DNA of 64,000 nucleotides from the NCBI RefSeq assembly GCF_001419985.1, contig NZ_LJAL01000001.1, positions 62,001-126,000 of the forward strand, read 5' to 3'. The translations under genes were made by a program, and so were the position numbers. This DNA is from Loktanella sp. 5RATIMAR09 (GTDB lineage Bacteria; Pseudomonadota; Alphaproteobacteria; Rhodobacterales; Rhodobacteraceae). How positions within the stretch are numbered: position 1 is the stretch's first letter; each line of letters starts with the position of its first letter. The notes beneath the pieces are model-generated. The model made no database searches. It saw nothing but the letters and a program-made list of their open reading frames with translations, and was not told the origin of the DNA. Positions 1-64,000 of this stretch are shown here, piece after piece.

Positions 1-1
1 T

Positions 2-148
2 TTGTCTCCGTTTGGTCAGTCAGACGGGCGCAAGGCCCAAATCGGTGTTTTTCCGGAATCCGCGGCAGACAAACATCAAGTTTCTATTGCCGAACCGCTT
101 GGTCGGAATGATCTGAATACCGCACTCATTCAACGCAACTTGTCGTGA
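2..148 (+). CDS. 3' end of an unidentified gene cut by the left edge
   Basis: One frame stays open from base 2 to a TGA at 146-148 and gives 48 residues ending in LIQRNLS. The start lies outside the window. Codon use looks ordinary for this genome, and the next gene on the same strand begins 200 bases later. No family can be named from so short a tail. It may be chance, since 48 open codons are not rare at this GC content. Confidence 0.4.
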   Translation: MSPFGQSDGRKAQIGVFPESAADKHQVSIAEPLGRNDLNTALIQRNLS

Positions 149-348
149 TAAAATCCGGATACAAAGGCAGCGGGTAAACAGCGGCACAGCGGGCGCAGAG
201 CCAACCTTCGCAGCACGCCGCGCAAAGTTCCGTTTTTTCTGTCGGGTCCATCGCCCCGGCGCGCCCTGCCGCTGCTCTCACGGCCCAAAGTGAACCAAGC
301 CCTGTGCCACAACGTAGAAGAAGTGTTCGACAATATACGGAGGACCTG

Positions 349-711
349 ATGAAACACGCGATTTTGACCTTGGCACTCGCCACCGCAGCCGCGCCTGCCC
401 TCGCGGACAGCTATGTTCCGGTCAAAGACCAGGCGACTTTTGTTTCGCTCGTCGAGGGCCGTGAACTCAGCAATTTCTTCTACGGCGTCAGCCTCAGCGT
501 TTCCCCTGACGGAAACATCGCAGGCTCGGCGATCGGGTGGGACATTGTCGGCAACTGGACATGGGAAGACGGCTATTTCTGCCGTGAACTCAGCTGGGGT
601 GGCGATCCGATCCCCTATAATTGCCAATTGGTCGAAGCACGCGGTGATGACCGGTTGCGCTTTACCGTCGATCAGGGCGCAGGCGACAGCGCGTCTTTCC
701 GCTTGCGCTAA
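349..711 (+). CDS. Small exported protein of unknown function
   Basis: A 120-residue protein with a clear signal peptide: MKHA, a hydrophobic stretch, then a PALA-D cleavage site near residue 19. The mature part is acidic and aromatic, with two cysteines about 14 residues apart (YFCREL and YNCQL) that could form a periplasmic disulfide. The start at 349 is chosen because an ACGGAGG ribosome site lies just upstream and the signal peptide begins there; an in-frame ATG at 304 has neither. The gene converges with the hemerythrin-like gene, with the stops one base apart. I do not recognise a named domain. Confidence 0.8.
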   Translation: MKHAILTLALATAAAPALADSYVPVKDQATFVSLVEGRELSNFFYGVSLSVSPDGNIAGSAIGWDIVGNWTWEDGYFCRELSWGGDPIPYNCQLVEARGDDRLRFTVDQGAGDSASFRLR

Positions 712-712
712 C

Positions 713-1282
713 CTAGCCCAGATCACGTGATCCATAACGCAGGATCACCGGCACGATCAGTTCTTCTTCATCAATCAAATGGCGGTCAAGCAGGCTTTCC
801 AGCTTGGCCAGTCCGGACTGGAAATGTCCGGCCGCTGTCAGGAGCTTGTTGCGGTTCGCAGTCAGGCCAATAACCTCATTGGCACGCCCCACAAAATCAG
901 CCAGAAATTCGTCCAGATCGTGGTGGTCCTTGTCAAGAATGGCAAATCCCTTTGCGATCCGCGCATCTTTCTGCACCAGTTTCGGGAAATAATAGGTGTC
1001 CTCGATGGTGTGATGCTCATGCAGCCCGTTGACCAGCATACCACCATAGCGCGAAGTCAGCCCCGCGAAACGATCCGCCTCAATCTTGCGGTCCAGAAGC
1101 GCCTCTGTCCCGCTGCGCAACTCTCCCATGAGCCGCCGGAACATCAAATGACGGTCCAGCCAGAACCGGATCAGCCCGTCAAAACCCGGGTCCAGTTCCC
1201 AACCGTCACGCGGGTATTCGGCCAGAAGGACGCGCAAGGCATCCGGCAATGCATCCCGTTCGGCAAGTGCAAGTTTCTTCAT
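713..1282 (-). CDS. Hemerythrin HHE-domain protein
   Basis: A 189-residue, mostly helical protein with the spaced His and acidic residues of hemerythrin-like four-helix bundles: H45, the HEHH cluster at 88-91 with E94, H120/H121, and H168 followed by DEEE. These would bind a di-iron centre. Family members sense or carry oxygen, NO or iron in the cytosol; the role here is not fixed by context. The start is the MKKLAL methionine, preceded on the minus strand by GGAAAGG, rather than an upstream in-frame ATG at 1351. It is divergent from oppA across about 300 bases. There is no signal peptide. Confidence 0.82.
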   Translation of the reverse strand: MKKLALAERDALPDALRVLLAEYPRDGWELDPGFDGLIRFWLDRHLMFRRLMGELRSGTEALLDRKIEADRFAGLTSRYGGMLVNGLHEHHTIEDTYYFPKLVQKDARIAKGFAILDKDHHDLDEFLADFVGRANEVIGLTANRNKLLTAAGHFQSGLAKLESLLDRHLIDEEELIVPVILRYGSRDLG

Positions 1283-1590
1283 CGCGAGGCCTTTCCAACC
1301 AAACGTGGATATTTCGACATAAACCGCAGGGCATGACCAGCACAACCACACCGTTTCCCTTCGCGTCGCACCGACACGAAACCTTGGAAAACTTCGTGGC
1401 GGTTCCCGAATTCAGTTACAATTGTGCGCGCATGCCGTCGGCTGCGAAATAGAATGTAGTGTCGCGGGGTCAACTGCCGATTAGTCTTGCCATTTCCTGC
1501 CCGGAGTCAAAAGATGACCTCAGATGCGTATCGGATACGCGCGCACTTCAACGATTGCGTCGCCAAGACGCAACCTCAGGGAGAAACACC
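1283..1590. promoter_or_regulatory. Divergent intergenic region and opp leader with two inverted repeats
   Basis: This 308-base gap separates the hemerythrin-like gene (minus) from oppA (plus) and should hold both promoters. Two perfect inverted repeats lie close to oppA: GCGTATC-G-GATACGC at 1526-1540, and TTGCGTC-GCCAA-GACGCAA at 1555-1573. The second ends just before the oppA ribosome site at about 1579. They may be operators or leader RNA hairpins. I see no convincing sigma-70 boxes. Confidence 0.55.
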
Positions 1591-3225
1591 ATGACATTGA
1601 AAAAGAGACTATTGGCAACAACTGCGGCGGTACTGGTTGCCACCGCTGGCGCAGTCTTCGCAGATGCGCATGCCACACACCCCGTGACCGGCGAGGCGCT
1701 GGCTTCGGATCAAACTTTTACCTACCGCGTGGGTGACGAGAGCCCGTCGATTGACCCCGGTCTGGTCGAGGACGTGGATGGTGCCGCTGTGGTGCGCGAC
1801 CTTTTCGAAGGTCTCTACAATCAGGATGCCGCAGGCAATCTCGTCCCCGGCGTGGCGCTCAGCCACGCGGTAAGCGACGACGGTCTGATTTACACATTCA
1901 CGCTGCGTGACAATGCAATGTGGTCCAACGGTGACACGGTGACAGCCGGTGATTTCGTCTACGCCTGGCAGCGCGCTGCGTCGCCCGCGCTGGCATCGCC
2001 CTACAGCTGGTACATTGAACTGATGTCGATCGAAAACGGCGCCGCCGTGATTGCAGGTGATATGGAGCCTTCCACACTTGGCGTTACAGCCATTGACGAC
2101 ACCACGCTCGAGGTCCGCCTGTCCCAGCCTCTGCCATACTTTCCGCAAATGCTGACGCACGGCACAACGTTCCCCGTCCACCAAGCGACCGTCGAAGAAT
2201 TCGGCAACGATTGGGTTTTGCCTGAAAACATGGTGTCGAACGGCGCATATGTGCTGACCGAGTTTGTCCCGCAAGAGCGTCTCGTCCGTGAGCGTAACCC
2301 GATGTATTGGGACAACGACAACACCATCATCGAACGTGTGGTCAAGCTGGTGGTGCCGGATGAAAACGTGGCCCTGACCCGTTATCTCGCTGGCGAGCTT
2401 GACATGACAGACGTGCCGGCAGGCCAGTTCCCGCGCCTCTCGGCGCAATACCCGGATCAGGCCGTATCGGTGCCAGAGGCCTGTTCCTACTATTATATGT
2501 TCAACCTCCGCGATGGCGCGTCGCCTGAAATTCAGGACCCCAATGTACGCAAAGCGCTGAGCCTTGCCATCGACCGCGATATCATCGTGAACAACGTGCT
2601 GGCCGGCGGTCAAAAGGCCGCCTACACCTTCACACACTGGGCGACTGCCGGCTTCGAGACACCCGACATCCCGATGGCGACAATGACGCAGGCCGATCGG
2701 AACGCCATGGCAGTCGAGCTATTGACCGAGGCAGGCTATGGTTCCGACAATCCGCTCAGCATTGATCTGGTATACAACACCAACGATTCCCACCGCTCTG
2801 TTGCAATCGCGATCAGCCAGATGTGGAAGCAGACGCTTGGTGTCGATACAACGCTCGCCAATCAGGAATGGCAAACCTTCCTCGAAGCCCGCTCGAACGG
2901 TGATTTCGAAGTCGCACGTGGCGGTTGGTGTGCAGACTATAACGAGGCATCGACTTTCCTTGACCTGATGCAATCGGAATCGGGCTATAACGACAGCAGA
3001 TATGTCAACGCGGAGGTTGACGCGCTGCTGGCCGAGGCCAAGACATCCGCAAACCCGCAGGCCAACTATGACCGTGTCGAGGAATTCATCGCGCAGGATA
3101 CGCCGATCATTCCAATCTACCACTATGCCGCAGTCGATATGTTTGCAGAGAACCTCGAAGGCTGGCCCTACGAGAACTTTGAACAGACATGGTACTCCAA
3201 GGATCTCTACAAGATCGCCGAGTAA
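1591..3225 (+). CDS. oppA: Oligopeptide ABC transporter substrate-binding protein
   Basis: A 544-residue periplasmic binding protein of the SBP_bac_5 (OppA/DppA) family. A signal peptide (residues 1 to about 24, ending VFA) is followed by the family N-lobe with SPSIDPG, LFEGLYNQD and YTFTLRDNAMWSNGD, and later by NVRKALSLAIDRD. There is no lipobox, so it should be soluble in the periplasm. It captures oligopeptides for OppBCDF, encoded directly downstream. The start at 1591 has a CAGGGAGA ribosome site and the signal peptide; an upstream in-frame ATG at 1459 adds 44 unlikely residues. A terminator-like hairpin follows the stop, which fits higher expression than the membrane genes. The exact substrate (peptide length, murein peptide) cannot be read. 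Confidence 0.93.
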   Translation: MTLKKRLLATTAAVLVATAGAVFADAHATHPVTGEALASDQTFTYRVGDESPSIDPGLVEDVDGAAVVRDLFEGLYNQDAAGNLVPGVALSHAVSDDGLIYTFTLRDNAMWSNGDTVTAGDFVYAWQRAASPALASPYSWYIELMSIENGAAVIAGDMEPSTLGVTAIDDTTLEVRLSQPLPYFPQMLTHGTTFPVHQATVEEFGNDWVLPENMVSNGAYVLTEFVPQERLVRERNPMYWDNDNTIIERVVKLVVPDENVALTRYLAGELDMTDVPAGQFPRLSAQYPDQAVSVPEACSYYYMFNLRDGASPEIQDPNVRKALSLAIDRDIIVNNVLAGGQKAAYTFTHWATAGFETPDIPMATMTQADRNAMAVELLTEAGYGSDNPLSIDLVYNTNDSHRSVAIAISQMWKQTLGVDTTLANQEWQTFLEARSNGDFEVARGGWCADYNEASTFLDLMQSESGYNDSRYVNAEVDALLAEAKTSANPQANYDRVEEFIAQDTPIIPIYHYAAVDMFAENLEGWPYENFEQTWYSKDLYKIAE

Positions 3226-3241
3226 TCGCTTGACGTGATGG

Positions 3242-3272
3242 ACCGCGCCCCAGCCCTGCGGGGCGCGGTTTT
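3242..3272 (+). terminator. Terminator or attenuator hairpin between oppA and oppB
   Basis: ACCGCGCCCC (3242-3251) pairs perfectly with GGGGCGCGGT (3260-3269) around an 8-base loop and runs into TTTT at 3269-3272. This is a good intrinsic terminator shape inside an operon. It probably works as a partial terminator or mRNA 3' stabiliser that sets a high oppA to oppBCDF ratio. Confidence 0.7.
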
Positions 3273-3295
3273 CCCATTCTGTGAGGACCCCTGAC

Positions 3296-4219
3296 ATGCT
3301 GAGCTTCGTCTTCCGCCGCCTTGCCGTGGCCGTCCCGACCCTGTTGATCCTGGTCGTCCTGTCTTTTGTCCTGATGTACGCAGCCCCCGGTGGCCCGTTC
3401 AATTCCGAACGTCCGCTACCACCCGAGGTGTTGGCCAATATCGAGGCAAAGTACGGGCTGGATCAGCCGTTTTGGAAACAGATCGTCAATTACGTTTCCG
3501 GCGTTGTGACCGGCTTCGATTTCGGGCCCTCCTTTCAATACAAAGACCGCAGCGTGAACGACGTGATCGCGCAGGGCTTTCCCGTGACACTGACCTACGG
3601 GTTCTGGTCCTTTGTCGTGGCCGTCACTGTCGGCGTGTCACTGGGGGTTGCTGCCGCAATCAAACAAAACTCATGGGTCGATTATTTCGCTGTTGGCGTC
3701 TCCATCGGCGCGCAGGTGCTACCGAATTTCGTAATGGCCCCGCTCCTGTTGCTCGTCTTCACACTCTGGCTGGGATGGTTGCCCGGCGGTGGCTGGAACG
3801 GCGGCCAGTGGCAATTCCTGATCATGCCCGTGATCGCACTCTCTACATCCTACATGGCCTCGATTGCACGGATCACACGGTCCTCGATGCTTGAGGTGCT
3901 GAACACCAACTTTATCCGCACCGCCCGCGCCAAGGGCCTGCCGATGCGCCGCGTGATCTGGAAACACGCGATGAAACCCACAATGCTGCCGGTGCTGTCC
4001 TATCTGGGGCCTGCCTTCGTCGGCATGATCACCGGTTCGGTCATTATTGACGTGTTCTTTTCCACCGGCGGCATTGGGCAGTTCTTTGTGAACTCTGCTT
4101 TCAACCGTGATTATTCCGTCATCATGGGGATCACCATTCTGGTGGGCACCCTGACAATCCTTTTCAATCTTCTGGTCGATGTCCTCTACGCGTGGATCGA
4201 CCCCAAGATCCGCTACTAA
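3296..4219 (+). CDS. oppB: Oligopeptide ABC transporter permease
   Basis: A 307-residue inner-membrane permease of the OppB/DppB type. It has the N-terminal MLSFVFRRLAVAVPTLL membrane segment, a periplasmic loop with KYGLDQPFWKQ, about five more membrane spans, and an EAA-type loop (RTARAKGLP...WKHAMKPT) that docks the ATPases. It pairs with OppC to form the channel. The ATG at 3296 is preferred over a GTG at 3281 because GAGG lies about 9 bases upstream. The gene follows oppA after a hairpin and precedes oppC by 9 bases. Confidence 0.93.
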   Translation: MLSFVFRRLAVAVPTLLILVVLSFVLMYAAPGGPFNSERPLPPEVLANIEAKYGLDQPFWKQIVNYVSGVVTGFDFGPSFQYKDRSVNDVIAQGFPVTLTYGFWSFVVAVTVGVSLGVAAAIKQNSWVDYFAVGVSIGAQVLPNFVMAPLLLLVFTLWLGWLPGGGWNGGQWQFLIMPVIALSTSYMASIARITRSSMLEVLNTNFIRTARAKGLPMRRVIWKHAMKPTMLPVLSYLGPAFVGMITGSVIIDVFFSTGGIGQFFVNSAFNRDYSVIMGITILVGTLTILFNLLVDVLYAWIDPKIRY

Positions 4220-4228
4220 GGGGGCTGC

Positions 4229-5158
4229 ATGATGTTACCCAACAGAGCAGCCGTCGAAGGCATCGCCGAGAATATGCAACTGGCCGACGTCAAAGGCCGG
4301 TCTCTCTGGGCCGATGCGCGCACACGGTTCTTGCGCAACCGCGCCGCTGTCATATCGCTTATCATGCTGTGTGCCGTGGCAGGCTTTGCGCTCTTCGGGG
4401 GGCTTGTCGCGCAATACGAGGGTGACTTCGTCAACTTCAGCCTGATCGGCAGCAACGCATACCTTGGCGTCCCGTCCATTGAGACAGGGCACTATTTCGG
4501 CACCGACAGCAACGGGCGCGACTTGTTTGCACGCACCGTGCAAGGAACCGGTATCTCGCTGATGGTCGGTGTCGTAGGGGCCTTGGTCGCTGTGATCGTC
4601 GGCACGCTTTATGGCGCGACAGCGGGGTATTATGGCGGGCGCATCGACGGCATCATGATGCGGATCGTCGATGTGCTGATGTCGATCCCTTTCATGTTCG
4701 TGCTGATCCTGATGCTGGTGATCTTCGGGCGCTCGATCTTTATGCTTTTCCTCGGGATCGGCCTGATTTCATGGCTTGATATGGCGCGGATCGCGCGCGG
4801 CCAGACACTCACCATCAAGAACAAGGAATTCGTCGAAGTCGCCGTCGCCACCGGCGTTCGGCCGATCAGGATCATTCTGCGCCACATCGTGCCGAACCTC
4901 TTGGGCATCGTGATCGTCTACGCCACGCTGCTGGTGCCCAATATGATCATCTTCGAAAGCTTCATCAGCTTTCTGGGCCTCGGCGTCCAGGAGCCCGCCA
5001 CCTCGCTGGGTGCATTAATTAACGAAGGCTCGCGCACCATGCAATTCGGCTACTACTGGCAAATCGCCTTTCCGCTCTTCTTCTTCGTCATCACCATTTT
5101 CGCCTTCTTCTTTGTCGGCGACGGTCTGCGCGACGCACTTGACCCCAAGGACCGCTAG
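4229..5158 (+). CDS. oppC: Oligopeptide ABC transporter permease
   Basis: A 309-residue permease of the OppC/DppC type. It has a cytoplasmic N-terminus with the family pattern (RTRFLRNRAAV, OppC_N region), one membrane span, the signature HYFGTDSNGRDLFAR, then the five-span permease domain with an EAA loop (VEVAVATGVRPIRIILRHIVPN). It forms the channel with OppB. AAGGGGG lies just before the start. The stop is 2 bases before oppD, so the genes are probably translated from one mRNA. Confidence 0.93.
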   Translation: MMLPNRAAVEGIAENMQLADVKGRSLWADARTRFLRNRAAVISLIMLCAVAGFALFGGLVAQYEGDFVNFSLIGSNAYLGVPSIETGHYFGTDSNGRDLFARTVQGTGISLMVGVVGALVAVIVGTLYGATAGYYGGRIDGIMMRIVDVLMSIPFMFVLILMLVIFGRSIFMLFLGIGLISWLDMARIARGQTLTIKNKEFVEVAVATGVRPIRIILRHIVPNLLGIVIVYATLLVPNMIIFESFISFLGLGVQEPATSLGALINEGSRTMQFGYYWQIAFPLFFFVITIFAFFFVGDGLRDALDPKDR

Positions 5159-5160
5159 AT

Positions 5161-6126
5161 ATGAGCCTGTTGGAAATCGAAGACCTCAAAGTCACCTTCA
5201 CCACTGCCGATGGCGATGTGAACGCGGTGAACGGTGTCAGCTTCCATATCGACAAGGGAGAAACGCTCGCGATTGTCGGCGAGAGCGGGTCCGGCAAAAG
5301 CCAGACCGCCTTTGCCACCATGGGGCTGTTGGCGAGGAACGGTCGCGCCACAGGCAAGGCCCGCTTTGACGGTCAGGACCTGTTGCAAATGTCGCAGCGC
5401 GAATTCAACGCGATCCGCAGCAAGGACATCGCGATGATTTTTCAAGATCCGATGACCTCGCTCAACCCATACCTCAAGGTCAGCGACCAGATGGCCGAGG
5501 TGTTGATGCTGCACAAGGGCATCGGCAAATCCCAAGCGGTCAGCGAATCCGCGCAAATGCTGGATGCCGTGCGCATCCCGGATGCCCGCGCACGGATCAC
5601 CATGTACCCGCATGAATTTTCAGGCGGGATGCGCCAGCGGATCATGATCGCCATGTCACTTCTGTGCCAACCCCGCCTCTTGATCGCGGATGAACCGACA
5701 ACCGCGCTTGATGTGACTGTGCAGGCGCAGATCATGCAGCTTTTGGGCGATATCCGTCAGGACTTCGGCACCGCTGTGATCCTGATTACCCATGACCTTG
5801 GTGTCGTTGCAGGGTTTTGCGACCGTACGCTGGTGATGTACGGCGGGCAGGTCATGGAAGAAGGCAGCACCGACGATATCTTTGCCACACCTGCACACCC
5901 CTACACCAGCGGCCTGCTGCGCGCCGTTCCGCGTCTGGATCGCGAGATGGGCGAACTCATGACAATCGCGGGCGAACCGCCGGACATGTCCAACCTGCCC
6001 ACAGGCTGCCCCTTCTCGCCGCGCTGCGCGGTCAGTCTTGATCACTGCCGCAACCAGCGCCCCGCGATGGAAACCACCGGCAACCGCCGCCGCGCCTGTC
6101 ACCTTCCCGCAAGCGAGGTCGTATAA
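5161..6126 (+). CDS. oppD: Oligopeptide ABC transporter ATP-binding protein
   Basis: A 321-residue ATPase. Walker A is GESGSGKSQ (residues 40-48), the Q-loop is IFQDPMTSLNP, the signature is FSGGMRQR, Walker B is LLIADEPTTALD, and the switch is ITHDLGVV. The C-terminal oligopeptide-transporter region carries the cysteine motif GCPFSPRCAVSLDHC typical of OppD/DppD. It powers import together with OppF. It starts 2 bases after oppC and its TAA overlaps the oppF ATG (TAATG). Confidence 0.94.
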   Translation: MSLLEIEDLKVTFTTADGDVNAVNGVSFHIDKGETLAIVGESGSGKSQTAFATMGLLARNGRATGKARFDGQDLLQMSQREFNAIRSKDIAMIFQDPMTSLNPYLKVSDQMAEVLMLHKGIGKSQAVSESAQMLDAVRIPDARARITMYPHEFSGGMRQRIMIAMSLLCQPRLLIADEPTTALDVTVQAQIMQLLGDIRQDFGTAVILITHDLGVVAGFCDRTLVMYGGQVMEEGSTDDIFATPAHPYTSGLLRAVPRLDREMGELMTIAGEPPDMSNLPTGCPFSPRCAVSLDHCRNQRPAMETTGNRRRACHLPASEVV

Positions 6127-7133
6127 TGGACGCCCTTCTGTCAGTCCGTAACCTCTCGGTCACTTTCGATGTCGCAAAGCCCGGCGCATGGCCATGGACA
6201 CCACCACGCAAACTGCACGCCGTTTCCGAAGTGTCGTTCGACCTGAAACCGGGGGAATGCCTTGGCATCGTCGGAGAAAGCGGCTCGGGCAAATCCACGC
6301 TGGCGCGCGCCATCGTCGGCACGATCCCCTCCTCTGGCGGGAACATCTTTTTCGAAGGCGCGGACCTTGCCAATATGGACACACGCGAACGGCGCGTGCA
6401 TCGGCGCGATGTGCAAATGATCTTTCAAGACCCGCTTGCCGCGCTGAACCCGCGCATGACAGTGGGCGAAATCATTGCCGAACCGCTCATCACCCATGAG
6501 CCGAACACACCCCGCGCCGAGGTCAAAAAACGTGTGGGTGTGTTGATGGAACGGGTCGGCCTGCTGCCCAATCTGATCAACCGCTATCCGCATGAATTTT
6601 CCGGCGGCCAGTGTCAGCGGATCGGGATCGCCCGCGCGCTGATCCTGAAACCGAAACTGATCATCTGCGATGAACCCGTCTCGGCGCTTGATGTATCGGT
6701 GCAGGCGCAGGTCATCAATCTGTTGATGGAATTACAACGCGACATGGGGCTGTCGATGATCTTTATCGCGCACGACCTGAGCGTGGTAAAACACATCAGT
6801 GACCGCACGCTGGTGCTTTATCTGGGGCGCGTGATGGAACTCGCAAACAGCCGCAAACTCACCACTTTGCCGGAACACCCGTATACGCAGGCGCTGATCG
6901 CCTCGGTTCCGATCCCCGATCCGGTGCTTGAACGCGCACGCCCGCGCCCAGTTCTTGAGGGCGAGTTGCCATCACCGCTGTCACCCCCGTCGGGCTGCGT
7001 TTTCCGTACCCGTTGCCCCAAGGCGCAAGCCTCATGTGCGGACGCACGGCCCGTGCTTGAAGATATCGGCAGCGACCACCTTGTCGCATGCCCGTTCCAC
7101 GAAGCAGAACACGTACTGGCGGTCGGCAGCTAG
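6126..7133 (+). CDS. oppF: Oligopeptide ABC transporter ATP-binding protein
   Basis: A 335-residue ATPase, partner of OppD. It has Walker A GESGSGKST, Q-loop IFQDPLAALNP, signature FSGGQCQRIGIARAL, Walker B LIICDEPVSALD, and switch IAHDLSVV. The C-terminal motif is GCVFRTRCPKAQASC. The short insert after the first strand (AKPGAWPWTPPRKLHA) is typical of OppF. Its ATG overlaps the oppD stop by one base. It is the last gene of the operon and converges with tamB, 10 bases away. Confidence 0.93.
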   Translation: MDALLSVRNLSVTFDVAKPGAWPWTPPRKLHAVSEVSFDLKPGECLGIVGESGSGKSTLARAIVGTIPSSGGNIFFEGADLANMDTRERRVHRRDVQMIFQDPLAALNPRMTVGEIIAEPLITHEPNTPRAEVKKRVGVLMERVGLLPNLINRYPHEFSGGQCQRIGIARALILKPKLIICDEPVSALDVSVQAQVINLLMELQRDMGLSMIFIAHDLSVVKHISDRTLVLYLGRVMELANSRKLTTLPEHPYTQALIASVPIPDPVLERARPRPVLEGELPSPLSPPSGCVFRTRCPKAQASCADARPVLEDIGSDHLVACPFHEAEHVLAVGS

Positions 7134-7143
7134 CGAAGCAACG

Positions 7144-10100
7144 CTAGTAATCGCGCTCGTAAAACAGACCGATACTGGTATCACCCGCCTGGTTTACGCT
7201 GCCTTTGGCGGTGACCTCCGAGGTGACATCAAGGTTCAGGTTGATCTCTGTGTCGCCCGTGCTGGTGACCGTCACATCGGTATAGACGTTTTCCGACACA
7301 TAGGCCCCCGCCCGCACGGCGGCATTGCCCTCATCGTCTGTGGTCACATCAAAATCATCAAGCCCGACCCGCTGGCGGAAGCTGTCGAGCGCGCCGCCCC
7401 CGCGCCCTGCCAAAGTACTGATCGCGGAGGCGAGTTGCACAGCCTGCAACGGGCTGATGCTTTCCAGATCACGTCCGAAAATCAGCTGCGATAACACCTC
7501 GTCCTGCGGCAATTCCGGCACTGACAGGAAACTGACCTCGGGCGCGCCGGCAGGGCCTTCGACAACGATACTGATCACTGTGCCGCTATCCGTTTCCGTC
7601 GTTGCAACAAGACGGATGAACGGTGCGAAATCACCCTGAAGCGTTGCCGTCCCCTCATCCAGTTCAAAGCGCTGTTGCAGGATGTCGATCCGCCCGCGGA
7701 TCAGCTCGAACCGGCCCACAGGGATCACATCATTGCTGGTGCCGCCAATTGTCAGGCTACCGCCCAATTCCGCATCAAGGCCGCGGCCGCGGATAAAGAT
7801 CCGCGATGGTGCATTGATGACGATATCCAGCGGAAAGGCCGGCCCGCTGCTGCTTGAACCGGTATTCTGTGAACCATTGCCGTTCACCACTCCGGCCCGC
7901 TGCAACGTGCGCCGCACTGCGGCAGAGGCATCGACATGCCGGACATCGGGCAAATCGCCCAGTGAACTGATCGAAGAGGACGGCACCTGCACATTTGTCT
8001 CGCCAAGCTGCAATTGCCCTGCAATCCGTGCGCCACCGCGTAGCGGGCCGTTGAGGTTGATCGCGCCAGCGACACGCGACGAATAAAGTTCGGGGTCCTG
8101 CAAAACCACATCGTTCAACGCGACCGTAATATCGGCCTGATTGGGCCCCGTCAGCGCCACAGGCCCGCTAATCGCAATACTGCCGCCGCTTTCGACACGG
8201 GTCCGCAAATCAATCTGTGCACTGCCATTTGCCATGCTGATACCGCCCGCGATATCTGTCAGCGCCTCACCCAGATTGGGGGCGGCCAAACGCCCGTCCG
8301 AAAAGGTAATCTGCCCTCCCAAAGACGACAGTGCGGGCGGCCCGTTCACACTGAGATCGAAATTTGCAAGCCCGCTCAGACGCCGCGGATCAATCGCTGT
8401 GTTTGCCAAGGCCAAAGGCGCGCTGCCATCGACATCAATCGCAAGCGTGCCGTTTTGGCTTACATCCCCCACAATCTGTGCATTCAACCCGCCCGGGCCG
8501 GTGCCCGTTGCATCAATGCCCCATGTGCCGTTCTCATCCAGAGAAGCAGACCCGCGCGCACGAATCGGTCCGCTGATCTGATCAGTCAAAATGCCTACGT
8601 CGCGCAAACTGGCGTTGAACCGGCCCTGACCAAAACCTGCCGCCCCGTTCAGTGCGCCCACGACCGACAGTTCGCGGGTGGACACCTCTAATGTCCGCAC
8701 CGCCAGAACCTCATCCGCGAACGACACCGTCGCATTAATGCGGCCCGTCCCTGCCAAAAGCGCGTCAGCAGTCGGGTTGCCAATGCGCAGGTCTTCGCTG
8801 CGCATGTTTACTTGGGTATCAAAGCGGGTCAGGTCAGGCAGCAGGCTCCCTGATGCTGTCAGATCAACGCTGCCTGCCACCGGTTGACCGATCAGCGTGG
8901 CAAAGGCTGCAAGGCTCTCGACCTGCAGGTCCAGATCACCGGTGACTTCGCGCGCATTTTCAGCAGATGCCACTGTTGCAGTCAGCCCCACATCCGCTCC
9001 CGGCCCCGAAGCGCGCAGCGTCACATCGGTTGCATCCACCGGCGCGGGCGCGGCAGTCAGGTCCACGGTAACCGGCCCGCTCAGGCTGGGATCAAGCAAA
9101 GCGGCATCATTGATGCGGAATGCAAGATCAGCCGTGTTGGCACCACTCAGCGAGACATCCGCATCACCGCGCAGCGACATCGCCGATGTCCGGAGCAGCA
9201 AATCACCTATTCCGAACCGTCCGTCACCCACATGCGAAAGTGCGGCTGTAAAACTGCCTTCACCCTCCAGCAGGGGGTCAACGCGGGCGATACCAGTCAC
9301 CAGATCGCGCGTCTGTGCGCGCAGATCAACGTCAAACCGCTGCCCATCTGCAAGAAGGACACCACTTCCTTCAACTGACAAAGCCCCTGCCAAGGGTCGT
9401 CCTGCCAATTCGGCATAGCGCGTCAGGTCGCTGATCTCGGCCTCAATCGCTGCGTTCAACGTCTGTCCTGTCTCTGCGGGATTGACCGTGCCGCTGGTTT
9501 CAAATGTCGCCGCAGGGCCGGTGCCGCTGAGGGCAAATTCGATTGTTCCATCGGCGCGCTGTGTGACGTCACCTGCCACAGCAGCGGGTCCGGTAAGCGC
9601 AGGCAGGACCAAGGACACGTCGCGCAGGCTTGCATTGATCTGTGCATCCGCCCCGTCACTGGTCAATGCGGCACTGGCGCGGATACTGGCCGCATCGGTA
9701 TTTGCGCGCAGACCCTCAAGCCGCGTACCATCTGTGTCGCGCACCGCAGTGCCCGCAAAGGTCCCCGTGCCAGCCAGAACGCGGTCTGCCTCGGGAATAC
9801 CCACAGACAGATCGTTCGTTTCCCCGGAAACAACCAAATTGAACAGACCATCCAGCGGCGTCATATTCGCCAGCACCGCCAATTCGGCCCCGCCGCCGAT
9901 GTCGCGCCCTGCAAGCGTGGAAAACCGCCCCAACCCGTCGATACCGACATTCATCGTGGCATTGGTCCGGAAACCCGCATCGGCCCCCTCAATCGTCGCC
10001 TGCGCCTGCGCTTGCAGCCCGGCACCACCCAGCGTGAGCCGCGTGATCTCGATGGGCGCGCCTTCTACGCGCGACGCGTTGAATTCGCCGCCTATCTCGT

Positions 10101-11397
10101 CGCCGAAGGCCTGCGCCGCACCGGCATCATCCAGTTGCAAGCCGGTCGCGCCATAGGCAAGATCAGCGGTGAAAAGGCCCTCTTGCGCCCCTTCGCCAGA
10201 GCGCAGCAAACCGCCCCCCTGCAGACGCAGCGTCTCAATCGCGAGACCGGGGCGTTCCAGACCCGCAACGCTGATATCGGCGCGCCACGTGTCTGCGACC
10301 GCCGCGTCATAGCTGATCGCCAACTCCATCCCATCCACAAAGGTACGCGGGCCACTGAGCGGCAACAAAACCGGATCATTGCCCAAAGCGGTAATGCCCC
10401 CGTTCAGATCAATCACCGTGGGCCAGCCCGCACTGTCAATCTGCACCGCACCATTCAACGCCACACGTCCCGCATCCAGCGCAAGTTGCTGTACATCAAT
10501 GCGCCCGTCTGCCGCCTGCAATATCTGCGCAGAGAGGCTGGCGTCATTGCCAAAGAACCCTTGGTATTCGGGTAAAAACAGCGGGCTGATGTCACCGCCA
10601 ATATCCAGCGAAATGCGGCGCGCGTCCTCTGCGCTGGACAGGCTGAAGTTCCCCGTAAGGCGGTCCTGTCCATCCGTCGCGATTGCCAATGTCGCCGCAT
10701 AATCATCCAGCGGGGCCGCCCCTGCGACCTCTAGTTTGACAGCGGGCCGACCCGGCAAATCAATCAACCGCGCCACGATCCCGTCCGGCCCCTCGTCAAG
10801 GTTCAGGAACAGATCAAGCAGGCGGGTCTCGTTGACAAAACTGCCGTTGATCTCAAAGACGCCCGCCTTGTCACCCAAACGTTCAGCGTTGAGCGTTACG
10901 GTCCCTTCGCCATCCGCCAGCTGCGCAGATCCGTTCAGCGACACAGTGATCGGCTCGCCCAGAAAAGCCTCGCCCAACTCGACGCTGTCGATCCGCAGCT
11001 GATCAAGGGACACGCTGACCGGCAATTCCGGCAAGGAAAACGGTTGTGCCTCCGGCGCGGGGCCCGTGTCTTCCGACAACGGCGGGCGTGATACGACAAT
11101 CCGCGCAGCACTTAATTCGCTGACATCAATGACCCCCCGCAACAGGGCTGTTCGCTTCCAGTTCAGGACGATGTCTTCGAGCGTCAGCCAGACACCCTCC
11201 GCATCGGCAATCGTCAGCACGTCAATTGTTGCCTCGGAACTCAGCGCGCCCTCGAACCCTTGAATGTCCACCTGACGGCTGACACCGGACAGGCTTTCCT
11301 CGATCAAACCGGCCAGATAGCCCTCGTCGTCATCTTCCTGTGCTGACGCGGCAAAAGGGGCGGCGCAAAGCGCACCTATGATCAAAAACCGTTTCAA
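7144..11397 (-). CDS. tamB: Translocation and assembly module inner-membrane protein TamB
   Basis: A 1417-residue protein with an N-terminal signal or anchor segment (MKRFLIIGALCAAPFAASA), a very long series of beta-rich repeats, and a C-terminal DUF490/TamB domain (PFIRLVATTETDSG, PELPQDEVLSQLIFGRD, then a short beta tail ending YERDY). TamB spans the periplasm as a hydrophobic groove and works with TamA in outer-membrane protein insertion and probably lipid transport. The start is TTG at 11397, overlapping the tamA TGA by 4 bases, so translation is probably coupled. The length is usual for the family. It converges with oppF. Confidence 0.92.
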   Translation of the reverse strand: MKRFLIIGALCAAPFAASAQEDDDEGYLAGLIEESLSGVSRQVDIQGFEGALSSEATIDVLTIADAEGVWLTLEDIVLNWKRTALLRGVIDVSELSAARIVVSRPPLSEDTGPAPEAQPFSLPELPVSVSLDQLRIDSVELGEAFLGEPITVSLNGSAQLADGEGTVTLNAERLGDKAGVFEINGSFVNETRLLDLFLNLDEGPDGIVARLIDLPGRPAVKLEVAGAAPLDDYAATLAIATDGQDRLTGNFSLSSAEDARRISLDIGGDISPLFLPEYQGFFGNDASLSAQILQAADGRIDVQQLALDAGRVALNGAVQIDSAGWPTVIDLNGGITALGNDPVLLPLSGPRTFVDGMELAISYDAAVADTWRADISVAGLERPGLAIETLRLQGGGLLRSGEGAQEGLFTADLAYGATGLQLDDAGAAQAFGDEIGGEFNASRVEGAPIEITRLTLGGAGLQAQAQATIEGADAGFRTNATMNVGIDGLGRFSTLAGRDIGGGAELAVLANMTPLDGLFNLVVSGETNDLSVGIPEADRVLAGTGTFAGTAVRDTDGTRLEGLRANTDAASIRASAALTSDGADAQINASLRDVSLVLPALTGPAAVAGDVTQRADGTIEFALSGTGPAATFETSGTVNPAETGQTLNAAIEAEISDLTRYAELAGRPLAGALSVEGSGVLLADGQRFDVDLRAQTRDLVTGIARVDPLLEGEGSFTAALSHVGDGRFGIGDLLLRTSAMSLRGDADVSLSGANTADLAFRINDAALLDPSLSGPVTVDLTAAPAPVDATDVTLRASGPGADVGLTATVASAENAREVTGDLDLQVESLAAFATLIGQPVAGSVDLTASGSLLPDLTRFDTQVNMRSEDLRIGNPTADALLAGTGRINATVSFADEVLAVRTLEVSTRELSVVGALNGAAGFGQGRFNASLRDVGILTDQISGPIRARGSASLDENGTWGIDATGTGPGGLNAQIVGDVSQNGTLAIDVDGSAPLALANTAIDPRRLSGLANFDLSVNGPPALSSLGGQITFSDGRLAAPNLGEALTDIAGGISMANGSAQIDLRTRVESGGSIAISGPVALTGPNQADITVALNDVVLQDPELYSSRVAGAINLNGPLRGGARIAGQLQLGETNVQVPSSSISSLGDLPDVRHVDASAAVRRTLQRAGVVNGNGSQNTGSSSSGPAFPLDIVINAPSRIFIRGRGLDAELGGSLTIGGTSNDVIPVGRFELIRGRIDILQQRFELDEGTATLQGDFAPFIRLVATTETDSGTVISIVVEGPAGAPEVSFLSVPELPQDEVLSQLIFGRDLESISPLQAVQLASAISTLAGRGGGALDSFRQRVGLDDFDVTTDDEGNAAVRAGAYVSENVYTDVTVTSTGDTEINLNLDVTSEVTAKGSVNQAGDTSIGLFYERDY

Positions 11398-13163
11398 AAC
11401 GCTTGTCCAATACCGATGTAAACCTGCAAGTCCTGCCCTGCATTGTCGCCATTGGCCTGTGTCGCCAGATCAAGACGGATCGGCCCGATGCCAGTGTTGT
11501 ATCGCAAACCAACCCCCGCGCCTGCGTGCCACTTTGAGTCCTCAAGAGGCGAGGCCGAAGCGCCGACCTGACCAAAATCATAAAACCCGACAAGTGAGAT
11601 GTTCTCGCGGACCGCATAGCGCGCCTCAAGCTGCGTGCCGAGGAAGGATGCCCCGCCCGTCGTCACGGTCTCAAGGCCCTGCACTGTTTCAACGCCAAGT
11701 GATTGATAGGCTTGCCCGCGCACCGTACCGCCACCGCCCGAATAGAACAGAAAATCTGCAGGCGCTTCGGTAAGGTCAGCACCCGGAACGCTCCCCAGTT
11801 GCACACGTCCGGCCAGTGTCAGCCTTTCTTCTTCGCCCAAGGTCACATAACCCCTCGCATCACCATAAAGCCGCGCACCGCTGATTTCCCCGTCAGTACT
11901 GATGAACGGCGTGGCGCTGATATCAAGATAATAGCCGTTCGATGCATTCGAGGGCTCATCGCGGCGGTCCAATGTTGCGTCCAAAGGCAGGGTGAACAAC
12001 GTATATTCGCGCGTAGCCAATGCGGTTTCTTCACGCGCCCGCAATATCCCGACACCCGCGCGCACAGTCAGATCATCGCTCAGGATACGTGAAAAACCGG
12101 TTTCAACGCTGATCTTGTCGATCAGGAACTCAGGCTCATCCTGTCGGGAAATTTCGCCACTTAGATAATAGTCGGTGTCAGGCCCGAAAGTTGCAGGACG
12201 GGTGAACGTGCCGCCCACACTGTAATCAATGCCGCCCGTCTCGCCGCTGATGCCGGACACCTCTGCATCCACGCGAATACGTTCCGCGCCATCCAGCAAG
12301 TTCCGGTGCAGCCAGAAAGAGGACAGCGTGACGCCTTCAATCGACGAAAGCTCGATTCCGAAACCGATCCTGCGCGGATTGGCCTCGGACACTTGCGCAT
12401 TGATCGGCAAAGTGTCGCCTGCAGCAATCTGGTCGGCTTCCGACAATGCGACGCTGGCAAAGGTACCGGTCCGGCGCAAACGGCGTTCGGCGGCAGCCAT
12501 TTCTTGCGGCGAGAAGACCTCTCCTACAGGTAAACCCGCTATTTCACGGACACGATCATCATCGACGTTGCGGTTGCCCGACACCGAAAGCGGTCCAAAC
12601 CGCAAACGCGGCCCGGTATCGAGGGCAACATCGACATCCAGTTTCGCATCCGCATGGCGCGCGATAACGCGCTGATCCGCGACACGCGCCTTGGCATAGC
12701 CCAGATCGCGCCAACTGCTGATCCCGTCCCGCACAACATCTCCGATCACAGCCGATTCCGCTGTGCGACGCGGCCCAAGATCGTCAAGCAGCGTCGTCGC
12801 AGGCGGAAGCGGGGCAATCTGCACATCGCCAAAGGTAAACCTGTCACCGGGATCAACCGTGATAACGACCTGATTGATTGCATCAGGCGCATCCAGCGGC
12901 GCGATATTCGCGGCCTCGCGCCCGTCCACAGTGATCGAGATTGTCCCACCGTAGTATCCAGACGCATAAAGCGCCGTGAGCAAACGACGGTAGTCGGCAC
13001 GGGCGGCGGCAATGTAGTCTTGCGGTGCTGACCCTGCTTCCAATGCGACCAAAAGTGAGGCATCATTCAGTGCGGTTCTGGCAGCATCCGAAACCAGCCG
13101 CACGTCTTGCGCCGTAGCAGAAGTGGCACAAAAAAGCACAATCGCACAGGAACGTTTCAACAT
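11394..13163 (-). CDS. tamA: Outer-membrane assembly factor TamA (BamA/Omp85 family)
   Basis: A 589-residue outer-membrane protein with a signal peptide (cleavage near residue 18 after TAQ), three POTRA-like regions (including LYASGYYGG and ISSWRDLGYAKARV), and a C-terminal 16-strand-type barrel with the Omp85 motif region GGGGTVRGQAYQ. It ends with GIGQAF, an aromatic terminal residue recognised by the BAM machine. It partners TamB. An AGGAGG ribosome site lies upstream on the minus strand. The gene overlaps tamB by 4 bases and follows truA by about 140 bases. Confidence 0.92.
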   Translation of the reverse strand: MLKRSCAIVLFCATSATAQDVRLVSDAARTALNDASLLVALEAGSAPQDYIAAARADYRRLLTALYASGYYGGTISITVDGREAANIAPLDAPDAINQVVITVDPGDRFTFGDVQIAPLPPATTLLDDLGPRRTAESAVIGDVVRDGISSWRDLGYAKARVADQRVIARHADAKLDVDVALDTGPRLRFGPLSVSGNRNVDDDRVREIAGLPVGEVFSPQEMAAAERRLRRTGTFASVALSEADQIAAGDTLPINAQVSEANPRRIGFGIELSSIEGVTLSSFWLHRNLLDGAERIRVDAEVSGISGETGGIDYSVGGTFTRPATFGPDTDYYLSGEISRQDEPEFLIDKISVETGFSRILSDDLTVRAGVGILRAREETALATREYTLFTLPLDATLDRRDEPSNASNGYYLDISATPFISTDGEISGARLYGDARGYVTLGEEERLTLAGRVQLGSVPGADLTEAPADFLFYSGGGGTVRGQAYQSLGVETVQGLETVTTGGASFLGTQLEARYAVRENISLVGFYDFGQVGASASPLEDSKWHAGAGVGLRYNTGIGPIRLDLATQANGDNAGQDLQVYIGIGQAF

Positions 13164-13306
13164 GTTTCTACCGCGCCTCCTACGTCGGATCGGCTTTTCT
13201 TTCCACTCGTCTTGGGTGGCCTACAGGTGTCAGACCCGATTTACCAATCACAACCGGATGATAGGATGTTTTCCATCCACGTCGAGCGGCTTCTGGCGCA
13301 CCGCCC

Positions 13307-14074
13307 TCATGCAAACGGGTCTTCGGGGTAGGTCACCCCTGCCAGATAGAGCCCCTGTGGCGGGCAAACCGGCCCACAGGCCGCGCGGTCTTTTGCCGCC
13401 AATGCCGCCCCGACATCGTCCGGCGTCCATGCCCCTGCACCGACGCGTTCCAGCGTGCCCACAAAGCTGCGCACCTGATTGTGCAGGAACGACCGCGCCC
13501 GCACATGAAAGCGGTATTCTGTGCCATGATCGTGCGGCACCACCTCAATCCGCAATTCATCCAACGTTTTCACCGGACTTTTCGCCTGACAGATCGAAGA
13601 GCGGAAGGTCGTGAAATCATGCTGGCCCAGCAACTGATCCGCCCCCGCCTGCATCGCCGCTGCATCCAGCGGATGGTTGACACGCCACATCTGCCCCGCC
13701 TCAAACGTCAACGGCGCACGGCGCGCCATCAGGCGGAACAGATACCGCCGTTCCACCGCATCAAACCGCGCGTGCCAATCGTTGGCAACCCGTGCACAGG
13801 CCACAATCGCGACAGGAGCAGGCTTGAGGTGGAAATTCAACGCCTCGGACAGACGGAACGGGTCCCAATCCTTTTGCAGATCACAATGCGCCACCTGCCC
13901 TGTGGCATGGACCCCTGCATCCGTACGCCCGGCGGCGGCAATGGTATGGTCGCGCGGCTCCAGCTTGGCCAAAGCCGCCTCGATCGCGCCTTGAACAGAA
14001 GGCTGATCATTCTGCCGCTGCCACCCTGCGAAGGGCGCGCCGTGATATTCAACAAGAAGGGCATAACGGGGCAT
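13307..14074 (-). CDS. truA: tRNA pseudouridine(38-40) synthase
   Basis: A 255-residue TruA. It converts uridines 38-40 in the anticodon arm of many tRNAs to pseudouridine. The catalytic motif GRTDAGVHA places the nucleophile at D52. Other family motifs are [13 protein letters not shown] and [21 protein letters not shown]. The length matches the family. It is divergent from ycjX across about 95 bases and upstream of tamA on the same strand. Confidence 0.95.
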
Positions 14075-14168
14075 GCGACCCGATTAGGGGGAGGAACAGT
14101 CAAAATCAATCCCTACACATCCTGTCACAGCGTCCCTATCTTCGAACAAAGCACTGAAGGGGCCGGTT

Positions 14169-15581
14169 TTGGTTATCGCAACAATCGCAGATCAGATCAC
14201 ACGCACCATCGAGGGCGTGGGCCATACGCTGACCGCCCCTTTCAATGATCCGGTGATCCGCCTTGGCGTGACGGGCCTGTCGCGCGCGGGCAAAACGGTA
14301 TTCATCACCTCGCTGGTGGCGAACCTGATGGATCGCGGGCGCATGCCCCAGCTTGAGGCCGCGGCATCGGGCAGCATCCGCACGGCCTATCTGCAACCTC
14401 AACCTGACGACACCGTGCCGCGCTTTGCCTACGAGACCTATCTTGCCCAACTGACCGCCCCCGACCCTGGCTGGCCACAAGGCACCCGCCAGATCAGTGA
14501 ACTGCGGCTCTCCTTGCGTATTCAGCCCAGCGGCCTGTTGTCGGGCCTCTCCGGCCCGCGCACAGTGCATATCGACATCGTGGACTACCCCGGTGAGTGG
14601 CTGCTGGATCTCGGCCTGCTTGACCAGACCTATGCGGAATGGTCGAAGGCTGCATTGGACCGCGCCAAAGGGCGGCCCGGCGGTGACGGTTATGCGGTTC
14701 TTGCCGCAGGTGTCGACCCTGCAGTCCCGCTTGATGAACCTCAAGCACAGATGCTGGCCGAAAGCTTTACCGCCCACCTGAAAGAGGCGCGCGAAGCAGG
14801 CTTCTCCGACTGCTCGCCCGGCCGGTTTCTGCTTCCTGGTGACCTTGCCGGATCGCCGGTCCTGACTTTTGCACCCCTGCCCGATGCGCGGTATCCGCGC
14901 GGATCACTGGGCCGCGAATTCGAACGCCGCTTTGAAAGCTACAAACGCAATATCGTGCGCCCGTTCTTTCAGGATCATTTCGCCAAGATTGATCGCCAGA
15001 TCGTGCTTGTCGATGTGCTGGGTGCCATCCACGCAGGGCCCGCCGCCCTTGACGACCTGCGCAACGCCATGGCGCGCATCCTCGGGGCCTTCCGCCCCGG
15101 TCGCAATGCTTTTCTCACCCGCATTTTTCAGGGCCGCCGCGTCGAAAAAATCCTTTTCGCCGCCACGAAAGCCGACCACTTGCACCACAGCCAGCACCCG
15201 CAATTGACCGCAATCACCCAAGCGCTGTTGCGCGAGGCCAAAGACCGCGCCGATTTCGCAGGCGCGCAGACCGCCGCGATGTCGATTGCTGCCCTGCGGA
15301 CGACAGTCGAGGAAACCATCGAGCACAAGGACGGCCCGCTTGACGTGGTGCGCGGCCGCCTGCGCGATACCAACAAACAAGCGGCTTTCTATCCTGGCAA
15401 GCTTCCTGACGATCCCGCCCATCTGCTTGCCCCTGCTCGGGAAGGGTCAGACAAATGGCTGGACGCGGATTACAGCATCATGAACTTTGCGCCCGCCCCC
15501 CTGACCCGCAAACCCGGCGACGGACCACCCCATATCCGGCTGGACAAAGCCGCACAGTTCCTGTTCGGAGACCGCCTATGA
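14169..15581 (+). CDS. ycjX: YcjX family P-loop protein
   Basis: A 470-residue YcjX/DUF463 protein, a predicted P-loop NTPase linked to envelope stress in Enterobacteria. The P-loop GLSRAGKT is at residues 36-43. Family blocks HIDIVDYPGEWLLDL, PLPDARYPRGS and KILFAATKADHLHHSQH are present. The start is probably the TTG at 14169, with GAAGGGG about 8 bases upstream; I see no in-frame ATG that keeps the conserved N-terminus. It overlaps ycjF by 4 bases (ATGA). Confidence 0.9.
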   Translation: MVIATIADQITRTIEGVGHTLTAPFNDPVIRLGVTGLSRAGKTVFITSLVANLMDRGRMPQLEAAASGSIRTAYLQPQPDDTVPRFAYETYLAQLTAPDPGWPQGTRQISELRLSLRIQPSGLLSGLSGPRTVHIDIVDYPGEWLLDLGLLDQTYAEWSKAALDRAKGRPGGDGYAVLAAGVDPAVPLDEPQAQMLAESFTAHLKEAREAGFSDCSPGRFLLPGDLAGSPVLTFAPLPDARYPRGSLGREFERRFESYKRNIVRPFFQDHFAKIDRQIVLVDVLGAIHAGPAALDDLRNAMARILGAFRPGRNAFLTRIFQGRRVEKILFAATKADHLHHSQHPQLTAITQALLREAKDRADFAGAQTAAMSIAALRTTVEETIEHKDGPLDVVRGRLRDTNKQAAFYPGKLPDDPAHLLAPAREGSDKWLDADYSIMNFAPAPLTRKPGDGPPHIRLDKAAQFLFGDRL

Positions 15582-16561
15582 CCCGCGGCCCTGTCCTGAT
15601 CGACCTTGAAGGCACCGAAGCCGCACAGCCCGACACGGCCCCTGCCGTACCCGATGTGCCGCACGGTGCCGCAATGCAACATGTCGCGGCGATCGCGGCG
15701 CGCCGCCCCTCACGCCTCGCGCGGTGGTTCTGGTCCGTCACAATCGCGTTGACAGGATTTGTGGTGTCGCTGGCCGCTTGGGATTACATCAACGCGCTTC
15801 TCGCGCGCTCGCCCGTTCTGGGCGGCATCGCAACCGCGCTCGTCGTACTTCTTATCGCGGTCCTTGGCATCATCGCCCTGCGCGAACTGGCCGCCTTCGG
15901 GCGCTTGCGCAAACTCGACCAAATCCAGCATCAGGCACAATCCGCCCTGCTGTCACACGACCTGAACGAAGCGCGCGGCGTGATCGCTTCACTTGAAAAG
16001 CTCTACGGCAACCGCGACGACACCGCATGGGGACGCGCTGAACTGACCTCCCGCCGCGACGAAGTGCTTGATGCGGACGGCCTGCTTGGCCTTGCCGAAA
16101 CCACGCTCCTGACACCGCTTGATGCCCGCGCCCAGCGCGAAGTCGAGGCCGCGGCACGCCAGGTTGCCACTGTCACTGCCATCGTTCCCATCGCCTTGGC
16201 TGATCTGTTTACGGCCCTCACCGCGAACCTGCGCATGATCCGGCGGATCGCAGAAATCTACGGTGGCCGCGCCGGGACCTTGGGCAGCTGGCGGCTGACG
16301 CGCTCGGTGCTGACACATCTGGTCGCGACAGGTGCCGTCGCTGTAGGTGATGATCTGATCAGTTCGGTTGCCGGTGGCGGGGTTCTGTCAAAGGTCTCTC
16401 GGCGCTTTGGCGAAGGAGTGATCAACGGCGCACTGACCGCGCGCGTGGGCGTTGCCGCGATCGAAGTGTGCCGCCCCCTGCCATTTCATGCCGCCAAGAG
16501 ACCTTCTGTCAGCGCGCTTGTCAGCCGTGCCTTGAGCGGGCTCTTTAATCGGGGCGCTTAG
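15578..16561 (+). CDS. ycjF: YcjF family inner-membrane protein (TIGR01620)
   Basis: A 327-residue membrane protein of the YcjF/TIGR01620 family, almost always next to YcjX. Two N-terminal hydrophobic spans lie roughly at residues 45-110, followed by a cytosolic region rich in helices (ELAAFGRLRKLDQIQ) and a C-terminal hydrophobic block (LTHLVATGAVAVGDDLI). It is coupled to ycjX by the ATGA overlap. Its 3' end overlaps the opposite-strand sensor kinase gene by 17 bases. Molecular function is unknown. Confidence 0.88.
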   Translation: MTRGPVLIDLEGTEAAQPDTAPAVPDVPHGAAMQHVAAIAARRPSRLARWFWSVTIALTGFVVSLAAWDYINALLARSPVLGGIATALVVLLIAVLGIIALRELAAFGRLRKLDQIQHQAQSALLSHDLNEARGVIASLEKLYGNRDDTAWGRAELTSRRDEVLDADGLLGLAETTLLTPLDARAQREVEAAARQVATVTAIVPIALADLFTALTANLRMIRRIAEIYGGRAGTLGSWRLTRSVLTHLVATGAVAVGDDLISSVAGGGVLSKVSRRFGEGVINGALTARVGVAAIEVCRPLPFHAAKRPSVSALVSRALSGLFNRGA

Positions 16562-17897
16562 GCGCCGCGACAGGCAAACGCAGATGCACAGCCAACCCGC
16601 CGAGGGCTTCGTCCTTGGAGAGCAGGATTTTTCCGCCATAGGCATGCACAAGATCATGCGCAATCGCGAGCCCGAGACCTGTCCCGGGCTTGGATGTATC
16701 AAGCCGCTGCCCGCTCTGGGTTGCCTTCGCGATCTCTTCCTTGGGAATACCGGGGCCGTCATCGGCAATAGTGATCATGATCTGACCGTCTTTTGTTAGT
16801 TCCGCTTTCAGCCGAACCTCGGAGGCGGCCCATTTCAGCGCATTGTCGAGAAGGTTTCCCATCACCTCTTCGAAATCGCTCTGATCCATGCGCACGCGCA
16901 TTCCGGCGGCGAAATTGGCTGTAAAGGTTTTGCCTTCGTTTTGTGCAAGCGCGTTAAAGGCACGCTGCATGCGCCCAAGCGCTATATCCAGCGGCGTCGC
17001 AACAGCTATCGTGCTGTCTGTGCCATCCGCGCGCATCCGTGCAAAAGACCGTTTAAGCTGTGCATCCAGCCGGTCCAGCGCATCCACGGCTTCATGCACA
17101 TTGTGGCCGTTCATAATGAGCATATCCAATTCATTGCGCATGATGGCCGACGGGGTCTTGATCGCATGGGCCAGATCCGCGGCCTGCCTGCGTGAGCGGC
17201 GCATGATATCGCGGTTACGTTCCATCAGGGTATTGATGTCATTCACCAATGGGGCAACCTCAACCGGATAGTCGGCGGCTTTCATGCCGCCATCCTGTTC
17301 CCATTTGCCCGAAACATCCTGTCGCAGTTTGTTGAGCGGCCGCAGCACGACTGCAACCTGCGTCAACGCCCCCAACACGCCCATAAAGGCAACAAAAGCA
17401 AAGGCCGTCAGAAGCGTGCGCCGCAGGTCCATCTGCTCTTCATCAAAGCTCTGCAAGGATGCGGCGACCTGCACATGCCAAAGCGTGCCGTCACGGACGC
17501 GGACCCACCGGCCAATACCTAACAGGGAATCGTTATTAGGACCCAGAAACTCACGCCGCTGGGCAACCTGCGAACGACCGACTGCGGCGGGCAAACGCGC
17601 CTCTCCTAACGAAGGCGAGGCGTAGATCCTGCCGTCTTCGGTCTCGACCTGCCAATACTGGCCCGACAGCGGCACCTGATACACCAGATCACCGATCGCA
17701 CGGTCCAGACCATCGGTGGTATCGCTATTGTTTGTCACCGCCACGACAGCCTGCGAATGGCGCGTTTCCAGCACATCAAGAAAGCGGGCCTGGGCCTGTG
17801 ATGTCATATAGGACGACAGGCCTGCCAAACCCAACACAATGATCGCAACCGCCCAAAGGATGCCGCCGGTCACTGCGCGGGCGCGTAAGGATGTCAT
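16545..17897 (-). CDS. PhoQ-like sensor histidine kinase
   Basis: A 450-residue membrane kinase. It has a first membrane span at about 12-30, a periplasmic sensor of about 130 residues, a second span at about 162-184, then a HAMP-like linker. The H-box AHAIKTPSA has the phosphorylated His at H244 and resembles the PhoQ H-box. The ATPase blocks are NLLDNALKWA, DDGPGIP and GTGLGLAI. The periplasmic part has WQVETEDGRIYASPSL. It is co-transcribed after the response regulator with an ATGA overlap. The signal sensed cannot be read; Mg2+, acid or peptide sensing is possible by analogy only. Confidence 0.88.
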   Translation of the reverse strand: MTSLRARAVTGGILWAVAIIVLGLAGLSSYMTSQAQARFLDVLETRHSQAVVAVTNNSDTTDGLDRAIGDLVYQVPLSGQYWQVETEDGRIYASPSLGEARLPAAVGRSQVAQRREFLGPNNDSLLGIGRWVRVRDGTLWHVQVAASLQSFDEEQMDLRRTLLTAFAFVAFMGVLGALTQVAVVLRPLNKLRQDVSGKWEQDGGMKAADYPVEVAPLVNDINTLMERNRDIMRRSRRQAADLAHAIKTPSAIMRNELDMLIMNGHNVHEAVDALDRLDAQLKRSFARMRADGTDSTIAVATPLDIALGRMQRAFNALAQNEGKTFTANFAAGMRVRMDQSDFEEVMGNLLDNALKWAASEVRLKAELTKDGQIMITIADDGPGIPKEEIAKATQSGQRLDTSKPGTGLGLAIAHDLVHAYGGKILLSKDEALGGLAVHLRLPVAAPKRPD

Positions 17898-18556
17898 GCG
17901 GTCGCTTTGATCACGTAGCCCCTGCCGCGCACAGTCTCGATCAGGTTGCTGCCCAGTTTCTTGCGCAACCGGTTCACAAAAACGGCGATCGTATTGGAAT
18001 CACGGTCACCTTCATGCTGATAGATGTGGTCGGACAGCTCTGTCCGCGACACAAGCCGACCCGAATTGTGGAAAAGATAGGACAGCACCGCGATTTCCTG
18101 TGATGTCAGATTGGTTGGCACGCCCTGAACCGTAACCTGATTGTTGCGTGTATCAAAGGTCACGTCATCCTTTGAGAAAACCGGCGTCGCTTTTCCGGCC
18201 TTGCGGCGGATCAGGGCACGCACCCGCGCCGAAAGTTCCGCCATGTGGAAAGGCTTGGTCAGATAATCATCCGCACCCGCATCAAGACCATCCACACGGT
18301 CCGTCCAGTCATTGCGCGCCGTCAGGATCAGTATCGCGGTATCATTGCCGCCGCTGCGCAAGTTTTTCAGCACCGTCAGGCCATCACGAATGGGCAGGCC
18401 GAGGTCCAGAATAATCACATCATAAGGTTCAGTTTCACCAAGATACTGCGCTTCGGCACCGTCGACTGCCACGTCAACGGTGAGCCCCTCGGACACCAGT
18501 GTTTTCTTTAGTTGGCTGGCGAGCACAGGCTCGTCTTCGGCAATCAGGATACGCAT
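17894..18556 (-). CDS. OmpR/PhoP-type response regulator
   Basis: A 220-residue regulator: receiver domain (residues 1-115) with acidic pocket EDE at 7-9, phosphoacceptor D51 (ILDLGLP), T (ILTAR) and K (LTKPF); then a winged-helix DNA-binding domain with LTSQEIAVLSYLF, SRTELSDHIY and the C-terminal VRGRGYVI hairpin. It pairs with the kinase encoded immediately downstream. The ATG at 18556 starts the conserved MRILIAEDEP; longer upstream extensions on this strand are not conserved in the family. Confidence 0.93.
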   Translation of the reverse strand: MRILIAEDEPVLASQLKKTLVSEGLTVDVAVDGAEAQYLGETEPYDVIILDLGLPIRDGLTVLKNLRSGGNDTAILILTARNDWTDRVDGLDAGADDYLTKPFHMAELSARVRALIRRKAGKATPVFSKDDVTFDTRNNQVTVQGVPTNLTSQEIAVLSYLFHNSGRLVSRTELSDHIYQHEGDRDSNTIAVFVNRLRKKLGSNLIETVRGRGYVIKATA

Positions 18557-19086
18557 GGTACTTCCGTAATGCCGCGAGGTGGCAAAATTTGGGCGAATAT
18601 GAGTCACCCGACACCGTCTTTTGTGGCACGCGAACGTGGCGGATCCGAAGGCACAAAAGGCACCGCCCGTTTCATACGCGCGGCGCATGAAACGCCCGAT
18701 TGTGTTCTTGGTTTGGCAGCAATGACAGGGACACTGCATGCGCCGCACAACACGCGCATCAGAGACCCGATCATCAGCGCCGCACGCGATCACTGATGCT
18801 GCCGCAGGTGCATTTCTGCGCGAAGGCCGGAAAGCAGCCTTTGACTGCGCATGCCGTGTGATTGACAATTCAGGCAAAAAGCGGACTTCTGGGGTCCGCA
18901 AGTCAGTCAAACGTTCAATCTGCCATCTGATGCTGGAATTATGCTCGACCAACCGCGGCTTGCGCGGCTAGGGGATTTGAATATTGAGTGACCGGGAAAG
19001 CTTGATTGAGATAGCAAGAGACATGGGCAAAACGGACAGTCCCCGCCACAAGGTCACGATCCGACAAACAACAGAAGGCATATGCA
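18557..19086. other. 530-base intergenic region before the radical SAM cluster
   Basis: The gap lies between the response regulator (minus) and the radical SAM gene (plus) and should hold promoters for both. Several short frames are open here, but none has a good ribosome site with a protein-like sequence. A 23- to 31-codon frame (19002 or 19023 to 19094) overlaps the GTG start of the next gene and could be a leader ORF. I see no strong terminator, tRNA or repeat. Confidence 0.5.
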
Positions 19087-20052
19087 GTGAGTGATACCGA
19101 TTTAAAGCCGAGGCGTCTGTGCGTTGTAGACGCGGGCAAGATCATTCCGCCATTGAACCTTGAGGTGATCGTTGCAGACCATTGCAATATCACCTGCCGC
19201 CAATGCAACCACGCTTCACCGATCATGAAAAAATGGAATGCAACGGTCGAAGAAACCGAGCGCACGCTGGGACGGCTTGCGGGGGTTTATCACTGCAAAA
19301 AGTTGCGGCTGCTTGGTGGTGAGCCGCTTCTCAACCCCCATATCGCCGACCTGATCAAGATCGCAAAGCGTTCAGGGATTGGCGACATCGTTCAACTGAC
19401 CACGAACGGAATGCTCTTGGACCGCCTTGCTGACGAAGGGTGGGCTGATCTCGACGAGATCGAAATCTCGCTTTATGAAATTTCGAAGCTTTCTGACGCA
19501 AAGATTGAAGAGCTGCGGCGCAAGGGCGCGCGGTTCGGTACCAAGGTGAATGTTTCGCGTTACCCCAGTTTTCGCATCACATTCTCGTCACAAAAGGCGG
19601 AAAGCACCAGCTTGGTCGAAGACGTCTGGCGCGCGTGCAAGATGGCAAATGTTTGGGGCTGTCATGCGCTGCGAAATGATCGTCTGTATCGCTGTCCGCA
19701 ATCCATTTATGTTCCCGGCTTCACAGGCGGACAGCTCGAAGAAGAGGGGTTCAAGATCTCTGACAGCCCGACACTTCAGGAGGATCTGCTGCACTTCCTG
19801 AACGCCGCCGGGCCGCTGAAATCATGCGCACACTGCGTCGGATCCTGCGGAAAGCAGGTTCAGCAGGCAGGCCTTGACCGCAGAGCATGGAAAGCAGACC
19901 TCGATATGCCGTTCGAGGATATGATCGATTTCGAACTTATGAAAAAATCCAAGACCGAGATCCAACTGATCGACGACTGCCGCCGGCCGATCAAGCCGCC
20001 TCGCAAAGCGAAGCGGATTCTTCAAAAGGTTCGGGCGCTCTGGGAGGGCTGA
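19087..20052 (+). CDS. Radical SAM protein with auxiliary cysteines
   Basis: A 321-residue radical SAM enzyme. The AdoMet cluster motif is C33-x3-C37-x2-C40, preceded by the strand NLEVIVADHC and followed by the LLGGEPLLNP motif (76-84). Downstream cysteines C184, C192 and C203 (GCHALRNDRLYRCP) and C247, C250, C254 resemble a SPASM/twitch auxiliary cluster, found in peptide- and protein-modifying members. A basic C-terminus follows. The start is GTG with GAAGG about 9 bases before. It opens a six-gene cluster with a PqqD-like protein 69 bases downstream, so a peptide or protein substrate is likely. The reaction is not known. Confidence 0.85.
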   Translation: MSDTDLKPRRLCVVDAGKIIPPLNLEVIVADHCNITCRQCNHASPIMKKWNATVEETERTLGRLAGVYHCKKLRLLGGEPLLNPHIADLIKIAKRSGIGDIVQLTTNGMLLDRLADEGWADLDEIEISLYEISKLSDAKIEELRRKGARFGTKVNVSRYPSFRITFSSQKAESTSLVEDVWRACKMANVWGCHALRNDRLYRCPQSIYVPGFTGGQLEEEGFKISDSPTLQEDLLHFLNAAGPLKSCAHCVGSCGKQVQQAGLDRRAWKADLDMPFEDMIDFELMKKSKTEIQLIDDCRRPIKPPRKAKRILQKVRALWEG

Positions 20053-20121
20053 CACGAGAAGTTGCATGCGTCCGGTGCAAGCGCTAGACAACCGACGCGG
20101 CAGAAAAGACGGAGTAACTAT

Positions 20122-20517
20122 ATGACCGAACGATATAAAACAGCAGGTCCGGATATCGTCCATGAAAGCTTTGGTGGCGATCTTGTCGTGCTTAATCTGC
20201 GCTCGGGTCAATACTTTGGTCTGAATGCATCAGGTGCGGCGCTCTGGTCTGCCATTATCGAAGGGCAGGATGCCACCGCATTGAGCGCGGATGACACCAC
20301 AAGGCAAATGGCATCTGATTTTGTGACGCAGCTTCTTGATCACGAACTCATTGTCCGCGATGACCTTGCCGGTGAGGGCGCACCCACGGCATCCATATCC
20401 CTTGTGCCCCCTCCGACGATAGAAGCCTATGACGATCTTTCTGACCTGATCGTCGCTGACCCCATTCACGACGTAGACCAGAACGCGGGATGGCCGAAAT
20501 TACCGGACGCCCAGTGA
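20122..20517 (+). CDS. PqqD-like peptide-binding protein with acidic C-terminal tail
   Basis: A 131-residue protein. Residues 1-85 match the PqqD fold: DIVHESFGGDLVVLNLRSGQYFGLNASGAALW is the typical beta-wing and helix pattern (split here over residues 11-42), followed by the helix with TTRQMASDFVTQLLDHELIV. Residues 96-131 are extra: a Pro hinge (PPPT), then LSDLIVADPIHDVD (residues 106-119) and GWP (123-125). PqqD domains bind leader peptides for radical SAM partners such as PqqE. The tail may be a built-in substrate or docking segment. GGAG lies 8 bases before the start. The last codons overlap the kinase gene. Confidence 0.82.
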   Translation: MTERYKTAGPDIVHESFGGDLVVLNLRSGQYFGLNASGAALWSAIIEGQDATALSADDTTRQMASDFVTQLLDHELIVRDDLAGEGAPTASISLVPPPTIEAYDDLSDLIVADPIHDVDQNAGWPKLPDAQ

Positions 20518-21569
20518 TCGCAGATCAATCATTGTCGGGACTGTCCCTTACCCCCCAAACCCTCCTGGAAGATCTGGCGGACTTGTTTTCAAGGGCCGAG
20601 AGAGCCTTTGACTGCGCCCGCCACAGCCGCACCTACGGCGTGGCCGGCGAGGTATTCAGCGTCTTTTCGGATCAAGAGGATTACCTGAACGCGGTGGACC
20701 TGGCGATCTGGTCGCAACCCCCCGAAACCGCCGCGTCGACGCGGATTTTTGTCGGTGTGGCGGGTGAGAACGGCTGTCCTTCGATTGCCTGGCGGGCTGC
20801 GCATTTCGAAGAACGGCAGGTCGAGGCGCTTCTCGCGCCGACGCGGTACCGCATGCACTACTTTCACCCGCTTTCATACTGGCAGGTCTTTGATCGACAA
20901 ACCGCAACAGGTCTTCAGATTCTGAACAGGGCGGACCAGTATCCCCCGTGGGACCTTGGATCGCCCTTGCGCAATTTTCTGCAATGGCATCTTGCCTCGC
21001 GGGACGGGGCGCTGATCCATGCAGGCACACTGGGTGTTGCAGACAAAGGCGTCTTGCTGGCGGGTGCCGGCGGGTCGGGCAAGTCGGGCACGGTCCTTTC
21101 TGGGATTATGGCGGGCCTGACCACCGTTGGCGACGACTACGTCTTCGTGACACCGTCATCGCTGCGTGCCCATCCTCTCTTCGAGACGCTGAAACAGGAT
21201 GCGGACGGGCTCGCGCGGGTTGGCCTTACCAACCACCCAGCCATACCGGCCAACACCAACTGGCAGGACAAATACCAGTTCTTCATCCGTGATCTTGGCC
21301 TGCCCGATCTTCCCGCGAGCCTTTCGCTGAAAGCGCTACTTGTCCCGCGTATTACGGGACAGGCGCGCACCGAACTCTACCCGGTTTCCGCCAAGGAGGC
21401 TTTTCTTGCGCTGGCCCCGTCGGGCGTTACACAGATTCCGGGGGACCGCCCGCTGCTTTATGCAACGGCTGCGGAAATAGCACGGCGTTTGCCTTGCTTC
21501 AGGCTTGATCTGGGTGTTGACCCCGATGAGGTTTCGACCACCATTCGCCAGTTCATCGAAGGCATTTGA
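20490..21569 (+). CDS. HPr kinase-like (HprK-related) P-loop kinase
   Basis: A 359-residue protein whose C-terminal half matches HPr kinase/phosphorylase relatives: ALIHAGTL, then P-loop GAGGSGKS (192-199), then VGDDYVFV (213-220), the acidic pair usual after the P-loop. The N-terminal 150 residues are a family-specific domain. Relatives occur beside PqqD-like and nucleotidyltransferase genes; the HprK homologue of some lasso-peptide loci phosphorylates the precursor C-terminus. The start is uncertain. An ATG at 20490 overlaps the previous gene by 28 bases; a GTG at 20514 gives a 4-base GTGA overlap. It probably phosphorylates a peptide, protein or sugar partner of this cluster. Confidence 0.75.
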   Translation: MAEITGRPVIADQSLSGLSLTPQTLLEDLADLFSRAERAFDCARHSRTYGVAGEVFSVFSDQEDYLNAVDLAIWSQPPETAASTRIFVGVAGENGCPSIAWRAAHFEERQVEALLAPTRYRMHYFHPLSYWQVFDRQTATGLQILNRADQYPPWDLGSPLRNFLQWHLASRDGALIHAGTLGVADKGVLLAGAGGSGKSGTVLSGIMAGLTTVGDDYVFVTPSSLRAHPLFETLKQDADGLARVGLTNHPAIPANTNWQDKYQFFIRDLGLPDLPASLSLKALLVPRITGQARTELYPVSAKEAFLALAPSGVTQIPGDRPLLYATAAEIARRLPCFRLDLGVDPDEVSTTIRQFIEGI

Positions 21570-21570
21570 A

Positions 21571-22317
21571 ATGAAAACAACGGTGATCGTCCCGGTCTAT
21601 AACCGACCCGACAGCTTGGTCCTTGCGATTAGGTCGTTGATCCGTGAGCGGAATGCGGTGGATATGGATATTCTCATCGTGGATGACGGATCAACAGACC
21701 GGACCCCGGAAGTGATCCGAAGTCTGGCGGACAGTCATCCCGAAGTCAGGTCTGTGCGCCGCGAAAATGGCGGCGTGACCAAAGCGCGGAACACCGGTCT
21801 CGACAACCTGCACGACGAAACCGCGTTTGTGACCTTTCTGGATTCCGACGATACGCTCGCAACTGATCGATTTGCCACCGATATGCCAATTCTCCAAGCG
21901 CAGCCGGACATCGCGTTGACCTATGGAAACATGGTCGCAACCAGGCAAATAGACCCGCTGACACTGCGGCCTGCGCAGGATGCAGCGCAGAAAGAAATCA
22001 CCGGTATTCATTTGTCATGCGCTCTGATGCGTCGCAGTCTGATCACGCGGATCGGCCGCTTTGACGAGACCCTGATACAGGCCGAAGACACAGATTATCT
22101 GCTGCGCATTTTTGAATCCGGCACGCGTTTCATCCAGACCTCGACAATCTGTCATTACTATCTGCGTCACGATGGCGGCATGACACGGGATTTCGATCTG
22201 GGGCGAAAGTGTTTCGCGCTCGCCATCATGAAAAGCCTGCAAAGGCGCAAGGCGGATCCGACGCGAAAACTGCATAAGCCGACGTTCGACCTTATGCTAC
22301 CACCGGAGTTGATATGA
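21571..22317 (+). CDS. Family 2 glycosyltransferase
   Basis: A 248-residue GT-A fold transferase. It has IVPVYNRPDSL at the N-terminus, the nucleotide-binding VDDGSTD (37-43), NGGVTKARNTGL, and the metal-binding LDSDD (90-94). A later EDTDYLLR block (in LIQAEDTDYLLRI) is the usual acceptor/base region. No membrane segment is seen, so it is cytosolic. It should transfer a sugar from a nucleotide-sugar donor; donor and acceptor are unknown. It starts one base after the kinase stop and ends 3 bases before the second transferase. Confidence 0.88.
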   Translation: MKTTVIVPVYNRPDSLVLAIRSLIRERNAVDMDILIVDDGSTDRTPEVIRSLADSHPEVRSVRRENGGVTKARNTGLDNLHDETAFVTFLDSDDTLATDRFATDMPILQAQPDIALTYGNMVATRQIDPLTLRPAQDAAQKEITGIHLSCALMRRSLITRIGRFDETLIQAEDTDYLLRIFESGTRFIQTSTICHYYLRHDGGMTRDFDLGRKCFALAIMKSLQRRKADPTRKLHKPTFDLMLPPELI

Positions 22318-22320
22318 CTG

Positions 22321-23001
22321 ATGACCTATAGCGTTGCCATCGCGGCCTACAATGCCGCCGAAACAATCGCCGAGACGCTGCAGTCCGTGCTTTCGCAGAC
22401 CGTGCCACCAACCGAAATCGTCGTTGTCGACGACGGATCAGAAGACGCCACAGCCGAAATAGCACGCGAGGTATCGCCAGACGTTACCGTTCTGACGCAG
22501 CCGAACACAGGCTGTGGCAGCGCCTGCACACGCGCTATCCGTGCGACGACCTGCGAGATTGTCGCGACCGTCGACGCAGACGATTTTTGGCTTCCTGGCA
22601 AGATGCAGCGACAGTTGGACCTGCTTGAGGCAAGCGACGACCGGACGCTGGTCTTTGCAAAGCACCGGCAGTTTCACCACGGCACGCCGGATATGACGTC
22701 CGGTGCTGTGCGTCCTGGCCTGACACGATCGGACCTTGTGTTCAGGCGCAAGGTTTTTGAGGAAGTCGGCCCCATTTTCGACCCGCCCGGAGGACGTGGC
22801 GACATGATTGACTGGCTTGCGAGGGCCCGTGAAATCGGCTGCCCGTTCAAGATCATTGATGACGTCCTCGTCATGCGGCGCATTATCCCCGGCAGCCTGT
22901 CTTTTGGCCGTGAAGCAACCAAGGATGCAGGGTATCTTGCCGTTGCGCATCGGGCGATCCAGCGGCGTCAAGCGCGGAACAGGGATCGTCAGGATCAATG
23001 A
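22321..23001 (+). CDS. Family 2 glycosyltransferase, second copy
   Basis: A 226-residue GT-A transferase related in layout to its neighbour: SVAIAAYNAAETI, VVDDGSEDAT (36-44), NTGCGSACTRAI, and the DxD-type DADDF (85-89). The C-terminal RGDMIDWLARAREIG would carry the catalytic acidic residue. It is shorter than many GT2 enzymes but has the full core. It overlaps the nucleotidyltransferase-like gene by 4 bases (ATGA). Two different GT2 proteins in tandem suggest a two-sugar decoration or two separate acceptors. Confidence 0.86.
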   Translation: MTYSVAIAAYNAAETIAETLQSVLSQTVPPTEIVVVDDGSEDATAEIAREVSPDVTVLTQPNTGCGSACTRAIRATTCEIVATVDADDFWLPGKMQRQLDLLEASDDRTLVFAKHRQFHHGTPDMTSGAVRPGLTRSDLVFRRKVFEEVGPIFDPPGGRGDMIDWLARAREIGCPFKIIDDVLVMRRIIPGSLSFGREATKDAGYLAVAHRAIQRRQARNRDRQDQ

Positions 23002-24470
23002 CACTGCAACCTTCGTCCGCATCGCGCCGGTTTCCGCATATATCCTGGGCGTGGCCCAATGGCAGCAGGCACAAGCTGATCACGGCGGCAATCCACCGGA
23101 ATGATGAAACCGCCTTCGCTGCAATCAAGGACTGGCTCCGTGAGACGGATCTGGATGATGCCACATTCGCCGAACATCGGCTCTTGTCTGCGATCACAAC
23201 GCGTTTCGCGCATGATTTGGCGCAAATGCCTGAATATGCACGGCTTTGCGGTCTGCAACGTCTGAACTGGACGCGGTCCCGGATGGCGATCGCGATTTCG
23301 CGCCCTGCATTGGAAGAGATGGTGAATGCAGGCCTCCGGATCATCCTGCTCAAGGGTGCGTGCCGGGTCGCGCTCGACATGGACGAACAGAAAAGCCGAA
23401 CGTCTTACGATCTCGATCTTCTTTTTCACCCCGACGACTTTGAGAAAGCATTCGAAATACTTGCCGCCGGCGGGTGGCACAGCACCCGTGGTGAAAGCGT
23501 TCTTGGTCTGCGCGCAAGGCTTTCCAGCATCCGCGCCCGCAATTTCAAGAAGGGTCGTTTTGGTGATATCGACCTGCACCGTTCGGCGTATCATCTGGCA
23601 AGTTCGAGCGAGGCCTGTGACCAAGCGCTGCTCAACGACACCCAGCCGGTCAGCTACTATGACCTGCCCATGTATATTCCCAGCGTCGAAGAACGATTGA
23701 CCATGGCGATCGGCCATGGCGGCTGGGATGGCCACAGCCATAGTGACTGGTTGGTGGACGCCGCGCGTATCCTCGACCGCGAAAGCGTGGATTGGGAGAA
23801 GTTCGCAAACATCATCAGGGCCAGACGGCTTCTTGGTCCGGCCGCCATCGCTTTGTCCTATCTGGATCAGGAAATGGGCCTTCAATTGCCCGATCGTATT
23901 CGGGACAACATATATCGCCAGCGCCGCTTTTCCAAAGCCTCTCAGATATCCGCGATGTTGCTGGCCAAGGACACCGATGCCCTCAACCGTGGACAGAAGA
24001 TCGCAAGAGGTATCGTGCAAGGCGTCGAGAGAATCCGGTTCTCAGGCAGAGACAAATCCCATGACACACCGGTCTTCAGGGCGCTGACAAGGAAGGCGCT
24101 GGTATCACCGGATGCAACTCCGGCACTCGAACAGCAAGTGGCTCTGCCGACGCAGCTTCAACCCGGAATATGGGCGTTCGACCTGACGCTCGAGATGCCT
24201 TCACCCCGCAAACCCCGGCGCATCGAACTGGAACTGAACGGGCAGGACCGCAATCTCTGTCATCTTCAAGCATTGCATGTCCGATCAACGGCCGCGCATA
24301 TTGTGGTACGTTTCCGTGGTCAGGTAGACATCAACGCCAATGATCCACCCATCACAGTGTCCGCACTGCCGGGAAAGTTGATGGAAGAGGGCCTGGGCGC
24401 AGAAGACCATGACAAATACGCGGCGATACCATTCTTTATCCGGTCGGCAGATTTCCAGCGGCGCAGATAA
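22998..24470 (+). CDS. Nucleotidyltransferase-family protein (PF14907-like)
   Basis: A 490-residue protein. Residues 95-330 resemble the uncharacterised nucleotidyltransferase family PF14907: LLKG (117-120), then the metal-binding pair D138/D140 in SYDLDLLFHPDDFEKAF, then GDIDLH further on with a third acidic site, and helices with EERLTMAIGHGGW. PF14907 proteins are seen with PqqD-like and HprK-like genes. Residues from about 370 to the end form an extra, possibly beta-sandwich region not expected in the core family. It is the last gene of the cluster, coupled to the second GT2. Whether it transfers nucleotides, and to what, is unknown. Confidence 0.75.
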   Translation: MTLQPSSASRRFPHISWAWPNGSRHKLITAAIHRNDETAFAAIKDWLRETDLDDATFAEHRLLSAITTRFAHDLAQMPEYARLCGLQRLNWTRSRMAIAISRPALEEMVNAGLRIILLKGACRVALDMDEQKSRTSYDLDLLFHPDDFEKAFEILAAGGWHSTRGESVLGLRARLSSIRARNFKKGRFGDIDLHRSAYHLASSSEACDQALLNDTQPVSYYDLPMYIPSVEERLTMAIGHGGWDGHSHSDWLVDAARILDRESVDWEKFANIIRARRLLGPAAIALSYLDQEMGLQLPDRIRDNIYRQRRFSKASQISAMLLAKDTDALNRGQKIARGIVQGVERIRFSGRDKSHDTPVFRALTRKALVSPDATPALEQQVALPTQLQPGIWAFDLTLEMPSPRKPRRIELELNGQDRNLCHLQALHVRSTAAHIVVRFRGQVDINANDPPITVSALPGKLMEEGLGAEDHDKYAAIPFFIRSADFQRRR

Positions 24471-24610
24471 GACGCAATGAGAATGACTGCCTAGGGCGGA
24501 TCAAAGGACGAGACTGGTTCAATTACTGATCCGGCAATCCGGGATATGCGGCGCGCCCACGTGCATTCGGCGCTTGGAAGCGCCGAAAACACGCATATAG
24601 TGGTAGCCGC

Positions 24611-27600
24611 ATGAGAACAGATAACGCAATCAGCGCTCCCACATCACAGACGACTGGCCACGCACAAGGTGAGCGCAGGCAGATTACGGCTGTTTTCATG
24701 GATATTGTCAGCTTCAGCAGCATCGCCAGCAAGGCTGATCCCGAAGATCTCGAACATTGGCTTGAAGAATTCTACGGTCAGGCGCGTCGCATTGTCGAGG
24801 CGCAGGGCGGCGAAGTCACCGAATATCTGGGTGACGGGGTTGTCGCGCTCTTTGGTCTCGCCCGCGCGGATGAACTCGCCGCATCAAAGGCCGTCAGTGC
24901 CGCGATGACAGCACTTGACGAAATCGACGCAGGCGCAAGCCAAGGCATCACGATCCAGCTGCGTATCGGGGTCGCGACAGGTGATGCCGCTGTGCGCACC
25001 GACAGAGGGCGTGAAAACCTGCCGCGGGCGACCGGAATGGTCACCACGCTTGCGCGGCGCATCCAGCAAAAGGCTGCCCCCGGCACGGTGTTGATTTCAG
25101 CCAGTACCAAAGCCCTGCTGCGCGGAAGCATCGCCACCGAAGAGATCGGCAACCAGACCCTGAAGGGCTTTGCCGAAACCCAAACCCTGTTTCACCCGCT
25201 TGCAAACCAAACGCAGACGATCACATCGTCGCAGCCCTTTATCGGGCGCAAAGACGTCCTGACGCAGATCAGTCTCAGCCGCGATCCCGTGCTGGTGATG
25301 GGGCAGGCCGGAATTGGCAAATCCGCCTTGGCACGACATATGGCACAGAGCGCCGCTGACGCGACAACCTTTGCCGCCAACGGTGTCAAAACACCCGGCA
25401 GCTATCAACCTTTCGAGGAGTGGCTTTTACACCAAACCGGCAGCACCCTGCCCCACTTCAAAGACATCGCAGCGGTTTTCCCGACCCTGACAGACGAGAC
25501 CCAACGTGCGCTTGCGCTGGTTTTGGGATTGCCCGAAGGCCAGAGCCTTTTGATTGACCGCAGCAATGTCGCCCTCAAGGCGCTGATTGAAGAGAGCCTC
25601 TGGCGGGCGATCCGTGCGACGCAGCCTGCGGGGCTGCTCGTTTTTGAAGACCTGCATTGGCTGGACAACGCCAGCTTTGGCGTCCTGCGGCATATTCTCG
25701 AGAACGCAGGCACCGATGATTATCAAATCCTGATGACAAGCCGCGAAGACAGCAAGATCGACAAGCACCTCGACACGTCGCGGATCACGGTGATCCCCCT
25801 CGCGCCACTCTCCGATGCCGAGGCCGCTGATCTGCTTGATGCGGTTGCAGATACGCCACCCTCGCCCGGCCAAAAGGCCTTTGTGATTTCACAATCCGCA
25901 GGGATCCCTTTGTTCATCGAACATTTGTCAAAGCGCAACGCATTCGACGACAGCATATCCGCAAATGTTCCGGGCTCTCTCAAGGACTTGTTGGCAGATC
26001 AGATTGATGCAACAGGACCGACCAAAGCCGTGTTGCAATGTGCCGCAGTCATCGGGCAAACCTTTACCTTCGACATGCTTGAGGCCATCGCATCAGATCA
26101 CGCCCCGCTTGATCTGCATCTGCAGGAGGCCTGCAGAAAAGGTGTGCTTAAACAAATTGGTGCTGCCAAATGGGGGTTTGCGCATGCGCTTTTGCAGCAA
26201 GCGGCCTATGACAGCCTCTTGCGGACCAAACGGATCTCCTACCACGCCGAAATCGCCGCGCACCTCAAACGCGACCATGTCGACGCAGTGATGCGTAATC
26301 CGGCCCTGCTGACGGCCCACCTCAGCCGCGCCGAACAGCATATTCCGGCAATCAAGAACTTACTTTCCGTCAGCCGCTGGGCATTGTCACAAGGGGCCTT
26401 TGACGATGCCGAAGCCCATGTGCTGGCTGCTGTCGCATTGTGCGAGAAAGCGCCTGCAAAGGTCGATGTCCGCACGCTTGAAATCGCCTGCTATTCGGCG
26501 CTGGGGTCAATCCGGATGCAAACGCAGGGCTTTACCGCAGACTCGGTAAAAGCAGCCTTTGAAACCGTCGCAAAACTGGCAAGCGGCAAGGATGCGCATT
26601 CCCCTGCGAACGGGCCCGCCCTTTACGGAAGCTTTACCCATGCCATTGTGTCGGGCGACAAAAAGGCCGCCACGCGGTTTGCCGATATGCTGCGCAAAGC
26701 CGCGCACATCGTGCCGTCGGGCAGCCCCGATAACGAAATGCGGCTGGCTTCTTTGAATACGGACGCCGCCTTGCAATTCTATACCGGTGGTTTTGCCAAA
26801 GTATCATCCACATTCAAATCCCTGCGCAGGCATTACGATATCACCACCCATGGCGCGATGATCGCCAGCTATGGTGCAGACACATTCGCCGCAGCGCAGA
26901 TGTTTGACTGTGTGTCACGCGCTATTTGCGGGCAGACACATCTGATCACGGAAATGATCATGGAAACGGATGCGCACCAACGGCAGTTGAATATTCCGGT
27001 GATGCAACCCTGGGCCCAGATTTGGGGGGCGGTGTCGCTATTCTACGCAGGCCAACAAGACGCGGCTACGGACCGCGTGCGACGCGGGATCGCTACTGCG
27101 GCCAAACAGGACGCGTTCTTCTGGCGGATCACAGGGGCCGCGTGGTTGCACGTCATGCAACCTTCCGAAAGCGCCAGCGCAGAAGGCCTTGCGCGGTTCG
27201 CGCGAACGATCGGCACCTATGAAAGGATGGGCGCGCATATCGGGCTCCCTTATTTCCGGGCGCATTACGCACTTGCGCAGGCCGAACATGGCGATATCGC
27301 CGCCGCCTATGAAAGCGCGTTGCAGGCCGTGCGCGAAAACGAGAATGACGGCCTGCATAGCTGGTATCCAGAGGTGCTTCGGCTACATGCACTTGTGTGT
27401 GACATCGAAGGTGGCACAGCCGGTGCTGCACGTTTTCGCCAAGAGGCTGCTGCCATAGCCGGCAAACAAGGTGCGATACTCTGGTTGTTGCGCACACGGA
27501 TCGACCAACTGTGCGCGGGCGAAATAGATGCCGCACTCTTGGCAGAGGCGGTTGGCCAGCTTCACCGCCGCGCGGCGCCGCCCGAAAAACAGGCAGCACT

Positions 27601-27622
27601 TGCGCTGTTGTCGCGGGCATGA
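24611..27622 (+). CDS. Class III adenylate/guanylate cyclase with AAA ATPase and TPR-like region
   Basis: A 1003-residue multidomain signalling protein. Residues 20-200 form a class III cyclase domain with metal-binding D31 (VFMDIVSF) and D75 (LGDGVVALFG). The usual ribose-binding Asn appears to be replaced by Thr in MVTTLARR, while the Arg remains. Residues 205-500 form an AAA/STAND-type ATPase with Walker A GQAGIGKS (231-238) and Walker B LLVFEDLHWLD (342-352). The remainder is helical, TPR-like. It probably makes cAMP in response to a cytosolic cue sensed by the ATPase/TPR part. Its TGA overlaps the start of a Crp-family gene (ATGA). Confidence 0.88.
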   Translation: MRTDNAISAPTSQTTGHAQGERRQITAVFMDIVSFSSIASKADPEDLEHWLEEFYGQARRIVEAQGGEVTEYLGDGVVALFGLARADELAASKAVSAAMTALDEIDAGASQGITIQLRIGVATGDAAVRTDRGRENLPRATGMVTTLARRIQQKAAPGTVLISASTKALLRGSIATEEIGNQTLKGFAETQTLFHPLANQTQTITSSQPFIGRKDVLTQISLSRDPVLVMGQAGIGKSALARHMAQSAADATTFAANGVKTPGSYQPFEEWLLHQTGSTLPHFKDIAAVFPTLTDETQRALALVLGLPEGQSLLIDRSNVALKALIEESLWRAIRATQPAGLLVFEDLHWLDNASFGVLRHILENAGTDDYQILMTSREDSKIDKHLDTSRITVIPLAPLSDAEAADLLDAVADTPPSPGQKAFVISQSAGIPLFIEHLSKRNAFDDSISANVPGSLKDLLADQIDATGPTKAVLQCAAVIGQTFTFDMLEAIASDHAPLDLHLQEACRKGVLKQIGAAKWGFAHALLQQAAYDSLLRTKRISYHAEIAAHLKRDHVDAVMRNPALLTAHLSRAEQHIPAIKNLLSVSRWALSQGAFDDAEAHVLAAVALCEKAPAKVDVRTLEIACYSALGSIRMQTQGFTADSVKAAFETVAKLASGKDAHSPANGPALYGSFTHAIVSGDKKAATRFADMLRKAAHIVPSGSPDNEMRLASLNTDAALQFYTGGFAKVSSTFKSLRRHYDITTHGAMIASYGADTFAAAQMFDCVSRAICGQTHLITEMIMETDAHQRQLNIPVMQPWAQIWGAVSLFYAGQQDAATDRVRRGIATAAKQDAFFWRITGAAWLHVMQPSESASAEGLARFARTIGTYERMGAHIGLPYFRAHYALAQAEHGDIAAAYESALQAVRENENDGLHSWYPEVLRLHALVCDIEGGTAGAARFRQEAAAIAGKQGAILWLLRTRIDQLCAGEIDAALLAEAVGQLHRRAAPPEKQAALALLSRA

Positions 27623-28305
27623 CCCCCGAGAAACTCCTCGGCTATAATCTCCCGCTTTTTGCAGGAATGAAGCCTGCCGACTTGGGCACCATCACGTTGG
27701 ACATCAGCGAACAGCACCTCGCGCCATGGCAAACGATCATTGATCAGGATGACGCATCCTACGATATCTACTTCTTGCTATCAGGCGCGCTCTTGGCTGT
27801 TTTCTGGACGCCGCAAGGACGCGAAATCGTTTTTTCGCGCTTTCCTGTCGGGTCTTATTTCGGGGAACTGGCCGCCTTCGACGGCATTCCGCGCTCGCTT
27901 GCGGTTGTTGCAAAAACCGAGGCCACTGTCCTGACAATGACGCGCAGCAGCTTTTTGCAATTGTTCAACGAAGTGCCCCTGCTGCGGGACCGGATGACGA
28001 AAAATCTTGTGGACAGGATACGCACCCTGACCGAACGCAATATGGAAATGACAACCCTCTCGGTTGACCAACGGGTCAGAAAATACCTGCTGCGGCTGGC
28101 CGCAGAGGAAGCCAAGCTGTTCAAAGGGGCCGTTATCGAACACGCACCGACACATGCAGAGATTGCAGGCTCTGTCGGGGCAAACCGTGAGATGGTCAGC
28201 CGTGCGATCAGCAAGTTGGTCAAGGGCGGTGTGATCAGATCAGCGCGTCAAAAAATCGAAATCCTTGATCCCGCAGCACTCTCGGACCACCTTGCCTCGT
28301 TTTAA
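27619..28305 (+). CDS. Crp/Fnr family transcription regulator
   Basis: A 228-residue regulator. The N-terminal cyclic-nucleotide-binding barrel has a phosphate-binding cassette FGELAAFDGIPRSLAVV, with the GELA, R and S residues used for cAMP contact. The C-terminal winged helix has THAEIAGSVGANREMVSRAISKL (given here in two parts: THAEIAGSVGA and NREMVSRAISKL), with the recognition helix in the second part. There is no N-terminal cysteine cluster, so it is not an Fnr oxygen sensor. It is translationally coupled to the cyclase gene just upstream, suggesting that it reads the cAMP made there. Confidence 0.9.
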   Translation: MTPEKLLGYNLPLFAGMKPADLGTITLDISEQHLAPWQTIIDQDDASYDIYFLLSGALLAVFWTPQGREIVFSRFPVGSYFGELAAFDGIPRSLAVVAKTEATVLTMTRSSFLQLFNEVPLLRDRMTKNLVDRIRTLTERNMEMTTLSVDQRVRKYLLRLAAEEAKLFKGAVIEHAPTHAEIAGSVGANREMVSRAISKLVKGGVIRSARQKIEILDPAALSDHLASF

Positions 28306-28377
28306 TCCAAATTTTACGAAATTGAGCCAAGTCCCGAGTGTGGTGACGCGGGAGTGGTTACGCACAGGGAGACAGAG

Positions 28378-28476
28378 TTGACTGGTTTGACACGTATTTT
28401 TAACATTTTGGGCGGTGAAGTGACGCTGATGCTGGCTGGCGGCGGCTTGGGCTTGGTGTTTCTACTCTTCAGCTGA
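28378..28476 (+). CDS. Candidate 32-residue membrane miniprotein
   Basis: A TTG-started frame follows a GGGAGACAGAG ribosome site at good spacing. The peptide begins MTGLTRIFNILGGE and continues as an uninterrupted hydrophobic segment (about residues 15-32, LMLAGGGLGLVFLLFS) that could span the membrane. There is no family I can name. It lies 70 bases downstream of the Crp-type gene in an otherwise gene-poor stretch. Support is the ribosome site plus the membrane-like sequence only. Confidence 0.35.
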   Translation: MTGLTRIFNILGGEVTLMLAGGGLGLVFLLFS

Positions 28477-28631
28477 TTTCACTCGGCGTGATGGTCAATG
28501 CCGCACATAACGGTGTCGTCTTGCTGCATCTACCAGTTGTAGCCGCGCCGGATTTTTCAAAAATTCGCTTGGGGGCATTACAATACTCGGGATGAACGAT
28601 CGTCATTCAGCCCCGGGTCAAGGAGACTGCA

Positions 28632-28748
28632 ATGCAGATTGCGCGACTTTATTGGGCCGCTTGTTATCCGGACCGGTCAGCGCATGATCATGGAAAACCC
28701 CGCCTGAGGGAATTGACCCCCGACGCGGAACGCTTACCTGTAGTCTGA
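28632..28748 (+). CDS. Candidate 38-residue small protein
   Basis: An ATG frame sits 8 bases after a strong AAGGAG ribosome site (about 28620-28625) and gives a 38-residue basic, non-membrane peptide starting MQIARLYWAACYPDRS. The sequence has no recognisable motif. It ends 23 bases before the TraB/GumN-like gene, so it could be a leader ORF for it. Confidence rests almost only on the ribosome site. Confidence 0.3.
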   Translation: MQIARLYWAACYPDRSAHDHGKPRLRELTPDAERLPVV

Positions 28749-28771
28749 CATCACCAGTCATAGGATCGCCC

Positions 28772-29764
28772 ATGTTCTTTCGCTCCGCCGCAACAATTTT
28801 GTTGTCATGCATCGCATTTCCCGCAGCAGCCATCTGTGTCGGTGACAGCTATCTGGACCAACTGACCCCGCAACAAGAGGCGCAATTGTCCGCAGCGGTG
28901 GCCGATATGCCCTATGCCGAAGGGCTGATCTGGACCGCAACAAAGGGCACAACCGAGATCACGGTCGTCGGCACCATGCACATTTATGATCCACGCCTTG
29001 ACGCGTTGCGTGCACAACTTGCCGAAAGGGTTGCAACGGCCGATCTTGTCCTGCTCGAGGCAACGCCGAAAGAAGAAGCGCAACTGGAAGAACTCATCAC
29101 GCGCGAACCCGACCGTCTGTTCCTTGTTGATGGGCCTACTCTGCCGGAACTGGTGGATGAAGAGACATGGCAACTGATTCTGGCCGCCGCCGGTGAACGC
29201 GGTATTCCTTCGTTTATGGCCGCCAAAATGCAACCTTGGTACCTGTCGATGACCCTCGCGGTGCCATCCTGCGCGATGACCGATATGATGGCTGGCGTGC
29301 GCGGCCTTGACCAGATGATTATCGAGGATGCGCAGGCAGCAGGGGTTCCCATGCAAGCGGTCGAACCCTACACGACACTGTTCGATCTGTTCGGAGACGA
29401 CAACATGGACGAACAAATCAGTATGCTGCGGATCAGCATGCTGGTGCCCGACCTGCAACAGCAGATGTTCGTATCAATGCTCGACAGTTATTTCGCAGAG
29501 GAAATCGGTCAGCTTTGGGAGCTGTCGCGCCTTGCTATGTCTGATGTGCCCGGCATGGACCCTGTCGCAGGCAAGGCCATGTTTGACGATATGGAAGAAT
29601 CATTGCTGAACACGCGCAACAGGAACTGGATTCCTGTTATCACGGATGCCGCCAAAGGCCGCGACGATGTTGTCCTAGCGGTAGGTGCAGGTCATTTGAT
29701 CGGTGACCAAGGTGTGCTGCAGCTTCTTGAAAACGAGGGCTGGACCATCACACGGGCTGAATGA
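28772..29764 (+). CDS. TraB/GumN family exported protein
   Basis: A 330-residue protein with a signal peptide (residues 1-20, ending AAA-I). The TraB/GumN fold is indicated by VVGTMHIYDPR near residue 70, the long helical middle, and the C-terminal VVLAVGAGHLIGDQGVLQLLENEGW block (quoted here as AVGAGHLIGDQGVL). These proteins are related to Tiki-type metalloproteases and carry conserved Gly-His motifs; the bacterial role is largely unknown. A lone cysteine pair (C22 and a later SCAM) may form a disulfide. It converges with the DUF2161 gene. Confidence 0.85.
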   Translation: MFFRSAATILLSCIAFPAAAICVGDSYLDQLTPQQEAQLSAAVADMPYAEGLIWTATKGTTEITVVGTMHIYDPRLDALRAQLAERVATADLVLLEATPKEEAQLEELITREPDRLFLVDGPTLPELVDEETWQLILAAAGERGIPSFMAAKMQPWYLSMTLAVPSCAMTDMMAGVRGLDQMIIEDAQAAGVPMQAVEPYTTLFDLFGDDNMDEQISMLRISMLVPDLQQQMFVSMLDSYFAEEIGQLWELSRLAMSDVPGMDPVAGKAMFDDMEESLLNTRNRNWIPVITDAAKGRDDVVLAVGAGHLIGDQGVLQLLENEGWTITRAE

Positions 29765-29821
29765 GCAAAGCGACGCAGTTTCGATAGGTGCCCTCTAATG
29801 CGTCAACAGTTTTCGCGGAAA

Positions 29822-30481
29822 TTATTGACTTTCGACATCCCCGTAATCGGACAGGCCCTTACGCCCCTGATCGGTCAAATCGTAAACCCCGCGCGTCACA
29901 CGTGTGAACCAGCCATAATGGTCCGCCGCCATAATCTGCGTAGCGTTTGGCACTTCGGCCCATTCCTTGACCTTCGCGCCCTTTGACGGCCCATGGACGG
30001 CCAGAAACCGCGCACAGCGCAGCGCATCCTGCCGATAACCGGTGATAATCCCGTGCCGTGTTGCACCCCCGTCATTGGGATCGCCCTTCAATCGCTCAAA
30101 GGCGCGCAACAGACGGGTTTTCTTCTTTTTGGACTGCCGCGCCGCATAAGGGCCCGGATCAGCCAGCACCTCGACATGCCCGTCACGCAAACGCACGGTC
30201 AGCACACCCAAACCGGCACGCCGCGCCAGTTTCACATTGGCCTTCAACGCCTTGTCCTTGCCGCCCGCAGGCACGGCCAGATAAACATGGTCGGTGGTCA
30301 GCAACCGCTCAACACCCTGATGGAACAGCGCCAGCGAAAACCCCAGCTTCAGCTCGACCACCACAAGGTCATCGCCACGACGCCCGACGACATCGGCAGG
30401 CCCAACCTCGCCTTTCACCACATAGCCTTGGCGTTGCAGATAGGCCTTGATGGGGGGGTATAAATCGGCCTCGCGTGGCAT
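29822..30481 (-). CDS. DUF2161 family protein with PD-(D/E)XK nuclease-like motif
   Basis: A 219-residue protein of the DUF2161 type. Its first 60 residues carry a PD-(D/E)XK pattern: D30 (GPADVVG), E43-x-K45 (VVELKLG) and a following Gln in LFHQGVERL. A basic KKKKTRLLRAFERLKGD segment and a winged-helix-like end follow. It may be a nuclease acting on DNA, but no activity is known to me. The start at 30481 has AAAGGAG 8 bases upstream; an ATG 24 bases further out lacks this. It is divergent from the pyrophosphatase gene. Confidence 0.75.
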   Translation of the reverse strand: MPREADLYPPIKAYLQRQGYVVKGEVGPADVVGRRGDDLVVVELKLGFSLALFHQGVERLLTTDHVYLAVPAGGKDKALKANVKLARRAGLGVLTVRLRDGHVEVLADPGPYAARQSKKKKTRLLRAFERLKGDPNDGGATRHGIITGYRQDALRCARFLAVHGPSKGAKVKEWAEVPNATQIMAADHYGWFTRVTRGVYDLTDQGRKGLSDYGDVESQ

Positions 30482-30628
30482 GGGTGCTCCTTTCAGCGTA
30501 GCCAATTGGAAAATTCAAGGGATGACAAGCCCCGCCCATGGCTCGCCGAAACTGAGACGATGGGGTGACAGCCCCAGCGCACACTTCTATATACGGGCCA
30601 ACCCTCGCTCCGATAGAAAGTGACGCAC

Positions 30629-31546
30629 ATGACAACCCTCGTATTTGGCCACAAATCCCCTGACACCGACAGCACAGGTTCACCCCTCATCTGGGAATGG
30701 TTCCTGAACCATACAGATATCGATGCGAAAGCAGCCCTGCTGGGCGAGCCGAACACAGAAGCCAAATTCGTGGCAGAGCGTTGGGGGTTCGAGTTGCCTG
30801 AAATCATCGCGGACGTTGCAGACGACCAATCCTGCGTGATCGTGGACACCAACAACCCCGCCGAATTGCCCGCAAACATCAACAACGCCGATGTGCTGGC
30901 GATTATCGACCACCACAAACTGGCCGGTGGGCTTGAGACGAAAAACCCCGTCAACATCACCGTCCGCCCGTTGGCCTGCACCGCGACGATCATGCACCAG
31001 ATGATGGGGGACCACGCCAGTCACATGCCGCAGGGCATCAAGGGTCTGATGCTGTCATGTATCCTGTCGGACACGCTGGCCTTCCGCTCACCCACCACAA
31101 CCGCAGTGGACAAGGATCTGGCTGAGAAGCTTGCCAAAGATCTGGGCGTCGATATCGAAACCTATGCGGGCGAAATGTTTGCCGCGAAATCCGATGTCTC
31201 TGCATTCTCGGATGCCGAACTGCTGCGCATGGATAGCAAGGAATACGCCGTCGACGGCAAGAAATTCCGCGTCTCTGTGCTGGAAACCACATCCCCAAAA
31301 ATCGTGCTGGATCGCAAAGCATCCTTGATGGAAACCATGCCGAAGGTCGCGAAAGAAGACGGTGTCGACGAAGTGCTGTTGTTTGTCGTGGATATCATCA
31401 ATGAGGAAGCCACGATGCTGATCCCCAACGATCTGACCAAGACAGTGGCCGAAAAATCCTTTGACGCGACAGTCGAAGGAGACAGCGTGGTCCTGCCCGG
31501 CATCATGAGCCGGAAAAAGCAGATTATTCCCGCACTCAAGGTCTAA
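30629..31546 (+). CDS. ppaC: Manganese-dependent inorganic pyrophosphatase (family II)
   Basis: A 305-residue DHH-family enzyme that hydrolyses pyrophosphate to phosphate in the cytosol. Metal ligands are H8, D12 and D14 in GHKSPDTDS, D73 in IVDTNN, and D94-H95-H96 in the DHH motif. The C-terminal substrate-binding SRK motif is at 294-296. No CBS regulatory insert is present. The ATG at 30629 is chosen over a GTG 9 bases earlier because GAAAG is well spaced and the conserved strand starts directly. A cluster of GTACA repeats follows the stop. Confidence 0.94.
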   Translation: MTTLVFGHKSPDTDSTGSPLIWEWFLNHTDIDAKAALLGEPNTEAKFVAERWGFELPEIIADVADDQSCVIVDTNNPAELPANINNADVLAIIDHHKLAGGLETKNPVNITVRPLACTATIMHQMMGDHASHMPQGIKGLMLSCILSDTLAFRSPTTTAVDKDLAEKLAKDLGVDIETYAGEMFAAKSDVSAFSDAELLRMDSKEYAVDGKKFRVSVLETTSPKIVLDRKASLMETMPKVAKEDGVDEVLLFVVDIINEEATMLIPNDLTKTVAEKSFDATVEGDSVVLPGIMSRKKQIIPALKV

Positions 31547-31553
31547 GCAGGCC

Positions 31554-31602
31554 GTACAAACGTATGTACAGGTTGTGTACCGGATGTGTACAGGACCTGT
31601 AC
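31554..31602. repeat. Cluster of GTACA/TGTAC repeats
   Basis: Between ppaC and the HAD gene, GTACA or its complement TGTAC occurs five times in about 50 bases: GTACA at 31554, TGTACA at 31565, TGTAC at 31576, TGTACA at 31587 and TGTAC at 31598. The spacing of the four TGTAC elements is a regular 11 bases, one DNA helical turn. GTACAG-GAC-CTGTAC (31588-31602) is also a perfect inverted repeat. The site lies about 30 bases before the HAD gene start, so it is a good operator candidate. Confidence 0.6.
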
Positions 31603-31633
31603 GCCCATCCAAACCGTTCACAAAGGTTAACAG

Positions 31634-32509
31634 ATGACCCAGATTATCGACCAATTCGCCGACATCTCGGGGCAGTATGACGCCGCCTTTGTGGACCTGT
31701 GGGGATGTATGCACAACGGGGTTACAGCCCTGCCTGACGCGGTGACTGCCATGCAGAAATACCGCGCTGCGGGCGGGATTGTTGTCCTTGTCACCAACTC
31801 TCCCCGGCCTTGGGATTCCGTGGCGCGCCAGATCAATGAACTCGGCGTGCCTGACGACGCATGGGACGCGATTGCCACTTCGGGCGACAGCGCACGCGCC
31901 GCGATGTTCCGTGGAATTGTTGGTGAAAAAATCTGGTTCATGGGCGAAAGCCCCCGTGATGATGATTTCTTCCAGCCTCTGCAAATCATTGAAAACCCTG
32001 TGAACATCCAAAAGGTGCCGCTGGATCAGGCCGAAGGGATCGTCTGCTGTGGTCCCTTTGATCCGCTGGCCGATGTTGATGTGAACCGGCCTGAATTTCT
32101 CTATGCAAAGACCAAGGGCCTCAAGCTGCTTTGCGCCAACCCCGATATCATCGTGGATCGGGGCGAGGTGCGCGAGTGGTGTGCCGGTGCGCTGGCGGCA
32201 CTCTATACCGAAATGGGCGGTGAGAGCCTTTATTTCGGCAAGCCGCATCCCCCGATCTATGACCTCGCGCGCCGCAGGCTCGCGGCGTTAACCAATGCAC
32301 CATCTGACCCGCGTATTATCGGGATCGGTGACGGGATCGGCACAGATATTCTGGGTGGTCTGCAAGAAGATATTGATACGCTCTTTATCTCGGGCGGATT
32401 GGCCGCCGCAGAAACAAAGACCGATCGCCAACCGGACCCAGAGGCGTTGACGGCCTATTTGAACGAGGCGCAGATCAGCACGACCTACACTATCGGGCAG
32501 TTGCGGTAG
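31634..32509 (+). CDS. HAD-superfamily hydrolase, TIGR01459 type
   Basis: A 291-residue HAD phosphatase of the CBF/cap-type group, similar to TIGR01459 and NagD. The nucleophile motif is FVDLWGCMHNG, in which D21 keeps the first Asp while the usual second Asp is Trp-Gly shifted, as in this family. Motif II is VTNSPRP and motif III/IV is IGDGIGTDILGG. The substrate is probably a small phosphate ester and is unknown. It follows the GTACA repeat cluster and precedes the MaoC gene by about 90 bases. Confidence 0.88.
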   Translation: MTQIIDQFADISGQYDAAFVDLWGCMHNGVTALPDAVTAMQKYRAAGGIVVLVTNSPRPWDSVARQINELGVPDDAWDAIATSGDSARAAMFRGIVGEKIWFMGESPRDDDFFQPLQIIENPVNIQKVPLDQAEGIVCCGPFDPLADVDVNRPEFLYAKTKGLKLLCANPDIIVDRGEVREWCAGALAALYTEMGGESLYFGKPHPPIYDLARRRLAALTNAPSDPRIIGIGDGIGTDILGGLQEDIDTLFISGGLAAAETKTDRQPDPEALTAYLNEAQISTTYTIGQLR

Positions 32510-32539
32510 CAGGAATCGCTTGATCTTTCTGCATCGGAA

Positions 32540-32587
32540 AAGTAATAAAATTTCAATATCGACGCGATACTAGAATTTTTGTTACTT
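32540..32587. promoter_or_regulatory. A/T-rich inverted repeat upstream of the MaoC gene
   Basis: AAGTAATAAAATT (32540-32552) is an imperfect inverted copy of AATTTTTGTTACTT (32574-32587), around a 21-base centre. The element sits just before the GGAG ribosome site at 32591. It could be a repressor operator or a leader hairpin. Confidence 0.4.
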
Positions 32588-32600
32588 AATGGAGCCTGAT

Positions 32601-33044
32601 ATGCTGGATAACGCCCCCCGCGGAACGATCTGCATCGAAGATATCGAAATCGGTATGACACGCTCGCTTCGCAAGGTGATTACAGATCGCGATATCGAAA
32701 TGTTTGCAGAGGTTTCGACGGACCGAAACCCTGTGCACCTTGATGAAGACTACGCACAGGACACCATCTTTGGCGGGCGTATCGCCCATGGCATGCTGAC
32801 CGCCGGATTGGTCAGCGCCGTGATCGGCGAACAGCTACCCGGACATGGGACGGTCTATCTGGGACAAAACCTGAAATTCCTGGCCCCTGTGCGTCCCGGT
32901 GACATGGTGCTGGCCGAGGTCGAGGTGACGGATATCGACCATTCCAAACGGCGCGTCACCATGAACACGCGCTGCATTGTGAACGACAAAAAAGTGTTGG
33001 TCGGCGATGCCACTGTTCTCGCACCAAGCCGGAAATTCGACTAG
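32601..33044 (+). CDS. MaoC-type (R)-specific enoyl-CoA hydratase
   Basis: A 147-residue single hot-dog-fold protein. The hydratase-2 catalytic dyad lies in DRNPVHLDEDYA (D41 and H46), followed by FGGRIAHGML. It probably hydrates trans-2-enoyl-CoA to (R)-3-hydroxyacyl-CoA, as PhaJ does. The ATG at 32601 has GGAG 6 bases upstream and is preferred over an ATG at 32589. No phaC or beta-oxidation gene is close, so the pathway is not fixed. Confidence 0.87.
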   Translation: MLDNAPRGTICIEDIEIGMTRSLRKVITDRDIEMFAEVSTDRNPVHLDEDYAQDTIFGGRIAHGMLTAGLVSAVIGEQLPGHGTVYLGQNLKFLAPVRPGDMVLAEVEVTDIDHSKRRVTMNTRCIVNDKKVLVGDATVLAPSRKFD

Positions 33045-33138
33045 CACAGATCAAGCCTGACGGCTTTCCACGCGCGTAAGCCCGCAAGGGCTGACAAGCG
33101 GTGCTTGCACGGCCCTGCGCGGTCCGCTACCCAAAGCC

Positions 33139-34080
33139 ATGCGCATCATTCGTGACACCGTTTTCATTGACCCTGCCGACCGTGGCGCCGCTGCGGCAAT
33201 CGGCAATTTTGACGGGGTGCATATCGGCCACCAAGCTGTCATTGACCTGACCCGTAAAGCCGCGAAAGAAGCGAACGCGCCCCTTGGTATTATGACGTTC
33301 GAGCCGCACCCGCGCAGCTATTTTTCCCGCGATCCCATGCCGTTTCGCCTGATGAACGCCGAAGCACGCGCAAACAGGCTCGCGAAACTGGGTGTTGAAA
33401 AACTATATGAAGTGCCGTTCAATGCAGCCCTTGCCGCCCTCGCCCCCCGTGCCTTTGCGCAAACGGTTATCGCCGATCAACTGGGTCTGAAACATGTGGT
33501 TGTCGGTGCCGATTTCTGCTTTGGTAAAGACCGCGCGGGCACGGTGGCAGACCTGCAGGAATTTGGCGGCGAAATGGGTTTTGGCGTGACCGTCGCACCC
33601 ATCGTCGCAATTGACCACGCCAACGTCTCCTCCACCGCAATTCGCCAAGCACTCAGCGATGGCAGCCCCCGTGATGCCGCCGCCATGCTGGGCCACTGGC
33701 ACCGCATCGTAGGCGAGGTCATTCGTGGTGACCAACGCGGCCGCGATCTGGGGTATCCGACTGCCAATATGTCGATCACAGGCCTGCATCCACCGAAATT
33801 TGGTGTTTATGCTGTGAAAGTCGACGTGCTCGACGGCCCGCATAAAGGCACCTACAATGGCGCGGCCTCGATCGGCGTGCGCCCGATGTTTGGCGAAAAC
33901 ATCGCCAACTGCGAAACCTTCATCTTTGACTTCAAAGGCGATCTCTACGGCTCCACGCTTTCGGTTGCCTTGGTTGATTTCCTGCGTTCCGAACTGAAAT
34001 TCGACAGCCTTGAAGCACTCATCACCCAGATGGATGCTGATTGTGTCACCGCCCGAGAGATACTTGCCGATGTCCGTTGA
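33139..34080 (+). CDS. ribF: Bifunctional riboflavin kinase / FAD synthetase
   Basis: A 313-residue RibF. The N-terminal FAD synthetase domain has GNFDGVHIGH (22-31) and VVGADFCFGKDRAG, with SSTAIRQAL. The C-terminal flavokinase domain (from about residue 185) has GYPTANM and the GVYAVKV strand. It makes FMN and FAD from riboflavin. Its 3' end overlaps the YcgN-like gene by 11 bases. Confidence 0.95.
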   Translation: MRIIRDTVFIDPADRGAAAAIGNFDGVHIGHQAVIDLTRKAAKEANAPLGIMTFEPHPRSYFSRDPMPFRLMNAEARANRLAKLGVEKLYEVPFNAALAALAPRAFAQTVIADQLGLKHVVVGADFCFGKDRAGTVADLQEFGGEMGFGVTVAPIVAIDHANVSSTAIRQALSDGSPRDAAAMLGHWHRIVGEVIRGDQRGRDLGYPTANMSITGLHPPKFGVYAVKVDVLDGPHKGTYNGAASIGVRPMFGENIANCETFIFDFKGDLYGSTLSVALVDFLRSELKFDSLEALITQMDADCVTAREILADVR

Positions 34081-34537
34081 AATCCCCCGCGACGGCCTGA
34101 CACCGCGGTTTTGGGAAACCAAACCGATGTCGAAACTGAACAAACAGGAATGGGAAGCGCTTTGCGATGGCTGCGGCAAATGTTGCCTGAACAAGCTGGA
34201 AGACGACGACGGCACCGTGGCGATGACCCGCGTTGCATGCCGTTTGCTGGATGGTGAAAACTGCCTGTGCAGCAACTACCCGAACCGGCACAAATTTGTC
34301 CCTGAATGTATCGTGCTGACCCCGAAAACCATCGTCGAGAACCTTTACTGGTTGCCCATGACTTGCGGCTACCGTTTGGTCCATGAACGCCGCCCGCTCT
34401 ATGACTGGCACCCCCTGATCTCGGGCGATCCGGAATCGGTTCATCGGGCCGGCGTTTCGGTCAGGGGCATGACGATCCCCGAGTTTCAGGTCGATGAAGA
34501 CGACTGGGAAGACTACATTATCGAGGAACCACTTTAA
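34070..34537 (+). CDS. YcgN/UPF0260 family cysteine-cluster protein
   Basis: A 155-residue protein with a C-x2-C-x2-CC cluster (C32, C35, C38, C39) followed by C57, C65, C67 and C80, typical of the YkgJ/YcgN-type zinc- or iron-chelating domain. The family pattern (FWETKP, LCDGCGKCCLNKLED, TRVACRLLD, YRLVHERRPLYDWHPL) matches UPF0260. Function is unknown. The start at 34070 lies inside the end of ribF, suggesting coupled translation. The next gene begins 1 base after the stop. Confidence 0.88.
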   Translation: MSVEIPRDGLTPRFWETKPMSKLNKQEWEALCDGCGKCCLNKLEDDDGTVAMTRVACRLLDGENCLCSNYPNRHKFVPECIVLTPKTIVENLYWLPMTCGYRLVHERRPLYDWHPLISGDPESVHRAGVSVRGMTIPEFQVDEDDWEDYIIEEPL

Positions 34538-34538
34538 G

Positions 34539-35585
34539 ATGTTTTTTGCTTCAGACAACGCAGGCCCCGCCCATCCCAAGGTGATGGAAGCGCTGGTCGC
34601 CGCCAACACCGGCTATGCAATGGGCTATGGCGCGGACCCGATCATGGAAACGGTGCGCGCACAGATCCGCGACGTGTTTGAAGCACCCGAGGCCGCCGTT
34701 TATTTGATCATCAACGGGACAGCAGCGAATTCGGTCCTGCTCGCTTCGATGACCCAGCCATGGCAGACGGTGTTCTGCACCGAGTGCGCACATATCCATG
34801 AAGACGAATGCAACGCGCCTGAATTCTACACACAAGCCAAGCTGACCTTGGTGCCAACGGCGAACGGCAAGATGACGCCCGATGCCCTGCGTGCGAAAAT
34901 CCTTGGTGAAGAAAACCGTGGTGTGCACGGCCCGCAACGCGGCCCGCTGTCGATTACGCAGGTCACCGAAAAAGGCACGATTTATACGCTGGATGAAATC
35001 CAGGCGCTGACCGCCACCGCCCGCGAATTCGATATGCAAACCCACCTTGATGGCGCGCGTTTTGCCAATGCGCTGACCGCGCTCGGCTGTTCGCCTGCGG
35101 ACATGACATGGAAAGCCGGCGTCGATACCGTCAGCTTTGGCGGCACCAAGAACGGCGCGGTCGGTGTTGAGGCTTGTGTCATTTTCAACCCCGAAATCGC
35201 ATGGGAGTTCGAGTTGCGGCGCAAGCGTGGTGGGCATCTTTTGTCCAAGCACCGCTATCTGTCCGCCCAAATGCAGGCCTATCTGGAAGACGACCTCTGG
35301 CTTGATATGGCCCGTTCCGCCAACGCCCGCTGCGCCCAGCTTGCGACAGGGTTGCGCAAACACAACGCGGCCAAGATCCTGTTTGAGCCGCAAGCCAATA
35401 TGATCTTCTTCCAGATGCCCCGGCGCGAACACAAGCGCGTGCTCGACTGTGGCGCCGTTTACTATGTGATGAACGGCGATCCCGAAACAGGCGATCCCGA
35501 AGAGCCGCTGATCGGACGTCTGGTCTGTGACTGGTCAATGACCGAAGCGGGCGTTAATCAGTTTCTTGATCTGCTGAACGGATAA
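34539..35585 (+). CDS. Low-specificity threonine aldolase-like PLP enzyme
   Basis: A 348-residue fold-type I PLP enzyme of the beta-eliminating-lyase/threonine aldolase family. MFFASDNAGPAHPKVMEAL opens it, HIHEDE and HLDGARFANAL follow, and the PLP lysine is K204 in SFGGTKNGAVG. It should split L-threonine or related beta-hydroxy amino acids to glycine and an aldehyde. GAGGAA lies about 11 bases before the start. The 3' end overlaps the opposite-strand hydrolase by 32 bases. Confidence 0.87.
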   Translation: MFFASDNAGPAHPKVMEALVAANTGYAMGYGADPIMETVRAQIRDVFEAPEAAVYLIINGTAANSVLLASMTQPWQTVFCTECAHIHEDECNAPEFYTQAKLTLVPTANGKMTPDALRAKILGEENRGVHGPQRGPLSITQVTEKGTIYTLDEIQALTATAREFDMQTHLDGARFANALTALGCSPADMTWKAGVDTVSFGGTKNGAVGVEACVIFNPEIAWEFELRRKRGGHLLSKHRYLSAQMQAYLEDDLWLDMARSANARCAQLATGLRKHNAAKILFEPQANMIFFQMPRREHKRVLDCGAVYYVMNGDPETGDPEEPLIGRLVCDWSMTEAGVNQFLDLLNG

Positions 35586-36339
35586 TCTGCACGATCTGTG
35601 CAACATGTGTCAGGGCAATCATATGCCCTGCACTTGCGACAACATGGTCTGTCGCCTTTGGAATCCGCGCGACAAGGGCATCATGAATTGCCCTGATGAC
35701 GGGTTGCGTTTGTCCGCCCCGGATCAGCGTAACAGGAATATTCAAAGCACCGAGCCGTGCCTCAGAGGTGATCCCATCGGCGTCTTCCTCAATCACGGCA
35801 CCGCCAGCGACAACCAGATGGATGCGCCGGATCAGATAGTCTTTCTGGCGCTCTGACAGTGCAGTCCAATCGCTATCAGACCACTGCGCGTTGAAAATCT
35901 CGGCGGCGCGCGCCTCATCCCCCATCAGCATGGCAGCAATGAACGGGCGAAACGCTTTCATATGCGCCGTAAATTCAGCGGTCCCCTTTGCAGCAGCAAA
36001 GAACACAGGCTCGATCAAGGTAAGCCGTGAAACGAGCGCAGGGCTTTCAACCGCCAGTCGCAACGCGGCTGTTGCACCGAATGAATGGCCGATGATGTGG
36101 GTGGGGCCGGTACAACTTTGCCGTGCTGCCTCAACTGTCAGCGAATGATAGTCGCTCTTTGCGTCCCAATCCGCACTGCGTCCGTGACCGGGCAGGTCAA
36201 GCAGCGTGGCTTGCCCGCCAAGTGCCTTTGCCAGCGGCAGCATTGCCTGATGGCGGGCCAGCATGCAGTGCAGCATCACGGTCGGCTTACCAAAGCCCAC
36301 CGTGACACTGTGGATGGCATGCCCGAAGGCATCAGGCAT
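35554..36339 (-). CDS. Alpha/beta-hydrolase
   Basis: A 261-residue alpha/beta-hydrolase. The nucleophile elbow GHSFGAT holds S86, LLDLPGHGRS is the oxyanion-side loop, an acidic residue follows in TLIRGGQTQPV, and the catalytic His is near residue 239 (SAGHMIAL). The substrate is unknown. The start overlaps the stop of the upstream HCCA isomerase gene by one base, so they form a two-gene operon. Confidence 0.86.
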   Translation of the reverse strand: MPDAFGHAIHSVTVGFGKPTVMLHCMLARHQAMLPLAKALGGQATLLDLPGHGRSADWDAKSDYHSLTVEAARQSCTGPTHIIGHSFGATAALRLAVESPALVSRLTLIEPVFFAAAKGTAEFTAHMKAFRPFIAAMLMGDEARAAEIFNAQWSDSDWTALSERQKDYLIRRIHLVVAGGAVIEEDADGITSEARLGALNIPVTLIRGGQTQPVIRAIHDALVARIPKATDHVVASAGHMIALTHVAQIVQIIRSADQETD

Positions 36340-36935
36340 CAGAGCTTTCCGGAAAGATATGCGTCCAGATCGTCGAGGCGGTCTTCGCCCCAGAACCGCT
36401 CACCGCTGTCAGTGATAAAGAAAGGCGCGCCAAATGCCCCCGCATTGACCGCATCTTCGAGATTCTTGCCGAAGGTTTCGGCGCTGGTCAGCATGTCTTT
36501 GTCCGCCAACGCAGGATCAATCCCGCATTTTTCCAGACAGTCGCGGACGACATCATCCTGACTGATATCGCGTTCCTCTGCCCAGCACGCCGCGCCGAAA
36601 GCCGTGACAAGCTCGGCCACATCTGCACCGGCGTTTTGTGCGGCGATGATGGCATAAGCCGAAGGCGCACCGTTGGTGGGCCAGTACATCGGTTTCAGGT
36701 TCAGAGGCACACCCAAAAGCTTGGACCGGCGCGCCATGTCCTGCAGGCGGTATTCCTGCCGGTTGGGGTGGCGATCCTTGGGTGGCACACCGCCGGTACG
36801 CGCAAAGAGTGCCATGATATCCAGTGGCTTGTAAGTGAGCGTCGCGCCGTGTTTTTTGGCAATATCGCGCGGGCGTGTCCCGCTGAGGTACGTGAACGGC
36901 GACAGTGTTGCGAAGTAATAGTCGATATGTGGCAT
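36339..36935 (-). CDS. 2-hydroxychromene-2-carboxylate isomerase-like DsbA-fold protein
   Basis: A 198-residue protein of the HCCA isomerase/GST-kappa family: [17 protein letters not shown] at the N-terminus, then [10 protein letters not shown] and [22 protein letters not shown] at the end (quoted here as [15 protein letters not shown] and EDRLDDL). No CxxC is present. Family members isomerise chromene carboxylates using glutathione in aromatic degradation; no other degradation gene is near, so the natural substrate is open. It is the first gene of the pair with the hydrolase. Confidence 0.86.
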
Positions 36936-37050
36936 TTTGCGGCTCCTGTCGCTGTCAATTGTTTGCGAGACGGTAAGCTTGTGCTACGCGGTGTCAACGC
37001 CACGAATCTGTTACATGCCTGTAACTGCCTTCTGCCAGAGGACCACACCC

Positions 37051-38070
37051 ATGCCCACCATGATCGAACCCAAGCTGATTGCCGGCAACGCCAATCAGCC
37101 CTTGGCCACTGCCATCGCCCGCCGCATGTCGATGCACCGCGGCATGGATGTCAGCCTGTGTGATGCGCGGGTCGAACGGTTCAACGATGGCGAAATTTTC
37201 GTCGAAGTCTATGAAAACGTGCGCGGCGAGGACATGTTCATCGTCCAGCCCACATCGAACCCCGCCAACGACAACCTGATGGAACTGCTGATCATCGCCG
37301 ATGCGCTGCGTCGATCCTCAGCGGCACGCATCACTGCCGTGATCCCCTACTTCGGTTACGCTCGTCAGGACCGCCGCTCAAAGGCGCGGACACCGATCAC
37401 GGCCAAACTGGTGTCGAATATGATTGTCGAAGCCGGTATTGAACGCGTTCTCACCCTGGATTTGCACGCCACGCAAATTCAGGGTTTTTTCGATATACCG
37501 GTGGATAACCTCTATGCCTCACCGATCTATGCGCTGGATGCGATGCATAATTTCCGTGGCCAGATGGATGACGTGATGGTCGTGTCACCTGACGTCGGTG
37601 GCGTGGCCCGTGCGCGTGATCTGGCACAGCGTATCGGCGCGCCTTTGTCGATCGTGGACAAACGCCGCGGCAAACCCGGCGAAGTGGCCGAAATGACTGT
37701 GATCGGTGATGTGAAAGACAAGGTCTGTGTGATCGTTGATGACATCGTCGATACCGCCGGGACGCTTTGCAAAGCGGCCGAGGTGCTGATGGAAAACGGA
37801 GCGAAAGAAGTGCACGCCTATATCACCCACGGCGTGTTGTCGGGCCCTGCGGTAGAGCGTGTGTCGAAATCTGTGATGAAATCGCTGGTGATTACCGACA
37901 CGATCCGTGCAACCGAAGCGGTCAGAGCCTGTCCGAATATCCGTATCGTGCCAACGGCACCAATGTTTGCCCAAGCGATCCTGAACACATGGAACGGTAC
38001 ATCTGTATCGTCGCTATTCGATCACAAGACACTCGGGCCGATCTACGAGGGGCTTTACGCCGCTGAATAA
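37051..38070 (+). CDS. prs: Ribose-phosphate pyrophosphokinase
   Basis: A 339-residue PRPP synthetase. It makes PRPP from ribose 5-phosphate and ATP for nucleotide, His and Trp synthesis. Motifs include [20 protein letters not shown], the flexible loop [14 protein letters not shown], and the PRPP loop [11 protein letters not shown]. The start at 37051 has AGAGGACC upstream; a longer frame to 36937 is not conserved-looking. The 3' end is 8 bases from the opposite-strand lectin gene. Confidence 0.94.
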
Positions 38071-38078
38071 AACCCGCG

Positions 38079-38429
38079 CTAGTAGAGCTCCCACCCGTCA
38101 TCACTCGGCAACGCCCCGAATGACGTCCAAGCGACCCGTACGCGCGCGACCTGCGTATCTGACCACGTCCGAAAGACGATGCTAAACCCTGTCTCGGTGA
38201 TATCTTCGGCCTGCACATCGGCACGGATATTGGTGTTGTTGGAAATGTCCCACATCGACATTGAAACCTGCACATGCGGCGGCGTGGCGTAGGCTTTTGA
38301 AAACTGTACTGCGGCGCGGGACTGTCTCGGGCCTTCGCCACGCCACATCTGCCCGTCATCCTCAAAATCTGAAAACAGAACCACATCGCCGTGGTCTATG
38401 CCAACTGTACCACCCTCAAAGCGCCGCAT
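38079..38429 (-). CDS. H-type lectin domain protein
   Basis: A 116-residue protein matching the H-type lectin domain (discoidin I/II C-terminal type): RAAVQFSKAYATPPHVQVSM then DVQAEDITETGFSIVFRTW and VARVRVAWTSFG. Such domains bind GalNAc-like sugars. There is no signal peptide, so its location is unclear. It is divergent from a Gly-rich lipoprotein gene across about 100 bases. Confidence 0.8.
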   Translation of the reverse strand: MRRFEGGTVGIDHGDVVLFSDFEDDGQMWRGEGPRQSRAAVQFSKAYATPPHVQVSMSMWDISNNTNIRADVQAEDITETGFSIVFRTWSDTQVARVRVAWTSFGALPSDDGWELY

Positions 38430-38527
38430 TGCTATTCCTGCGTTTACTTAACCGATACTAACACTTGGTTAATCATTCGTTGATAACTCAACCTTAACGT
38501 TTTGGAAACTGTCGTTAGGGTTATACC
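38430..38527. promoter_or_regulatory. Divergent promoter region with CtrA-like half-sites
   Basis: An A/T-rich 98-base gap between the lectin and lipoprotein genes. It contains TTAATCATTCGTTGA (TTAA-N7-TTGA) and, on the opposite strand, TTAAGGTTGAGTTAT (TTAA-N7-TTAT), plus TTAACCGATACTAAC. Each is one or two bases from the alphaproteobacterial CtrA consensus TTAA-N7-TTAA. This is suggestive only. Confidence 0.3.
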
Positions 38528-39280
38528 GTGTTACACCGTTTTGTTGCGAATTTAGGATGCTGTCTGCTGCTCGGGCTTCTTATGGCATGTGGTGGGGGAT
38601 CAGGGACAACGCCAGACCCCGGCGGTGGTGACAGTGGCGGCGGCGGTGACAGTGGTGGTGGTGGCGACACCGGCGGTGGTGGTGACACTGGCGGTGGTCC
38701 GCCACCCAGCCGCTTCTTTGCGCCGACAGAACAACAGGCACTCTACTTCCGCAATATCATGCCGGATGAGCTGTCTTTGGTGCAGAGCACCTATAATCAG
38801 GGGGGGCGAACACCTTTTGCAGATCTGCCTGCGGGTACAATCGCATATAACGGGTTCATGGAAGTTCTGTTCACCAGCACCCCGAATGCCAACATCGCAA
38901 GCCCGGCAACCCTGAGTGTCGATATGCAGACAGGCGCCACAACAGGCGGCGCGCAAGCCTTTATGGGATATGTCTATAACAGCGAGACCGACACCACAGA
39001 ACTGGCGCTTTATGACGGCGGGGTCAGCTTCATTGGTGCGACGCTGACCGCGGCGGGCAACGGTAATGCCAATATTGACATCGAAATCGACGGTGCATTC
39101 GATAATGGTGTGCAGCAGTTCACCATCACGGGCAACATTGACGGACCAGTCTATGGGGCGGATGCCAGCGGAATCTATGCTTCAGGCAGCTATTTCGGCT
39201 TGGGACAGGACATTACGCTGATCGCTGACGGTGTGCCCGTTTACGGATCAGCAACGCTTTGGGCGCTGGACGACGAATAG
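38528..39280 (+). CDS. Lipoprotein with Gly-rich linker and TbpB-like barrel
   Basis: A 250-residue lipoprotein: signal with lipobox LMAC (C21), then a flexible linker of GGGDSG/GGGDTG units, then a domain from about residue 62 that looks like an 8-stranded transferrin-binding-protein-like beta-barrel (ATLSVDMQTGATTGG, NIDIEIDGAFDNG, GIYASGSYFG). It is probably an outer-membrane or surface protein; the ligand is unknown. The start is GTG. The linker is an 18-bp tandem repeat. Confidence 0.75.
   Translation: MLHRFVANLGCCLLLGLLMACGGGSGTTPDPGGGDSGGGGDSGGGGDTGGGGDTGGGPPPSRFFAPTEQQALYFRNIMPDELSLVQSTYNQGGRTPFADLPAGTIAYNGFMEVLFTSTPNANIASPATLSVDMQTGATTGGAQAFMGYVYNSETDTTELALYDGGVSFIGATLTAAGNGNANIDIEIDGAFDNGVQQFTITGNIDGPVYGADASGIYASGSYFGLGQDITLIADGVPVYGSATLWALDDE
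38621..38698 (+). repeat. 18-bp coding tandem repeat (Gly-Asp linker)
   Basis: Four imperfect 18-base units (38621-38638, 38639-38656, 38657-38674, 38675-38692) plus a partial fifth encode GGGDSG or GGGDTG. The array sits in frame between the lipobox and the folded domain, so unit number changes would alter linker length without a frameshift. Confidence 0.85.
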
Positions 39281-39283
39281 TGA

Positions 39284-40498
39284 TCAGACACGCAAAACGC
39301 CCGCAGGTGGGGCGTTGGTCCGCTTGCAGCCAAGGCGCCACAGAACAAACGCAAGGACCACTGGCCCAAGATGGAATGAAAGTGTTAACGCGAAGAAGCA
39401 GGAAAGGAATGGAAGCCACCAGAGCAATGACCACACCAGTCTGCTCGTACCAGGCTTCAAAACAAACAATGCGTCGGGATCCCATATCCACAGTATCAGA
39501 ATAATTTGAAACACCACCCAATCGTAGACAAAACTGTAAGGTAAGACCAAAAGCGTGGTGACGACAAACCACGTCAAAGATCTTCGAACAGTTGCCTCCC
39601 GATCTGGCCAAGCGCGGATGGCCAGCAAAACACCCAAACCTGCAAACGCCGCATGCAACATATATGATGCAGTGACGCTGAAGCCCCAAATACGGCCCTG
39701 AATAAAAACTGTGGGCATGATTTTGAGGAGAAGACCATCCCATTCCTCTAGCACAACTTGCTGTTGTTGGACGGTCTCTGTTAGAAATCGCTGCCATGGT
39801 TCAGCCCCCCAAACCACGAGCGTTGATCCAGCTAGGCACGCAAAGAACGCACCGCCCGCACCAATCGTCTTCCATCGGCGGTGAATGACGAGCAGCGGCA
39901 GTGCGACGATGCCTAAATGTGGTTTCATCGTCAGGAGCGCCCAGTTAAGTCCCGCCAGTCCCGGTCGCTGTGATGCGAAAGCAAAGGCCATTGTTATAAG
40001 TGCCGCAGTCACAAAACCGTTCTGCCCCGTGACAAGATTGAATACACCCGCTGGCGACAAAAAAATAACAACCGCCCAAACCGGGGACAAGCCGAGGGCG
40101 CGCGTTGCACAAAACAACAGAACCGCGCCCAAAGCGAACCATAGAAACAGCGCAAAAAAGTAGTCAAAAAAAGAAAACCCGAGCGCGACCCAGAACATGG
40201 TTGGCGGGTATGACCAATTGTGGACAGGGTATGTTTCACCATAGATCTCTCGAACCGCGCGGAGATAATTTTCTTGGGAAAACAACGTGGTGATATTTCC
40301 GTCAGCAATCAGTCCACCACCCACATACAGGTTAATGAAATCACGCCCGAGGATAAAGACCTGTGAGGCCTCCATGCCGGTGTGTGATGACAGATAGTAC
40401 CACGAGAGAACGCAAAAATTCACAGCCGTGGAAATGACTAGGAAAGCAAGTTCTGCGCGTCGGAGCGGGCACCTTTGGTTTTCTGTGGTCTTGGACAA
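39284..40498 (-). CDS. GT87-type (DUF2029) membrane glycosyltransferase
   Basis: A 404-residue polytopic membrane protein with about ten hydrophobic spans. It follows the glycosyltransferase family 87 layout: GRDFINLYVGGGL after the first span, YPPTMFWV, GQNGFVTAALI, and LNWALLTMKPHLGIVALP. Family members transfer a sugar, often mannose, from a polyprenyl carrier on the periplasmic side. The DNA is visibly more A/T-rich than its neighbours, which may mean recent acquisition. It ends 3 bases from the lipoprotein gene. Confidence 0.82.
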   Translation of the reverse strand: MSKTTENQRCPLRRAELAFLVISTAVNFCVLSWYYLSSHTGMEASQVFILGRDFINLYVGGGLIADGNITTLFSQENYLRAVREIYGETYPVHNWSYPPTMFWVALGFSFFDYFFALFLWFALGAVLLFCATRALGLSPVWAVVIFLSPAGVFNLVTGQNGFVTAALITMAFAFASQRPGLAGLNWALLTMKPHLGIVALPLLVIHRRWKTIGAGGAFFACLAGSTLVVWGAEPWQRFLTETVQQQQVVLEEWDGLLLKIMPTVFIQGRIWGFSVTASYMLHAAFAGLGVLLAIRAWPDREATVRRSLTWFVVTTLLVLPYSFVYDWVVFQIILILWIWDPDALFVLKPGTSRLVWSLLWWLPFLSCFFALTLSFHLGPVVLAFVLWRLGCKRTNAPPAGVLRV

Positions 40499-40603
40499 TC
40501 AGCACCTGAAACTCTGCTTCAATAACGCCGTAGCTGCGTCATTTTGCATAGTATTGGTATGCATTCTAGCGAAATGGTGGGATTGTTCAGGCAATGGTCG
40601 CAA

Positions 40604-40643
40604 AGGCCCCGGTGCCGCGAACTCTCGCAGCGTTCAGGGGCCT
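40604..40643 (-). terminator. Possible terminator of the atp operon
   Basis: AGGCCCC (40604-40610) pairs with GGGGCCT (40637-40643) about 13 bases after the atpC stop in the minus direction. The loop is long (26 bases) and only a short TTT follows, so it is a weak terminator candidate. Confidence 0.35.
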
Positions 40644-40655
40644 ATGCTAACGTGC

Positions 40656-41081
40656 TTAGGTCTTGGCAGTCAGGCCGATGTGGCCACCAATGGCCACCAT
40701 GTCAGACAACAGTTTTGCTGCGTCATCAACCGGGCCGGGTTCGTTCTTGAAGTTGTCTTGCGCCTTGCGATGCACCGCTTTGGCTTCTTCGACCATCGCG
40801 TCAAAGACCTCTTGCGTTACCTCTGCCTGTGGCAGGGCGCGCTCGGCCAGAACAGACACACCGGTTGCTGTAATCTCGGCGAAACCGCCGGACACAACAT
40901 AGGTATCGGACCCACCGCCGTGAACCACGGTCAGCACACCGGGGCGCAGCGTTGTGATTGTGGGCGCATGGTTTGCCATGGCTGTCAGATCACCGTCTGC
41001 ACCGGGGATGCGGACCTCGGTCGCCTGTACCTGTGCCAAACGGCGTTCGGGCGAGACCAGATCGAATTGTAGGTTTGCCAT
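40656..41081 (-). CDS. atpC: ATP synthase F1 epsilon subunit
   Basis: A 141-residue epsilon subunit: N-terminal beta-sandwich ([30 protein letters not shown]) and a short C-terminal helical part ([16 protein letters not shown]). It sits in the central stalk and regulates ATP hydrolysis. It is the last gene of the five-gene operon, 21 bases after atpD. Confidence 0.94.
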
Positions 41082-41102
41082 GAAAGGCTCCTTACGGTTC
41101 TA

Positions 41103-42545
<1,443 letters not shown>

Positions 42546-43418
42546 CTAGAGCGCTTCCGCGCCCGAAATAATTTCAATCAGCTCGTTGGTGATCACAGCC
42601 TGACGCGAGCGGTTAAACTCGATTGTCAGCTTGTCGATCATCTCGCCGGCGTTGCGTGTCGCGTTGTCCATCGCAGACATACGTGCGCCCTGCTCGGACG
42701 CGGCGTTTTCCAGCAGCGCGCTGAAGATTGCCGTCGCCACACCACGTGGCAGCAGGTCGGCGAGGATTTCTTCCTCACCGGGCTCGTAGTCATAGAGTGT
42801 TGCATCAGCATCTTCGACCTGCTCGAATTTGGCAGGAATAATTTGCTGTGCTGTCGGATGCTGCGTCACAACATTTTCAAAGCGCGCAAAGAAGATCGTC
42901 GCGACATCGAATTCTTCCGCATCAAAGCGACCCAGAACATCTTTGGCGATCCCCTGCGCGTCGGCATAGCTCACGCGCTTGACATCGGTCAGGTCAACGT
43001 GACCGACAAACAAGCTGCCGAAATCACGCTTCATTGCATCGCGACCTTTTTTGCCGACGGTGACAATTTTCACTGTCTTCCCTTCGGCCAGCAGCTTTTG
43101 TGCGTGGGTCTTTGCCAGCTTTGCGATGTTGCCGTTAAAGCCACCGCAAAGCCCGCGTTCTGCGGTCATGACGATCAGCAACTGCACCTGATCGCTGCCC
43201 GTACCGGACAGCAATTTTGGTGCTGTGTCTGATCCGCCAACCGATGCGGCAAGCCCGGCCATTACGGCGTTGAACCGTTCGGTATACGGGCGTGACGCCT
43301 CGGCTGCATCTTGGGCGCGGCGCAGTTTTGCAGCCGCGACCATCTGCATGGCCTTTGTGATCTTGCGGGTCGATTTGACCGACTCGATCCTGTTTTTCAG
43401 GTCCTTAAGACTTGGCAA
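42546..43418 (-). CDS. atpG: ATP synthase F1 gamma subunit
   Basis: A 290-residue rotor subunit: N-terminal helix [20 protein letters not shown], the conserved [31 protein letters not shown], and the C-terminal helix [16 protein letters not shown] and [18 protein letters not shown]. It is the central shaft linking catalysis and rotation. It lies between atpA (25 bases) and atpD (18 bases). Confidence 0.96.
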
Positions 43419-43443
43419 AGCAAAGCCTCCTTTGTCTCAAAGA

Positions 43444-44979
43444 TTACGCGAAGTCTTTTGCAAAAGCGTCGAGTGCCGCTTTGATCTTTTCTTCTGCGTC
43501 GCCTTTGATCTTTGGGTCTTCTTTCGTGATCATGTCGAGCACGTCAGATGCGTTTGTGCGCAGGTGCTTCAGCAGGCCTGCCTCAAAGCGGCCAACATCC
43601 TTGACGGCGATCTTGTCGAGGTAGCCTTTGGTGCCTGCGTAGATGACACAAACGATCTCGGCGTTGGTCAGCGGCGCGTACTGTGGCTGCTTCATCAACT
43701 CGGTCAGGCGGGCACCACGGTTCAGCAACTGCTGTGTCGCGGCATCCAGATCGGACCCGAACTGCGCAAAGGCGGCCATTTCGCGGTACTGTGCAAGCTC
43801 AAGCTTCACCGGACCGGCAACCGACTTCATCGAGTTTGTCTGCGCGGATGAACCCACACGCGAAACAGACAGACCGGTGTTCACCGCAGGGCGGATACCC
43901 TGATAGAAGAGTTCGGTTTCCAAGAAGATCTGACCGTCAGTGATCGAAATCACGTTGGTCGGAATAAACGCCGACACGTCACCACCTTGGGTTTCGATGA
44001 TCGGCAGAGCGGTCAAGGAGCCAGCGCCGTTGTCTTCGTTCAGCTTGGCCGAACGCTCGAGCAGGCGGGAGTGGAGGTAGAAAACGTCACCTGGGTAGGC
44101 TTCACGCCCTGGTGGGCGGCGCAGCAGCAAGGACATCTGACGGTAAGACACGGCCTGCTTGGACAGGTCATCATAGATGATCAGCGCGTGGCGGCCATTG
44201 TCGCGGAAGTGCTCGGCCATCGCAGTTGCAGCATAAGGAGCCAAGAACTGCATTGGTGCAGGGTCGGATGCGGTTGCAGCGACAACGATGGAGTATTCAA
44301 TCGCGCCGGACTCTTCCAGCTTCTTCACCAGCTGCGCCACTGTTGAACGCTTCTGACCAACAGCCACGTAAACGCAGTACAGCTTGTCGTACTCTTTCTC
44401 GGCGGCGTCGTTGTAAGACTTCTGGTTCAGGATCGTGTCGAGTGCGACAGCAGTTTTACCTGTCTGACGGTCGCCAATGATCAATTCGCGCTGGCCACGG
44501 CCAATCGGGATCATCGCGTCAACGGATTTCAGACCGGTTGCCATCGGCTCGTGTACCGATTTACGCGGGATGATGCCCGGCGCTTTTGAGTCAGCAACAG
44601 CGCGGTTCTTTGTCTTGATCGGGCCCTTGCCGTCCAGCGGGTTACCCAAGCCGTCAACAACACGACCCAAGAGTTCGTCACCAACCGGCACGTCCACGAT
44701 GGATTTGGTGCGCTTGACGACGTCACCTTCTTTGATGTCACGGTCGGAACCGAAGATAACAACACCCACGTTGTCGGCTTCAAGGTTCAGGGCCATCCCG
44801 CGGATACCACCGGGGAATTCGACCATCTCACCGGCCTGTACGTTGTCGAGGCCATAAACACGGGCGATACCGTCGCCCACGCTCAGCACACGACCAACTT
44901 CGGCAACTTCGGCCTCTTGACCGAAGTTTTTGATCTGGTCCTTCAGGATCGCAGAAATTTCAGACGCTTGGATCGCCAT
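43444..44979 (-). CDS. atpA: ATP synthase F1 alpha subunit
   Basis: A 511-residue non-catalytic subunit with the P-loop GDRQTGKT at 169-176, the N-terminal [18 protein letters not shown], and the ATP-synthase signature [17 protein letters not shown]. It begins immediately after the atpH stop with no spacer, so translation is probably coupled. Confidence 0.97.
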
Positions 44980-45540
44980 TTATCCGACCTCTTTCATTTT
45001 ACTTTGGAGTGCGTTGAGCTTGGAGGCGATCGACGTGTCGATCATCTTGGAGCCCACTTTGACAATAAGACCGCCGATGATTGATTCATCGACGGTTTCT
45101 TTGATGGTAATGGATTTGCCCACTTGAGCTTTGAGCGTTTTGGCCAACTTCTCGGCCTGCGCCTTGGTCAGCGCCTTGGCAGTCGTGACTTCGGCTGTCA
45201 CTTCGCCGCGTTCTTCTGCCAACATGTCCTGCAAAACAACGATCAGCTGTGGCAGCACAAACAAGCGACGCTTGGACGCCAGAAGTGCAAGCACGTTGCT
45301 TGTCGTGTCAGAGAGTTTCATTTTCTTGGCGATCGCAGCGATTGCGCCAGACTGTTGTTCGCGGCTGTAAAGCGGTGATGTTAGCAATGTACGCAGATCG
45401 GCGCTTTCGGCCATCGCTGCCTCCAATGAAGCAACATCTGATTCGAGTGCCTTGATTGCCTTGCCGTCTTTGGCGAGGTCAAACACGGCAGTCGCATAGC
45501 GCGTAGCGATGCCTGTCGAAATACCAGCAGTTTCGGACAC
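44980..45540 (-). CDS. atpH: ATP synthase F1 delta subunit
   Basis: A 186-residue peripheral-stalk subunit: [14 protein letters not shown] at the N-terminus and the C-terminal signature [22 protein letters not shown] (given in parts: [14 protein letters not shown] and [11 protein letters not shown]). The start is GTG with GGAAGG 8 bases upstream. It opens the operon. F0 genes are elsewhere, as is usual for this group. Confidence 0.95.
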
Positions 45541-45886
45541 GTGGAGCCTTCCGATATCTTGGGCCCAGACCCGCGGTCCCTGTCGGTGACAGGACGCGAA
45601 TGAGCAACTTCCTTAGCCCTCACGAAACCGAGAGAGCAGCAAAATCCTGCGCGATGTAGCAGAGCCCCTATGACGTCGCAAGCACCCTGCGACAAGAATC
45701 CGCTGCTCGGAGGGGCATATGGTGCTGTTATCTGCTTTGAACAGTGGTTTCAGAACAAAACTCGGGCATTTTCCATTTCTTCATCGCCCAAATGCGGAAA
45801 AGCGCAGCCCTTTCCGGATGCTGCGCCTTTCCATTTTTCATGTCGCGCGCGCTCCAATGCGCAACGCAAGATTCGCCGCTGCCGCG
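45541..45886. promoter_or_regulatory. Intergenic region with atp leader hairpin
   Basis: The 346-base gap upstream of atpH holds its promoter. CCTGTC-GGT-GACAGG at 45579-45593 is a perfect 6-bp hairpin about 40 bases before the atpH start, so it could be in the leader RNA. The left of the DUF2793 gene holds a separate terminator. I see no additional gene. Confidence 0.5.
45796..45832 (-). terminator. Terminator downstream of the DUF2793 gene
   Basis: GCGCAGC (45802-45808) and GCTGCGC (45820-45826) form a strong stem that extends into GGAAAA/CTTTCC outer arms. Read on the minus strand, the GC stem is followed by TTTTCC. It fits termination of the DUF2793 gene, whose stop is 55 bases upstream. 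Confidence 0.65.
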
Positions 45887-46240
45887 TCAGGCCGCTGTTC
45901 CGGCCAATCTTGCCCAGTTGCTGCCGGTAAAAACCTGCAACTCTGAGTCGTTTTTCACCCATGCCATCCACCCCTCGCGCGGCGTCACAAACAGCCAGCC
46001 TCCGCCACGCCATGCGGCGATTTTGCCCGCTTGTCCGGCCCATGCGCCCGAAGGGGACACACCAAGCGCCCAGGCCTGCCCCTCACTGGGTGATGCCGGT
46101 GGGGTTGTGGTGCCCGTACTTTCGACCGTCAGCTGGACGATCATATCCAGCAATTCGATAGCTTCGTTGTGCGTCACGTGTTTTTGCGCCTGCGCCGGCA
46201 TGATGAACGGCAACTCGAGGTTTGGGGTCGTATCTGGCAT
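45887..46240 (-). CDS. Short DUF2793-type protein
   Basis: A 117-residue protein matching the start of DUF2793: TPNLELPFIMPAQAQKHVTHNEAIELLD, then VESTGTTTPPASPSEGQAWALG and GWLFVTPREGWMAWV (each abbreviated here). DUF2793 proteins are often larger phage-tail or gene-transfer-agent-linked proteins, so this stand-alone version looks domain-sized. No phage genes are near. The start at 46240 fits the family; an in-frame upstream ATG does not. A terminator follows. Confidence 0.75.
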   Translation of the reverse strand: MPDTTPNLELPFIMPAQAQKHVTHNEAIELLDMIVQLTVESTGTTTPPASPSEGQAWALGVSPSGAWAGQAGKIAAWRGGGWLFVTPREGWMAWVKNDSELQVFTGSNWARLAGTAA

Positions 46241-46404
46241 GTGGTCCTGCGCCTTCCGCTGGGAATGAAATGACGCCCAGTATGTCCGATGACATCTCAT
46301 CAGACCCTTACAGGACCGTGCGGTGTCGCAATTGCCGCTTTACAGCGGCGTTGAACCTCTCTCTGCGAGCCCCTAGAACAGACAGGCATCATTTGGAGGC
46401 TTGC

Positions 46405-47421
46405 ATGCGCGTATTGGTGACCGGCGGCGCGGGATATATCGGCAGCCACACATTGCTGGAGCTTATGGCGCAGGGCCATGAAGTCTGCGTGCTGGACAAC
46501 TACAGCAATGCGACACCCGAAGTATTGAACCGCGTCCGCGCCCTGTCGAACGGCTTGGTCCATGACTACATCGGCGATGTACGTGATGCCGGAAAACTTG
46601 ACGAGGTCATGCAGGATTTTCAGCCCGAGGCCGTTATCCATTTCGCAGGCCTCAAGGCAGTCGGCGAAAGTCAGGAAAAACCGCTGCTTTATTATGACGT
46701 CAACGTTTCAGGTACATTGTCGTTGCTGCATGCGATGGACCGGGCAGGTTGCAAACGCCTGATCTTTTCATCCTCGGCGACGGTTTACGGTGAACCCGTC
46801 TATCTGCCCTATGATGAGGCGCATCCCACAAATCCAACCTCGGTCTACGGCAAGACCAAGCTGATGGCCGAGCAGATCCTGACGGATTGGGCCGCCGCTG
46901 ATTCTTCCCGCGCAGCCGTGCTGCTGCGTTATTTCAATCCGGTCGGGGCCCATGCTTCGGCGCAGATCGGCGAAGACCCCAAGGATATTCCAAATAACCT
47001 GATGCCCTTTATCGCGCAGGTCGCGGTGGGCAAGCGCGAAGCGTTGCAAGTCTTCGGGGACGATTACGACACCCCGGACGGCACGGGCCTGCGCGACTAT
47101 ATCCATGTGGTCGATCTTGCCCGCGCTCATGTTGCGGCGATCACCTATGCCGAACAGGCAAAAGGGGCGCGGCCGTTCAATATCGGCACCGGCCAGAGCT
47201 ATAGCGTGCGCGACATGGTTGCCGCATTCGAGCGGGCCTGCGGTGCACCGATCAAAACCCAACAGGTCGGGCGCCGTGAAGGCGATATTGCAGCGATGCA
47301 GGCCGATGCGAGCCGTGCCAATGCGGAACTGGGTTGGCAGGCGACGCATGATCTGGATGCCATGACTGCGAGCACTTGGGCGTGGCAATCTGCCAATCCG
47401 AACGGCTACGGCGGGTCGTAA
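46405..47421 (+). CDS. galE: UDP-glucose 4-epimerase
   Basis: A 338-residue extended SDR. It has the NAD motif GGAGYIG (7-13), the DN that follows (VLDNYSNA), SSSATVYG, and the catalytic Tyr/Lys in SVYGKTKLMAE. PVGAHASAQIGEDP and RDYIHVVDLARAH are typical GalE blocks. It interconverts UDP-glucose and UDP-galactose for surface sugars. TTGGAGGC is a good ribosome site. A hairpin follows the stop. Confidence 0.94.
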   Translation: MRVLVTGGAGYIGSHTLLELMAQGHEVCVLDNYSNATPEVLNRVRALSNGLVHDYIGDVRDAGKLDEVMQDFQPEAVIHFAGLKAVGESQEKPLLYYDVNVSGTLSLLHAMDRAGCKRLIFSSSATVYGEPVYLPYDEAHPTNPTSVYGKTKLMAEQILTDWAAADSSRAAVLLRYFNPVGAHASAQIGEDPKDIPNNLMPFIAQVAVGKREALQVFGDDYDTPDGTGLRDYIHVVDLARAHVAAITYAEQAKGARPFNIGTGQSYSVRDMVAAFERACGAPIKTQQVGRREGDIAAMQADASRANAELGWQATHDLDAMTASTWAWQSANPNGYGGS

Positions 47422-47745
47422 ACGAAATGTGCCCTGCGTTATTAACGCAAGGCACACTGAAGACGAACCGTTAAACCCTCACCACTGGAAAAATTCCCCG
47501 CATTCACCATAGCGCATGTGCAGCATTTCTTCTGTGCGTTTTGTCACACAAGATATCCGCAGGGGATTGAATTTCTGACCCCACACCTCGCATCTGCGTG
47601 CGGAATTGCCTTAAATCCGATGCGTTATTAAAGAAATTACACGGCAAAGTTCACGCCTGCGCCCCAATTCCGCCGCAACCGGACCGCCGAAAAAAATAAT
47701 CCTGCGAAATATATAGATGACACGTGGTTCCGGGGGGTACCTTTC
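47422..47745. promoter_or_regulatory. Intergenic region between galE and the RTX gene
   Basis: A 324-base gap. GTGCC-C-TGCGTT-ATT-AACGCA-A-GGCAC (47429-47455) is a strong hairpin 7 bases after the galE stop, though no T-run follows. The rest is A/T-richer near the RTX start (TTATTAAAGAAATTAC) and should hold its promoter. A GGGGGG run precedes the RTX start and may act as its ribosome site. No other gene seen. Confidence 0.5.
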
Positions 47746-49923
47746 ATGTCTTCACTATCCTTTACCGGTTATGTCACCGATCCCGGTGACGTGGGGCACT
47801 CGCATATCACTGATCTTTTCGTCATGGAGATCGGGGGCACTGACCAGCTTTACAGCACAACACGCTATGATGGCGTCCTGCGGCACTGGAACATCGATAG
47901 CGGCGTTTTGGTCATAGAAGAGACCCAGCCCTATTTCAGCGGCGTGGTTCTTGGTGGTGCGGCAGGCATCAGCGCGATAGCAGAGGGGGCAAACGCCGGT
48001 CTTTTGGTCGGCGGCGGCGCAGGTGGGGCGCTTCAGACGATTGGGATTGCCCCTGATGGCGGTTTTGCGACCGTTACGCCACTGGTTGGCCTCCCGGCCA
48101 CATTCAACGGCTTTCAACACGGCGTCACCCTTGTCCTTCCTGATGGAACGCAGGCCGTTTACGGTGCGCTTGCAGGTCAGACCGGCCTTGCCCGCATCCG
48201 GTTCGAAGCCGATGGCACCCTGCAAGATCACGCTGTGCTTTATGATACAGACCCTGCGACGACTGCACGCATCGCGGCCGTCACTCTCGCTTCGGTCGAG
48301 GGCCAGAACTTTGTTCTCACGACAAGCGAAACCCAGAACGGCCTGACAGCACGGTCGGTCGATTCGACAGGCGCTATCGTGAGTGCAACGACCATCGGTG
48401 CAGATGACGGCCTTTGGATCAGTGCACCGACAGCACTTGAGACTGCCACGGTTGGAGATGCGACATTCGTTATCCTCGCCGCTGCCGGATCAAGCAGTCT
48501 CAGCGTGGTAGAACTTGGCACTGATGGCGGCATGATCGTGCGTGACCACGTGCTTGATGGACGCGATACGCGCTTTGGCGGCGTTACGTCACTTGAGATT
48601 ATCCAGACAGAGGGCAAGACCTATGTCATTGCAGGCGGTGCCGATGACGGGGTTTCGGTTTTTTTGCTGCTCTCTGGCGGCCTGCTGGTACATCGCGCGA
48701 CGATTGAAGACACCGTCGATTTCGGGCTTGATAACGTCAGCGCCCTGGCGGCACGGGATCGCATCGGCGGCATAGATGTCTTTGTGGCCAGCAGCAGCGA
48801 ACCGGGCGTCACGCAACTGGCCTTTGATACCGGTGTTGCCGGTATTGATCTGACGGCCACTCTGGCCGGGGGGCCGTTGGTCGGCACCGACGGGAATGAT
48901 ATCCTGCAAGGGCATGACGGCGACGATGCCATATCCGGGGGGGCAGGTGACGACATTCTGCGCGATGGCGCAGGCGTCGACATCATGTCAGGCGGCAGCG
49001 GTGCGGATGTCTTTATTCTCAGCGCCGATGGCAGCACCGACACGATCACGGACTTCACTGTGGGTGAAGACAGCATTGATCTATCGCTTTGGCCCATGCT
49101 GCGCGACATCAGCCAGCTGTTTATCACAATTCGCAGCGATGGCATGGCAATCAGCTATGGCGACGAAGTCCTGATCGTGCAGAGTTCCGACGGCGCCCCC
49201 ATTGATTACCGCACCCTGACAACGGCCGATCTGATCGGGGCGACACGCCTGCCTGTCGGGATCACACCCGGCTACCCCGGACCGGCAACGCCGGTCCCTG
49301 ATCTGAACAACCCACCGCAAGAGCCCCCTGCCGATCAGAGTGGCGAGAACAGCGCCCTGACATCGCTTCAAATCATTGGTGCAGGCAATCTGGATCAACT
49401 GCGCGACACGATGAATGATGCGGCGGGCAGTGGACTTTACGGGCTTACGATTGATGGAACCGATGCTGACGAAACACTCTTTGGCAGCGACCAGTTTGAT
49501 TTGATCTTTGCGGGTGGCGGCAACGATACCGTCAGCGGAGCGCAAGGGAGCGACACAATTTTTGGCCGCGCCGGCAATGACATTCTGGACGGCGGTGACG
49601 GCGCAGATACGCTTTTCGGCGGTCTCGGCGATGATCGGCTTGATGGAGGCAACGGCCACGATTGGCTGAACGGCGGCGCTGGTGCCGATACCTTTGTCTT
49701 CAATAGCGGCGTCGATGTGATTGCCGACTTCGAACAGGGCATCGACCAGATCGTCCTCGACGCGGGTCTTTGGACCGGACTGACCTCTGCGGCAGATCTG
49801 CTTTTCATCTATGGCACCTACGAAGACAGGCGTATGACCATTGATTTTGCAGATGGCAATATCCTGCATATCGACGGGATCATCGACCCCGCCACGCTTG
49901 CAGACGACATCATTTTGTTCTGA
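47746..49923 (+). CDS. Large RTX calcium-binding secreted protein
   Basis: A 725-residue acidic protein. The first 370 residues have repeated beta-rich blades (propeller-like) with no signal peptide. Two RTX regions follow, near residues 380-425 (GTDGNDILQG, GGAGDDIL) and 575-650 (GGGNDTVSG, RAGNDILDG, GLGDDRLDG, GAGADTFVF). These nonapeptides fold on calcium outside the cell, and the C-terminus (PATLADDIILF) suits a type I secretion signal. No secretion ATPase is in the window. It may bind or act at the cell surface with the adjacent polysaccharide-export protein; enzymatic activity is not seen. Confidence 0.88.
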   Translation: MSSLSFTGYVTDPGDVGHSHITDLFVMEIGGTDQLYSTTRYDGVLRHWNIDSGVLVIEETQPYFSGVVLGGAAGISAIAEGANAGLLVGGGAGGALQTIGIAPDGGFATVTPLVGLPATFNGFQHGVTLVLPDGTQAVYGALAGQTGLARIRFEADGTLQDHAVLYDTDPATTARIAAVTLASVEGQNFVLTTSETQNGLTARSVDSTGAIVSATTIGADDGLWISAPTALETATVGDATFVILAAAGSSSLSVVELGTDGGMIVRDHVLDGRDTRFGGVTSLEIIQTEGKTYVIAGGADDGVSVFLLLSGGLLVHRATIEDTVDFGLDNVSALAARDRIGGIDVFVASSSEPGVTQLAFDTGVAGIDLTATLAGGPLVGTDGNDILQGHDGDDAISGGAGDDILRDGAGVDIMSGGSGADVFILSADGSTDTITDFTVGEDSIDLSLWPMLRDISQLFITIRSDGMAISYGDEVLIVQSSDGAPIDYRTLTTADLIGATRLPVGITPGYPGPATPVPDLNNPPQEPPADQSGENSALTSLQIIGAGNLDQLRDTMNDAAGSGLYGLTIDGTDADETLFGSDQFDLIFAGGGNDTVSGAQGSDTIFGRAGNDILDGGDGADTLFGGLGDDRLDGGNGHDWLNGGAGADTFVFNSGVDVIADFEQGIDQIVLDAGLWTGLTSAADLLFIYGTYEDRRMTIDFADGNILHIDGIIDPATLADDIILF

Positions 49924-49929
49924 ACGTGA

Positions 49930-51042
49930 TCAGTTGCTGCTGACCACGGATGCAACATTGTTTGTCAGACCAAACAGCGTCAACGCAGGGCCAAGCGCGC
50001 TTTCGGTGCCATAGATCAGATCGTTCCCTTCAAGCATGAACTTGCCCGCCGAGAATAGCCCATCCGCCGAGGTTAGGTCGATTGTAAAGACAATACGTTC
50101 TTGCGGCGGCCCCGCGATGCCATCTTTCACGGCACCTGGGGCGTACTCCCGCAGGATCAGAATTCCTTCCGGATTTGCACTGCCCGCATTGACGCCGCCA
50201 ATAAAGGCCAAGGCCTCAAGCGCCGAAAACTCGATTTCGGGGAAATCAAAGATCGATTGTGCGCCAGTCGCACCAAGGGTGATAAACTGACGCTTGTCGT
50301 CTTCGATAAAAATACGGTCCCCGCCACGCACGGCAATATTGGTCGTCGGATCACTCAAAAGCCGCTCGAACGGAATACCAAAAGTCCGGTTTCCACGGAC
50401 CAGCCTCACCTGCGGTGAGTTCAGATCAGGGCGCGGACCACCCGCCTGCGAGAACAGATCGAGGATCTTGAAGTTGCGGTTGGGCAGGGGATAAAGACCG
50501 GGGGCTGATACGCCAGCGGCAAGGTTTGCAGTATTTGTCTGGCCCGGCTCAACAGTCAACTGGACCTGCGCAGATGGCACGGTCCGGATCAGCTGTTCCT
50601 CGATCCTTTCGCGGGCTGTGTTGGGCGCCATTCCGGCGACGCGCAAGCTCCCGATGTAGGGAACAAAGATGCGGCCATCCGCGCTTACGATTTCAGGCTG
50701 CAATGGCGTCACACCAGCCGCGCCGAAGATCGAGTTTTCCTCGGCATCCCAGATCGTCACCTGAACAGTGTCGCCCGCCGCAATCACCATCGAGGCTGGC
50801 TGTTCTTGCGCAACAGGCCACGGCAATGTCGTCTGACCCGTGACCGGCCAGCCCTGCAAGACAGGCAGCGTGTCGCGGTTCACTTCATAAACGGCAAAAT
50901 CGTAAGCTGGCTCTTCGCCCTGTGCGGCAGTATTGGCCTTGGCCGCGGCAAGAACCTCTGACTGAAAACCGGCACCACGCGGCAAACCGCAACCGGCGAG
51001 CGCACAACATACGACGAGTGCAACGAGTTTATGAACGATCAA
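49930..51042 (-). CDS. Polysaccharide export (Wza/KpsD-type) outer-membrane lipoprotein
   Basis: A 370-residue lipoprotein with lipobox LAGC (C18). The Poly_export domain (VIAAGDTVQVTIWDAEENS, IFVPYIGSLRVAGMAPNTAR) is followed by SLBB-like repeats (GVSAPGLYPLPNRNFKILDL, and FIGGVNAGSANPEGILILRE). Such proteins form the outer-membrane exit for capsule or exopolysaccharide. No inner-membrane partner (Wzc) or synthesis cluster is adjacent, so it may be a dispersed locus. It converges with the RTX gene, 6 bases away. Confidence 0.88.
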   Translation of the reverse strand: MIVHKLVALVVCCALAGCGLPRGAGFQSEVLAAAKANTAAQGEEPAYDFAVYEVNRDTLPVLQGWPVTGQTTLPWPVAQEQPASMVIAAGDTVQVTIWDAEENSIFGAAGVTPLQPEIVSADGRIFVPYIGSLRVAGMAPNTARERIEEQLIRTVPSAQVQLTVEPGQTNTANLAAGVSAPGLYPLPNRNFKILDLFSQAGGPRPDLNSPQVRLVRGNRTFGIPFERLLSDPTTNIAVRGGDRIFIEDDKRQFITLGATGAQSIFDFPEIEFSALEALAFIGGVNAGSANPEGILILREYAPGAVKDGIAGPPQERIVFTIDLTSADGLFSAGKFMLEGNDLIYGTESALGPALTLFGLTNNVASVVSSN

Positions 51043-51146
51043 ACCTGAATCCTTTCGGGCAATCCGCGTATCCTACACTGCTTAGATTTTATGAACAGCG
51101 CCTAAGCCGGCAAAATGTCAGATAATACACGGTCCTGACAAGAGGA

Positions 51147-51323
51147 TCAGAAATCAATCGCCAATCCCTTTTTTTCCCAATCGCCATAGCGAACAGGCTC
51201 GGGCCCGTCGCGCCCGCCCAATTCGGTCGGCAGCTGTTTGGCACCAGCTTTCTTGCGGCGCTCTTCTGCCTCTGCCAAGGCGCGTTGTGCCGCAGGGGGC
51301 AAGTCTTTGGTCTCTTCGGTCAT
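51147..51323 (-). CDS. SdhAF4/DUF1674 family protein
   Basis: A 58-residue protein ending in GGRDGPEPVRYGDWEKKG LAIDF, the hallmark C-terminal block of DUF1674, the bacterial relatives of succinate dehydrogenase assembly factor 4. It would help assemble flavinylated SdhA. The start is the MTEETKD methionine; a longer upstream reading is unlikely. It is divergent from rsmB by 72 bases. Confidence 0.85.
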   Translation of the reverse strand: MTEETKDLPPAAQRALAEAEERRKKAGAKQLPTELGGRDGPEPVRYGDWEKKGLAIDF

Positions 51324-51395
51324 GGCAGGCGGCTCCTTGTCGATATCCTGTGTTTGATATACGCGCTGCACAGCAAGCTTCAAGTGAGACTACAG

Positions 51396-52670
51396 ATGAC
51401 CCAGACCGGCCTGCCAGCCCGCCGCACCGCCCATCATCTGCTGATGCAGATCACGACCGAAGGTCGCCTGATGGCCGAATTAATCGCCGGTGGAGCGTTG
51501 GCGCGTCTGGAAAACGATGATCGCGCCCGTGCCCAGCGCCTTGCAACCGACGCGTTGCGCGGCCTTGATCGTGCGGACCGGATGCTGAAACCTTACCTGA
51601 AGAAAACGCCCCCCGATCACGTGATGAATGCCCTGCGTCTTGGCGTGATCGAGCTGTGCAATGGCGAGGCCGCACATGGTGTCGTCAACGCCTATGTCGA
51701 AATTGTCGCCCGCAACAAACGGACACAGGCGATGAAGGGCCTGACAAATGCCGTGTTGCGCAAAATCGCCGATGAGGGGCCCGCAGGTTGGGCCAAGCGT
51801 GCTGTGCCGCTCATGCCCGGCTGGTTGCGGCAACCGTTGGTGGCCGCTTGGGGCCGCGACGCAGTCACCGATATGGAAGCGGCGCATTTCGCAGGCGCGC
51901 CGCTTGATCTGACGGCCAAATGGGACTCGGAGGCGGTCGCTAGGGCCGTAGGCGGAACAGTTCTGCCGACAGGCTCTGTCCGTGTACCGAACGCGGGACA
52001 GGTCTCGACCCTTGCAGGATATGCCAGCGGTGACTGGTGGGTACAGGATGCGGCAGCAGCCATTCCTGTGAAACTGCTTGGCGATGTCAAAGGTTTGAAA
52101 GTGCTTGATCTTTGCGCCGCACCGGGTGGCAAGACCATGCAACTGGCGGCTTTGGGCGCAGATGTCACGGCGGTGGATATCTCCGACAAACGTATGGAGC
52201 GGGTCAGCGACAACCTGGCCCGTGTGGGATTGACCGCCACTTGCGTGGTCAGCGACGCGTTTGAATTCAGTGACAGCGGATTTGATGCCGTTCTTCTGGA
52301 TGCCCCCTGCTCGGCGACCGGAACGATCCGGCGGCACCCGGACTTGCCTTATGCAAAGGACGGGTCCGAATTTGGTGCTTTGATCGACCAGCAGGAAGCA
52401 CTCATTGATCACGCGCTCACGCTTTTGAAACCCGGTGGGCGGCTCGTGTTTTGCACATGTTCGTTGCTGCCTGATGAGGGTGAAGTGCAGGCCGAAGAGG
52501 CATTAGCACGGCATGAAGGTCTGGCTATTGACGCCGGCCCGCTGCGCATTGACGGGATCAACCCTGACTGGATCACGGCAGAAGGCGGCCTGCGTCTGCG
52601 CCCCGATTTCTGGGCAGATCACGGCGGGATGGACGGGTTCTATATGGCGGTGATGCGAAAGCCTGCGTGA
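51396..52670 (+). CDS. rsmB: 16S rRNA (cytosine-C5) methyltransferase
   Basis: A 424-residue RsmB/Sun-type enzyme. The N-terminal NusB-like RNA-binding domain (GGALARLENDDRARAQRLATDALRG region) precedes the methyltransferase with SAM motif LDLCAAPGGKT, catalytic motif LLDAPCSATGTIRRHPDL, and FCTCSLLPDEGE. It methylates C967-type cytosine in 16S rRNA. It is divergent from the SdhAF4-like gene. The heparinase-like gene follows after about 70 bases. Confidence 0.92.
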   Translation: MTQTGLPARRTAHHLLMQITTEGRLMAELIAGGALARLENDDRARAQRLATDALRGLDRADRMLKPYLKKTPPDHVMNALRLGVIELCNGEAAHGVVNAYVEIVARNKRTQAMKGLTNAVLRKIADEGPAGWAKRAVPLMPGWLRQPLVAAWGRDAVTDMEAAHFAGAPLDLTAKWDSEAVARAVGGTVLPTGSVRVPNAGQVSTLAGYASGDWWVQDAAAAIPVKLLGDVKGLKVLDLCAAPGGKTMQLAALGADVTAVDISDKRMERVSDNLARVGLTATCVVSDAFEFSDSGFDAVLLDAPCSATGTIRRHPDLPYAKDGSEFGALIDQQEALIDHALTLLKPGGRLVFCTCSLLPDEGEVQAEEALARHEGLAIDAGPLRIDGINPDWITAEGGLRLRPDFWADHGGMDGFYMAVMRKPA

Positions 52671-52740
52671 CTTGGCGGCAACCATTTCCTATGGTTCGGG
52701 AAAAATAAACCCGCAGGAATGTAACCCGAGGCCGCAGGAA

Positions 52741-54480
52741 TTGGCGCAACTCACAAAATGGCAACAACGCCGCAGGCGCATGATGCATCGGTTTCATGCG
52801 CGCCGTGCCGCACGTGCCGCTGTCGCGACGGCTTTCGTCACTTTGCCGGAACCACACACAATCGGCGTTTTTGCCCGCGGTCAGCAGCTTGTTGCGGGTA
52901 AATTTCTTTTCTCCGGTCTGTTTGTCGAAGGGAAAGAACACAGCATATGGGATATCGCCGACGCCTACCCCGAAGTGTCGGATGAGATCCAGGGATGCGG
53001 CTGGCTGGATGATCTCGCGGCGGTCGGGGACGAGGCTGCGCGCACCTTGGCGCGGACATGGGTGCTGGCATGGATCGACCGTTATGGTGACGGCCGCAGT
53101 GACGGATGGACACCCGGGGTAACGGGGCGCAGGCTTATGCGCCTGATAAACCACGGCCCGTTTGTGCTGCGGGGGCAGGACAAGACAACGTCCTACCGGT
53201 TCTTCCAGAGCCTTGCGCGACAGGCACTTTTCCTGTCACGCCGCTGGCATGCCACAGAACCCGGCGTGCGCCGCTTTGAGGCCTTGGCAGGCATCATTTA
53301 TGCCAGCCTCTCTCTCAAGAGTATCGATCACTATACCGCACCCGCCTTACAGGCATTGGGTAAGGATTGCGACAGCGAGATCAGCGCAGACGGCGCGGTT
53401 GCGACCCGCAAACCCCAAGACCTGCTGGATATCCTCAGCTTGCTGAACTGGACAGCCCAGTCATTGAAAGACGCGGACCATGCGTGCCCGCCTGCGCTGA
53501 CAGGCGCCATTGCACGCATGACGCCCACCTTGCGCGCCCTGCGCCACTCCGATGGCGGTCTGGCGCGATTTCATGGCGGTGGAAATGGCGTGGACGGACG
53601 GCTGGACGAGGCCTTGGTCGCGTCAGGCATCAAGACACCACCCCAAGGGTACAGGCATATGGGGTACGCGCGCCTTGCGGCGGGCCGAACCACTTTGATC
53701 GCGGACGCAGCCCCACCCCCGCAAGGCGCGGCATCCGCCGACGGGCACGCCAGTACTCTGGCCTTCGAGCTGACATCAGGACGCAGGCCATTGATCGTCA
53801 ACTGCGGCTCCGGCGCCCGTTTCGGAGAGGAATGGCGCAGGGCTAGCCGCGCCACACCCAGCCATTCCACGATGATGATCGAGGGTGTATCGTCATCCCA
53901 TCTGGGTCTCAGAGGGCGCGGGATTGCCGGTGCCGAACTGTTGACCGAATTGCCAACGCGGGTGGACTGCATTCCTTCGGAAACGGCACATGCCCGCAAA
54001 CTTGAGCTATCGCACAACGGTTATCAACCGTCACATGGGCTTACCCATGCGCGGACACTACAGCTTTCTCTGGATGGCCGCACGCTTGAAGGGGAAGACA
54101 TGCTAACAACGCTTGGCCCCGATGATGAAGCGGCCTTTGATGCCGCACGGGCGCGCAGCAGCCTACCGTATATTCTGCGGTTTCATCTTCATCCTGATGT
54201 TGAAGCTGCAATAGATACCGCAGGGACTGCTGTGTCTCTGACGCTGAAATCCGGCGAAGTCTGGGTTTTGCGCTATGATGGAGCGGCGGAACTTGGCCTG
54301 ACAGCATCGGTTTATCTGCAAAATCACGAATTAAAGCCCATTGCCACACAACAGGTGGTTTTATCTGGTTCCGCAATGGCCTATGCGACGCGTGTCCGTT
54401 GGTCCTTGGCCAAAACGCAAGATACGCCCGCTGCCGTGCGCGATTTTGTGCAGGCCGATCCACTGGACGCCGTCGATTAG
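52741..54480 (+). CDS. Heparinase II/III-family protein
   Basis: A 579-residue protein of the alginate lyase/heparinase II/III fold. Helical first half ([26 protein letters not shown] region), then the C-terminal beta part with [30 protein letters not shown] (partly quoted) and LRFHLHPDV. It may degrade an acidic polysaccharide; substrate unknown. The start is hard to fix. TTG at 52741 has GAGG at 52728 and best fits relatives in this group; TTG at 52672 lies directly after rsmB without a ribosome site; ATG at 52780 is a third choice. Confidence 0.85.
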
Positions 54481-54496
54481 CCTTCAAAGGACCCAC

Positions 54497-56086
54497 ATGA
54501 CCGATCTTGTCCCACTGCGCCGCGCCCTTCTTTCTGTTTCTGACAAAACGGGGTTGATTGATCTTGGCCAGGCGCTTGCTGCGCGCGGCGTTGAACTGTT
54601 ATCCACCGGCGGCTCTGCCAAGGCGCTGCGCGATGCGGGCCTTGAAGTGCGCGATGTGGCCGATGTGACCGGTTTCCCCGAGATGATGGACGGGCGGGTC
54701 AAGACCCTGCACCCTGTGGTGCACGGCGGCCTTCTCGCGCGCCGCGATCTTGAGGCGCACCGCGATGCGATGGTGGAACATAACATCGGGCCGATCGACC
54801 TGCTGGTGGTGAACCTTTATCCGTTTGAAGAAACCGTCGCGAAAGGTGCAGATTTTGACACCTGCATTGAGAATATCGATATCGGCGGGCCTGCAATGAT
54901 CCGCTCTGCGGCCAAGAACCACGCGTTTGTGACGGTCGTGACGGATGTGGAAGATTACGCCGCGCTCTTGGCGGAGCTTGATGACAACGACGGCCAAACC
55001 ACACTGTCCCTGCGCCAGCGTCTGGCACAAACCGCTTACGCGCGCACTGCGGCCTATGACACCGCCGTCAGTACATGGATGGCGGGCGCGATTGGCGCGG
55101 ATACACCGCGCCGCCGGTCATTCAGCGGCACCTTCAAGCAAACCATGCGCTACGGCGAAAACAGCCACCAGTCTGCGGCGTTCTACACTGATGGCACAGG
55201 GCGTCCCGGTGTCGCGACCGCTGTGCAACATCAGGGCAAAGAGCTTTCGTATAACAACATTAACGACACCGACGCCGCCTTTGAGCTGGTCGCGGAATTT
55301 GACCCCGCCGAGGGCCCTGCCGTCGCTATCATCAAACACGCCAACCCCTGTGGCGTAGCGCGCGGTGCCACGCTGGTTGAGGCCTACCAGAACGCCTTTG
55401 ATTGCGACCGCACCAGCGCCTTTGGTGGCATTGTCGCCCTGAACCATCCACTGGATGAAGAGACGGCAAAGGCGATTGTCGAGATTTTCACCGAAGTCGT
55501 CATCGCACCCGGTGCCTCTGATGCAGCCAAGGCTGTGTTCGCGGGCAAAAAGAACTTGCGCCTGCTGACCACCGATGGTCTGCCTGATGTGAAAGCGCCG
55601 ATCACCACCTACCGTCAGGTCGCCGGCGGCATGCTGGTGCAGGACAAAGACACCGGATACATCGGCATGGATGATCTGAAAGTCGTGACCAAAGTTGCGC
55701 CGACCGAAGAACAAATGGCCGATCTGCTGTTTGCCTGGAAAGTCGCCAAGCATGTCAAATCCAACGCGATCGTCTACGTGAAAGACAAGGCCACCGTCGG
55801 CGTCGGCGCAGGCCAGATGTCGCGTCTGGACAGCGCGCTGATCGCCGCCAAAAAGGCCGAACGGATGGCCGAGGCGATGGGGTTGGACACGCCCTTGACC
55901 AAAGGTTCTGCCGTGGCGTCCGACGCGTTTTTTCCCTTTGCTGACGGTCTGATGGAGGCCGCTGCCGCTGGTGCGACCTGTGTCATCCAGCCCGGTGGCT
56001 CCATGCGTGACGATGAAGTGATCGCAGCCGCCGATGAGGCCGGCATCGCGATGGTCTTTACCGGCATGCGCCACTTCCGCCACTAG
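54497..56086 (+). CDS. purH: Bifunctional AICAR transformylase / IMP cyclohydrolase
   Basis: A 529-residue PurH performing the last two steps of IMP synthesis. The N-terminal IMP cyclohydrolase domain has [22 protein letters not shown] and [14 protein letters not shown]. The C-terminal transformylase has [39 protein letters not shown] and [16 protein letters not shown] lies before the start. It is in the co-directional block between the heparinase-like gene and lspA. Confidence 0.96.
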
Positions 56087-56095
56087 AGGACCGCC

Positions 56096-56602
56096 ATGCG
56101 CCTGATGTTCTTCACTGCCCTGTGGATTTTCCTGCTGGATCAGGTGATCAAATTCTATGTGTTGTTCACTGTTTTCGGGCTGCGCTGGGAACAGGTGACT
56201 TTGCCTTCGGATCAACTTCCCTATCCGCCGGCGGTGGATGTGTTTCCCCCCTTTCTTGTGCTGCGGATGGCATGGAACCGTGGCGTGAATTTTGGCCTTT
56301 TCGCCGAGTATGACATGCGCTGGGTACTGATCGGGGTCGCCTTTGCGATTACGGCAGGCGTGATCTGGTGGCTGAACAAGGTCGGCGGGACCAAGTGGGT
56401 TTATATCTCGGGCGGGTTGCTGATTGGTGGCGCGATGGGCAATGTGATTGACCGTTTCTTTTATGGTGCGGTCGCGGATTTTCTGAACATGTCCTGCTGC
56501 GGGATCAATAACCCTTATGCGTTCAACGTGGCTGACATCTGTATCTTCCTTGGTGCCATCGGGCTTGCCTTTCTTGCGGATGACAAAAAGAAATCGGCGT
56601 GA
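56096..56602 (+). CDS. lspA: Lipoprotein signal peptidase
   Basis: A 168-residue inner-membrane aspartyl peptidase with four hydrophobic spans. It cuts signal peptides from prolipoproteins before the modified cysteine. The family boxes are WNRGVNFGLF, GGAMGNVIDRFFYGAVADF (catalytic D128) and FNVADICI (catalytic D147). It starts 9 bases after purH and is followed by a lipoprotein gene, a likely substrate. Confidence 0.95.
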   Translation: MRLMFFTALWIFLLDQVIKFYVLFTVFGLRWEQVTLPSDQLPYPPAVDVFPPFLVLRMAWNRGVNFGLFAEYDMRWVLIGVAFAITAGVIWWLNKVGGTKWVYISGGLLIGGAMGNVIDRFFYGAVADFLNMSCCGINNPYAFNVADICIFLGAIGLAFLADDKKKSA

Positions 56603-56654
56603 CCTTGCGCCTCGCTTGGGCTACACAAATCTAACCATTACCGAGGGACTTCCC

Positions 56655-57305
56655 ATGCGTGCGCTTTCTTTTTCTGTTCTGGCCCTGATTTTGGTCACAG
56701 CCTGTGGTAACACCGAGCGTCCCTTGCGCGACCTTAACTCTGCCAGCGGCGGGCCTGACGAATTCGCGGTGATACCGTTTGATCCGCTGCAAATCCCTGA
56801 AACACGTACCTTGCCGAACCCCACACCGGGCGGTGAAAACCGCGTTGATCCCACACCAAACGCTGATGCGATCCGCGCATTGGGCGGATCACCTGCTGCA
56901 GTGTTTGCAGGCCGTATCCCGGCCAGTGATGCGGAACTTCTGGCACGGACGGGCCAATATGGTGTGGACCCCGCGATCCGCGCACAGCTTGCGGCAGAAG
57001 ATGATGCGACGCTGCGTCGCGCACGGCGCAGCAACCTGTTCAATCCACTTGGACGGGACAGGTATTTTCCCGCATACAGACGGCAGGCCCTTGATGCATC
57101 TGCCGAATTGGCGCGTCTTGGCGGGCTGGGCGTTTCTGTTCCGCAAATTCCTCCCGAAGCCGTTAAGGCGAGAGAGCGTGCATCAGCCCCGATCCTGGAA
57201 CGGTTAGGGCTTCGTGCAGACTGCGTTATCACAACCGCAGGATCACCCGACGGTCGCTTGCGCCGCGTCTGCCCGTCTGACGACGAAGAAGCAGAAGACG
57301 AATAG
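56655..57305 (+). CDS. DUF3035 family lipoprotein
   Basis: A 216-residue lipoprotein with lipobox VTAC (C17) and an envelope domain rich in Pro and Arg. The pattern RPLRDLNSASGGPDEFAVIP followed by PNADAIRALGGSPAAVFAGR fits DUF3035 of this group. Role unknown; a place in outer-membrane or cell-envelope upkeep is plausible from its position after lspA. GAGGGAC precedes the start at 56655. Confidence 0.8.
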   Translation: MRALSFSVLALILVTACGNTERPLRDLNSASGGPDEFAVIPFDPLQIPETRTLPNPTPGGENRVDPTPNADAIRALGGSPAAVFAGRIPASDAELLARTGQYGVDPAIRAQLAAEDDATLRRARRSNLFNPLGRDRYFPAYRRQALDASAELARLGGLGVSVPQIPPEAVKARERASAPILERLGLRADCVITTAGSPDGRLRRVCPSDDEEAEDE

Positions 57306-57391
57306 GCGAACCTCACATCTGCGTATGGTGACTTGAACCATGCGCAAAGCAGCGTAGGTTCCCTTGTGATGAATTTCGAAAAGGGGTGTCT

Positions 57392-58723
57392 ATGAAACGT
57401 CTGTTCGCTGCTCTGGTGATGGCGCTATCGGCCACGGCTTCACAAGCCGAAGAAGTCACGACCTACACGCTCGACAACGGTATGGAAGTGGTTGTGATCG
57501 AAGACAACCGCGCGCCTGTCGTGGTGCATATGCTCTGGTACAAAGTCGGGTCCGCAGATGAACCTGTCGGCGCATCAGGCGTGGCACATTTTCTTGAGCA
57601 TTTGCTTTTCAAAGCAACCGATGTGCTTGAATCCGGTGAATTCTCGGCGACCGTGGCGGCCAACGGCGGCCGCGACAACGCTTTTACCAGCTATGATTAC
57701 ACCGCCTATTTTCAACGCGTGGCGGCCGACCGGCTTGAGCTGATGATGCAGATGGAAAGCAACCGGATGAACAACCTGCGGATTACCGCAGAGGATGTCG
57801 AAACCGAGCGTCAGGTCGTTCTTGAAGAACGCAACCAGCGCACCGAGAACAACCCCAACGCCCTTGCACGCGAGCAATTCCGCGCAGCTCTGTTCCAGAA
57901 CCACCGCTACGGTGTGCCGATCATCGGCTGGAGGCACGAGATGGAGGAGCTTGATCTGCAAGACGCCCTTGGCTTTTACGATCTCTATTATTCCCCCAAC
58001 AACGCCATTCTTGTGGTCGCCGGCGACGTTGAACCCCAAGAGGTTCTTGCACTCGCAAAACAGTATTACGGCGTGATCCCTGCCGAAGAGCAACTGCCCG
58101 TCCGCGAACGCCCGCAGGAACCGCCGCAACGGGCCGAACGCCGCATCACCTATGTTGATGCGCGCGTCAGCCAGCCCTATCTGGTCCGCATGTATCTGGC
58201 CCCCGAACGTGACCCCGGTGCACAGCGCGAGGCTGCTGCCCTCGTCTATCTGGCCGAGCTTTTGGGCGGGTCGCCCTTTACCTCTGCCTTGGGGCAGGCC
58301 CTGCAATTCGATACGCAGACCGCTATCTATACAAACGCCTCATATAATGGGCAGGCTTTGGATGATGGTGTCTTTTCTTTCTCCATCGCGCCTGCCGATG
58401 GCGTAAGCCTGTCCGAGGCAGAAGCCGCGATGGATGAGGTCGTCAACGCCTTTCTGGAAGCCGAGATCGACCCTGCGCGCATGGAAAGTATCCGCACACA
58501 GCTCCGCGCGTCTGAAATCTATGCACTGGATGACGTACAAGGTCTGGCGCAACGCTATGGCGCGGCCCTGTCGCAAAGTCTGACCGTCGCTGATGTGCAG
58601 GCCTGGCCTGACATCCTTCAATCCGTCACCGCCGAAGACATCAAAGCGGTCGCCGCGAAAGTGCTGAACCGTGACCAATCCGTGACCGGCTGGGTCGTGG
58701 CGAACCAAGAGGAGGCACGCTGA
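57392..58723 (+). CDS. M16 family zinc peptidase, catalytic copy
   Basis: A 443-residue exported protease with a signal peptide (residues 1-20, ending SQA). The inverted zinc motif HFLEH is at 66-70, in GVAHFLEHLLFK, with the distal Glu in ETERQVVLEERNQR. It probably acts in the periplasm as a pitrilysin-type dimer with the next gene product. AAGGGG lies 5 bases before the ATG at 57392. Its TGA overlaps the next ATG by one base (TGATG). Confidence 0.92.
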   Translation: MKRLFAALVMALSATASQAEEVTTYTLDNGMEVVVIEDNRAPVVVHMLWYKVGSADEPVGASGVAHFLEHLLFKATDVLESGEFSATVAANGGRDNAFTSYDYTAYFQRVAADRLELMMQMESNRMNNLRITAEDVETERQVVLEERNQRTENNPNALAREQFRAALFQNHRYGVPIIGWRHEMEELDLQDALGFYDLYYSPNNAILVVAGDVEPQEVLALAKQYYGVIPAEEQLPVRERPQEPPQRAERRITYVDARVSQPYLVRMYLAPERDPGAQREAAALVYLAELLGGSPFTSALGQALQFDTQTAIYTNASYNGQALDDGVFSFSIAPADGVSLSEAEAAMDEVVNAFLEAEIDPARMESIRTQLRASEIYALDDVQGLAQRYGAALSQSLTVADVQAWPDILQSVTAEDIKAVAAKVLNRDQSVTGWVVANQEEAR

Positions 58724-60033
58724 TGCTGCGTATTCTGTTTGCATTTTGCCTGACCATCGTCGCCACGACCGCGCAGGCGGAACTGGACATCAAACAAGTC
58801 ACGTCGCCCGGCGGGATCAATGCGTGGGTCGTCGAAGAACCTGCTATTCCATTTGTGGCCCTCGAAATCCGTATTCAGGGTGGTGGCACACTCGACCTGC
58901 CCGGCAAGCGTGGCGCGACAAACCTGATGGCCGCACTTCTGGAAGAAGGGTCCGGCGATATGACAGCGCAGGAATTTCAGACCACGCTCGAAGACCTCGC
59001 GGCAAGCTTCACGTTCCGCGCCTTTGACGACAGCATGCAAATCTCGGCGCGCTTTCTGACCGAAAACAAAGAAGAGGTGATCGCCCTTTTGCGGCAGGCA
59101 CTGGTCGCGCCGCGCTTTGACCAGGACGCGCTGGACCGTGTCCGCGCGCAGGTGATTTCCGGCATCAATAGCGATGCCAAAAGCCCCAACGCAATCGCCA
59201 GTTCAACATTCTACGCAAAGGCCTTTGGTGAGCATCCTTATGGGTCCAGCATTGACGGAACCATCGACTCTGTCACGGCCCTGACGCGTGACGACATGTT
59301 CGAGGCGCATCGCAACGCGCTGGTTCTTGATCGGCTCTATGTGTCGGTTGTCGGTGACACCACTGCCGAAACGGTGGGTGCCATGCTTGATGACCTTTTG
59401 GGCGATCTGCCCACAGAAGGCCCGCCTTTGCCCGATGACGTTGCCTTTGGTCTGGACGGGGGGATCACGGTTGTTGACTTTGAAACCCCTCAATCTGTCG
59501 CCTTCTTCGGGCAGGAAGGCCTTGAACGTGATGATGAAGACTTCTTTGCCGCTTTCGTGCTGAACCATATTCTGGGTGCGGGTGGTTTTGAATCGCGCCT
59601 GATGACCGAGGTGCGTGAAAAGCGCGGATTGACCTATGGCATCGGGACGTCCCTTGTTCCCAAATACCACGCCGAGATGATCCTCGGCTCTGTCGCCTCA
59701 TCGAACGAAACAATTGCAGAAGCCATCGCAGTGACCCGCAGCGAATGGGAACGGATGGCGCGCGACGGTGTGACAGCCCAAGAGCTTGAAGTCGCCAAGA
59801 CCTACCTGACGGGCGAATACCCTCTGCGCTTTGACGGAAATGCCGACATCGCAAGCATTATGGCAGGGATGCAGATGATCGGGCTGACGCCGGATTATGT
59901 TGTGGATCGCAACAGTTTTGTTGAGGCCGTGACGCTGGAAGACGTGAACCGTGTCGCTGCCGAATTGCTGCAACCCGACGGGCTACACTTTGTTGTGGTC
60001 GGACAGCCCGAGGGGCTTGAATCGACGCAATAG
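58723..60033 (+). CDS. M16 family peptidase partner, non-catalytic copy
   Basis: A 436-residue M16 protein with a signal peptide (cleavage near QA-E, residue 18). The zinc motif is absent: the aligned region reads [17 protein letters not shown]. The partner motif [12 protein letters not shown] is present. This is the usual arrangement of one active and one scaffold chain. It is translationally coupled to the catalytic copy. The peptide processed is unknown. Confidence 0.9.
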
Positions 60034-60094
60034 CGCCTCTGCGGCCCTGTTTTCCACTCGCAGAATCGCAGCGGGCCATGCTACAGATTGTGGC

Positions 60095-61906
60095 ATGGCC
60101 ACTGCAGACCCCCAGATACAGCCGCGCCCCGTAATCCGGCAACTTGATGACGCTGCAATTAACCGGATTGCAGCGGGCGAGGTGCTGGAACGTCCGGCCT
60201 CTGCCGTCAAAGAACTGGTCGAGAACAGCGTTGATGCAGGCGCCACCCGCATTGAGGTGGTGATCGCCGATGGCGGCAAGACCCTGATCCGCGTCACGGA
60301 CAACGGCTGCGGCATGACAGGGGCGGACCTTCCCTTGGCGCTCTCACGGCATGCCACATCCAAGATCGATGGCTCTGATCTGCTGAATATCCGTTCTTTC
60401 GGCTTTCGCGGCGAGGCGCTGCCTTCGCTGGGGGCCACTGGCCGTCTGACGATTACATCGCGCGCGAAAGATGCGGATGCCGCCATGATCGCCGTCGCAG
60501 GTGGCAAGACCGAAGGCGTGAAACCGGCGGCACTTTCCGCAGGAACCGTCATTGAATTGCGCGATCTTTTCTATGCGACCCCCGCACGGCTCAAGTTCCT
60601 GCGCACCGACAGGGCCGAGGCGCAGGCGGTCACAGATGTCGTCAAGCGCCTGGCCATGGCCGAACCTTTCGTGACCTTCATTCTACGCGATGCGTCGAAC
60701 GGAGATAACCGCACGGTGTTCCGCGCCGATGCCGAGACGGGTGATCTCTTTGACGCCCTGCATGGGCGGCTGCGGGCGGTTTTGGGCAAGGACTTTGCGG
60801 ATAATTCCCTGCGGATCGACACCCAGCGCGAAGGCTTTCACCTGACAGGCTATGCCGCGCTGCCCACCTATTCGCGCGGGGCAGCGGTGGCGCAGTTCCT
60901 CTTCGTCAATGGCCGTCCTGTGCGCGACAAGATGCTGCTGGGGGCATTGCGTGCGGCCTATATGGATGTGCTGTCGCGTGACAGGCATCCGGTGGCTGCG
61001 TTGTTCGTGGACTGCGACCCCACATTGGTGGACGTAAACGTCCACCCCGCAAAATCCGAGGTCCGTTTCCGCGATCCGGGCACAGTGCGCGGCTTGATCG
61101 TATCCGGCCTGCGCCATGCGCTGGCCGACGCAGGGCACCGTGCCTCCACAACCGTGGCAACCGCGACACTGGGCGCGATGACACCGCAACCGACCTCACC
61201 GCGCATCTACCAGATGGACCGGCCGAGTTTCAGCGCGCGGTCGATGACCTTTCAGGCACAGGCGCCGGGATTTGGGGAGCAACCCTCTGCACGGTTTGAG
61301 CCGATGGTGGCGGATGAACCCGCCCACCTGCCCCTTGGCGCCGCCCGCGCGCAGGTGCATGAAAACTATATCATCGCGCAAACCGAAAAAGGTATCGTCA
61401 TCGTAGATCAACATGCCGCGCACGAACGGCTGGTCTATGAAAAGCTGAAAACACAGATGGCCGAAAACGGCGTTGCGGCGCAAGCCCTGCTGATCCCCGA
61501 GGTGGTCGAGCTTTCAGCGAACGAAGCGGCGCAATTGCTGGACATCGCTGGTGATCTGGCCAAATTCGGCCTGACGATCGAACCCTTTGGCGGCAACGCT
61601 GTCGCAGTGCGCGAAACGCCGGCCATTCTGGGTGAAGTAAACGCCGCGGCAATGATCCGCGATATTCTGGATGAACTTACGGACCAAGGCGACAGTGTAT
61701 CAGTGCAAGCACGGATCGAAGCGATCCTCAGCCGCGTTGCCTGCCACGGGTCAATCCGCTCTGGCCGGCGGATGCAAGCGGCCGAGATGAACGCACTGTT
61801 GCGCGAAATGGAGGCAACGCCATTGTCAGGCCAATGCAACCACGGGCGGCCGACCTATGTTGAACTCAAACTGGCCGATATCGAACGGCTTTTCGGACGC
61901 ACATGA
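60095..61906 (+). CDS. mutL: DNA mismatch repair protein MutL with endonuclease motif
   Basis: A 603-residue MutL. The N-terminal GHKL ATPase has [28 protein letters not shown] and [12 protein letters not shown]. The C-terminal part has [12 protein letters not shown] (438-449), the metal-binding motif DQHA-x2-E-x4-E of the nicking endonuclease type, and CNHGRPTYV. MutH is therefore not needed. The start at 60095 is chosen because the conserved N-terminus follows soon after. It overlaps rmuC by 4 bases. Confidence 0.95.
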
Positions 61907-63141
61907 TCCAGATCGGTGAAAACACTTACGACTTCAGCGATCCCATGGTGCTGGGCGCAATTCTGGGCGCGGGCATCCTGTTGCTGGTCCTGATCCTTTT
62001 GATCATGATGGTCCGCCGCGCGGGCAAATCGACAGAGGCGGTGCAATTTGTCGCCTCTCAGGTCGGGCGTTTGTCGCAGGATGTCCATTCGCTGGGACAG
62101 GGCCAGCAACAGCTTGCGGGCAACATCAGCATCGTCAGCGAGGCGCAGGCCAATGCGCAAGTACACGTCGTGCAGACAATGGAGGCGCGTCTGGCCGAAG
62201 TGCAGGCACAAATGGCCGAACGGTTGGCTGAAAGCGCGATGAAATCGGCGCGCGCTTTGACCGACATGCAGGAACGCATGAAAGACACGCTGACCGGATC
62301 ATCCGAAAAAACCACCAAGAGCCTGACAGAATTGCAGGAACGGCTGGCGACCATCGACAAGGCGCAGACAAATATCGAGAAACTCTCGGGCGATGTGCTT
62401 TCGTTGCAGGATATCTTGTCGAACAAACAGACGCGCGGCGCGTTCGGCGAAATCCAGTTGCAGGATATCGTGTCAAAGGCGCTGCCTTCGGATAGCTACA
62501 CATGGCAAGCGACCCTTTCCAACGGCAGCAGGCCCGATTGCCTGATCCATCTGCCCAATCCCCCCGGCCCTATTGTCGTTGACGCCAAATTCCCGCTTGA
62601 GGCCTATGAGGCGCTGATGCGCGCCGAGACTAAGCCGGAGCGCGAACGCGCGCTCACGACCTTTGGGCAGGCGATCAGAACGCACATCAAAAAGATCTCT
62701 GACAGCTACCTGATTGAAGGCGAAACCGCTGATGGCGCTTTGATGTTCCTACCCTCCGAGGCGGTCTATGCAGAGCTGCACAGCCGCCTGCCCCATATCG
62801 TGCGCGAAGGATTCTCTGCCCGTGTCTGGATTGTCTCGCCAACGACCTGCATGGCGACGCTGAACACGATGCGGGCCATCCTGAAAGACGCGCGGATGCG
62901 TGAACAAACCGGTGCAATTCGTAAGGAACTGGCGCTGTTGGGGGGGGATGTCGACCGTCTGGTGACGCGGGTGGGCAACCTTGACCGGCACTTTGGGCAA
63001 GCTGCGAAAGACATCGAAGATATCAAAATCTCGGCAGAAAAGGCGGGCAAACGCGCGCATCGTCTGGATCATTTTGATTTCGAAGAAATCGCACCGGACC
63101 CGGAAACAAAGGTCGTGCCTATTTTGCCACCGAAGGTCTAG
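61903..63141 (+). CDS. rmuC: DNA recombination protein RmuC
   Basis: A 412-residue RmuC: an N-terminal membrane segment (about residues 10-38), a long coiled coil (residues 45-160, rich in [11 protein letters not shown]-type heptads), then the RmuC nuclease-fold domain with [37 protein letters not shown] (partly quoted) and LWIVSPTT-like [14 protein letters not shown]. RmuC limits inversions at repeats. The ATGA overlap with mutL pairs two DNA-maintenance genes. Confidence 0.92.
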
Positions 63142-63144
63142 CCA

Positions 63145-63903
63145 GTGTCGCCGCGTGTTTTCATCACCGCAGGCGCGGGCGGCATTGGCAAGGTGATCGC
63201 CGAGACCTATGCCGCGCAAGGTGCGCGGGTTTTCGTGTGCGATCAGAACCCTACAGCGCTTGATGACCTCGCAGAGGGGATCAGCGGGTCTTGCGTTGAT
63301 GTGACCGACGAAACGGCTTTGGATGACTGGTTGCAAGCGGGGCTTGCCCTGCTTGGCGGCTGTGATGTGCTGATCAACAATGCGGGTATTGCAGGGCAGG
63401 CTGGCCCAGTTGAGGCGCTTGACCTTGCGCAGTGGAAGAAATGCCTCGCGGTAAATCTGGATGCGCAGATGATCACCTGCCGTGCCATCGCGCCGGTGAT
63501 GAAACGCCAGAAATCTGGCGTTATTATCAACCTTTCATCGACCTCGGGCCTTTTTGGTGCGCCATTTCGCGCGCCTTATGCCGCCGCGAAATGGGCGGTG
63601 ATCGGATTTACCAAAACAATCGCAACAGAATTGGGCCCGTATGGCATAAGGTGCAATGCAATCTGCCCCGGCGCTGTCAGCGGTGATCGTATGGATCGGG
63701 TTCTCGCGGCCGAAGCGCAGGCGCGCGGCGTGACGCCACAAGATGTCTATCACGAATATGCGTCTGGCAGCTCGCTGCGTCGCTTTGCCGAGCCAGAGGA
63801 AATCGCGCAGCTTTGTCTTTATCTATCGTCTGACGCGGCAAAATTCGTGTCAGGTCAGGCAATCGCAGTCGACGGGAACACCGAGACATACCACTCGGTC
63901 TGA
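63145..63903 (+). CDS. Short-chain dehydrogenase/reductase
   Basis: A 252-residue classical SDR: cofactor motif TAGAGGIG (8-15), D in VDVTDE, INNAGIAG, catalytic S in NLSSTSG, and Y145/K149 in YAAAK. Early D38-N-type residues suggest NAD preference, with uncertainty. The substrate is unknown. The start is GTG 3 bases after the rmuC stop, with GAAGG about 10 bases upstream. It ends the run of co-directional genes. Confidence 0.88.
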   Translation: MSPRVFITAGAGGIGKVIAETYAAQGARVFVCDQNPTALDDLAEGISGSCVDVTDETALDDWLQAGLALLGGCDVLINNAGIAGQAGPVEALDLAQWKKCLAVNLDAQMITCRAIAPVMKRQKSGVIINLSSTSGLFGAPFRAPYAAAKWAVIGFTKTIATELGPYGIRCNAICPGAVSGDRMDRVLAAEAQARGVTPQDVYHEYASGSSLRRFAEPEEIAQLCLYLSSDAAKFVSGQAIAVDGNTETYHSV

Positions 63904-64000
63904 CGGGGCATCTGACGTCAGAATTTGCATCTTGTGATTGCAGGCTGTATAAACCTCTGAAAAATATAATAATCATTTGAGCGGTTTCAGAATGACCACC
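63904..64000. other. Short right-edge region
   Basis: The last 97 bases are A/T-rich (AAAAATATAATAATC) and contain an ATG at 63992 that could start a new plus-strand gene, with no good ribosome site visible. Nothing else can be supported. Confidence 0.3.

Follow-up and report, generated by a model that had tools for sequence, protein, structure and literature searches.

Among the described systems that most resemble the locus reported here are those of the lasso peptides. As described in the accessible portions of PMC10368454, lasso leaders are recognized through the motif YxxPxL, and phosphorylated lasso loci such as bsf carry an accessory trio of B1 protein, kinase and PF14907 protein. The accessible part of PMC9266682 ascribes a His-Lys-Asp-Asp motif to lasso-type HprK-like tailoring kinases and describes the phosphoglycosylation of pseudomycoidin by the B1-accompanying kinase PsmK and the PF14907-family protein PsmN, which adds hexoses to phosphorylated pseudomycoidin. 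PqqD-type RREs are also present in the PQQ and mycofactocin systems, the latter including a family-2 glycosyltransferase (GT2), MftF. The SynChlorMet cassette combines an HprK-like protein (ScmC), a PqqD-like protein (ScmD) and radical SAM enzymes (ScmE and ScmF).

We analyzed a cassette of six genes in a 64,000-nucleotide stretch of DNA (the window) from Loktanella sp. 5RATIMAR09. As far as the sources above cover those loci, the cassette shares a B1-type RRE and an HprK-like kinase with the paeninodin (pade), pseudomycoidin (psm) and bsf loci, shares a PF14907-type "nucleotidyltransferase" with psm and bsf, and encodes a protein tail that resembles the YxxPxL leader motif. Unlike lasso loci, it has two GT2 genes, no separate precursor was found, the cassettes showed no cyclase gene, and leader-like and core-like segments are fused to the RRE; the core is conserved, whereas that of lasso peptides is variable. 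In contrast to mycofactocin and PQQ, it has no MftA- or PqqA-like free precursor, its radical SAM gene is optional and SpeY-like, and a kinase and a PF14907 protein are present instead. Scores against the models of these systems were low: GT2a reached 68.1 bits with the MftF model (cut-off 280), and the MftC model gave 26.9 bits (cut-off 265). SynChlorMet likewise brings HprK-like, PqqD-like and radical SAM genes together, but window proteins scored 18.1 of 125 bits with ScmC and 23.2 of 400 with ScmF, and the Halomicronema PqqD protein scored 23.2 bits with ScmD (cut-off 100). A distant likeness to the kinase of the HPr-rel-A system (TIGR04352, HprK-related kinase A) fell far under its cut-off of 200, at 24.5 bits for the window and 42.1 for Spirosoma. 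Consistent with the initial annotation, our searches, which covered open-access papers, matched the combination to no described RiPP class, and the cassette is apparently undescribed.

A gene cassette recurring across phyla

The six co-directional genes lie on the + strand at 19087-24470, with gaps of at most 69 bases and some overlaps, and all of their ORFs were confirmed (Table 1). We placed the start of the PqqD-like gene at ATG 20122, where the ORF list had TTG 20062; a GGAG lies directly 5' of this ATG, and the start agrees with relatives. The GT2a start was set at ATG 21571, within the longer listed ORF 21505-22317.

Table 1. Features of the cassette in the window
Feature	Position	Strand	Remarks
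Radical SAM gene	19087-20052	+	GTG start; Pfam Radical_SAM E 1.1e-11
PqqD-like RRE protein with C-terminal tail, 131 aa	20122-20517	+	Pfam PqqD 9.4e-7
RRE (PqqD/lasso B1-type) domain, residues 5-78	20134-20355	+	PDB profile and Foldseek
Leader-like tail segment, residues 95-112	20404-20457	+	Register of lasso motif YxxPxL; predicted strand 100-103, helix 107-112
Core-like segment DPIHDVDQNAGWP, residues 113-125	20458-20496	+	Most conserved; low model confidence; candidate substrate
HprK-like kinase gene, P-loop present	20490-21569	+	28-base overlap with PqqD gene
Family-2 glycosyltransferase A (GT2a)	21571-22317	+	Pfam Glycos_transf_2 E 1.7e-24
Family-2 glycosyltransferase B (GT2b)	22321-23001	+	Pfam Glycos_transf_2 E 2.3e-30
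PF14907 nucleotidyltransferase-fold protein	22998-24470	+	NTP_transf_5 E 8.8e-21; overlaps GT2b by 4 bases

Given that the same gene set was seen again in unrelated genomes, the cluster is more than a chance arrangement. Its core, a PqqD-like protein, an HprK-like kinase and one or two GT2 enzymes, usually with a PF14907 protein, was found in several bacterial phyla, with representatives in Alphaproteobacteria, Bacteroidota and Cyanobacteriota as well as one Acidobacteria MAG and one Clostridia MAG. We tabulated 43 loci, 32 of which came from a scan with the pattern DL[IL][VAT][AL]DPIH (66 matches, 34 of them unconfirmed as relatives). Because the pattern contained DPIH, agreement on DPIH in those 32 loci is built in, and because of this selection bias we report separately 12 loci found through HprK, five at >=100 bits in a first search and seven at >=110 bits in a second. 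This count excluded nine first-search matches of at most 57 bits, one of which (G009) had no tail, and 12 second-search matches of 50 to 63 bits. Six duplicates (L016-L020 and L060) were removed before identities and partners were counted.

Partner counts refer to 31 full-tail loci having at least 4500 bases downstream. All 31 contained GT2, 29 contained HprK and 25 contained PF14907, so these three families do not occur independently of one another. Two GT2 were present in 29 of the 31, comprising 28 loci plus L083, where a GT2 domain is carried on the kinase ORF; a single GT2 was found in the full-tail loci L055, L056 and L082, and no kinase was found near the full-tail loci L084 and L091. 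This recurrence in tailed loci bears out the earlier proposal that kinase, GT2 and PF14907 enzymes are partners of a PqqD-type RRE, and the spread of the core across phyla supports one co-occurring system. When independent occurrence in relatives was considered, HprK, GT2 and PF14907 held together as a linked set, whereas the radical SAM gene proved a loose member. Judged from gene content, the six window genes are members of one real system.

A GT4-type glycosyltransferase was found in five of the six loci lacking PF14907, compared to one of the 25 possessing it, as if the two genes were mutual substitutes. The GT4-type gene came to light through the antisense ORFs of the small-ORF comparison described below. 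Among 385 genomes of the class, 37 had a PqqD-profile match and just 11 places, the window included, extended into the tail part of our model; tailless PqqD proteins are thus the commoner kind.

The PqqD-like protein ends in a conserved tail

A profile search of the PDB matched TbiB1, TfuB1 and a PqqD-family chaperone of lasso biosynthesis, and every Foldseek match of the PqqD protein at E <= 0.001 was to TbiB1. Among solved structures, TbiB1 and TfuB1 are thus closest both in sequence and in fold. In NCBIfam, four cassette PqqD proteins scored highest with lasso PqqD chaperone models, below the cut-offs. By sequence and predicted fold, then, the protein reads as a lasso-B1-type RRE followed by a variable linker and a conserved tail.

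The tail consensus is ..P.[LI]E.Y.D[LM].DL[LI]..DPIHDVD..GWP. Across the 10 full-tail loci found via HprK alone, mean pairwise identity was 48.7% in the tail, 25.1% in the domain and 13.8% in the linker, the tail limits (98-125) having been chosen after conservation was seen; with two short-tail HprK loci added, the tail stood at 44.8% versus 26.1% for the domain. All 12 HprK-selected loci had the leader-like tail and 10 had the longer core, including G100, which lacks GWP, and G617, which reads DIVH for DPIH. In 42 tailed sequences, residues 98-114 were gap-free and residue 100 was hydrophobic throughout, residue 98 was P in 29 and residue 95 was aromatic in 21, with all three features together in 18. 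The tail alignment contained no conserved Ser or Thr, and a search with the tail alone matched no PDB sequence. AlphaFold2 gave the leader-like half a strand (100-103) and a helix (107-112) and modeled DPIHDVD..GWP with low confidence (mean pLDDT 92 for residues 91-100, 78 for 101-110 and 55-60 for 111-130). In three related loci of one GTDB family (L059, L062 and L063), the protein lacks the IHDVD..GWP core and stops in a short LDPPLP sequence, yet one GT2 gene and the kinase gene, the PF14907 gene or both are retained; in L021, the tail is absent although genes for PqqD, GT2, kinase and PF14907 proteins are all there. Cassette enzymes can therefore exist without this core.

The initial annotation had described the cluster as having no precursor, a statement that we revise: the tail at the end of the PqqD protein resembles a leader followed by a core, and the "missing" precursor may be fused to that protein. 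No separate precursor with a YxxPxL leader was found, and the motif-like sequence sits in the RRE protein itself. Among 1836 ORFs of 20-90 aa from 38 loci, a set that omitted ORFs wholly within cassette genes, none recurred as a single sense ORF in unrelated loci; judged by eye, cross-locus matches were mostly antisense to cassette or neighboring genes or between close relatives. A 36-aa ORF upstream of the radical SAM gene (18984-19094, TTG start preceded by AGGGG) was rejected as a precursor, its best match across loci having an E value of 8.1.

The radical SAM enzyme, kinase and PF14907 protein

The radical SAM protein has a CxxxCxxC motif plus twitch-type cysteines. It matched SpeY (7wzv) over its full length (phmmer E 3.9e-55), and its predicted model superimposed on SpeY by Foldseek with a TM score of 0.83 at 34% identity. 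SpeY, solved as 7wzv, 7wzx and 7x0b, is a twitch radical SAM dehydrogenase of the pathway to the antibiotic spectinomycin; the likeness of the window protein to it is one of sequence and predicted fold. The radical SAM diol dehydratase AprD4 was excluded as the identity of 7wzv by the structure titles, which name SpeY. A defense role was also rejected, with 39.1 of 180 bits for the viperin model and a PADLOC pVip match of 47.9 bits covering residues 29-149 only.

The gene was present in nine of the 43 loci, upstream, downstream or on the opposite strand, and absent from 34, some of which stop at a contig edge. Of two cultured organisms with the cassette, Fuscovulum blasticum (L074) has the radical SAM gene, and none was seen close to the cassette of Pacificibacter marinus (L064). 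Three strong matches were found in the family (>500 bits), all within cassettes. A radical SAM enzyme at the peptide-modifying heart of the system, as first envisaged, does not agree with this absence, with the variable position, or with a nearest solved full-length relative that is not a RiPP maturase. As an optional, SpeY-related accessory, the enzyme is likelier to act in sugar chemistry than in peptide chemistry, probably as a sugar dehydrogenase.

The window kinase scored 20.6 bits against Pfam HprK (cut-off 33.3), but with a profile built from seven relatives, the region around the P-loop matched HPr kinases of known structure at E 1.6e-5. Residues H177, K198, D215 and D216 did not vary among the 12 relatives aligned, and we infer that they are the same four residues as the published His-Lys-Asp-Asp motif. 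Ser and Thr are known targets of lasso HprK-like kinases, and the tail offers no conserved residue of either kind.

What the cassette may build

We propose that the cassette enzymes assemble a small, probably phosphate-bearing glycan on the C-terminal tail of the RRE protein encoded beside them, a reading that we think has an even chance of being correct. Like a lasso leader, but in cis instead of in trans, the N-terminal half of the tail (P-x-[LI]-E-x-Y-D-D-[LM]-x-D-L) would occupy the groove of the RRE; the invariant DPIHDVD..GWP would thereby be presented for glycosylation by both GT2 enzymes and the PF14907 protein. The HprK-like kinase would supply the phosphate, comparable to PsmK and PsmN acting on pseudomycoidin in the accessible account of that system, and in Rhodobacterales the SpeY-like enzyme would oxidize a sugar hydroxyl. 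Such a scheme would require neither leader peptidase nor cyclase; its product would accordingly remain attached to the protein unless a general protease freed it. More tentatively, and with somewhat more doubt than belief, we suggest a phylum-spanning RRE-precursor fusion in which one protein combines recognition domain, leader and invariant core and becomes, through two GT2 enzymes, PF14907 protein and HprK-like kinase, a protein-anchored phosphoglycopeptide serving as carrier, primer or cofactor, with the sugar further oxidized by the radical SAM dehydrogenase in Rhodobacterales. Such a role, rather than that of an antibiotic, is suggested by a core nearly invariant between phyla.

The tail could instead be a docking or activation motif, with the RRE protein bringing the kinase and the GT2 enzymes to some other acceptor (a lipid carrier, a glycan or another protein) in a small surface-glycan assembly unit. 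Such a motif would likewise be conserved, the tail has no conserved Ser/Thr, and loci with short or absent tails retain the enzymes. In keeping with this reading, an Amj-family (Alternate to MurJ) gene lies after or beside PF14907 in four Spirosoma/Rudanella loci (two by Pfam, two by similarity), and ABC transporters with a membrane domain stand near L090, L019/L092 and L094. L094 also has a pyruvyl transferase close by, and L078 a rhamnosyl transferase. However, flippase and transporter genes are not common to the loci, with none recognized in the window flanks, and invariance is highest in the tail residues that follow the RRE-docked segment, a pattern for which RRE docking alone gives no reason. 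We regard this alternative as possible but on the doubtful side.

Two further alternatives keep closer to peptide chemistry. PqqD and radical SAM neighbors are common in RiPP loci (PMC7470986, in its accessible portion), and in the deltaproteobacterial fragment L080 a radical SAM gene adjoins the tailed PqqD gene, as might be expected if the radical SAM enzyme modified a peptide that is encoded elsewhere and delivered by the PqqD protein. The scarcity and variable position of that gene and its relationship to SpeY make this unlikely, as does the lack of any visible difference between tails of loci with and without it. A degenerate or scattered lasso pathway, with precursor, peptidase and cyclase elsewhere in the genome, would account for the B1, kinase and PF14907 genes, a trio also known as accessories of phosphorylated lasso loci, bsf among them (PMC10368454, accessible portion). 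The lasso leader peptidase B2 (PF13471) was found in none of 12 searched cassette genomes (the control search was positive in two of 14 known genomes), which largely refutes a lasso pathway. No asparagine-synthetase-like cyclase C was among the gene clusters common to the loci, and two GT2 genes are constant instead; in our view, this alternative is very improbable.

If the proposed phosphoglycosylation of the tail is correct, a recurrent set of genes listed under separate generic names in public annotation would be one pathway, and because its precursor is built in, genome-mining methods that rely on a stand-alone small peptide gene could miss it. The cassette would then offer a second context for testing PF14907, an "uncharacterised nucleotidyltransferase", as a glycosyltransferase on phosphates, as the accessible account of pseudomycoidin suggests, and the invariant core would indicate a carrier or cofactor role. 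The tail is a short sequence usable as a mass-spectrometry target.

The PqqD protein had no match among 50,697 phage records and one plasmid match, on Crinalium pCRI9333.04. In one annotated record, the cassette genes appear as "PqqD family protein", "HPr kinase", "nucleotidyltransferase family protein" and "glycosyltransferase family A protein".

Recurrence of the cassette

The initial annotation had proposed six consecutive genes as one modification cassette. All six were found where it had placed them, and Pfam recovered the same domains. Among the matches listed, none of the six proteins reached a curated NCBIfam cut-off; for three of them, this comparison covered the best 25 matches each.

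Features of the cassette, its surroundings and related loci (window positions unless a plasmid or locus is named)
Feature	Location	Remark
Six-gene cassette	19087-24470	+ strand: radical SAM, PqqD-like, HprK-like, GT2a, GT2b, PF14907
PqqD-like gene	ATG 20122	start adjusted
GT2a gene	ATG 21571	start adjusted
36-aa ORF	18984-19094	TTG start, AGGGG ahead; overlaps radical SAM gene start
Adenylate/guanylate cyclase domain (Class III-type) fused to AAA ATPase part	24611-27622	
Crp-type regulator gene	27616-28305	start overlapped by cyclase-ATPase gene
Crinalium epipsammum locus (L120)	plasmid pCRI9333.04, 5896-11857	plasmid typed as mobilizable
GT4-type glycosyltransferase adjoining cassette	L055, L084, L086, L090, L091, L093	

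The HprK-like protein was matched in 15 of 295 Rhodobacteraceae genomes. Matches of at least 100 bits occurred in five genomes, the window excluded, and in all five PqqD-like and GT2 genes adjoined the HprK-like gene. One genome (G012, locus L066) carried the complete set in the window's gene order; in another (G089, L068) the radical SAM gene lay on the opposite strand and an extra GT2-like gene intervened.

Scanning for the PqqD protein's most conserved stretch, with one genome per species, yielded 32 confirmed loci, the majority from Rhodobacteraceae and other Alphaproteobacteria. Outside this class, loci came from Halomicronema (Cyanobacteriota) and from Spirosoma, Rudanella and an Algoriphagus MAG (Bacteroidota), and further ones from one Acidobacteria, one Deltaproteobacteria and one Clostridia MAG, contamination of MAG bins being possible. 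The order PqqD, HprK, GT2, GT2, PF14907 was common to the window, Halomicronema and Spirosoma. In Rudanella a GT2 domain lay inside the kinase ORF, and at several loci a single protein held both GT2 domains, as seen from two Pfam GT2 stretches (L090, L093) or judged from length and score (L086, L094, L095). The PF14907 and HprK genes preceded PqqD in the Clostridia MAG, one GT2 was seen in the Acidobacteria locus, and the Deltaproteobacteria fragment ran radical SAM, PqqD, PF14907 to the sequence end. On the Crinalium plasmid, genes for PqqD, PF14907, an HPr kinase, an FkbM methyltransferase and a GT2 were consecutive. Genes for a methyltransferase, an oxidoreductase, a second GT2 and an SMP-30 protein lay nearby.

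Across 43 distinct tabulated loci, HprK was present in 37, GT2 in 42, PF14907 in 36 and radical SAM in 9, including a fragment match in L071. Where a full tail was followed by at least 4500 bases (n = 31), HprK was found in 29, GT2 in 31 (in 29 of them at least twice, counting the GT2 domain of the Rudanella kinase ORF), PF14907 in 25 and radical SAM in 8. Stella sp. ATCC 35155 had two tailed PqqD copies (L060/L091 and L061), a kinase gene adjoining one and absent beside the other.

Domain and tail of the PqqD protein

The PqqD protein consists of its domain, a linker and then the tail. The nearest solved structures to the domain were lasso B1 proteins, TbiB1 by sequence (E = 2.5e-9) and TbiB1 with leader by fold. 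In an alignment of 43 PqqD proteins, D113 was invariant (42/42), followed by P114 (42/43), P125 (41/43), H116 (39/40), G123 and W124 (both 39/43). Because most aligned loci had been found by the tail motif, loci found through HprK provide the fair test of conservation: mean pairwise identity among 10 of these was 48.7% in the tail, 25.1% in the domain and 13.8% in the linker (44.8, 26.1 and 14.3% with two short-tail loci added). Three loci of one GTDB family (L059, L062, L063) had a variant tail ending LDPPLP, without the IHDVD..GWP core, and carried one GT2 and two PF14907 genes.

According to PMC10368454, the lasso motif YxxPxL occupies positions -17 to -12; both it and the tail set P-x-hydrophobic at a fixed distance ahead of the core. 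Aromatic, P and hydrophobic residues occurred jointly in 18 of 42 tails, and the window tail has V at the aromatic position. In an AlphaFold2 model from 30 sequences, mean pLDDT fell from 92 (residues 91-100) through 78 (101-110) to 55-60 (residue 111 onward). The model places a strand at residues 100-103, for which the DSSP assignment implies a partner strand, and a helix at residues 107-112. A leader bound by a lasso B1 protein follows helix 3 and, at strand 3, completes the sheet (PMC5067487). By this analogy and on the model, we read the tail as a putative leader plus core: the leader-like part would dock in cis on the RRE, presenting the core.

Kinase, PF14907 protein and radical SAM protein

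Lasso loci such as bsf contain B1, K and N genes (PMC10368454). As described in PMC9266682, PsmK phosphorylates pseudomycoidin, and one or two hexoses on the phosphorylated product require PsmN, itself unproven as the transferase. The H, K, D and D residues are present in the window kinase. A GT4-type gene occurred in 5/6 loci without PF14907 vs 1/25 with it (Fisher p = 2.1e-4; 0.0067 with close relatives collapsed by hand), and this near-exclusion is consistent with the PF14907 protein acting in glycan building. An Amj-family gene (Alternate to MurJ, PF10997) adjoined the PF14907 gene in Spirosoma/Rudanella loci L081, L083, L088 and L089. Sugar-type neighbors also occurred at various loci (FkbM methyltransferase, pyruvyl transferase, rhamnosyl transferase, NAD-dependent epimerase), as if the glycan were decorated differently in each lineage, several of them lying some kilobases from the cassette, where proximity may be chance.

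SpeY, which forms the ketone of spectinomycin, was the nearest solved relative of the radical SAM protein (34% identical over almost full length). Its structures (7wzv, 7wzx, 7x0b) are titled 'Twitch Radical SAM Dehydrogenase SpeY'; MoaA and viperins came next, with far poorer alignment. Four of the 295 family genomes gave matches at E <= 1e-40: three above 500 bits, all inside cassettes, and a fourth of 195 bits outside one, adjoining an ORF that by eye resembles a carbamoyltransferase.

Possible roles of the tail

That the cassette enzymes modify the tail of their own RRE protein is, in our judgment, an even call, and every step past recognition is one that we infer. The tail has no conserved Ser/Thr as target for a serine kinase, and short-tail and tailless relatives retain the enzymes. 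Because of these points and the inferred later steps, we put modification of the tail no higher and hold it a lesser, still appreciable possibility that the tail is a docking or activation motif that recruits the enzymes and is not their substrate.

A search of the open-access literature for the gene combination, motif letters and family accessions found no description. The consulted passages of a 2025 RRE survey present 13 recognition motifs and RREs paired with separate precursors, and describe no RRE-leader-core fusion like the PqqD protein. We file the cassette with already known RRE-guided peptide modification; if the tail were a protein-anchored glycan carrier, the system would be categorically new.

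Genomic site

A same-genus genome (G294) retained the left-flank two-component system, with 76% identity for the response regulator and 55% for the kinase, as well as the right-flank Crp-type regulator (70%). Between them lay different genes, read by eye as apparently for fatty-acid CoA metabolism, and no match to any of the six genes or the cyclase-ATPase gene, the Crp gene thus occurring there without the cyclase. Because the flanks were kept and the contents differed, we regard the site as a variable spot and the cassette as probably a movable addition. The 36-aa ORF had no relative among the compared loci. G+C content was 57.2% in the cassette vs 58.2% in the window.
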